Source: Halieaceae bacterium
GTDB taxonomy: Bacteria > Pseudomonadota > Gammaproteobacteria > Pseudomonadales > Halieaceae
Length of the DNA: 40,018 nucleotides
Direction: 5' to 3'
Assembly (NCBI GenBank): GCA_029247075.1
Contig: JAQWLX010000086.1
Location: forward strand, 1-40,018
Shown one piece after another: positions 1-40,018 of this stretch. Below the pieces are notes generated by a model. That model saw only the letters and a program-made list of their open reading frames with translations, was not told the origin of the DNA and did not search any database. Both the position numbers and the translations under genes were made by a program. Within the stretch, counting starts at the first letter, position 1, and each line of letters starts with the position of its first letter.

Positions 1-302
1 TCAAAACCAAACCACCATTCGTCTGATGCGGCAGCAGCGGCGGTAGCTCGAGTATTACTTGGATGGACTTCATGAGATCCAGTTTGCACCTCACACATTA
101 CCAAAAAATCGCTATTACAAGGTCCTGGATAGGTGGTTGCTGGGATTAGTAGGCAGTCTGATGCACCGCCTTCCGCTTGCTGTGTGGACGACCCATCAAA
201 CGACCAATCTGGGGCATTTGGCTCATCGGTCACCTTTACCTTGCTCCTAAGCGATGGCTCAGGGGTATATCCATCGAGCCAAATATATTCAAATTTTTGC
301 AT
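1..302 (-). CDS. glnII: Glutamine synthetase, GSII/beta-Grasp type, N-terminal part; truncated by the left window edge
   Basis: Translated by hand from the reverse complement, ATG at 302: MQKFEYIWLDGYTPEPSLRSKVKVTDEPNAPDWSFDGSSTQQAEGGASDCLLIPATTYPGPCNSDFLVMCEVQTGSHEVHPSNTRATAAAAASDEWWFGF... The WSFDGSSTxQAxGxxSD block is typical of GSII. Absent from the ORF track because it runs off the edge. Confidence 0.88.
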   Translation of the reverse strand, partial: MQKFEYIWLDGYTPEPSLRSKVKVTDEPNAPDWSFDGSSTQQAEGGASDCLLIPATTYPGPCNSDFLVMCEVQTGSHEVHPSNTRATAAAAASDEWWFGF

Positions 303-360
303 TCGTTCGTTTCTCCATTTAAGTCTAACAATTATTTAATGGTTTACGTGAAGGATCAAA

Positions 361-375
361 GCAATTCCTGTGCCA
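361..375 (-). promoter_or_regulatory. Sigma-54 (RpoN) -24/-12 promoter for the glutamine synthetase gene
   Basis: Minus strand reads TTGGCACAGGAATTGCTTT, i.e. TGGCAC-N5-TTGC, about 60 bp upstream of the ATG at 302. Confidence 0.8.
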
Positions 376-447
376 AGGAATTAATTTCAGTAACTACCTG
401 ATTTTATACACTTTATTTTCTATTCTAAGAGACGCTACAAGATAGAT

Positions 448-464
448 AGCACCAATATAGAGCA
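448..464. promoter_or_regulatory. Putative NtrC-like enhancer site 1
   Basis: AGCAC-N7-GAGCA resembles the NtrC dyad TGCAC-N7-GTGCA; centre about 106 bp upstream of the inferred sigma-54 start. Confidence 0.5.
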
Positions 465-468
465 TTAA

Positions 469-485
469 TGCACTTTAATAGAGCA
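469..485. promoter_or_regulatory. Putative NtrC-like enhancer site 2
   Basis: TGCAC-TTTAATA-GAGCA, one mismatch from TGCAC-N7-GTGCA; exactly 21 bp from site 1. Confidence 0.55.
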
Positions 486-756
486 CCCAGTTTTTCTCTA
501 ACCTAGGCATTATTTAAGTGGAGATCTTAAAGGATAACTCATTGGTCTTATAAGATTACGAAGTTTTCTGCGAGAAGCAAAATTTCACTCTACTCAGAAA
601 TTTATATTTTAGATAACCGAGTAAGTCATTTTTAAAATATTGCCATTGAATTTAAAAAACTAAACATTAGATTATTGAGGGTGTCCTTGCAGCGAAATCT
701 GACCTTTTGATAATCTGCTTCTTCAGCGATGAATATTTCAGGACGGAATATTAAAT

Positions 757-1197
757 TTGAAAGCATTATTACAAAGAGTAAAAGAAGCAAGTGTCACGAT
801 CGAAGCTGATCAACTTAGCTCGATTAACCAAGGTCTTTTGATATTGGTTGGCTTGGAAAAAGGAGATGATATAAGCATTGGAATCCGGATTCTTGAAAAA
901 ATTCTTTCGTATAGAGTTTTTAATGACGCTGATGGCCGCATGAATCTCAGTGTAAAAGATATTGCTGGAGGAGTTTTACTTGTGCCGCAGTTTACTTTGG
1001 CCGCTTCGACTGGTAGAGGTTTAAGGCCAAGTTTTTCCGATGCGATGCCTCCAGCGGAAGCACACGACTTATTTCAAGAAATGTACCAGAAGTTAAAAGA
1101 AAGGTATGAGCCAACATTGTCGGGCCGCTTTGGAGCGGATATGCGGGTGGCACTAGTCAATGATGGACCAGTTACTTTTCTGCTTGAACTACGCTAA
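757..1197 (+). CDS. dtd: D-aminoacyl-tRNA deacylase
   Basis: MKALLQRVKEASVTI...LLVPQFTLAASTGRGLRPSF is typical of the DTD family; TTG start with GGACGG upstream. Confidence 0.95.
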   Translation: MKALLQRVKEASVTIEADQLSSINQGLLILVGLEKGDDISIGIRILEKILSYRVFNDADGRMNLSVKDIAGGVLLVPQFTLAASTGRGLRPSFSDAMPPAEAHDLFQEMYQKLKERYEPTLSGRFGADMRVALVNDGPVTFLLELR

Positions 1198-1674
1198 ATT
1201 TTTAGCTGTCGGCTGTTTTGTTTGGATCATCTGTGTGTGAGGTATGTCATCTTCTAGGTATTCAGAACCTCTCACTTCGAAGCCAAATTCCTTGTAAAAA
1301 TCTATCAAGTAACTCTGGGCACTAATACGTATCATCCGGTTGGGCCACTCTAGCAGGTTGTTGTCAATTGATCTTTTGACTAGTTCACGTCCAAGCCCTG
1401 CTCCACGTTTTTCAACTGCTATCAATATCCTACCCAGAGTGCTATAGATGGAATCTTTAGAAGGAGGTAAGCCACGAGCATAGGCAATAATTTTGTTGTT
1501 TTGAATACAGGTGACATGAGAAGCAACTTGATCTAAGCCATCAAGATCTAGATAGGCGCAGTTCTGTTCAACGACAAAAACCTTCTGCCGCAATTCCAGG
1601 ATAGAATACATTAGTGACTTATCTAAATCAGAAAATTTGAACGTCTGCCACGTTAATTGATTTATGTCTATCAT
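1189..1674 (-). CDS. GNAT family N-acetyltransferase, ElaA-like
   Basis: ELRQKVFVVEQNCAYLDLDGLDQVASHV...GRILIAVEKRGAGLGRELV...FYKEFGFEVRGSEYLEDDIPHTQM matches the ElaA pattern. Confidence 0.85.
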   Translation of the reverse strand: MIDINQLTWQTFKFSDLDKSLMYSILELRQKVFVVEQNCAYLDLDGLDQVASHVTCIQNNKIIAYARGLPPSKDSIYSTLGRILIAVEKRGAGLGRELVKRSIDNNLLEWPNRMIRISAQSYLIDFYKEFGFEVRGSEYLEDDIPHTQMIQTKQPTAKNLA

Positions 1675-1810
1675 AAAAAATTAAGAGTATCAGTATCGTC
1701 TAGCGGTTAAAAAAAGCTACCATGTCTTGTTATCATAGCTAGGAAACGATAAATACAAAAGTCATGCATGAAAAAGGCTTATAGCAGATATTTCTTGGAG
1801 TTAAGGTGAT

Positions 1811-4075
1811 ATGGATTCAGTATTGATAGGAGATGATGGTTTTGAGGAGTTGTCCCTTAAAACTTATGCTGAACGTGCCTATTTAGATTATTCAATGTAT
1901 GTGATCCTGGATCGAGCCTTGCCTCATATTAGCGATGGGCTAAAACCTGTCCAACGTAGAATTATTTATGCGATGAGTGAGCTTGGACTGAAGGCCACTG
2001 CTAAATATAAAAAGTCAGCTAGAACAGTTGGTGATGTGATTGGAAAATTCCATCCGCATGGCGATAGCGCAGCATATGAAGCCATGGTTTTAATGGCACA
2101 AGATTTTAGCTACCGTTATCCGCTTGTCGATGGACAGGGGAACTGGGGTTCCCAAGATGATCCTAAATCATTCGCTGCGATGAGATATACTGAATCTCGC
2201 CTCACGTCTTATGCGAGCATCCTTCTAGGTGAGCTGGACCAAGGCACAACGGATTGGGTACCGAATTTCGATGGCACTCTTGAGGAGCCAGAAGTCCTGC
2301 CCGCAAAGATCCCAAATATCTTACTGAATGGTGCAAGTGGAATTGCTGTGGGGATGGCGACAGACATCCCTCCCCACAACTTAAGAGAGGTTTTGCGAGC
2401 TACCATTAAATTACTCGATACACCAAGAACACCGATCGCAAGTCTTTGCGAAGATCTGATAGCCCCAGATTATCCAACAAATGCTGAAATAATTACTCCG
2501 AGAACTGAGATTCTGTCAATTTATGAATCTGGTCGAGGAACATTAAAGATGAGAGCTGTTTGGGAAGTAGAGAGTGGCGGCATCATAATTACGGCACTCC
2601 CCCATCACGTTTCCGGATCAAAGATACTGGAACAGATTGCCCAGCAGATGCAAGCCAAAAAGTTGCCGATGGTGATAGATCTGCGTGATGAATCAGATCA
2701 CGAACATCCGACTCGACTCGTGGTTGTACCACGCTCTAACAGAATAAATAGTGAAGAGCTTATGAGCCATTTGTGCGCTACCACTGACCTTGAAAAGAGT
2801 TACCGCGTTAATCTAAATATGATTGGCATTGATGGGCGACCCGCTGTTAAGTCGTTAGATCAAATATTAAAGGAGTGGATAAAGTTTCGTATAGAAACTG
2901 TTCGCCGACGTTTACGCCATCGACTTGAACAGGTGGAAACTAGGCTGCATTTGTTGGAGGGGTATTTAGTTGCCTATTTAAATATTGATGAAGTCATTAG
3001 AATTATCCGTACTGAAGATGAACCTAAACCAGTTCTAAGAAAAAAATTAAAAGTCACTGAAATACAAGCTGAGGCTATCTTAAACTTAAGACTCCGGAAT
3101 CTAGCGAAGTTAGAGGAGATAAAAATTCGCGGAGACCAAGATGATTTGTCTGCAGAGAAAGATACTCTAACGAAGTTATTAAGTAGTAAGGGAAGAATTA
3201 AGACCCTGATTAAAAAAGAACTGACTTTGTTGGGAAAGGAGTATGGTGATCAAAGACTTTCAAAAGTCGTTGATCGATCAGAATCTAAAGCTTTCAATGA
3301 GCTAGATCTCATCGCGTCTGATCCTATAACAGTTGTAGTGTCTGATCGTGGATGGATTAGATCTGCAAAAGGTCATGATATAGATCCTAGGACTCTCAGC
3401 TTTAAATCCGGTGATGCTTTCAGATTGTCATTTCGAGGGCGCAGTGATAATCCCGTCGTCATCATTGATTCCACTGGGCGAGCCTATACCTTTCCATCTC
3501 ACAATCTTCCTTCAGCAAGGGGTCAGGGTGAGCCGGTTACAGGGCGAATAAATCCACCTTCCGGCGCCACTTTTGAAGGCTTAATGATGGGCGCAGCTGA
3601 TACCCAATTTCTGGTAGCTAGTGATGCGGGCTATGGGTTCGTCGCGAATTTATCTGATTTACAAACTAAAAATCGCTCGGGAAAGACGGTTCTAATACTT
3701 CCTAACTCTTCTAAGGTTGTTCAACCTGCATTAATAAGTCAAAAAAAGGACTCCTGTGTAGTCGCCGTATCAAATGAAGGCAGAATGCTTATGTTCTCTT
3801 TGTCAGAACTGCCCGAGTTGGCAAGGGGTAAAGGGAATAAGATAATAAATATTCCGACTGCTCGTTTGAGAAATCGCGAAGAATGGATGGTTGATGTTCA
3901 GATCGTTGCCCCGGAAGATATTTTGGTAATCTTCTCGGGGAAACGCCATCTTAAGCTAAAGTTTTCTGATTTAGAGCGCTATCGAGGGGAGCGTGGTAGG
4001 CGTGGCTTAAAACTACCTAAGGGACTGCAAAAAGTTGACTCACTTCAAATCGAGCGCCATATCGAACTAATTTGA
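1811..4075 (+). CDS. parC: DNA topoisomerase IV subunit A
   Basis: 754 aa; [87 protein letters not shown]. Confidence 0.97.
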
Positions 4076-5320
4076 TTAATCTAGAATTCCAATTTTGCGA
4101 ATTATCATCCAGCGCTGTCTATCAATTATATCTAATTCCGGGACATCAAAATAACCTGCTGGAAGAAAACTATTTTGATAATCACTTTCCATAGAAATTC
4201 CCAGCGTTCTTTTGGCTTCTGAATCCGCTAAAAGTTTCTCACTGAGCAGCAACTCTTCTTCACTGGAATCGCACTGCTGCTGTAGTTTATTAAGACAAGT
4301 TTGGATATGGATCTCGCCATAAATGTCTTGGCTACCTTCAGTTTCCATCTCACAAAGATCAGCAGCCATTCGAATTTGAATAGATAGATCCATCTTGTCT
4401 CGAACTTCCTGTTGAACAGATCGAATAAGTTGACCACATGAAATCGCTCTGAACGCAGCGGATAAAACATTATCCTGCTCTTCAAAGAAAATAGCTGATC
4501 CAAATAGACGGACAACTCTTGTGTCACCTGCATAAAAATCCGCCGCATAAGAAATAATCTGCCTGATAGACTCAATATGTGCGCGAAGAGATACTTGGTC
4601 TAAAGTCTGAAGATATTTCTCTAAACTATGAATATTTAGGTAAAGGATGGCGGTTTTTTTATTAATTCTATCGGCGAAGTTTGTTGTTACGGGATATTTT
4701 AGAAGATTGAGTGGAAGGCTTTCGATTTGTTTTTCTAGTTCTGCTAAAACATTATTTTCCTTGAGATGATTGCTTTCTGTAATTTCTAGCTGTTCAGCCG
4801 CATAGCGGAGCCGGCGTGTAATAAAAAGAGACAACTTCTTTTTGGCGAAAAATATTACGATACTAAAAAATACTGCAAGGCCCATTAAACTCACAACAAA
4901 TCTAAGTTGCAGAAGATCGTTACGCGAGGAGTTGATTTCGATAACTACGCTGCCTGCAAGATCTTTTCCGATCAAAATAGGAGCAGTATATTGAGGGAAG
5001 CCATCCGTGATTTCTCCAGAGCTTGCTAGAATGTTTTCCTCTATGTCATATACTAATGCGACTGTCGCCGAAGAATCGGAAATGAAAGACTGCAATGAAC
5101 CTACTAGATCAATGAGGTCGCCCGTTTCTATAGATTCAATGATTTGCTTACTCAACTGATCAGCTAATGCTTGTCCTAGAAAATCTAGATTCTCTTTCTG
5201 TAGGTATAAACTGGAAATGCTAGCAAGAAAAGTTAAGATGAGGCCGCTTAAGAGAGAAAAAACCGAGCAAGTTATAGCAAGTTGAACTTCGAGGGTTGCT
5301 TTTAAAAAACGTTTAAACAA
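4076..5320 (-). CDS. AhpA/Smp (YtjB)-like membrane protein with a C-terminal region resembling a degenerate class III cyclase domain
   Basis: N-terminal TM segment, extracytoplasmic region and second TM; divergent from serB, as for ytjB/smp in enterics. The C-terminal half follows the outline of a cyclase homology domain but lacks metal-binding Asp residues. Confidence 0.6.
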   Translation of the reverse strand: MFKRFLKATLEVQLAITCSVFSLLSGLILTFLASISSLYLQKENLDFLGQALADQLSKQIIESIETGDLIDLVGSLQSFISDSSATVALVYDIEENILASSGEITDGFPQYTAPILIGKDLAGSVVIEINSSRNDLLQLRFVVSLMGLAVFFSIVIFFAKKKLSLFITRRLRYAAEQLEITESNHLKENNVLAELEKQIESLPLNLLKYPVTTNFADRINKKTAILYLNIHSLEKYLQTLDQVSLRAHIESIRQIISYAADFYAGDTRVVRLFGSAIFFEEQDNVLSAAFRAISCGQLIRSVQQEVRDKMDLSIQIRMAADLCEMETEGSQDIYGEIHIQTCLNKLQQQCDSSEEELLLSEKLLADSEAKRTLGISMESDYQNSFLPAGYFDVPELDIIDRQRWMIIRKIGILD

Positions 5321-5451
5321 TCTACTTGTCCCTTGGATAAAACATAAATAGCTAGAATGTAAAGCCTAAACCTACTTATATACCTAAGGCAATTAGTTTT
5401 CTGAAGTCACTTTGCAGTATAAAATCTCATTACTAAGTACGGAGAAGTCGG

Positions 5452-6687
5452 TTGAGTCAGCTTGAACTAATTACACTGTCGGGCCATGATCAGCAAGGCC
5501 TGATTTCCGGAGTGATGGATATACTTGCTAACTACGGCGCAAATATTTTGGATCTTGGGGAATCGGTTATCTACTCAACCATAATTCTGGGAATTCTAGT
5601 AGAGACTTCTGATGAAGCAGATGACGAGAAGCGACGTCAACACCTAAAGGATTTTGTGAAGGACAAAAATCTCTCGATATCTTTTTCCAGTATTGATTTT
5701 CCAAAGTATTCCAAATGGGTTAAAAGAGAAGACTCTCCCAGATTTATTGTTACCTTGCTCGCACGAAAATTGTCTGCCGAACACTTGTCTAAAGTAGCGG
5801 AAGTAATCTATAAAAACGGATTAAACATAGATGAAGTTAAGCGACTTTCAGGACGAATTTCGCTTGAGGAAGCAATAAAAAAAGAAAATAAAGTGTGCAT
5901 CGAATTTTCACTAACCGGTGAACTAGATAACTCCATGAATTTTAGGCGTAATCTTTTAAAATTAAGCCGCTCATTAGGTGTGGATTTAGCATTCCAGGAA
6001 GATAATCAGTATCGTCGCAATCGAAGGGTGGTGGTTTTTGATATGGATTCGACTTTAATTGAAACAGAAGTGATTGATGAGCTTGCTCAACTGGCCGGTG
6101 TTGGTCAGTCTGTAAAAAATATTACGGATAAGGCAATGTTAGGAGAAATTGATTTCGAAAAAAGCCTTCGAGATCGTGTCTTTTTGCTCAAAGACTTACC
6201 AGTTTCTGCACTAGAAATTGTTGCAGAAAAATTACCTATAACTGAGGGTGCTGATAACTTAATTAAAACATTACGTATGCTGGGATATAAGACAGCTATA
6301 ATTTCTGGAGGTTTTTCTTTTTTTGCAGATAAATTGAGAAATGAATTAGGTATTGATTATGTTTTCGCAAATAGGTTAGAGATATTAAATGGAAAATTAA
6401 CCGGACAAGTCGTTGGTACGATAATTGATGGTGAAGGAAAGGCGAAATTATTGAAGGAAATTTCTCTACAAGAAGGGCTTGATAGTGAGCAAGTAATAGC
6501 AGTAGGTGACGGAGCAAACGATATTGCTATGCTAAGCGCCGCCGGTCTCGGGGTCGCATTTAGAGCTAAGCCCAAAGTTATTGAAAGTGCGGAGCAATCC
6601 ATCTCTCAGGTTAGTATTGATTCTATACTTTATCTTCTCGGGATAGCCGATCGACATCATGTGGCCCACATAAAAAACAATTTTTAA
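5452..6687 (+). CDS. serB: Phosphoserine phosphatase with N-terminal ACT domains
   Basis: ACT-like N-terminus; HAD motifs VVFDMDSTLIETEVIDELA, AIISGGFSFFA, VIAVGDGANDIAMLSAAGLGVAF; TTG start. Confidence 0.96.
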   Translation: MSQLELITLSGHDQQGLISGVMDILANYGANILDLGESVIYSTIILGILVETSDEADDEKRRQHLKDFVKDKNLSISFSSIDFPKYSKWVKREDSPRFIVTLLARKLSAEHLSKVAEVIYKNGLNIDEVKRLSGRISLEEAIKKENKVCIEFSLTGELDNSMNFRRNLLKLSRSLGVDLAFQEDNQYRRNRRVVVFDMDSTLIETEVIDELAQLAGVGQSVKNITDKAMLGEIDFEKSLRDRVFLLKDLPVSALEIVAEKLPITEGADNLIKTLRMLGYKTAIISGGFSFFADKLRNELGIDYVFANRLEILNGKLTGQVVGTIIDGEGKAKLLKEISLQEGLDSEQVIAVGDGANDIAMLSAAGLGVAFRAKPKVIESAEQSISQVSIDSILYLLGIADRHHVAHIKNNF

Positions 6688-6762
6688 AATTCTTTGCTGC
6701 TGATAAATCCAAGTCTCTAGGTTATTATTAGACATTATTCTAATGCTCCGGATTTTATTTAA

Positions 6763-7335
6763 ATGGCTAATTATTCTACAAATGAATTTCGTTCAGGAAT
6801 TAAAGTGATGCTGGATGGAGATCCATGCAGTATTCTGGAAAATGAATTTGTCAAACCTGGTAAAGGTCAGGCATTCAATCGGGTTCGATTAAGGAACTTA
6901 AAGACAGGTAGAGTCTGGGAGCGTACATTCAAATCAGGTGATAGCCTGGAGTCGGCAGACGTCGTTGATCGATCAATGGAGTATTTATATAACGACGGTG
7001 AGTTTTGGTATTTCATGGAGCCAGATACTTTTGAGCAATATCAGGCTGATTTAAATGTTGTTGGTGATTCAAAAAAATGGCTTAACAAACAAGATCGATG
7101 CGAGATAACTCTTTTTAATGGAATCCCATTGTCAGTTTTACCTCCCAATTTTGTAGAGTTAGAGATTGTAGAAACAGATCCCGGTCTTAAAGGAGATACC
7201 GCGCAGGGTGGGAGTAAGCCAGCAACATTGAGTACAGGCGCTACAATAAAAGTGCCGCTATTTCTTAATCAAGGGGAAATCGTTCGTGTAGATACTCGTA
7301 CCGGAGAATATCAAAACCGAGCAGGCAAGGACTGA
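6763..7335 (+). CDS. efp: Elongation factor P
   Basis: [46 protein letters not shown]; Lys34 present. Confidence 0.97.
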
Positions 7336-7339
7336 ACTA

Positions 7340-8284
7340 TTGTCATCTTGGGAGCCCAATGCTAGCAGAAAATTGCTAGAATCCCGTGCCGCGCTTCTAA
7401 ACACAGTTCGTATTTTTTTTTCAGAGCAGGGGGTTCTAGAGGTAGAAACTCCGTTGTTAGCCAGTTCCAGTATTACTGATCCAAATATTGAAATATTCGA
7501 GATTGAATCTGAGCAAAAGAAATATTTACAGACCTCTCCAGAATATGCGATGAAGAGGCTTTTATGTGCAGACAGCGGTCCAATTTTTCAGATCGCTAAA
7601 GCCTTTAGGGATCAAGAGATTGGAAGATACCATAATCCAGAATTCTCCATTCTAGAATGGTATCGACCAGATTATGATTATCACAAGTTAATGTCAGAAG
7701 TATTTGAATTAATTAAAGTATGTCTAGGTCGTTCGAAGTATAAAAAAATTTCCTATAGAGATATATTTTGTGATCTGCTCGAAATTGATCCATTTATTGC
7801 CACTCAAGATGAATTGTTGGCAGTGGCGCGCAGATGCTTAGACGATATCAAACTTGACCTTAAGAGATCAGAGATCCTTGACTTGCTAATGGGAAATGTT
7901 CTGCAGCCGAAACTCAGTAGCGAAGGAGTCTGTTTTATCTTCGATTACCCTGAAGATCAAGCAGCTTTGGCTAGGCTTCGTAATGAAAATGGTATTGTTG
8001 TGGCAGAACGATTTGAACTCTTTATTGATGGAGTAGAGCTTGCCAACGGTTATACGGAACTTGCAAATGAATCACAGCAAAGAATGCGGTTTATTTCAGA
8101 AAATAAGCTAAGGATAGAAATTGGTAAAGAACCTCGGGCAATAGACGAAAAATTTATGTCGGCCCTAAAATCTGGGTTACCGTTCTGTAGTGGAGTGGCG
8201 GTTGGGTTGGATCGTCTCCTGATGCTTCAGGTGGGTTGTTCATCTATTGCAGAGACACTTGCATTTAGTTGGGATAATTGCTGA
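7340..8284 (+). CDS. epmA: EF-P beta-lysine ligase (class II LysRS-like)
   Basis: EVETPLLASSSITDPNIE..., QTSPEYAMKRLL, FQIAKAFRDQEIGRYHNPEFSILEWYRPDYDY; lacks the anticodon-binding domain; directly follows efp; TTG start. Confidence 0.93.
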   Translation: MSSWEPNASRKLLESRAALLNTVRIFFSEQGVLEVETPLLASSSITDPNIEIFEIESEQKKYLQTSPEYAMKRLLCADSGPIFQIAKAFRDQEIGRYHNPEFSILEWYRPDYDYHKLMSEVFELIKVCLGRSKYKKISYRDIFCDLLEIDPFIATQDELLAVARRCLDDIKLDLKRSEILDLLMGNVLQPKLSSEGVCFIFDYPEDQAALARLRNENGIVVAERFELFIDGVELANGYTELANESQQRMRFISENKLRIEIGKEPRAIDEKFMSALKSGLPFCSGVAVGLDRLLMLQVGCSSIAETLAFSWDNC

Positions 8285-8309
8285 TAGTGGATCTGAAAAG
8301 CAGTCTTAA

Positions 8310-8753
8310 CTAAATTATAACGGCTGGACCATACCCTTCTACAAATTCTTTTGGTAGTCGTCGAGGCTTCCCAGTACTTATTTCTATACATGCGAAGTGC
8401 ATTGCTCCACGCAATAGGGTAGCCCCATCTTCCCGAATTATCTGGAACTCTCTTTTCATAGTCAATTTTTTGTCCCAGGACACGATCCAGGTGCCTATTT
8501 TCATCTTATCGCCGACATTAGAAGCCCTTAAATATTTGTATTCACTATAGGTTATGGCCATTGCTCTATCTAATTCTTTATAGCGCCCTATATTCAATCC
8601 TAGTTGCGCAGAATGTGCCCACGCTACTTCCTGACACCAATGGACATATACTGTGTTATTAGTATGAAGGAGTTCATCGACATCATCCTCTAAGACCAAT
8701 CGATCTAGAAAGAAAGGGTCCGGGTAATCCCAATCAGGCTCTGCAATTTCCAT
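8310..8753 (-). CDS. Hotdog-fold acyl-CoA thioesterase (4-hydroxybenzoyl-CoA thioesterase/YbgC-like)
   Basis: DVDELLHTNNTVYVHWCQEVAWAHSAQLGL... hotdog pattern. Confidence 0.8.
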   Translation of the reverse strand: MEIAEPDWDYPDPFFLDRLVLEDDVDELLHTNNTVYVHWCQEVAWAHSAQLGLNIGRYKELDRAMAITYSEYKYLRASNVGDKMKIGTWIVSWDKKLTMKREFQIIREDGATLLRGAMHFACIEISTGKPRRLPKEFVEGYGPAVII

Positions 8754-10234
8754 TAATTTGCGACCAAGCTAACTTCGGAGTTGGAGTCGCTAGGCTTTAG
8801 CGCTATTCCAAGGAAACCATAAGATATTGCGATTAACGGACATAACCAGTTTAAAAAGGCATATGGAGCATAACTTATTGTTGCCACTCCCAGTGTTGCT
8901 GACATATAAGCTCCACAGGTATTCCATGGAATCAATGCCGATGTCATAGTTGCTGAATCTTCAATTGTTCTTGATAGATTCAGGCTTGAAAGCCCTATTT
9001 TCTCATACTCATCTTTAAACATTCGTCCTGGTAATGAAATACCCATGTATTGATCAGCCGTTAGCGCGTTTGTTCCTACGCAAGCAATCGTGGTTGCGCT
9101 TATCAGACTGCCGGCGCTGGTGACTCCTTTAAGCGCCCGATTAATGAGGAATCTAAGTATTCCAGTAGCTTCCAAGATACCCCCAAAGCCTAAAGCCGTG
9201 ACAATTAGCCAGACCGTGTTTAGCATGGAACTCATCCCGCCTTTACTTAACAGTTTATCGAGAAATTCGTTTCCGCTATTTAATTGAAATCCGTCGAAGA
9301 GGCTTATCCAAATCCCTTTGAGTGTTGCAAGGCTGATTGAAAGCCCGGGAGAGTTAGCGAGATCAGCAGCAACATTTGATTGGAAAATTGCAGCAAAAAC
9401 AGCTCCAAATAAACTACTTATTACAATGGCTGGATATGCTGCTATGCGCTTATAAATTAAGATCAGCATAAAAATCAGTGGTAGGAGAAGATGCAAACCA
9501 ATATTAAATTCTGATCGAAGGTTTTCTTGTAAAATTCTGATATCGTCGGGAGATGTCGCGATTGACTCACTTATTATTAAAAGAATAATAAGTGTTATTG
9601 CATAGCCAGGAATTGTAGTCCACAGCATATGCTTAATATGTTCAAACAAATCTTGGCCAGCTACGGCCGATGCAAGATTGGTAGTGTCTGATAAAGGTGA
9701 AAGTTTATCGCCGAAATAGGCTCCAGATATAATTGCACCGGCAGTTATTGCTGGGGAAAGTCCAAAGCTAGTTGATATTCCCATAAGACCAATACCTAAA
9801 GTTCCAGCTACAGTCCAAGAACTACCGATACTGACCGCTACTACGGCAGAAATCAGAGAAGATGCCGCGTAAAACATACTTGGTTCAAGAATCTGTACGC
9901 CGTAATAAATCATGCTTGGCACAGTGCCGCAGAGTATCCATGTCCCTATCAAACCTCCAACAGCAAGTAGAATTAAGATTGGTGCCAGTCCTATCATAAT
10001 CCCGTTTAGAATCCCTTCCTGAAGTTGCGGCCAAGGAATCCCAATTTTTTTCCCCACTATAGCGGCAGCAAATGTGGCCATCACTAGCGCAATTTGATTT
10101 GCTCCATATGAAGAATCTGAGCCAAATAAAAAAACTGATAAACCTAAAAGAAAGATAAGTAGCGTAAGTGGAAATAGAGCAAGGGCGATACTGAGATTTC
10201 GTTCCTTTACTTCGTTATCTTGCATATGAGTCAT
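8753..10234 (-). CDS. nhaC: Na+/H+ antiporter, NhaC family
   Basis: Polytopic 493 aa protein; GAYFGDKLSPLSDTTNLASAVAG and IPWNTCGAYMSATLGV are NhaC-family motifs. Confidence 0.88.
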   Translation of the reverse strand: MTHMQDNEVKERNLSIALALFPLTLLIFLLGLSVFLFGSDSSYGANQIALVMATFAAAIVGKKIGIPWPQLQEGILNGIMIGLAPILILLAVGGLIGTWILCGTVPSMIYYGVQILEPSMFYAASSLISAVVAVSIGSSWTVAGTLGIGLMGISTSFGLSPAITAGAIISGAYFGDKLSPLSDTTNLASAVAGQDLFEHIKHMLWTTIPGYAITLIILLIISESIATSPDDIRILQENLRSEFNIGLHLLLPLIFMLILIYKRIAAYPAIVISSLFGAVFAAIFQSNVAADLANSPGLSISLATLKGIWISLFDGFQLNSGNEFLDKLLSKGGMSSMLNTVWLIVTALGFGGILEATGILRFLINRALKGVTSAGSLISATTIACVGTNALTADQYMGISLPGRMFKDEYEKIGLSSLNLSRTIEDSATMTSALIPWNTCGAYMSATLGVATISYAPYAFLNWLCPLIAISYGFLGIALKPSDSNSEVSLVAN

Positions 10235-10355
10235 TGGCCTCTATTAAGAATATTTTCTATAGGAGTTGAAGGTGGCGCAAAAGCGCTAGTGTTATTATAC
10301 CCCCAAGATTTTTTAAATATCTCTATTTTCTCTATCGGTTTTAACTACTAGGATT

Positions 10356-11246
10356 TTGTTAGTGATCAATAAAAATAAATCTTTCTACTATGGTTTGTCA
10401 GCGGTGTTTTTGTGGTCCACATCTGCAACTGCTATAAAACTTGCGTTGGACGTGTTAGATGTTTTTCAGCTATTGTTTTTTTCTACGTTTACCTCTGCGA
10501 TTATTCTCTGTTCTATAGTGTGCTACCAAGGAAGGCGCACACTTTTTTTTGACGTAATAAAAACTAAACTGAGTTACTTTCTTGGGATGGCAATACTTAA
10601 TCCGCTAGTTTTTTACTTTTTATTATTTTCTGCTTACGGCCGCTTGCCTGCTCAGCAAGCACAAACGATTAACTATACTTGGGCAATAACTCTGGGTTTG
10701 TTAAGTGTGCCGTTGTTGGGGCAGCGACTGGGTAAAGTAGATTTCTTGGCTATGTCTCTTGGTTACTTTGGAGTAGTGATAATTGCCACTCAAGGTAGTT
10801 TCTTGTCATTAAAATTTTCCGATGAACTGGGAGTTTTTCTTGCTCTATCCAGCACTATTGTTTGGGCCCTTTACTGGATAATTAACGCTGCTCAAAAACT
10901 GGATCCAGTAGTGGGCTTGGCGATTAATTTCATATTTGCTACTCCTTTCGCATTCGTATTAACCTTGCTATTTTCTGATTCTTTAGCTATCAACTTGGAC
11001 ACTATCTTCCCGGCCATTTATATAGGTATTTGTGAAATGGGGGTTGCTTATGTTTTTTGGATTTTTGCTCTTAGAAAAACAACTTCTATTTCCCGTGTGG
11101 GGAACTTAATCTTTCTCTCTCCGGTGCTTTCGCTGATTTTTATTGCACTCATATTAAACGAGACTATTCAATTGGCCACACTAATTGGCTTGGTGTTAAT
11201 TATTCCAGGAATATATCTACAAAACAAAAAAAGCCAAGCAAAATGA
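10356..11246 (+). CDS. DMT superfamily transporter with EamA domains
   Basis: About 10 hydrophobic segments with an EamA-like internal repeat (LWSTSATAIKLAL; GVFLALSSTIVWALYWIIN); TTG start. Confidence 0.82.
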   Translation: MLVINKNKSFYYGLSAVFLWSTSATAIKLALDVLDVFQLLFFSTFTSAIILCSIVCYQGRRTLFFDVIKTKLSYFLGMAILNPLVFYFLLFSAYGRLPAQQAQTINYTWAITLGLLSVPLLGQRLGKVDFLAMSLGYFGVVIIATQGSFLSLKFSDELGVFLALSSTIVWALYWIINAAQKLDPVVGLAINFIFATPFAFVLTLLFSDSLAINLDTIFPAIYIGICEMGVAYVFWIFALRKTTSISRVGNLIFLSPVLSLIFIALILNETIQLATLIGLVLIIPGIYLQNKKSQAK

Positions 11247-11278
11247 AATGAGGCTTTAATACATTCCAAATATAACAG

Positions 11279-12568
11279 TCATGGATCAAGATGTTTAGTA
11301 TTTGGATGTTCGTTGGGTTTAAAACCAGGTTTAACTAAGCACAACTGCACAGCCCCTATAACTCGCTCTCGAAAACCACCTTCACAATAAGCGAGATAAA
11401 ATTCCCACATTCGAATAAATCTTTCGTCAAATCCCTGGCGGACGACTTCCTCTGATTTGGATAAAAATCTACCTCTCCAGATAGATAAAGTTGTTGCATA
11501 GTCATGTGCTATATCTCGTAAGTGCGTGATTTGCATATCCGTATCTCTCCCTACATGGTATGCAATTTTTCCTATTGAAGGGAGGCAGCCTCCAGGGAAA
11601 ATATATTTCTTAATGAAATCAACCGTATTGGTGGCGGCTCGATATCTTTGATCTGGGATGGTTATTGCCTGTAATACCATCTTTCCATTTGGCGTGAGTA
11701 GTCGACTGCAAGATTCAAAATATTTCCCGAAAAACTGGTCACCTACTGCTTCTATCATCTCTATTGAAACCAGTTTATCAAACTGCCCGCTTAAGTTGCG
11801 GTAATCTTCGAGTAATACACTTATTTTTTCCTCTAAACCGTATTTCTTCACTTTCTCTAGCGCATATTTATATTGTTGTTTTGATATTGTCGTTGTTGTT
11901 ACTTGACAATTAAATTGTTGCGCAGAGTAGATGGCCATTCCACCCCAACCAGTGCCAATTTCTAATAGATGATCTTCTTCGGTTAGTTCTAGCAGTTGAC
12001 AAAGGTTGTCGAGTTTATCCTGAGACGCCTTGTCAAGATTACTCGCCCCATCAAAAAATACAGCTGACGAATACATCATTCTGTCATCTAGAAACAACTT
12101 AAAAAAATTATTACCTAGGTCGTAGTGAGCTGCTACGTTGCGTTGAGAACCTTCAACGGTATTTCTGTTAAAGAAATGTTCTATTGAGAGTCTGAGTCTG
12201 CCAGCCAGATTTTGCTGATAACGCATTTTTTCTAACATACTTAGATTCGCACTGAAAAGTTGTATGACTATTGGGAGGTTGGGGGAGTTCCAGCCTCCAT
12301 CTATATATGCTTCACCTGACGCTAATACTCCGCCACTTAAAATATTTCCATAAACGCTTCTGTCATGGATTATCACTTCTGCATTAAGATCTTTTCTTTG
12401 TTTGTCTTTGCCTAAAGTGATTTTCCCATAATCATCTTCTATAGTTAAAATCCCAACTGAAATTTTATTAAATAGTCTTAACAAAATGCTTCGGCTTAGC
12501 GATTTTTTTCTATCAGATAGTTGATTCATACCTAATAAATTAAGTAGTGAGATAATACCTTTAGTCAT
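11279..12568 (-). CDS. cfa: Cyclopropane-fatty-acyl-phospholipid synthase family SAM methyltransferase
   Basis: NVAAHYDLGNNFFKLFLDDRMMYSSAVF, LLEIGTGWGGMAIYSA, SIEMIEAVGDQFFGKYF, FIKKYIFPGGCLPSI. Confidence 0.93.
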   Translation of the reverse strand: MTKGIISLLNLLGMNQLSDRKKSLSRSILLRLFNKISVGILTIEDDYGKITLGKDKQRKDLNAEVIIHDRSVYGNILSGGVLASGEAYIDGGWNSPNLPIVIQLFSANLSMLEKMRYQQNLAGRLRLSIEHFFNRNTVEGSQRNVAAHYDLGNNFFKLFLDDRMMYSSAVFFDGASNLDKASQDKLDNLCQLLELTEEDHLLEIGTGWGGMAIYSAQQFNCQVTTTTISKQQYKYALEKVKKYGLEEKISVLLEDYRNLSGQFDKLVSIEMIEAVGDQFFGKYFESCSRLLTPNGKMVLQAITIPDQRYRAATNTVDFIKKYIFPGGCLPSIGKIAYHVGRDTDMQITHLRDIAHDYATTLSIWRGRFLSKSEEVVRQGFDERFIRMWEFYLAYCEGGFRERVIGAVQLCLVKPGFKPNEHPNTKHLDP

Positions 12569-13324
12569 TTAATGCCTCGGAGAATTTCTTTTAGGATGAG
12601 AATGAAGTGGCGTACCCTTGACAAATAATTTGAGCGCTTCCCAATAGATAGCCGCTCCTATATTGATGGTCATGAGCGGATATCGAATCAGGTGTAGATT
12701 TAATGACCATGCATTTAAGGCTCTCGCTTTTAGAGCTAGGCTGGCATCGAAGATCAATCGATCATCCTGATAATTTTTTAAGTGGACTATTAATCTTGAT
12801 CCTGGTGCATTGCTGCGCCAGTGATACTGCATGTCCATTGGGTTGAAAGGAGACACATGAAGCGATTTTTCAAATTCTGTTTTTAACCAAGTGTCAGTCC
12901 CAGGCCCCTCGAGGACATAGCTGTGACGTTCGTCCCAAGGGGTGTTGTTAACCTCGGCGACAATATACTGCAGTTCGGTCATTTCTCGGTTGTAGCAATA
13001 ATAAAATGCGATAGGGTTCATTTGAAAACCAAAATAGCGAAGGTTTGCGAGCAAAAAAATTGGCCCGTCATGAAGAGCCTTTGTTTCCACAAATATTCTT
13101 TGCCGCACTTCTTCGATTAGTGAGTTTTTATTATCGCCTAGGAAATCTGACCTCTTAAAATAACCTAAAGCAAAATGCCGAGCGGACCAAAGCGGAATTT
13201 TATCTAGTAAACCCGGAAGTTCCTGAAGACAAATGAAGGGCATAAAAACACGGTACGTGAAACTATGCATAGTGGGTTCGTGTCTTCGGTGACGAAGTAG
13301 GCCGGTGTATAGTTTTGACTTCAT
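12569..13324 (-). CDS. DUF1365 domain-containing protein
   Basis: LYTGLLRHRRHEPTMHSFTYRVFMPFICLQELP, YFGFQMNPIAFYYCYN, EVNNTPWDERHSYVL; lies between cfa and an FAD oxidoreductase, a familiar arrangement. Confidence 0.92.
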   Translation of the reverse strand: MKSKLYTGLLRHRRHEPTMHSFTYRVFMPFICLQELPGLLDKIPLWSARHFALGYFKRSDFLGDNKNSLIEEVRQRIFVETKALHDGPIFLLANLRYFGFQMNPIAFYYCYNREMTELQYIVAEVNNTPWDERHSYVLEGPGTDTWLKTEFEKSLHVSPFNPMDMQYHWRSNAPGSRLIVHLKNYQDDRLIFDASLALKARALNAWSLNLHLIRYPLMTINIGAAIYWEALKLFVKGTPLHSHPKRNSPRH

Positions 13325-13341
13325 GTGTTTATATGTGGCAC

Positions 13342-14583
13342 TTATGTTAGTTCTTTGGCAATTTTAAGAGCGCTATTAACTCCATCTTCATGGAAACCAT
13401 TCCCCCAATAGGCTCCGCAGTACCAGGTATTGGAAACGCCATTTATAGAAGCCCAATGTTTTTGGGCTGAGCAGGCCTTGAATGAGAATACTGGGTGTTG
13501 GTATTCGAATTTCCCCAGAATCTTACGCGCGTTTATTGAGTTGGAATCATTCAGAGTGATACAGAATGTCTCGGGAGCAGAGATTCCTTGAAGAATGTTC
13601 ATATTGTATGTGACTGTTGCCCTGTAATTATTCGATCTCAATCTATAGTTCCAGCTACTCCAGACTTTAGGATTTTTCGGTAATAGTTGAGTGTCAGTAT
13701 GTAAGATAACCTCATTAACCTGATAGGGTATGGCTCCTAAAATTTGCTTCTCTTCTTCGAGTGGATCCTCGAGAATTTTTAGGGCTTGATCAGAGTGAGT
13801 TGCTATGACGACCTGGTCAAAAAAATAAGTCTGTCCCCTTTCTACTTGAACACGAACTTTATTCTTTTCTTGTCGTGATATTGATGTTACTCGACAATTC
13901 GTAAGAATATTGTCTCTAAATCTCGAGGTTAGAGGAGCAAGGTATTCTCGAGAACCTCCTTCAATTACATGCCATTGAGGTCTATTTCGAATAGAGAGCA
14001 ATCCGTGATTATGAAAAAACGAAACAAAGAAAATAGCAGGGAAATCCAATACGTTATCCCAGTCTGCAGACCAGATTGCCGATCCCATGGCAATCAGATA
14101 TTTATCTACAAAAATTTTGCTATAGCTGTTTCTTAATAGGTAGCAGCCAAGTTTTTCTGAAGGGTCTATGTTGTTTGTTTTTAGATCGTTTGTGGCTTGT
14201 TTATTAAAACGAATAATGTCTCTAAGCATCGTCAAGAAAGACCAGGAAAATATATTTTGGCGTTGAGCAAAAATCGCATCTAGATTCTTGCCGGCATATT
14301 CAATACCTGTTTCTAGATCGCTTAAAGAAAAACCCATAGAGGTGTTTTTTTTTGCAATACCTAGCTCTTCTATTAATTTAACAAAATTTGGATAATTCCT
14401 ATCATTAAAGACAATGAAGCCTGTATCAATTTGGTAGGTCTTATCATCCAGTTGAACGTCACATGTCGCCGTGTGTCCACCAATTCTTCTCTCGGATTCA
14501 AAAACAGTTACTTCATGGCTCTTTTCGAGAAAGTAGGCACAGGAAAGACCTGAGATGCCTGAACCCACAATTCCTATTTTCAT
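13342..14583 (-). CDS. FAD-dependent oxidoreductase (NAD(P)-binding/amine-oxidase-like)
   Basis: MKIGIVGSGISGLSCAYFLEKSHEVTVFESERRIGGHTATCDV dinucleotide-binding motif. Track starts at 14598 (TTG); ATG at 14583, preceded by AAGGG, is preferred. Confidence 0.9.
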   Translation of the reverse strand: MKIGIVGSGISGLSCAYFLEKSHEVTVFESERRIGGHTATCDVQLDDKTYQIDTGFIVFNDRNYPNFVKLIEELGIAKKNTSMGFSLSDLETGIEYAGKNLDAIFAQRQNIFSWSFLTMLRDIIRFNKQATNDLKTNNIDPSEKLGCYLLRNSYSKIFVDKYLIAMGSAIWSADWDNVLDFPAIFFVSFFHNHGLLSIRNRPQWHVIEGGSREYLAPLTSRFRDNILTNCRVTSISRQEKNKVRVQVERGQTYFFDQVVIATHSDQALKILEDPLEEEKQILGAIPYQVNEVILHTDTQLLPKNPKVWSSWNYRLRSNNYRATVTYNMNILQGISAPETFCITLNDSNSINARKILGKFEYQHPVFSFKACSAQKHWASINGVSNTWYCGAYWGNGFHEDGVNSALKIAKELT

Positions 14584-14623
14584 AGCACCCTTGGCCAAAA
14601 TATTTTACTTTATCTAACTTACC

Positions 14624-14653
14624 GTGTTACGAATTATAGCTTTTTTTGGATCA
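14624..14653 (-). promoter_or_regulatory. ECF (RpoE/ChrR-type) promoter for the FAD oxidoreductase-DUF1365-cfa operon
   Basis: Minus strand: TGATCC (14653-14648), N18, TAACAC (14629-14624), about 40 bp upstream of the ATG at 14583. Confidence 0.75.
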
Positions 14654-14680
14654 ACCTTTTAAAAACTTAAGAGGATCATA

Positions 14681-14709
14681 TGATCCGAAAGAGGAAAAAG
14701 TTCGTAAAT
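14681..14709 (+). promoter_or_regulatory. ECF (RpoE/ChrR-type) autoregulatory promoter for the sigma/anti-sigma operon
   Basis: TGATCC (14681-14686), N18, TAAAT (14705-14709), upstream of the sigma ATG at 14760. Confidence 0.75.
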
Positions 14710-14759
14710 GCAGGAAGTCACCATACTTGGTAAACTATTAACACACACAGAGTGGACTT

Positions 14760-15350
14760 ATGGCAGTGCCAGATTCAAAAAAGACCGAAGATCAAAAGGA
14801 CTGGGATGCATGTCTCGCGTCGATAGCTGTCTCCAATTCAGAGGCATTTGCGGATTTTTTCAATCACTTCGCCCCGTTAATTAAGTCATTTGCTTTTTCA
14901 GGGTCTTCTATGTCTGCAATCCATGCCGATGAATTGGTTCAGGAAGTCATGATTAAAGTTTGGCAAAAAGCAGCAGCATTTGATCCTAAGAAAGCCTCAG
15001 CAACCACTTGGTTATATGCGGTCGCTAGAAACTGCAGAACTGATCTCTACAGGAAGCTTCGAAAATTTGATACGCCCCTAACTGCAGAAGATTTGATGAT
15101 AGAGGAAGAGTCGCAAGAAGCGTTTGATCTCTTACAAATAAAGCGGAATGCTGAAACTATTCGAGAAAAGCTACAAGCCTTACCGAATGAGCAAAGACAG
15201 GTTATCGCAAAAATCTACATGGAAGGAAAATCTCACTCAGAAGTTTCCGCTGAATTAGACCTGCCATTGGGTACCGTTAAATCGAGAGTGCGCCTAGCGA
15301 TTAATAAGCTCGGTGTTCAGTTGGCACCTACGGGAGATTCGCATGATTAA
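14760..15350 (+). CDS. rpoE: ECF RNA polymerase sigma factor of the RpoE/ChrR (ECF11-like) group
   Basis: Sigma region 2 (ADELVQEVMIKVWQKAAAFDPKKASATTWLYAVARNCRTDLYRKLRKFD) and region 4 (LPNEQRQVIAKIYMEGKSHSEVSAELDLPLGTVKSRVRLAINKL). Confidence 0.93.
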   Translation: MAVPDSKKTEDQKDWDACLASIAVSNSEAFADFFNHFAPLIKSFAFSGSSMSAIHADELVQEVMIKVWQKAAAFDPKKASATTWLYAVARNCRTDLYRKLRKFDTPLTAEDLMIEEESQEAFDLLQIKRNAETIREKLQALPNEQRQVIAKIYMEGKSHSEVSAELDLPLGTVKSRVRLAINKLGVQLAPTGDSHD

Positions 15351-15996
15351 GCATCATCCAGATGTTAATTTGTTGGTGGATTATGTGTCGGGAAATATTT
15401 CCCCTGCGAAGGCCGGATGCATTTCTACTCATAATAGCTATTGTGGTATTTGCCGAAAAACCACCTTCCAGTTGGAGACTTTGGGCGCAGAGTTATTAAA
15501 AGATTTAGAGTCACCACCAGTCCATAATTCGACCTTCGATTCAGTGTTAGCTAGATTAGAAAATTCACCCCAAGGCCAGAGTGAATCGTTGAATTGCAAG
15601 CAAGAGTCGTTTCCTCTTGTATTAAAGAAGTTAATGAGTAAAGAGTTTGAAGATCTTGAGTGGAGGAAGGTGACTAGTGCGTTATCTGTAAGTCGGTTAC
15701 ATACAGGTGACTTGAAACATGAATGTGCGCTATACCAAATAGCCGCTGGAGGAAAGATACCTGAACACGATCATAAAGGTGTCGAGATGACTGTTGTCAT
15801 TAGCGGAGGATTTTCCGATAGGCAGGGTGTGTATCATAAGGGAGATTTCATTTTTCGTGAAAAAGATCAGATTCACGCGCCAACAGCATTAGAATCAGAA
15901 GATTGTATTTGTTTGGCTGTTTCTGACGCTCCCCTGCGTTTTACAGATTGGAGATATCGCTGGATGAATCCCTTTCTTCGTTTTAGTGCAGGTTAG
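15343..15996 (+). CDS. chrR: ChrR-type zinc-dependent anti-sigma factor with C-terminal cupin domain
   Basis: Internal ATG at 15343 (8 bp overlap with the sigma gene) preferred over the track start 15313. HxxxCxxC (HNSYCGIC) zinc motif and cupin HDHKGVE...H. Confidence 0.92.
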   Translation: MIKHHPDVNLLVDYVSGNISPAKAGCISTHNSYCGICRKTTFQLETLGAELLKDLESPPVHNSTFDSVLARLENSPQGQSESLNCKQESFPLVLKKLMSKEFEDLEWRKVTSALSVSRLHTGDLKHECALYQIAAGGKIPEHDHKGVEMTVVISGGFSDRQGVYHKGDFIFREKDQIHAPTALESEDCICLAVSDAPLRFTDWRYRWMNPFLRFSAG

Positions 15997-16122
15997 AAAC
16001 GCTTTTTTTTACGCCATTTTTGTTCTTTCAATAGTATAATTTTAGTCGATATTGCATTTTGTCTCCTATAAAATCCGTCTTTTTATCATCAAAACTAGAA
16101 GATATTAAGGGAATTTAGCGTT

Positions 16123-17265
16123 ATGCATCTAGTCGTACCTAGAGAAATCCTCCCCGGGGAAAATAGAGTTCCGATTATTCCAGATACTGTAAATAAGTTT
16201 TGTCGTCTAGGAGCGATCGTCTCTATTGAGAGTGGTTTAGGTAGTAGGTCAGGGTTCACTGATGAGGAATACGAGCAAGCTGGAGCAGTAATCTCTTCGG
16301 AAAGAGCCCAATTAATTCAGAGTGCGGATATGCTACTCAGACTGCGCAAGCCTGCAGTGGGAGACGTGACTTTGATGAAAGAAGGATGTGTTCACGTTAG
16401 TTATTTGGATCCATTTAATGAGAAGGAATTAGTATCCGCACTGATGGTTAGAGGTGTAACCGCAATAAGTATGGAGATGATTCCAAGGACAACTCGCAGC
16501 CAAAAAATGGACGCCTTAAGTTCGCAAGCAAATCTTGCTGGTTATGTGATGGTGATGCAGGCGGCGATCCATTTGCCGAGGATATTCCCAATGATGATGA
16601 CCCCAGCTGGAACATTGAAGCCCGCAAATGTATTTGTTATTGGAGCAGGTGTAGCAGGTTTGCAGGCAATAGCAACTGCTAAGCGATTGGGAGCGAAAGT
16701 GACTGCTTTTGACACTCGTCCAGTCGTCGCAGAGCAAGTGCAATCTTTAGGCGCTAAGTTTCTCGAAATTGACTTGGGTGAGACTGGTCAAACTAGTGAT
16801 GGATATGCTAAAGAGTTAAGCGCCGAGCAAGTGGAGTTACAAAAGAAAGCGCAGGCCGAGGTTATAGCTAAGTCAGATGTTGTTATTACGACGGCGCAGG
16901 TATTTGGCCGAAAACCGCCGGTGCTTGTTACAAAGGAAATGATCTCTGGGATGTCTCCAGGTTCGGTAATCGTTGATATGGCCGCAGAAACTGGAGGCAA
17001 TGTCGAAGGCTCAGTTCCTGATGGAGTGATTGAGATTTCTGGAGTTACCGTAATTGGTAAGGCTAATTTAGCAGGATCGGTAGCAAAAGACGCTAGTCAA
17101 ATGTATTCGTCTAATCTTTTTAATTTGATTGAGGATAATTGGAGCGAAGAAAAAAATGCCTTCATTGTTGATTTTGATGACGACATCTTGCGTGGATGTG
17201 TCATTACCCATGGCGGAGAAGTAGTCCACGATACGATTAAGCAAATATGGCAAGGAGACTCTTGA
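16123..17265 (+). CDS. pntAA: NAD(P) transhydrogenase subunit alpha part 1
   Basis: MHLVVPREILPGENRVPIIPDTV..., RTTRSQKMDALSSQANLAGY, VFVIGAGVAGLQAIATAKRLGAKVTAFDTR. Confidence 0.95.
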   Translation: MHLVVPREILPGENRVPIIPDTVNKFCRLGAIVSIESGLGSRSGFTDEEYEQAGAVISSERAQLIQSADMLLRLRKPAVGDVTLMKEGCVHVSYLDPFNEKELVSALMVRGVTAISMEMIPRTTRSQKMDALSSQANLAGYVMVMQAAIHLPRIFPMMMTPAGTLKPANVFVIGAGVAGLQAIATAKRLGAKVTAFDTRPVVAEQVQSLGAKFLEIDLGETGQTSDGYAKELSAEQVELQKKAQAEVIAKSDVVITTAQVFGRKPPVLVTKEMISGMSPGSVIVDMAAETGGNVEGSVPDGVIEISGVTVIGKANLAGSVAKDASQMYSSNLFNLIEDNWSEEKNAFIVDFDDDILRGCVITHGGEVVHDTIKQIWQGDS

Positions 17266-17266
17266 C

Positions 17267-17554
17267 ATGATTCCTCCCGAGGTTTTTTTAACATTTATTC
17301 TAATGTTGTCGGTCTTTTTAGGTTTTGAATTGATTAGCAAGGTTCCTGCGACCTTACATACTCCTTTAATGTCTGGTGCGAACGCGATTTCAGGTATTAC
17401 GCTAGTTGGTGCGGTCGGTTTGGCGGGGACTGGAAATCACGACTTGTCCAATTGGCTTGGTGCTGCTGCGGTTGGCCTCGCCACTATAAACGTGGTGGGT
17501 GGATATTTGGTTACTGATCGTATGCTTGCAATGTTTAAAAAGAAGGAGAATTGA
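17267..17554 (+). CDS. pntAB: NAD(P) transhydrogenase subunit alpha part 2 (membrane)
   Basis: VFLGFELISKVPATLHTPLMSGANAISGITLVGAV, short membrane subunit. Confidence 0.95.
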   Translation: MIPPEVFLTFILMLSVFLGFELISKVPATLHTPLMSGANAISGITLVGAVGLAGTGNHDLSNWLGAAAVGLATINVVGGYLVTDRMLAMFKKKEN

Positions 17555-17556
17555 TT

Positions 17557-18912
17557 ATGGACATTCTTATTCAGTTCTCTTTTGTGGTCGCTGCTGCCTT
17601 GTTTATTTTTGGTCTTAAGCAGCTTGGCTCACCCGCCACCGCTAGGCGAGGAAATTTAATTTCATCGATTGGAATGTTGATTGCAATTGTGTCAGCACTG
17701 GTTGATCAAGGGATTGTTGAATATCAATTTATTCTAATTGGCATAGCTCTAGGCGCAATCGTTGGTGTTGCGGCGGCGCGATTGGTGCAGATGACCTCTA
17801 TGCCTGAGATGGTTGCACTATTTAATGGGTTTGGAGGGATGGCCAGTTTACTTGTCGGTTGGGCTGCGTTGAGTCCAACTGCTGGCACCTTTAATCTTGT
17901 GACGATTGTCTTGTCGATTCTTATTGGAGGTTTGACTTTTACTGGTTCGTTAGTGGCCTATGGCAAATTAAGTGAGACCATCAGTAGTGCCGCCGTGATG
18001 TTTACGGGGCAGCAAGTCGTCAACAGTTTGATTGTTCTCAGTATTCTCGCAAGTGCATTTATGTTTTGTTTGCAGCCAACTGATCCTCAATGGCTGTACT
18101 TGGTAGTTGGCCTGTCTCTGCTTTTTGGAATTATGGCGGTTATTCCAATTGGCGGAGCTGATATGCCTGTAGTAATTAGTCTGCTTAATTCATATTCAGG
18201 ATTGGCTGCCTGCGCTGCTGGGTTTGCCGTAGATAACAATATTCTTATTGTAGCTGGTTCTCTGGTTGGAGCGAGTGGGATTATATTGACTCAGATTATG
18301 TGTAAAGCTATGAACCGTTCCTTGGCAAATGTTCTGTTTTCTGGATTTGGTAGCGCACAAGCTCAAGGCGGAGAAGTTGAAGGCGAAGTGAAGCCGATAA
18401 CGGTAGAGGACGCTTACTATGTCCTAGAAGCGGCAACAAATATAGCTTTTATTCCAGGCTATGGTATGGCGGTAGCGCAAGCTCAACATGTCGTTAAAGA
18501 GCTTGCCGAGTTATTGGAACAAAACGGTGCTGAAGTCAATTTCGGCATTCATCCAGTTGCAGGTCGTATGCCAGGGCATATGAACGTACTTTTAGCTGAA
18601 GCGGATGTTCCTTACGATCAATTACTTGAGATGGATGAAATTAATCCGCGGATAGAGACAGTAGATGTTGCGATTGTTATTGGCGCAAATGATGTCGTGA
18701 ATCCAGCGGCCCGCGAGATGGAAAGCTCTCCAATCTATGGAATGCCAGTTATAAATGTTGATCATGCACGTACAGTGTTTGTACTAAAGAGGTCTATGGC
18801 ATCCGGGTTTGCGGGTATCGAAAACCCGCTCTTTTATAAAGATAATACTCGCATGCTATTTGGAGATGCAAAGGAATCAATCGGTGGTCTGGTAAGGGAA
18901 TTTGGTAGCTAG
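17557..18912 (+). CDS. pntB: NAD(P) transhydrogenase subunit beta
   Basis: VALFNGFGGMASLLVGWAAL, GYGMAVAQAQHVVKEL, FGIHPVAGRMPGHMNVLLAEADVPYD. ATG at 17557 is better spaced from AAGGAG than the track start 17551 (TTG). Confidence 0.96.
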   Translation: MDILIQFSFVVAAALFIFGLKQLGSPATARRGNLISSIGMLIAIVSALVDQGIVEYQFILIGIALGAIVGVAAARLVQMTSMPEMVALFNGFGGMASLLVGWAALSPTAGTFNLVTIVLSILIGGLTFTGSLVAYGKLSETISSAAVMFTGQQVVNSLIVLSILASAFMFCLQPTDPQWLYLVVGLSLLFGIMAVIPIGGADMPVVISLLNSYSGLAACAAGFAVDNNILIVAGSLVGASGIILTQIMCKAMNRSLANVLFSGFGSAQAQGGEVEGEVKPITVEDAYYVLEAATNIAFIPGYGMAVAQAQHVVKELAELLEQNGAEVNFGIHPVAGRMPGHMNVLLAEADVPYDQLLEMDEINPRIETVDVAIVIGANDVVNPAAREMESSPIYGMPVINVDHARTVFVLKRSMASGFAGIENPLFYKDNTRMLFGDAKESIGGLVREFGS

Positions 18913-18964
18913 TTATGTGTAACCCTGCTTTATAAGCATTTGTTAGGCTCGGTATATATTCCTG

Positions 18965-20743
18965 CTATGCGCTATTTTCTTTAACCGATAAATCTTGACC
19001 CTCTCTGAACTGTATTTGCGCAAGCCTAGAGTATAGTTGATTAGATTTAATCAGTTCAGAGTGGCTGCCCGTGGCTACTACAGAGCCTTTATCAATTACT
19101 GCAATTTTATCAACGTGCAAAATAGTTGATAGTCTATGTGCAATGATAATTGTAGTGCGGTTTTGCATCATATCTTTTAGGGCTAGCTGTACTGCTTGTT
19201 CGCTCTCGCTGTCTAGTGCACTGGTAGCTTCATCAAGTAAAAGAATCTTTGGGTCATTCAATATTGCTCTAGCTAATGCAATACGTTGTTTTTGTCCGCC
19301 AGATAGCCTTACACCCTGTTCACCCAAATAGCTTGAATATCCATCTGGCAGTTGATTTATAAATTCGTGTGCATGAGCTGCTTTGGCTGCAGATATCACT
19401 TCATTTTCAGTAGCGTTAGGCTTTCCATAGGTAATGTTGTAACGGACATCAGCGGTAAATAAAACGGGTTGCTGAGGGACTAGTGCAATTTCGCTCCGTA
19501 GTGATTGAAGGCTCATTTTTTTTATATCAGTATCATTTAAAAAAATTAACCCTTTGCAAGGATCATAGAAGCGTTGTAGCAATTCAAAGACGGTAGATTT
19601 TCCTCCTCCACTGGGACCGACCAGCGCCAAGCTGGTTCCTGTTTTGATATCTAAGTTGAACTCATTCAGCGCTAACTTTGTTGGGCGAGAGGGATAATAA
19701 AAGCTGATATTACTGAAAGTTAATTGCCCTTCAGAACTGTTCTTAATATCCTGCTTGGAGTTGCTGATGTTGCTTGAAGCATCAAGAAGTTCAAGGAGTC
19801 TTTCTGCTGCTCCGGCCGCTCTCTGAATTTCGCCCCAAACCTCCGAAAGAGTTGCAAAACCACTCCCGACCATAATTGCGTAAAAAACGAAAGACCCAAG
19901 TTCTCCAGCAGTCATTTCTCCGCTTATAACATCATGACCTCCAGCAGACATCATTCCTGCAAATCCGCCAAAAAGCATTATCATTGCAACACACACCAGT
20001 AGTGCGCGTTGCCTAACGCGTCTTCGCGCTATTTCAAAAGCTTTTTCAACTTCGCCATCGAATGCCTTGATCTCGAATTTCTCTTGAAGATGACTTTGAA
20101 CAACCTTGATTTGTTGAAAAATCTCTCCAGCGTAACTACCGACACTAGCAACACTTTCTTGACTACTTGAGGATAATTTTCTTACGCGACGTCCAAACAC
20201 CAGAATTGGCAGAAAAACCATGGGTACACTGGCAGTTATAATTAGACTTAGTTTTAGATTGGTAATGAACATCATAACTAGCGCTCCGGCAAGAGTTAGG
20301 GTTGATCGAAGAGCTAGACTTAGCCAGGACCCAATGATGGTTTGAAGAAGGGTGGTATCTGTTGTCAATCGAGACATAATTTCGCCAGGGCGATTGCTTT
20401 CAAAATACCCAGGGTGTAAATATACTAAATTAGCGAAAACAGCTTTACGTAAGTCAGCGCTTACTCTTTCCCCTAGCCATGAAATATAATAGAACCTAAC
20501 AAAAGTGCCGATGGCAATGATTCCGCTAATCATTAGTAGAGTTGTTATGGATTCTGTAAGCTTAGCTGGATCATTGCTCCCGAAACCTTGATCTATAATA
20601 GCTTCGATGCCTTTACCAAGAGATAGCGTAGCCAATGCAGTTACGATAAGCGCAGTAGCTGCTACGATCATTCTAAACTTATAGGGTAACAAGTATTTAA
20701 ATACTGCTAGTAGTGTAGAAGGATTTCCCTTACTGTTAGTCAT
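18965..20743 (-). CDS. ABC transporter, fused permease/ATPase (MsbA/ABCB-like exporter)
   Basis: N-terminal ABC membrane domain; Walker A GPSGGGKST, signature LSGGQKQRIALARA, Walker B ILLLDEATSALD. Confidence 0.92.
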   Translation of the reverse strand: MTNSKGNPSTLLAVFKYLLPYKFRMIVAATALIVTALATLSLGKGIEAIIDQGFGSNDPAKLTESITTLLMISGIIAIGTFVRFYYISWLGERVSADLRKAVFANLVYLHPGYFESNRPGEIMSRLTTDTTLLQTIIGSWLSLALRSTLTLAGALVMMFITNLKLSLIITASVPMVFLPILVFGRRVRKLSSSSQESVASVGSYAGEIFQQIKVVQSHLQEKFEIKAFDGEVEKAFEIARRRVRQRALLVCVAMIMLFGGFAGMMSAGGHDVISGEMTAGELGSFVFYAIMVGSGFATLSEVWGEIQRAAGAAERLLELLDASSNISNSKQDIKNSSEGQLTFSNISFYYPSRPTKLALNEFNLDIKTGTSLALVGPSGGGKSTVFELLQRFYDPCKGLIFLNDTDIKKMSLQSLRSEIALVPQQPVLFTADVRYNITYGKPNATENEVISAAKAAHAHEFINQLPDGYSSYLGEQGVRLSGGQKQRIALARAILNDPKILLLDEATSALDSESEQAVQLALKDMMQNRTTIIIAHRLSTILHVDKIAVIDKGSVVATGSHSELIKSNQLYSRLAQIQFREGQDLSVKENSA

Positions 20744-20895
20744 TAATAATTGACTCTGTTTAATAGGTGAAATTCAGGCGCTAGGTTATTGCGACGCTAA
20801 AAACAATATTATTTGTATAGAAGTTCCTAGTAATCCTTCTGTAAGTCTAAATCTTCAAGGATTACATTGATACTAGTGATGAGTGAAGTTTAAAG

Positions 20896-21648
20896 ATGCG
20901 CTTTAAAGATAAAGTAGTTCTAATTACTGGAGCCAGCAGAGGCTTGGGCAAGGCAATGGCGGAGGGTTTTGCCGAAGAAGGCGCAAAAATTATCGTTAGC
21001 AGCCGAAAGTTAGATGCATGTGAGGCGGTTGCAGGAAGTATAAAATCTAGAGGTGGCGATGCAATCGCAATTGATGCTCATCTAGGATCAACGGAGAAAA
21101 TAGATAGTCTTCTATCAAAGGTCTACTCGGAAGTATCAAAGGTAGACATACTAATTAATAATGCAGGTATCAATTTAGGCATGACTTCTCTCTCAGATAC
21201 GACTGTCGCTATGTTCGATAAGATGATTTCAGTCAATCTGCGAGGACCTTGGTATTTGTCTTCTAGGATAGCGCCAAAAATGGGTGATTCCGGGGGTGGA
21301 TGTATAATCAATATTCTTTCCATAGCAGCAATGATTTCTCCACCTAACATGGGTTTATACGCGGCTACTAAGGCTGCCCTGGCTTCACTTACTGAAGTGA
21401 TGGCTCAAGAGTGGTCATCCCTTAATATTCGAGTAAATGCTCTTGCACCAGGGAGTTATCGAAGTGAAATGACCAATAGTGCAATTGAAAGTATAGAAGG
21501 ATACGAACAGTCATTGATTGATGCGGCATTGATTCCTAGGATCGCAGATTCTAAAGAAATTCTGAATCCAATTTTTTACCTTGCTACTGAAGCCTATACT
21601 ACAGGAACGACTTTAGTAGCAGATGGAGGTGTTCTTGCGAAAAGATAA
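20896..21648 (+). CDS. SDR-family oxidoreductase
   Basis: VVLITGASRGLGKAMAEGFAEEGA, NNAG, YAATKAALASLTEVMAQEW, VNALAPGSYRSEM. Confidence 0.92.
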   Translation: MRFKDKVVLITGASRGLGKAMAEGFAEEGAKIIVSSRKLDACEAVAGSIKSRGGDAIAIDAHLGSTEKIDSLLSKVYSEVSKVDILINNAGINLGMTSLSDTTVAMFDKMISVNLRGPWYLSSRIAPKMGDSGGGCIINILSIAAMISPPNMGLYAATKAALASLTEVMAQEWSSLNIRVNALAPGSYRSEMTNSAIESIEGYEQSLIDAALIPRIADSKEILNPIFYLATEAYTTGTTLVADGGVLAKR

Positions 21649-21665
21649 ATACACTGAGTTTCTGA

Positions 21666-22418
21666 CTAATCGAAGGTATCTATTTCATCTTTGATCGGCT
21701 CCATTCTTCTCGCTAAAAAAATCCCTAGCTCGAATAAAATCCACATTGGTATAGCCAACAGAGATTGTGAAATAACATCTGGAGGAGTGAGTAACATTCC
21801 GATAACAAAACAGCCCACTAGAATAAAAGGACGTTTACTAGCTAACTTTTCTGCGGTGGTTACTCCAGTTACTATAAGTATGATCGCGACGATGGGTATT
21901 TCAAATGCTATACCAAAGGCGAAGAAAAGTTTAAGAACAAAATCAAGGTAGCGATTAATATCCGTCATAATTTCTATTCCGTCTGGCGCTACACTAGTAA
22001 AAAAGCTAAAAACTAGAGGGAATACAACAAAGTAGGCGAAAGCGGTTCCAGCATAAAAAAGAATAATACTAGAAGATAAGATAGGAATTGCAATACGCTG
22101 CTCTGTAAGGTACATACCCGGCGAAATGAATCGCCATATTTGAAAAAGCACATACGGCATTGCTAAATATAAAGATAAAAGCATCGATAGCTTAAATGGA
22201 GTTAGGAATGGCGATGCGACTTCGGTTGCAATCATGCTAGCTCCTTCGGGGAGAAGGTCTCTAAGGGGCAGTGAAATAAACTCATAGATCTCATTCGCAA
22301 AAGGAAACAGAAACAGGAAGATGATAAAAACAGCAATTAAGCATCGGATTATGCGATCTCGAAGCTCCGTTAGGTGGGCTATCAATGTTTGTGGTTGATC
22401 AAGATCTTCTTTGCTCAT
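21666..22418 (-). CDS. tatC: Sec-independent protein translocase TatC
   Basis: LIAHLTELRDRIIRCLIAV..., FLTPFKLSMLLSLYLAMPYVLFQIWRFISPGMY. Confidence 0.96.
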   Translation of the reverse strand: MSKEDLDQPQTLIAHLTELRDRIIRCLIAVFIIFLFLFPFANEIYEFISLPLRDLLPEGASMIATEVASPFLTPFKLSMLLSLYLAMPYVLFQIWRFISPGMYLTEQRIAIPILSSSIILFYAGTAFAYFVVFPLVFSFFTSVAPDGIEIMTDINRYLDFVLKLFFAFGIAFEIPIVAIILIVTGVTTAEKLASKRPFILVGCFVIGMLLTPPDVISQSLLAIPMWILFELGIFLARRMEPIKDEIDTFD

Positions 22419-22756
22419 TTGCTTTGGTCTTTAATTGAACCAACAGCTACGTTGTCTGCCTTGACGGGTGGGAATTCAGACAATTGACTGCTCAGCTCTC
22501 CATATTGTTTTCCAATAGCATTTTCGATTTCTTCGGATTCATTTTTGATATGCTCACCGGTATCACGCAATTCTTTTAGAATACTTTCATTATGCAGTTC
22601 TTGCTGCACCTCCATGCGGATATCATTATAACTTCGACGAATTTTGTTAAGCCAAGCACTTAAGGTTCTAATAGTATCTGGAAGCTGCTCGGGCCCAATA
22701 ACCAGTAGTCCGACAACTGCGATCAGAACAAGCTCAGCGAAACCGACATCAAACAT
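22415..22756 (-). CDS. tatB: Sec-independent protein translocase TatB
   Basis: MFDVGFAELVLIAVVGLLVIGPEQLPDTIRTLSAWLNKIRR. Confidence 0.94.
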   Translation of the reverse strand: MFDVGFAELVLIAVVGLLVIGPEQLPDTIRTLSAWLNKIRRSYNDIRMEVQQELHNESILKELRDTGEHIKNESEEIENAIGKQYGELSSQLSEFPPVKADNVAVGSIKDQSK

Positions 22757-22767
22757 TTTATTTTAGA

Positions 22768-22983
22768 CTAGAGAGGCCTAGCCGGATCGTTGTTATCCTC
22801 ATCTTTAGCAGAGGAAGCAGATTCGGTCTCTTCTGATGAATTTTCCTGGAGACTCTTTCGAAATCCTTTCACAGCTCCTCCCAGATCACTACCTAACGAC
22901 TTTAACCTCTTTGTACCAAATATCATTATTACAATGACGAGAATTATTAGTAGTTGCCAAATGCTAATACCACCTACGCCCAT
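22768..22983 (-). CDS. tatA: Sec-independent protein translocase TatA
   Basis: [42 protein letters not shown]. Confidence 0.95.
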
Positions 22984-23005
22984 AATTTGTACCTCGCGTT
23001 AAATT

Positions 23006-23347
23006 TCATTTTTTTCTTGACGCCTTTTCTTCGATTCCAGAGATACCAAATCTCTCCTGCAGACAATCAATCACCTCAGCTACATCTCCATCCAAGTGTG
23101 AAAGTAGTATCATGCAATGAAACCATAAATCTGCTACTTCGCCCACTACCTCCTCTCGACTTTGATCGGAATTGTTGTTTTTCGCTGAGATTATGAGTTC
23201 AGTCGATTCCTCTCCAATTTTTTCTAGGATTTTATCAAGGCCCATTTCGTGTAAGCTGGCAACATAAGAAGAATTTGGATTTGCATTTCTACGATCTCTA
23301 AGAACTTCACTAAGTTGAAAGAAAATATTACTCATTTCCATTCCCAT
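23006..23347 (-). CDS. hisE: Phosphoribosyl-ATP pyrophosphohydrolase
   Basis: [20 protein letters not shown]...[18 protein letters not shown]; true start may be the Met at 23335. Confidence 0.94.
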
Positions 23348-23720
23348 AGATTTTATCGGGTGGCTTAATTATAGGTGCATCTATCTCCCATTTGTGATTC
23401 GAATAGCGCCAAAAGAAACAATTTGCCCTGCCTGTATGACAGGCTATTTCACCAACCTGATCGACCTTAATTAAAATAGTATCCAGGTCACAATCTATAC
23501 GAATTTCTCGAATGTGTTGAACGAATCCAGATTGTTCTCCCTTCCGCCAAAGTTGACTTCTTGACCTTGACCAATACACGGTCCGACCTTCCGAAATACT
23601 GCACTCTAACGATTCTTTATTCATCCACGCCAGCATTAGAATTTCACCGGAAGACCAAGATTGAGCTATCGCAGGTATTAGCCCGTCTTCATTCCACTTT
23701 AAATCATCCAAATTATCCAT
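23328..23720 (-). CDS. hisI: Phosphoribosyl-AMP cyclohydrolase
   Basis: [53 protein letters not shown]...[27 protein letters not shown]. Confidence 0.96.
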
Positions 23721-23807
23721 GTTCCGTTTCTGTTGATGTTGTATTTAATGCGATTATCACATAAGTAAGACTAAGACTTCAGTGTCTTGTGCAAATATAT
23801 AATGGGA

Positions 23808-25412
23808 TTAGCCAAACATTGACAAATACAGCGGGTTAAATAGTGAAGGGAATTTGAGAGATAAGACGACAATTGATAAAACAACACCAAGCAAAACAAA
23901 AGACAGCAGCTGTCGAGCCAATCTTTCGATTTGAAATTTCCGACGAAGATCATTAATTTCCGCATTGCAAGTCCCTAGTTCTTTCTTTAAATTCTTATTT
24001 TCGGACAAGTTGCTATATAGAACATCAGGTAATTCTGGAAACTTTTCTAACCAAGAAGGTAGCTTAGTTTTTAAGCGCTGTAAAATTGATAGTGGAGAAT
24101 AACGATCTTTAATCCAGTTTTCTAAAAACGGTAAAGCCGTATCCCACAAATTCAACTCTGGATAGAGTTGACGACCAAGTCCTTCAATATTTAGTAAGGT
24201 CTTTTGGAGCAGTACCAGCGAAGGTTGTACCTCCATATCATACTGACGTGCCGCTCTGAACAGATTAATTAGTAGCTGACCTAATGAAATATCTCTTATC
24301 GGACGCTCAAAGATAGGCTCACAAAGAGTGCGTATAGTAGACTCAAAATCCTGAATATTTGTGTTACTTGCGACCCAGCCACATTCTAAGTGAAGCTCTG
24401 CAACTTCTCGATAGTTGCGTCTGAAAATTGCGAGTAGGTTTCGACCTAAATAATATTGGTCTTTGTCACTGAGAGTGCCAATAATTGCGCAGTCCACCGA
24501 AATATAGGTTGGGTCATCAGGTTTACTGATATCTATAAATATATTCCCTGGATGCATATCTGCGTGAAAAAAATTGTCTTCGAATACTTGAGTGAAAAAA
24601 GTTTCCACTCCCCTCTCTGCTAAAACTTTGAGGCTGATATTTGATGACTTTAAAATTTCTATATCGTTGACAGGAACACCACCTATTCTTTCCATCACAT
24701 ACACAGTCTTTGATGTGTATTTCCAAAAAACTTCCGGAACATATACTAGGTTTCTGCCTTGAAAGTTACGTCTTAACTGACTGGCGTTGGCCGCTTCTCG
24801 AGCAAGATCTAGTTCTGCAATAATTGTGTTTTCATAGTCAGATACAATCTCGATCGGTCGCAATCTTGGGCCATCTTTAAAGTATTTTACTATGAATTGT
24901 GCGAGAGAAAACAAAAGGCCTATATCGTCGTGAATAATATCTTCAATGTCAGGTCTAATAATTTTAACGACAACTTCCTTGCCATTATGCAAGGTAGCAG
25001 CGTGAACTTGGGCCACAGAAGCAGATGCTATTGGCGTCTCTTCGAAGTGCATAAAAATCTCTGAGATCCTTCCACATAAGGCTTTTTCTACAATCGAGAT
25101 TGCCTTTGTCTCTGAAAACGGAGGGACCTTATCTACAAGCTTGACTAGCTCATCTGCGATATCCATTGGTAACAGATCACGTCTAGTAGACAGTGCTTGT
25201 CCAAATTTAATAAATACTGGCCCAAGTTCTTCTAAGCCGCGTCTGAGTCGAGTACCTCTGTCTATGTCACTCTCTGCAACGAGCTTCCACGGATTCATTT
25301 TCAGCAGGACAGAAAGAGGCCATGCCAGTACATCCCTTGATATTAATTCATCAAGTCGGTATCGGCCTATAACTCGAATGATTTTTAGAAGACGAATAAT
25401 TCGTGATATCAA
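23808..25412 (-). CDS. ubiB: Ubiquinone biosynthesis atypical kinase UbiB
   Basis: LGPVFIKFGQALSTRRDLLP, ASASVAQVHAA, DNFFHADMHPGNIFI; C-terminal TM. Confidence 0.94.
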   Translation of the reverse strand: MISRIIRLLKIIRVIGRYRLDELISRDVLAWPLSVLLKMNPWKLVAESDIDRGTRLRRGLEELGPVFIKFGQALSTRRDLLPMDIADELVKLVDKVPPFSETKAISIVEKALCGRISEIFMHFEETPIASASVAQVHAATLHNGKEVVVKIIRPDIEDIIHDDIGLLFSLAQFIVKYFKDGPRLRPIEIVSDYENTIIAELDLAREAANASQLRRNFQGRNLVYVPEVFWKYTSKTVYVMERIGGVPVNDIEILKSSNISLKVLAERGVETFFTQVFEDNFFHADMHPGNIFIDISKPDDPTYISVDCAIIGTLSDKDQYYLGRNLLAIFRRNYREVAELHLECGWVASNTNIQDFESTIRTLCEPIFERPIRDISLGQLLINLFRAARQYDMEVQPSLVLLQKTLLNIEGLGRQLYPELNLWDTALPFLENWIKDRYSPLSILQRLKTKLPSWLEKFPELPDVLYSNLSENKNLKKELGTCNAEINDLRRKFQIERLARQLLSFVLLGVVLSIVVLSLKFPSLFNPLYLSMFG

Positions 25413-25429
25413 AATATTTTCCGAGGAGT

Positions 25430-26050
25430 TTAGATAGCTTTCCGTAATTTTTTTGTAAGTGAATCCAAGCGATCTGCAGCTAACCTTAACTTTTGTGTGT
25501 CTGTATAAAAATCCTCCAATTCTAGTTTAGATGGCGATAGCCTCGCTTCTTCATGTATATACTCTCTTATTTGTCTTAGTAGACTGTCTTTGGTTAGTTT
25601 ATTCCATTGATGCACTCTTCTGACCGAACTACCTATACGATGGCTTGCTATATCACCTAAGTATTCTGTTAAATATGCTTCCCAGTCTAAATCTAGATTC
25701 TTGAGAATCTGACTGATCTCAAGCAATCGGTTACTTTCTCCACTAATTTCTAGCGGACTATTTATAAGCTCTTTACCAGGATCTTCAGATAGAGTCAGTG
25801 CAAAGAATTCAGATGCTGTGCCGGAGACTCGAGTGGTAATTTCGCCCTCATAGATGTTCTGTAATCTAGGTTGACCTGCTGAATCTATAATTAAATACAC
25901 TGTTAGACTAGGTTCAGTGATATTTATTAAGAAAGCACACCCAGAAAGAGCACGAAGCCGGGAACATTTTGAGCGATCAAGCTTCATCGCTTGATGCATA
26001 GATATTTCAAGCATAGCCAATGCTGCCGTTTGAAGAGTCTGACTAAGCAT
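25430..26050 (-). CDS. ubiJ: Ubiquinone biosynthesis accessory factor UbiJ (SCP2 domain)
   Basis: Between ubiE and ubiB; SCP2-like sequence. ATG at 26050 preferred over the TTG at 26080 in the track. Confidence 0.82.
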
Positions 26051-26801
26051 CTGGATTTTTAATTCCTCGATGGATTGCAACTATACCTCCAGTCATATTG
26101 TAATAATCACAATTTGAGAAGCCTGCATCTTCAACGAGTATTTGAAGCTCTTCCTGATCGGGGTGCATTCTTATAGATTCGGCTAAATACTTATAGCTAT
26201 CACTATCGTTCGCAACAATTTTTCCCATTAAGGGGAGAATATGAAATGAATAGGCATCGTAGGCTTTAGCCAGAATCCCATTTGTTGGTTTAGAAAATTC
26301 GAGAATTAATAAACGACCGCCGGGTTTTAATGCCCGATACATGGATTTTAAGGCAGCCGACTTATCTGTCACATTACGAAGGCCAAAAGCAATTGTAATG
26401 CATTCGAAATTCGCATCTGGAAAGGGCAGTTTTTGTGCATCAGCCTGAACAAAATTTATGTTCGATCGCCAGCATTTGTCAAGTAACTTATCCCTTCCTA
26501 CTTTAAGCATTGATTCATTTATATCAGCTAGGACAACGGTCCCATCTGACCCAACAATGTCAGAGAATTTAATAGCTAGATCTCCGGTGCCTCCCGCTAT
26601 ATCGAGCACTGAATTTCCTTCTCTAACAGCACTCAGTTCAATAGCAAAACGTTTCCATATGCGGTGAATACCAATAGACATTAAGTCATTCATTAGATCA
26701 TAGCGATCAGCAACTGAGTTAAATATACCAGCCACAAGATTAGCTTTTTCATTTTTTGGGACGGTTTTAAAACCGAAATCGGTCGAGTCGTTTTCTTTCA
26801 T
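26043..26801 (-). CDS. ubiE: Ubiquinone/menaquinone biosynthesis C-methyltransferase UbiE
   Basis: [65 protein letters not shown]. Confidence 0.96.
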
Positions 26802-26861
26802 ATTTAGATATTTTATTTATCCTAAGATTTATATTTTAACTTGATAGTAGGAATAGATCTG

Positions 26862-27254
26862 TTATATTTTAAAATTCAAAACTTGCTCATTTGGGTCTCG
26901 GCTTAGTCCTTCTTCAGAAAGTCTTTTTAAATATTTTGACCATAGAGATTCTTTATTAATACTAAGATACCTAAGATATTCCCATGAATAAATTCCAGAG
27001 TCGTGATCGTCATCGAAGACGAGTTGGATTGCATAGTTTCCAACTCTGTTTATTTTTGATATGCCAACATTTTTTTTCCCGTGTTGAAGTTTTTCTTCTT
27101 TCGAATTGTGGCCTCGCACCTCTGCCGACGGAGAGTTTATTCTAAGATATTCGAAACTAAGTGAAAACGATTCCTGATTAGAATAAAGAAGCTCTAGTTG
27201 ACGATTTTTTTTTCGAATTAATATCTGACTTGGACGAACACTGTCTTCCGTCAT
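26862..27254 (-). CDS. DUF971 (gamma-butyrobetaine hydroxylase-like N-terminal) protein
   Basis: VGNYAIQLVFDDDHDSGIYSWEYLRYL; adjacent to hslU as in Pseudomonas. Confidence 0.9.
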   Translation of the reverse strand: MTEDSVRPSQILIRKKNRQLELLYSNQESFSLSFEYLRINSPSAEVRGHNSKEEKLQHGKKNVGISKINRVGNYAIQLVFDDDHDSGIYSWEYLRYLSINKESLWSKYLKRLSEEGLSRDPNEQVLNFKI

Positions 27255-27266
27255 TTGGAATTGCTC

Positions 27267-28589
27267 TTACAGAATAAATCTCGATAAGTCTTCATCAGCA
27301 CTTAGTTCTCCTATTTGTTTATCGACATAGTCAGAGTTAACACAAATAGTGGCGTTACCGGAAGCTTTATCGGCTGCTTCGTAAGAAGCTTCCTCTAGGA
27401 GGCGTTCCATTACTGTATGAAGTCGTCGAGCTCCAATATTTTCAGTTTGTTCATTAACTTGCCATGCTAATTCTGCAATTCTTCTTAACCCATCACTTGA
27501 AAAAGATAGCTCTACCCCTTCAGTAGATAATAGCGCCTTATATTGCTCGCTGAGAGAAGCACTTGGTTCTGTAAGAATACGTTCAAAATCGTCTGCCGAT
27601 AAAGCATTCAACTCAACTCTTATAGGGAGTCTTCCTTGTAACTCTGGAATTAGATCAGAAGGTTTTGCTAGATGAAATGAACCTGAGGCTATGAATAATA
27701 TGTGATCAGTTTTTATTATTCCATACTTGGTGGATACATTGCATCCTTCTACTAAGGGCAAAAGATCTCGTTGGACGCCTTCTCTTGAAATATCTGCACC
27801 ACTTCGCTCGCTGCTTTTTGCAACTTTATCTAGCTCATCAATAAAAACTATACCGTTTTGTTCTGCCGCTTGGATGGCTTTTAGTTTTACATCATCATCA
27901 TTTACTAGTTTTTTGGCTTCTTGTTCGCAAAGAGAATGAAAAGCAGCCTTGACGGTCATTTTTCGCAATTTTTGAGTCGCCTCAGATATATTAGAAAACA
28001 TACTTTGCAGTTGGCTAGTCATTTCCTCCATCCCTGGGGGAGTCATTATTTCTATGTTGCTACTAGGAACTGATATTGATAATTCAATTTCTTTTTCATC
28101 GAGTACACCTTCACGAAATTTTTTTCTTAGGAGTTGTCTGGTATTACCTATGCTTTCTTTATCGCTTAAGTCGTTGGCTGGAAGCAAGATATCTAATATT
28201 CGCTCCTCTGCGCTTTCTTCAGCACGAAACTTAACACGGTCCATTTCTTTTTCACGTAAAAGGTTTACCGAAATTTCTAGGAGATCGCGAACTATAGATT
28301 CAACGTCACGGCCAACATAACCCACTTCAGTAAATTTGGTTGCCTCTACTTTAATAAATGGCGCATTTTCCAATTTTGCTAAGCGTCTAGCTATTTCTGT
28401 TTTTCCTACACCTGTAGGCCCAATCATCAAGATGTTTTTGGGAGTAATTTCGCTTCTAAGGTCATTGCTCAATTGCATACGTCTCCAGCGATTTCGCAAT
28501 GCAATAGCAACCGCTCGTTTGGCTGATTCTTGACCAACTACATATTTATCAAGTTCGTGAACAATTTCTCTAGGCGTCATTTCGGTCAT
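27267..28589 (-). CDS. hslU: HslU, ATPase subunit of the HslUV protease
   Basis: [65 protein letters not shown]. Confidence 0.97.
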
Positions 28590-28590
28590 T

Positions 28591-29133
28591 TCAGTTAAAA
28601 TCCAAAGTTTCTATAGTTCGACAATCATTGGTATAAACGCATATTTCGCCAGCAATTGATAAACCCTCCTTTACTATTTGAGTGGCAGAAAGTTCGGTGT
28701 TTTCTAGTAATCCTTTTGCTGCTGCTTGTGCATAAGGGCCTCCAGACCCTATCGCTATGAGATTATCTTCAGGTTCTATTACGTCACCATTACCTGTTAT
28801 TACAAGAGAAGTGTCTTTATCCGCAACGACGAGCAGGGCTTCTAAACGCCTAAGAGATCTTTCACTTCTCCAAGCTTTTGCAAGTTCTACGGCAGCTCGA
28901 GTTAACTGACCTTGATATTTTTCAAGTTGCTCCTCAAATAATTCAAATAAAGTAAATGCGTCCGCTGTTCCCCCTGCAAATCCAGCTAGCACCTTATTTT
29001 TAAAAAGCCGCCGAACTTTTTTTGCGTTACCTTTTAGAATTGTATTCCCAAGAGAAACTTGACCATCTCCACCTATTGCCACTGTTCCATCCCGTCTGAC
29101 AGAAAGAATTGTGGTTCCTCTAAATTGCTTCAA
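28591..29133 (-). CDS. hslV: HslV, peptidase subunit of the HslUV protease
   Basis: [37 protein letters not shown]. Track start 29166 replaced by TTG at 29133 with GAGGAG upstream, giving [14 protein letters not shown]. Confidence 0.93.
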
Positions 29134-29177
29134 CCTATACTCCTCGGTACGTTGTTCGCCGGACAAAAGATATTTTC

Positions 29178-29756
29178 CTATTGTGTAACTCTTTTTTTCA
29201 ATAGTGTTTTTATGCCGTCACTCTCTATTAATTTCTGCACCTTTTTTGCTTCTGTTAACGATCCAAGCGGTCCTACCGTTAGTTTATAAAGTGAGTCCTT
29301 CTTTTCCTGAGTTAAGCTAATCTCCGGTTCTAGATCGAGCAATACTAGTTTTACTCGGCGATTTTCGGCATCTTCCCTTTTTTTGAAAGCGCCAGCCTGC
29401 AAGAAATAAATTTTATTCTCATCAATATTTTTATTTCTTGCAGTACTTAAATCGCTCTTTCTATATTTGTTCTCTTTTTCAGGCAAGATGTCGTAAAATT
29501 CGAATTGAGTTGTTTTTTGTTTTGTTGATATTTGGCCAGATATTTTTTTTGGTTCAGAGGGTTGTGATATTATTTTCCCCTTGTCTTCAGGCAGAGAAAG
29601 CAGATAAGCTAACAAGCTTATTACAACTCCAGTTGCCGTGCCCGCAGAATACCATTTTAGATTTGAACCAATGCTTTCTTTGGAGGAAGGACTTTCTTTT
29701 TTATAAATTCGACTCTTACGGTTGGAATTAGCTTTCTTAACAAAATCCTTACGCAT
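29178..29756 (-). CDS. SPOR-domain membrane protein (FtsN-like)
   Basis: Short basic N-terminus, one TM, low-complexity linker, C-terminal SPOR domain ([20 protein letters not shown]...[13 protein letters not shown]). Confidence 0.87.
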
Positions 29757-29757
29757 T

Positions 29758-31449
29758 TTACATCTCTTCTGGAGCCGATACGCCCAGAATATTTAATCCA
29801 TTAGCGATTACTTGGCGAACCCCCATGCTCAACATTATTCGCGATTCTCTTAATTCCTTATCTTCTACCAGAACTTTGTATGAATTGTAGTAAGAGTGAA
29901 ACTCCCCTGCCAGCTCTCTAAGATAGTTCGCTATAGTATGAGGTTCATATTGCTGAGCTGCTTGCTTTATTATTTCTGGGAATTTCATTAAATGTTGCAT
30001 AATAAGATGCTCTTCTTCTAGAATAAGCTTCGAATTAGACAGATTCATTTTTTTCATCCAATCAGAATCGAGTTCAGTCATTTTGCGAAGTACACTCGAT
30101 ATTCTAGCGTGTGCATATTGTATATAAAAGACAGGATTGTCATTAGATGCAGATATAGCTAAGTCTATATCAAATATTAGTTGCGAGTTAGGTGCGCGCG
30201 CCACAAGGAAATATCGAGTAGCATCACTACCAACTTCGTTAACTAATTCGCTAAGTGTTAAATACTCTCCTTTACGCTTGGATATTTTTACCTCTTCTCC
30301 ATTTCGGACTACCGTTACCATTTGATGTAAGAGATAATTTGGCCATTTTTCTGGAATATTTTTTTTCAATGCTTGTAGACCCGCTCTAACTCTAGTAATT
30401 GTGCCGTGGTGGTCCGCACCTTGTTCATTGAGGGCATTTTTGAAGCCGCGCTCCCATTTATTTATATGATAGGCGATGTCTGGAACGAAATAGGTAAAGG
30501 TGCCATCTTGTTTGCGCATCACTCGGTCTTTGTCATCACCAAATTGAGTTGTTTTTAGCCATAATGCGCCGTCTTTCTCATAGGTGTATCCAGAATCAAT
30601 TATTTCTTGAACGATTCTTTCCACTTCACCGCTACTATAAAGAGAAGATTCCAAAAAGAAGCTATCGAAATTTACATTAAAATTAGCAAGGTCACGATCT
30701 TGCTCACGCCTAAGATAGGTGACCGCGAATTCCTGTATTTCATCAAGTAGCTCAGGATCTTTTGCTCCAGTAACTGATTTATCCTTCGCTTCTAATGTCT
30801 CTCCATCTAGATAAGCTCGTGCAACTTCATTTATATACTCCCCACAGTAGCCATCGTCTGGCCAGTCAGGGTTTTGAGGGTCAATTCCAAGGCATCTTGC
30901 TTGGACTGATAGCGCAAGATTTCTTATTTGTTGTCCTGAATCATTATAATAAAATTCACTTTGAACATTCCAACCATTTGCTCGCATTAAACGACAGATA
31001 CTGTCTCCAATTGCTGCTCCACGTCCGTGACCAACGTGGAGTGGTCCTGTTGGATTTGCTGATACGAATTCTATTAATATCGGTACACTTTTTCCTTCGT
31101 TGTTGCAGCCGAACCTTTCTTTTTTGTCAATTATTTCCAGCAGAAGTTTCGATAACGCATCCTTTGAGAGGAAAAAATTAATAAAGCCAGCTCCTGCGAC
31201 TTCGCAGTGATCCAAGAACGAAGTGGTTGGAATATTCTGTAGTATTAAACTAGCCAAATCTCTAGGATTCATGCGGCAAGATTTGGAAAGTGTAAGAGCT
31301 ATATTGCTAGCTAGGTCGCCATGTTTTTTATCTCGTGTAAATTCCACGACTACTTCTACCTTTTCGAGAACTGGCAGGCGTCCAGATTCCACAAGATTTC
31401 TTATCGTTTTTTCTATCAAGCAAGAGACATTTTCTTTCATAAACTTCAA
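29758..31449 (-). CDS. argS: Arginyl-tRNA synthetase
   Basis: FVSANPTGPLHVGHGRGAAIGDSICRLMRANGWNVQSEFYYND, KISKRKGEYLTLSELV. Confidence 0.97.
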   Translation of the reverse strand: MKFMKENVSCLIEKTIRNLVESGRLPVLEKVEVVVEFTRDKKHGDLASNIALTLSKSCRMNPRDLASLILQNIPTTSFLDHCEVAGAGFINFFLSKDALSKLLLEIIDKKERFGCNNEGKSVPILIEFVSANPTGPLHVGHGRGAAIGDSICRLMRANGWNVQSEFYYNDSGQQIRNLALSVQARCLGIDPQNPDWPDDGYCGEYINEVARAYLDGETLEAKDKSVTGAKDPELLDEIQEFAVTYLRREQDRDLANFNVNFDSFFLESSLYSSGEVERIVQEIIDSGYTYEKDGALWLKTTQFGDDKDRVMRKQDGTFTYFVPDIAYHINKWERGFKNALNEQGADHHGTITRVRAGLQALKKNIPEKWPNYLLHQMVTVVRNGEEVKISKRKGEYLTLSELVNEVGSDATRYFLVARAPNSQLIFDIDLAISASNDNPVFYIQYAHARISSVLRKMTELDSDWMKKMNLSNSKLILEEEHLIMQHLMKFPEIIKQAAQQYEPHTIANYLRELAGEFHSYYNSYKVLVEDKELRESRIMLSMGVRQVIANGLNILGVSAPEEM

Positions 31450-31528
31450 TTCTTAATCTTTTATTGCGAAGAACTAACTACTATTCTCATGCGCTGATCT
31501 GGCTAATCGAAAGGTTTTAGCTCAACTG

Positions 31529-33724
31529 CTAACAAATTTCGACCGGATCAACATCAATAAACCAATTCATTTTATTTCTTTTTGTTATTTTGTCTCCGAT
31601 AGAAACCAATTTGGTTGCAGCCTTATGAATGCTCGCCCTATTTTTTGAGTGAAGTAGCAACTGATTGCGATATTTGCCAGCCCTTCTAGGCATAGCAGAC
31701 GGTAATGGCCCAATTAATTTTACATTCCCAGGTATATTAGCACGTTCAGCGATCGATTTAAGAAAACGCTCCCCGTCTTCTTGATACTTGCTGTCTGCTC
31801 TCATTAGAATCAAATATCCTAATGGAGGCAAATCTCTAGCGCCTCTGTCCTCTAGAATATATTTTGACAAGGTGCTATATGACTGATCGACTATTGCTTG
31901 CATAAAAGGATGATCTGGATGATGTGTTTGAAGAAATACGTGGCTTTTATTTGATTCACGTCCAGCCCTTCCTGATACTTGAGTAATAAGTTGTGCCATG
32001 CGTTCTTCTCCTCTAAAGTCTAATCCAAATAGAAGGCTGTCAGCGTCAAGTACTCCCACAAGGGTGACTCCAGGAAAATGATGACCTTTGGCAAGCATTT
32101 GTGTTCCAATCAGTATACAGGGGCGTCGCTGGGTAACGCTTTTCATTAATTTCTCCATAGCAGCTTTATTTGGAATATTGTCGCTATCTACTCGATGGAT
32201 TATTGTTCCTCTAAAGGCTTCTCGAATTTTTTCTTCAGTTTGTTGTGTTCCTATACCCTCAAGGAGTAGATTTTTTGAACCGCAATTTGGGCATGACAAG
32301 ATTAGGCGTGCTGATTTCCCACAATGATGACAACGCAATTCCTTTGTTTTTTTATGCAATGTCATTCTGACGTCACAATCTTCACATTCTGCTATCCAGC
32401 CGCATCTGTGACACTGTAATTGAGTGGCATATCCTCTTCTGTTTAGGAAAAGAAGAACTTGTTGATCCTTATCTATTGTATTTTTAATAGCCCTTAGAAG
32501 AGTGGAAGACAGACCTCCAGATAAAGCTTTTCCTCGAATGTCTATCGTCGTTAGATTAGGTAAGTTTGCGCCTCCGACGCGCTCAGTAAGCTCATGGTGT
32601 AAGTAGCGGTCAGAGCGTACATTTAACAAGGTTTCTAACGAGGGAGTTGCACTTCCTAATATTATTGGACAATTTTCGATTTGTGCTCTCTTGACGGCGA
32701 TATCTCTTGCGGAGTATCTGAATCCGTCTTGTTGTTTATATGAGCTATCGTGTTCCTCATCCACTATTATCATGCCTAAGCGAGAGCAAGGTGCGAAACA
32801 AGCCGATCGAGTACCAATAATGATGTCTGAGTAACCCTCACTGACCAGTCGCCAGGAATAATCCCTATCAGAATCAGTCAGTCCAGAGTGAAGCTCGGTG
32901 ATTCTCGCATCAAAACGTTCACTTACTCTTAATACAGTTTGGGGAGTAAGATTTATTTCTGGTATCAACAGCAGCACTTGTTTTTGTTGTTTTAGTGCTA
33001 AATGTATAAGTTGTAGATAAATTTCAGTTTTACCACTGCCTGTAACGCCTTCGATCACCTGGCATCTAAATGAATCGATATTGTCTTTTATGGATGATAA
33101 AACCTGCTTTTGAGCATGATTTAGCGTTACACCCTGTTTTTTTGATCTACTTAAAACTTTTGGAAATACTTTTTTAAGGGTAATTAATTTCTTTTTTTTC
33201 AAAGCATAAAGACTTGAGTGACTAGCATGATTGGATATGTATTCTTTGCCTAAAAACCCAGATTTTCTAATTAAATTGAGCAAAGAAGCTTGTTTTGGAG
33301 CTCGCATGGCAATCTTACCTTGCTTAATAGTTTCTTCCCCTAGACTAGTGGCAATCCAACCATAGTTGACCAATTCACTAACCGGTAATCCACGACGTTG
33401 TTTCGAGCTAAAAGCGGCCGCAATTACCTCTCCTGGTGGGTGGTGATAGTAACTCGCGGCCCAATTGCAAAGTTCTAAAAGCTCTCTTCTTATAAGTGGA
33501 GTGTCATCAAGAATTTCTAGTACATGCTTCAATCGGGATTTGTCTATATTGGTTGATAGAGCAACTTCCAATAAGATACAGACTACTGATCGATTACCAA
33601 AAGGAGCCCTTATCCGAATTCCTGGTTGTAACTTTTCAACTGCCTTTTCAGCCATTTGCACCGGAGGAAGGTAGTCAAAAAAGCTTCTCATTGGTGATAT
33701 AACTGCTAGTCTGAGAATCTGCAT
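31529..33724 (-). CDS. priA: Primosomal protein N' (PriA helicase)
   Basis: EGVTGSGKTEIYLQLI, IIVDEEHDSSYKQ, zinc cysteines CHRCGWIAECEDCDVRMTLH...CHHCG, GTQMLAKGHHFPGVTLVGVLDAD. Confidence 0.96.
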   Translation of the reverse strand: MQILRLAVISPMRSFFDYLPPVQMAEKAVEKLQPGIRIRAPFGNRSVVCILLEVALSTNIDKSRLKHVLEILDDTPLIRRELLELCNWAASYYHHPPGEVIAAAFSSKQRRGLPVSELVNYGWIATSLGEETIKQGKIAMRAPKQASLLNLIRKSGFLGKEYISNHASHSSLYALKKKKLITLKKVFPKVLSRSKKQGVTLNHAQKQVLSSIKDNIDSFRCQVIEGVTGSGKTEIYLQLIHLALKQQKQVLLLIPEINLTPQTVLRVSERFDARITELHSGLTDSDRDYSWRLVSEGYSDIIIGTRSACFAPCSRLGMIIVDEEHDSSYKQQDGFRYSARDIAVKRAQIENCPIILGSATPSLETLLNVRSDRYLHHELTERVGGANLPNLTTIDIRGKALSGGLSSTLLRAIKNTIDKDQQVLLFLNRRGYATQLQCHRCGWIAECEDCDVRMTLHKKTKELRCHHCGKSARLILSCPNCGSKNLLLEGIGTQQTEEKIREAFRGTIIHRVDSDNIPNKAAMEKLMKSVTQRRPCILIGTQMLAKGHHFPGVTLVGVLDADSLLFGLDFRGEERMAQLITQVSGRAGRESNKSHVFLQTHHPDHPFMQAIVDQSYSTLSKYILEDRGARDLPPLGYLILMRADSKYQEDGERFLKSIAERANIPGNVKLIGPLPSAMPRRAGKYRNQLLLHSKNRASIHKAATKLVSIGDKITKRNKMNWFIDVDPVEIC

Positions 33725-33863
33725 TTTCGCTCGAAGTTTAATTTATCAATAAGAATAGATTTTGTATTGTAGCAAAATCATTTGTTTCTCTTGCGTTGGC
33801 TCCAGCTTCTGGTAGTATCGCCTCGCTCACCCTATAAGCTAAGAAATGGCCGAGGACACTAAA

Positions 33864-34091
33864 ATGCAACATAGTATCCATCCAAAGTACGAGGAGATCA
33901 CGGTCACGTGTAGTTGTGGTCATTCACTTAAAACTCGCTCGACTTTGTGTAAGGATTTTCATATTGATGTGTGTTCAAAGTGCCATCCGTTTTTCACTGG
34001 AAAGCAGAAAATAGTTGATTCTGGTGGGCGAGTCGATCGTTTCAAGAAACGATTTGGGAAAAGAAGTGGAACTAAGTCATCAGAAGATTAA
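33864..34091 (+). CDS. rpmE: Ribosomal protein bL31, zinc-binding (C+) type
   Basis: [51 protein letters not shown] at 33864 with GAGGA upstream preferred over the track start 33846. Confidence 0.94.
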
Positions 34092-34119
34092 TTAAGGCGC
34101 TAGAAAAGTTCCTTAATTA
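34089..34119. terminator. Possible shared bidirectional hairpin between convergent rpmE and ponA
   Basis: TAATTAAGG (34089-34097), 13-nt loop, CCTTAATTA (34111-34119): perfect 9-bp arms spanning both stop codons; no T-tract. Confidence 0.35.
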
Positions 34120-36532
34120 GTTCTTCGGTTCCTTGTGATTCCAAAGTATTTTCAGAGCCCAAAGAATTTCTAGTTGGTGAATTTTCAATTCTGAAGTATT
34201 CAAAGATAGCTTTTTCATTTGAGGCTTTAGAAGCAAGACCGGTTATTGGATCGATTCTTGTTAAAACTACGCCCGTTGGAGTTACTCTATTTTTTTCCGG
34301 CATATCTTCCATGGCTTGCCTCATAAACTCAATCCAAATAGGAAGTGCTGCAGTTCCACCGAATTCTCTTCGACCTAGCGAAGTGAAATTATCAAAACCA
34401 ACCCAAGTGCTGGTAACAATTTCAGAATTGTAACCAGAAAACCATGCATCCATTGGCCCATTAGAAGTCCCTGTTTTCCCCGCTATATCATCTCTTTCTA
34501 ATTTTAAAGCTCGTCTGCCTGTGCCTAACTTAATTACGTCTTTTAAAATAGAATCTATAATAAAATTCACTCGGGCATCCATAACGCGCGGGGCGAGAAC
34601 TTTTTCTTCTTTCTTGGCTGTGTTTTCTAGAAGAATTTCTTCCATGCTAAGTTCCTGGTAATCATCTTTTTCTTCCGCACATAGATGGCACGCGATAGCC
34701 GGGTTGTTTTGATAAACAATCTCTCCATCCAATTTCTCAACTTTAGCTATTAAATATGGTTTAACAGAAAAACCGCCATTTGCGAGAACAGCATATGCTG
34801 TGGCAATTTGCATTGGAGACATTGTTTGGGAACCCAATGCTAGAGAAAGATCTCTTGGAAAATCTCTTGTTTGAATTCCAAGATTTTCAACATAATTAAT
34901 TAGGTTTCCAATGCCTAGTTTTTGCAAAAGTCTAATGGAAACAATATTTCTTGATTTTGTTAAAGCCCACCTTAAGCGTGTTGGACCATAAAATTTACCT
35001 CCATCATTCTCGGGTCGCCATGTTTCTTCTAGAGCAGTATCTTCTAATACAATCGGAGCATCATTGATTACGCTTGCAGCGGTAAATCCATGCTCGAGCG
35101 CGGCAGAATATAAAAAAGGTTTAAAGTTTGAGCCCGGTTGACGAAAAGCTTGGGTAGCTCTGTTAAACTTGCTAAGAGAAAATCCCATGCCTCCTACTAC
35201 ACTAAGTATTGCACCAGTGTTAGGTTGTAATGCGACTAATGCAGCTTGCACTCTTGGAATTTGAGACAACTGCCATCTTCCGTTTTCCTCATGTTTTACT
35301 CTGACGAGATCGCCAATCGAAAGAATATTAGCAGCTGCTTTAGGGTATGGGCCTACTTGATTTTCACTAATATAGGGCCTTGCTTGCTTTAAGCCGTCTT
35401 CCCAGTCTAGTTGATGTTCACTCCCGTCACTTAGAATAAAACTCGCTGTTTGTTCCTGGGTTTCCTTAATTATTGCTGGAATCAGTTCATCTACTTTTGG
35501 GGCTCTTTGAAGTTCGGATAACCAAATTTCTAGCTGACTTTCTCTATCATTCTCAGCAACAGGGAATTGACGTTCTGGTCCTCGATATCCATGCCTTTTG
35601 TCGTATCTTAGAAGTCCATCCACGACTTCACTTTGTGCAACACGCTGGAGTCTTCCTTGGATGGTTGTGTATACGCGATATCCATCGGTATAAGCTCCAC
35701 TCCCAAAAAGTCTAAGCATTTCACGCCTTGCCATTTCAGCAGAATATTCTGCTGAAAATTTGACCGTAGATCCATGAAATCTTGCAGTAACAGTGCTTTT
35801 AGAAGCAGTTAGATATTCGGTTTCTTTAATATATTTTAAGGAAAGCATTCTCTTCAGGATCCAATTACGTCGTTCTTTAGCGGAACTGGGTCCACTAATC
35901 GGATTATTCCGAGAAGGTGCTTTCGGTATGCCCGCAAGCATCGCATGTTGAGCTAAGCTTAAATTAGAGATGGATTTACCATAATACACCTCAGAAGCAG
36001 CCTCGAAACCGTAAGCGCGATGACCCAAAAATACTCTATTAAAATACAAGCCAAATATCTCACGTTTGCTTAGTCGACGCTCAATTTCTATGGCTAATAA
36101 TATCTCATTGAACTTACGAAGAAAGGTTTTCTCTAGGGAAAGAAAATAATTTCTAGCAACCTGCATTGTTATGGTGCTGCCACCAGAACCTTTTTTTCCA
36201 GTTAAGATTAGCTCTGATACAGCTCGAAGCAACCCTTTAATATCGACGCCCCTATGCTCGAAAAAACCATCATCTTCTGCGGCCATTAAAGCTTTAATAA
36301 ATTGACTTGGTATTTCTTCATAGCTTAGAGGTTTTCTTTTTTGTTCTCCAAATTGACCTATTAATTCACCTTCTTGGGTAAGAATTTGCATTGGAGTCTG
36401 CAGTTTAACGTCTTTCAGCTTTTCAACATTTGGCAAATTAGGACTTAAATATAAGTAGGTGCCAGATAGCAGCCATAGGCTAAAAACTATCGCTAAAGAT
36501 GATGTATTCAGAATAAATCGTAAGAATCTCAA
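34100..36532 (-). CDS. ponA: Penicillin-binding protein 1A
   Basis: Transglycosylase EDDGFFEHRGVDIKGLLRA, GGSTITMQVARNYFLS; transpeptidase QPGSNFKPFLYSAAL, TKSRNIVS, AGKTGTSNGPMDAWF. Confidence 0.96.
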   Translation of the reverse strand: MRFLRFILNTSSLAIVFSLWLLSGTYLYLSPNLPNVEKLKDVKLQTPMQILTQEGELIGQFGEQKRKPLSYEEIPSQFIKALMAAEDDGFFEHRGVDIKGLLRAVSELILTGKKGSGGSTITMQVARNYFLSLEKTFLRKFNEILLAIEIERRLSKREIFGLYFNRVFLGHRAYGFEAASEVYYGKSISNLSLAQHAMLAGIPKAPSRNNPISGPSSAKERRNWILKRMLSLKYIKETEYLTASKSTVTARFHGSTVKFSAEYSAEMARREMLRLFGSGAYTDGYRVYTTIQGRLQRVAQSEVVDGLLRYDKRHGYRGPERQFPVAENDRESQLEIWLSELQRAPKVDELIPAIIKETQEQTASFILSDGSEHQLDWEDGLKQARPYISENQVGPYPKAAANILSIGDLVRVKHEENGRWQLSQIPRVQAALVALQPNTGAILSVVGGMGFSLSKFNRATQAFRQPGSNFKPFLYSAALEHGFTAASVINDAPIVLEDTALEETWRPENDGGKFYGPTRLRWALTKSRNIVSIRLLQKLGIGNLINYVENLGIQTRDFPRDLSLALGSQTMSPMQIATAYAVLANGGFSVKPYLIAKVEKLDGEIVYQNNPAIACHLCAEEKDDYQELSMEEILLENTAKKEEKVLAPRVMDARVNFIIDSILKDVIKLGTGRRALKLERDDIAGKTGTSNGPMDAWFSGYNSEIVTSTWVGFDNFTSLGRREFGGTAALPIWIEFMRQAMEDMPEKNRVTPTGVVLTRIDPITGLASKASNEKAIFEYFRIENSPTRNSLGSENTLESQGTEELIKELF

Positions 36533-36654
36533 GATTTCACTTTACTTGGCATAGTCGACGATTAAATTAGTTATCAATCAAAAATTTACATTATAGGACT
36601 TTTCGTCCAGTACTGTATCTAAAAGTCTATAGGGCAGAATATTGGTAGAAATTT

Positions 36655-37782
36655 ATGAGAATTATGACTAACAGCGTTATTTTTGACAAAGCGACAATAG
36701 TTAATTCTTACCGCACTGTTAAGAATTTCTTCGCCACATCTGCTACTGGGCTCCTTGGTGTTGATATCAATAATTATTCCGTGAAAGTGATAGAACTTGT
36801 TCGAGACAAGCGAGCTGGAGTTTATCAAGTAACTCGATTTGGTTACGCATCTGTTTCTCAGGGCGGGATGCTAGATAATTCTATTGAAGGTGTTCAAAAA
36901 CTTGCTGCCGCAGTTTCAGAAGCCGTCTCTCTGTCAGGAAGCAAATTAAAACATGCAGCGGCCGCCGTTTTTGGAAATTCGGTGATTAATAAAGTTGTTG
37001 ATGTTCCATCTGGCCTTAATGATGATGAACTTGAAATGTTCTTATCTATTAACTCTGATAAATATATTCCATTTCCCTTAAATGAAGTAGCAATGGATTT
37101 TCAAAAACTAAATTTACCCTCTGCTATTAAAAGCTGCGAGAAAATTCTATTAACAGCTTGTCGAAGAGACGCCATTGATAAACAGGTGGAGGCGATTAAT
37201 TTAGCTAATTTATCTGTTGAAGTTGTCGATGTGGCACCTTTCGCGGCGGAAAGAGCATTGAGAAATTGTGTTCGAAATTTTAACGCCGAGAACGAAAATT
37301 TAAGGCTCATCGTAGATGTTGAAGACAATTATATTGTCTGTAATCTAATTGATAGTGAAGGAGCGCTATTTGTTTGGGAGGAAGCTATTAAATGTTCGTC
37401 AATTCAGCAGGGCGTATCTGGATTAAATCAGCCTTCTGAAATTGATTCTATCTCTGAATCATTTTTAATTCAGTGTCGAGATAATATCAAAAAGTCATCT
37501 CGCGGGGTGTTCATACAAGCTCTTACTGCAGCGTTAAAGCGAGCACTCCAGATGGCTTCTTCCTCTACCAATTATGAAATTAAAAATTTAGTTCTAATAG
37601 GTGATGCAATACCAACTGTTAACGAAGTAACTATTATCGGAGATCATCTTGACGTAAAGGTTAATTTAGGAAATCCATTTCAGAATATGATTTTTGACCC
37701 CTCTCTTAACTCTAGTCAACTAACTTTGCGTGCTTCCTCTTTCACTACTGCCTGTGGTTTAGCTCTCAGGGGTTTGATATGA
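36655..37782 (+). CDS. pilM: Type IV pilus assembly protein PilM
   Basis: GLLGVDINNYSVKVIELVRDK actin-like ATPase fold; first gene of pilMNOPQ, divergent from ponA. Confidence 0.94.
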   Translation: MRIMTNSVIFDKATIVNSYRTVKNFFATSATGLLGVDINNYSVKVIELVRDKRAGVYQVTRFGYASVSQGGMLDNSIEGVQKLAAAVSEAVSLSGSKLKHAAAAVFGNSVINKVVDVPSGLNDDELEMFLSINSDKYIPFPLNEVAMDFQKLNLPSAIKSCEKILLTACRRDAIDKQVEAINLANLSVEVVDVAPFAAERALRNCVRNFNAENENLRLIVDVEDNYIVCNLIDSEGALFVWEEAIKCSSIQQGVSGLNQPSEIDSISESFLIQCRDNIKKSSRGVFIQALTAALKRALQMASSSTNYEIKNLVLIGDAIPTVNEVTIIGDHLDVKVNLGNPFQNMIFDPSLNSSQLTLRASSFTTACGLALRGLI

Positions 37783-38351
37783 GTATTCAAATAAATTTGC
37801 TTCCCTGGCGTGAAGCTCTTCGGTTACAGAAAAATAGATCTTTTTTTGCTCAGCTTGGACTAGGGTTGGTTTTAAGCGCAATTCTCGTTCTGATTTGGGG
37901 GTATTTTTTGAATCGGCAGTTAATTTACCAGGAATTACGGAATCAATATCTTTCCTCGTTCGTTAATCAATTAGATTATCAGCTTGCCGAAATTAAGGAT
38001 ATAGAGATACGTCGACAGCAAATTATTGACAGAATTTCTTTAATTGAAGAGCTTCAAAATAATCGACAAATCGCCGTAAGAATTTTTGATCAGATCGTTT
38101 ATTCGACACCTGAGGGTGTTTTTTATAAACAACTAAGTCGTTCAGGAAATCTTTTGTCTATGGTAGGTGTTGGCGAAAATAGCGATCAAATTTCTGATTT
38201 AATGAGGCGACTCGAAGCTTCCAAGTGGCTTAATTCTCCGGCACTGGATTTGATAGAGTCTAATTTGGAAACCGGTTCTAAACGAAGCGCCTTTAATTTG
38301 TCAGTTTACATAGACAGACCTGAGTATGTCGTCTCGAGTTTGGGAGGCTAA
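37779..38351 (+). CDS. pilN: Type IV pilus assembly protein PilN
   Basis: INLLPWREALRLQKNRSFFAQL with one TM; overlaps pilM. Confidence 0.94.
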   Translation: MSIQINLLPWREALRLQKNRSFFAQLGLGLVLSAILVLIWGYFLNRQLIYQELRNQYLSSFVNQLDYQLAEIKDIEIRRQQIIDRISLIEELQNNRQIAVRIFDQIVYSTPEGVFYKQLSRSGNLLSMVGVGENSDQISDLMRRLEASKWLNSPALDLIESNLETGSKRSAFNLSVYIDRPEYVVSSLGG

Positions 38352-38352
38352 G

Positions 38353-38973
38353 ATGAAAATCGCTAAAGATTTGCTCAGCCTGCGCGAAATTAGCTTCTCC
38401 GAATTAAGCTCTAATAATATTGGCCTTTGGCCAGACGGGCTCAAATTTGTTTTGATAATTAGTGTGGTTTCGCTTTCATTTATTGTCGGTTACTACAGTT
38501 ATATAGAACGACTGAAAGTTGACGTAAATAGCTCCATTATTAGAGAGGAAAATCTGCGGAAGGAGTATGAAAAGAAATCTTCACAAGCTTCAAGTATTCA
38601 TCTTTATCGATTGCAAATGGCGAAGATGGAGGAAATATTTTTAAATTTAGTTGGGCAACTTCCTTCAGCTAATGAGGTTCCTGCTCTGCTAGAGGATGTG
38701 ACGCAAAGAGGTGTAGTAAATGGATTAAGCATCACCAGCATAGATCTCCAGGAGGAACAGCCAAGAGAATTTTATATTGAGATGCCCATCAAAATTAAGG
38801 CAGAGGGTGGTTATCATGATTTAGGGGCTTTTGTGAGTGGCTTAGCCGCATTACCTAGAATAGTAACATTACATGACTTTTCGGTCTCGAGTCTTGACAT
38901 TGAATCAGGGTTGCTGGGGATGACTATGGAAGTGAAGACTTATAGATATAAGTCTGAAGAATTAGTCAAATGA
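38353..38973 (+). CDS. pilO: Type IV pilus assembly protein PilO
   Basis: One TM, coiled coil, QLPSANEVPALLEDVTQRGVVNGLSI; ATG at 38353 with GGGAGG upstream preferred over the track start 38326. Confidence 0.93.
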   Translation: MKIAKDLLSLREISFSELSSNNIGLWPDGLKFVLIISVVSLSFIVGYYSYIERLKVDVNSSIIREENLRKEYEKKSSQASSIHLYRLQMAKMEEIFLNLVGQLPSANEVPALLEDVTQRGVVNGLSITSIDLQEEQPREFYIEMPIKIKAEGGYHDLGAFVSGLAALPRIVTLHDFSVSSLDIESGLLGMTMEVKTYRYKSEELVK

Positions 38974-39497
38974 AGCCTAATAATAAAGTTTTCGCTACAT
39001 TGCTTTCTATGCTTCTAGTTAGTTGTGCTGAGAAAAATTTTTCTGACTTAGATGCGTTCATCGAAAACAAGAATTCAGTCCGAATAGAAAATATTGAACC
39101 ACTTCCAAGCATTAGAAATTATCGCGCATTTGCTTATCGAGCGACTCAGGTTCGCAGTCCGTTTTCATTGCCGCCAGATCCTAATGGAATTTCTAGACTG
39201 CCACCTGTTCTGTCAGATCCGCCAGATAAATCTCGAAAAAGGGAATTTCTCGAGCAATTCCCTTTGGAGTCTCTAACCATGGTAGGGAGTCTAAATCGAT
39301 CGGGAAAAATTTGGTGTTTGGTACAGGATCCATCGGGAGGGGTGCATCGGATTAGTAATGGATCCTTCTTAGGCCTTAATCATGGGAAAGTTATTTCAGC
39401 TGGAGAAATTTCGATGAAATTGGTAGAGATAGTGACGGACGGAACTGACCACGGCTGGATTGAACGACCACGATCCTTACATCTTAATTCTTTTTAA
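38970..39497 (+). CDS. pilP: Type IV pilus assembly lipoprotein PilP
   Basis: Lipobox LLVSC; LEQFPLESLTMVGSLNRSGKIWCLVQDPSGGVHRISNGSFLGLNHGKV. Confidence 0.93.
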   Translation: MKPNNKVFATLLSMLLVSCAEKNFSDLDAFIENKNSVRIENIEPLPSIRNYRAFAYRATQVRSPFSLPPDPNGISRLPPVLSDPPDKSRKREFLEQFPLESLTMVGSLNRSGKIWCLVQDPSGGVHRISNGSFLGLNHGKVISAGEISMKLVEIVTDGTDHGWIERPRSLHLNSF

Positions 39498-39513
39498 TTT
39501 CATGGAGATCGTT

Positions 39514-40018
39514 ATGCACTCCCTTATCGACAGCAGAACTGAAATTCGTAGTTTAAAAGCAATTTCATTGCAGATACCGATAAAGATGATTATTAGTAGT
39601 CTTATTCTACTTAACACTAATCTTCTATTTGCTTTCGAAAAAATTGATGACTCTAATATTGAAAAAACTTTGATAAAAGATTTGGATTTTCAGTATGGTC
39701 CATCAGCTTCGGGTGTCCTATCACTTACCATTGAAGGTGAAGTTGAGAATATTTCGATCAATCAAGTTGAAGGCAAGCTAACAGTTCAAATCCCAAATGC
39801 CGTTGCCAATAATAATTTACTAAGAACTTACTACGTGTCTGATTTTGGAACACCGGTCGATAGAATTATTTTAAATAAAATCACTCAGGGAGTTTCAATA
39901 ATATTAGAAACTAACGAGCTAGTTAGTTATGTATCAGATCAAACCGCTCATAAATATGTGCTTAATATAAGTCATGAAAGTACGGATGATGAATCATCAT
40001 TATCTCAAGAGATGTTCA
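39514..40018 (+). CDS. pilQ: Type IV pilus secretin PilQ, N-terminal part, truncated by the right window edge
   Basis: Translated by hand from ATG 39514 (GGAG upstream): MHSLIDSRTEIRSLKAISLQIPIKMIISSLILLNTNLLFAFEKIDDSN...LDFQYGPSASGVLSLTIEGEVENISINQVEGKLTVQIPNAVANNNLL, AMIN-domain-like. Not in the ORF track. Confidence 0.88.
   Translation, partial: MHSLIDSRTEIRSLKAISLQIPIKMIISSLILLNTNLLFAFEKIDDSNIEKTLIKDLDFQYGPSASGVLSLTIEGEVENISINQVEGKLTVQIPNAVANNNLLRTYYVSDFGTPVDRIILNKITQGVSIILETNELVSYVSDQTAHKYVLNISHESTDDESSLSQEMF

Follow-up and report, generated by a model that had tools for sequence, protein, structure and literature searches.

Paired ECF11-type promoter sites between rpoE-chrR and a predicted furan fatty acid operon in a Halieaceae bacterium

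The window analyzed here is a stretch of 40,018 nucleotides of genomic DNA. Neighboring genes (ParC, EF-P, and EpmA) and its relatives place it in the Halieaceae, marine Gammaproteobacteria of the OM60/NOR5 group. Two divergent operons (Table 1) are separated by a gap of 176 bp between their facing start codons. The plus-strand operon encodes a sigma factor that finds its best PDB match in RpoE of Rhodobacter sphaeroides (2q1z, E = 6e-34; the next-best ECF sigma factor gives 1e-15), followed by a ChrR-type anti-sigma factor whose start overlaps the sigma stop. The latter scores 162 bits against TIGR02451, above the cut-off of 124.5, and has R. sphaeroides ChrR as its best PDB match (2z2s, E = 8e-29). 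The zinc ligands of R. sphaeroides ChrR are H6, H31, C35, and C38 in the ASD and H141, H143, E147, and H177 in the cupin domain (PMC6852236). All eight are aligned and conserved in the window's protein, as H5, H30, C34, C37, H142, H144, E148, and H178. An RpoE-like sigma factor with regions 2 and 4, an adjacent ChrR that keeps its ligands, and a TGATCC-N16-CGTA site before the sigma operon are the features on which we assign this system to the ECF11 group.

Table 1. Genes and predicted promoters of the divergent locus (window coordinates).
Feature	Coordinates	Strand	Families and details
UfaM-like SAM-dependent methyltransferase, Cfa superfamily	11279..12568	-	PF02353
UfaO-like DUF1365 protein, predicted furan-forming oxygenase	12569..13324	-	PF07103, 241 bits
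UfaD-like FAD oxidoreductase, predicted methyl-18:1 desaturase	13342..14583	-	Pfam Amino_oxidase / NAD_binding_8; ATG 14583, MKIGIVGSGISG
ECF11 promoter of ufaD-ufaO-ufaM (predicted)	14628..14653	-	TGATCC 14653-14648, N16, CGTA 14631-14628, then ACAC
ECF11 promoter of rpoE-chrR (predicted)	14681..14706	+	TGATCC 14681-14686, N16, CGTA 14703-14706, then AATG
ECF11 sigma factor (RpoE of RpoE-ChrR type), 196 aa	14760..15350	+	Pfam Sigma70_r2, r4_2; ATG 14760
ChrR zinc anti-sigma factor, 217 aa	15343..15996	+	TIGR02451 anti_sig_ChrR; Cupin_7

A preliminary description of this DNA had placed a promoter on each strand of the gap, and both sites are indeed present. Each matches all 10 specified bases of the ECF11-type consensus published for Pseudomonas syringae, TGATCC-N16-CGTA (PMC5507510), with the canonical 16-nt spacer; Shewanella RpoE2 promoters have been mapped as TGATCC and CGTA(T/A)T (PMC4336711). 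The form first given to the sites, TGATCC-N18-TAA, captures the same bases in another register, but the true -10 element is CGTA and the spacer is N16. Both promoters are predicted, from their sequences, to be active in the Halieaceae bacterium. From their positions we infer that rpoE-chrR transcripts would start near 14712-14714, approximately 47 nt 5' of the sigma ATG, and ufaD-ufaO-ufaM transcripts near 14622-14620, approximately 38 nt 5' of the ufaD ATG.

To gauge how often such sites arise by chance, the 176-bp gap was shuffled 200,000 times under a first-order Markov model. An exact site appeared on one strand in a fraction of 8.5e-5 of the shuffles and on both strands in none; the looser TGATCC-N18-TAA pattern appeared on one strand at 1.1e-3 and on both strands in 0 of 100,000. 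TGATCC by itself occurs in the window at about the chance frequency (23 observed versus 20 expected), so the case for the sites rests on the spacing of the two boxes, their position, and their conservation. A third TGATCC lies on the minus strand at 14678-14673, where it forms a perfect 14-bp palindrome, GGATCATATGATCC (14673-14686), with the plus-strand -35 box; no CGTA is found at the right distance from it. In the same-genus genome G002 the palindrome is broken (GAATTATATGATCC), and we rejected it as a binding site because it is not conserved there. Both -35 boxes and the minus-strand -10 are kept in G002 while the surrounding bases differ, and the contig ends before the plus-strand -10. 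That the boxes match only by chance, or that GGATCATATGATCC is bound by a dimer and neither site is a promoter, would be in keeping with the background frequency of TGATCC and with the third copy that completes the palindrome. We consider this explanation extremely improbable, given that the paired sites are absent from shuffled sequence and conserved across the family with the canonical two-box spacing, and that the promoter boxes outlast the palindrome within the genus.

Conservation in relatives was one of the points at which the preliminary description could have failed, and both elements are kept in many of them. In 17 of 19 Halieaceae genomes, the window's own included, each strand of the region ahead of the orthologous sigma gene carries a site that matches at least 9 of the 10 bases. 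Eleven of the 19 have an exact N16 site on each strand, versus 0 of 9,500 shuffles. We also compared 80 named Halieaceae loci (L154-L233), a set that overlaps in part with the 19 genomes. The ufaD gene is divergent from the sigma gene in 78 of these loci. The full ufa trio was recovered in 70, several loci being truncated where a contig ends. Of the 80, 71 carry the lipid-side site and 43 carry both sites. Beyond the Halieaceae, ECF11 sites are likewise found next to sigma genes in further families of the order. At one locus (L017, G008:C44), DUF1365 is approximately 4.1 kb away from the sigma gene, and a site was detected on the sigma side alone; the divergent pair seems to have been split there. 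The sites, the class of the sigma and anti-sigma factors, the divergent operon, and conservation in relatives all support the original RpoE/ChrR-type assignment, and we are highly confident that an ECF11 RpoE-ChrR switch is controlled divergently from the 176-bp gap.

The minus-strand operon encodes a FAD enzyme, a DUF1365 protein, and a methyltransferase, which appear to correspond to ufaD-ufaO-ufaM of the furan fatty acid pathway. The chemistry of UfaM, UfaD, and UfaO has been established, and DUF1365 is UfaO (PMC7380195). A UfaD of the FAD/amine-oxidase type adjacent to a DUF1365 UfaO is the arrangement by which we recognize a furan operon, and it is found here; the product is a prediction from these genes. 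The methyltransferase gene is the last of the operon, the next gene being on the opposite strand. Its product had been labeled Cfa, and the possibility that it is a true Cfa, making cyclopropane rather than furan fatty acids, draws on its Pfam CMAS domain and on E. coli Cfa being its best PDB match. Its scores, however, fall below the NCBIfam Cfa cut-offs. We take the bicarbonate ligands of E. coli Cfa to be C139, E239, H266, and Y317. E239 and Y317 have retained counterparts (E273 and Y357), whereas C139 is replaced by S168 and H266 by Q300, such that the protein lacks the full set of four bicarbonate-site residues by which we would recognize a Cfa. Among 69 aligned sequences (the window's and those of other Halieaceae), these two positions are S or A and Q without exception, and never C or H. 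These replacements and the UfaD and UfaO neighbors, which fit the furan pathway, make a cyclopropane product improbable in our view. Given the sub-threshold scores and the two replaced ligands, we call the third gene UfaM-like rather than Cfa. Operon context and residue loss are the grounds for this name, and the earlier cfa label, which the replacements across the Halieaceae contradict, is likely a misannotation to be corrected to ufaM.

The layout closely resembles that of R. sphaeroides, in which RSP_1091-1087 lies upstream of rpoE-chrR and an RpoE-dependent promoter precedes both operons (PMC3818230). Shared features are the divergent operons with a promoter each, the ChrR ligands, and UfaD and UfaO as the first two genes (PMC3818230, PMC7380195, PMC6852236). 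Since the same divergent layout with two RpoE promoters has been published for that organism, the arrangement and its logic are already known. There are also differences: ufaM of R. sphaeroides (RSP2144) lies elsewhere, whereas here the methyltransferase gene stands third in one operon with ufaD and ufaO, and, unlike in RSP_1091-1087, no further operon genes follow it. Three adjacent furan fatty acid genes are known from Rhodopseudomonas palustris (RPA2571-2569; PMC7380195), and ufaD-ufaO-ufaM are consecutive in Halomonas sp. YLGW01 (PMC12089945), as they are here. In P. syringae (PSPTO_1043) and Shewanella (RpoE2), both ECF11 systems, TGATCC-N16-CGTA likewise lies upstream of the sigma-chrR operon, but the outputs differ, being katG, photolyase, and glutathione peroxidase-hemH2 (PMC5507510, PMC4336711). 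The core ECF11 regulon includes rpoE-chrR and the furan fatty acid genes, and the system is thought to be older than the split between α- and γ-proteobacteria (PMC6852236). Our comparison carries the singlet-oxygen switch of Rhodobacter, together with the lipid operon that feeds back on it, over to an entire marine family.

R. sphaeroides is the model from which we infer the signal, the proteolysis of ChrR, the lipid product, and the feedback. In an unstressed cell, the zinc anti-sigma factor ChrR would hold the sigma factor. Singlet oxygen would bring about the loss of ChrR, and the freed sigma factor would act at the TGATCC/CGTA promoter on each strand. Transcription from the plus-strand one would yield more sigma factor and ChrR, providing autoregulation and re-closing the switch. 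From the minus-strand promoter would come UfaM, UfaD, and UfaO, by which membrane vaccenate would be methylated, desaturated, and oxidized to a furan fatty acid. UfaD and UfaO may also aid the turnover of ChrR in a positive loop, as suggested by R. sphaeroides, where the pair is needed for full activation of RpoE by singlet oxygen (PMC3818230). The lipid enzymes had been described as direct output of the response. The divergent operon with its own ECF11 site agrees with this, but on the R. sphaeroides model UfaD and UfaO would be a feedback arm as well. The same description pooled singlet oxygen and organic peroxide as signals, which does not hold in R. sphaeroides, where organic peroxide activates RpoE without RSP_1090/1091 (PMC3818230).

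It is conceivable, though rather unlikely, that the sites are promoters of a sigma factor that answers mainly organic peroxide, metals, or blue light instead of singlet oxygen. Several Halieaceae are aerobic phototrophs. We found no photosynthetic reaction-centre gene and no sign of phototrophy in the host bin, which is approximately 71% complete; in this, and in being a gammaproteobacterium, the host differs from R. sphaeroides. RpoE-ChrR systems are also found in non-phototrophs (Pseudomonas and Shewanella), with links to peroxide. Weighing toward singlet oxygen, all eight ChrR zinc ligands are kept, those of the cupin site included, and so is the ufaD/ufaO arm, whose role in R. sphaeroides is in the response to singlet oxygen, not to organic peroxide. 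Moreover, porphyrins or dissolved matter can expose a surface-marine bacterium to singlet oxygen.

The two promoters differ in how they have been kept within the family. All 68 distinct lipid-side sites have a 16-nt spacer, with variable sequence following CGTA. Sigma-side spacers are 15, 16, or 17 nt long, and CGTA-TACT is found at 32 of 41 distinct sites, giving a -10 that matches TATAAT at 5 of 6 positions. In most Halieaceae loci that have a sigma-side site, the usual reading is thus CGTATACT, in which CGTA overlaps a sigma70-like -10, TATACT; the window's own sigma-side site is CGTAAATG, without TATACT. The sigma-side ECF11 site is missing from 37 of the 80 loci, so autoregulation is not universal. 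Nearly all of the 37 belong to one Luminiphilus-like clade (35 rows, support 99/95), in which no sigma-side ECF11 site was found, and 33 of its 35 rows retain TGTATNCT about as far from the sigma gene. Placed on the tree, presence or absence of the sigma-side site requires two changes, versus a mean of 25.5 for shuffled labels. The site was apparently lost once in the Luminiphilus-like clade, most members of which keep the lipid-side site. In a subclade of nine (L203, L204, L207-L211, L214, and L219), ufaD is divergent, and no ECF11 site matching at least 9 of 10 bases was found on either strand.

The simplest reading, which these data suggest, is a single loss of autoregulation, after which sigma70-type expression stayed and so did the lipid-side promoter, except in the nine-member subclade. 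At the B-type sites of the Luminiphilus-like clade, the best sigma70 -35 scores 3 of 6 in 17 cases and 4 of 6 in 16, and a score of 4 or more is obtained in approximately 11% of shuffled sequence; a sigma70 -35 is therefore weakly supported. The related sequences are not independent, and for the sigma70 reading as a whole they are suggestive only. Taken jointly, the sigma-side promoter would be a composite in which an ECF11 CGTA overlaps a sigma70-like -10 (CGTATACT) at a loosened spacer of 15-17 nt, and its ECF11 half would have been lost, apparently once, in a clade that keeps TGTATNCT. The lipid side would remain strict, and autoregulation would be evolutionarily dispensable while the arm that provides lipid output and feedback persists. 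We regard the chances of this joint reading as evenly balanced. The split between the promoters within the Halieaceae is perhaps new, and the separate fates of two promoters in one family offer a natural test of the purpose of autoregulation.

A genome-wide scan for TGATCC sites had been proposed as a check, and it was made with a strict and a loose pattern. In the incomplete genome of the window, TGATCC-N16-CGTA occurs 5 times versus 1 for the reversed control, whereas the loose pattern TGATC-N16-18-CGTA occurs 37 times versus 30. Since the loose count is near its control, the regulon is not readable from the pattern alone, and the other matches to the loose pattern lie mostly within genes. 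Two of the five strict sites are those described here, two are inside open reading frames, and one precedes hemH. This last site (L031, G000:C3:8673-8698, minus strand) is a perfect TGATCC-N16-CGTA approximately 65 bp upstream of the ferrochelatase open reading frame. It is perfect in the same-genus genome G001 and carries one mismatch (TGGTCC) in the same-genus G002. We consider hemH of the window's genome a candidate regulon member on the basis of this sequence. Membership of hemH across the family was rejected: no perfect site precedes the other hemH genes examined in the Halieaceae, and canonical sites that are perfect or have one mismatch are confined to the window's own genus and a second hemH copy in G025. 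In Shewanella, the ferrochelatase gene hemH2 lies downstream of an RpoE2 promoter (PMC4336711). Clearance by HemH of protoporphyrin, a photosensitizer, would fit such a role. A further site (L052, G000:C56:2709-2735, minus strand) reads TGATCC-N17-CGTA, one base over the canonical spacer, approximately 59 bp upstream of a Rieske iron-sulfur-like open reading frame.
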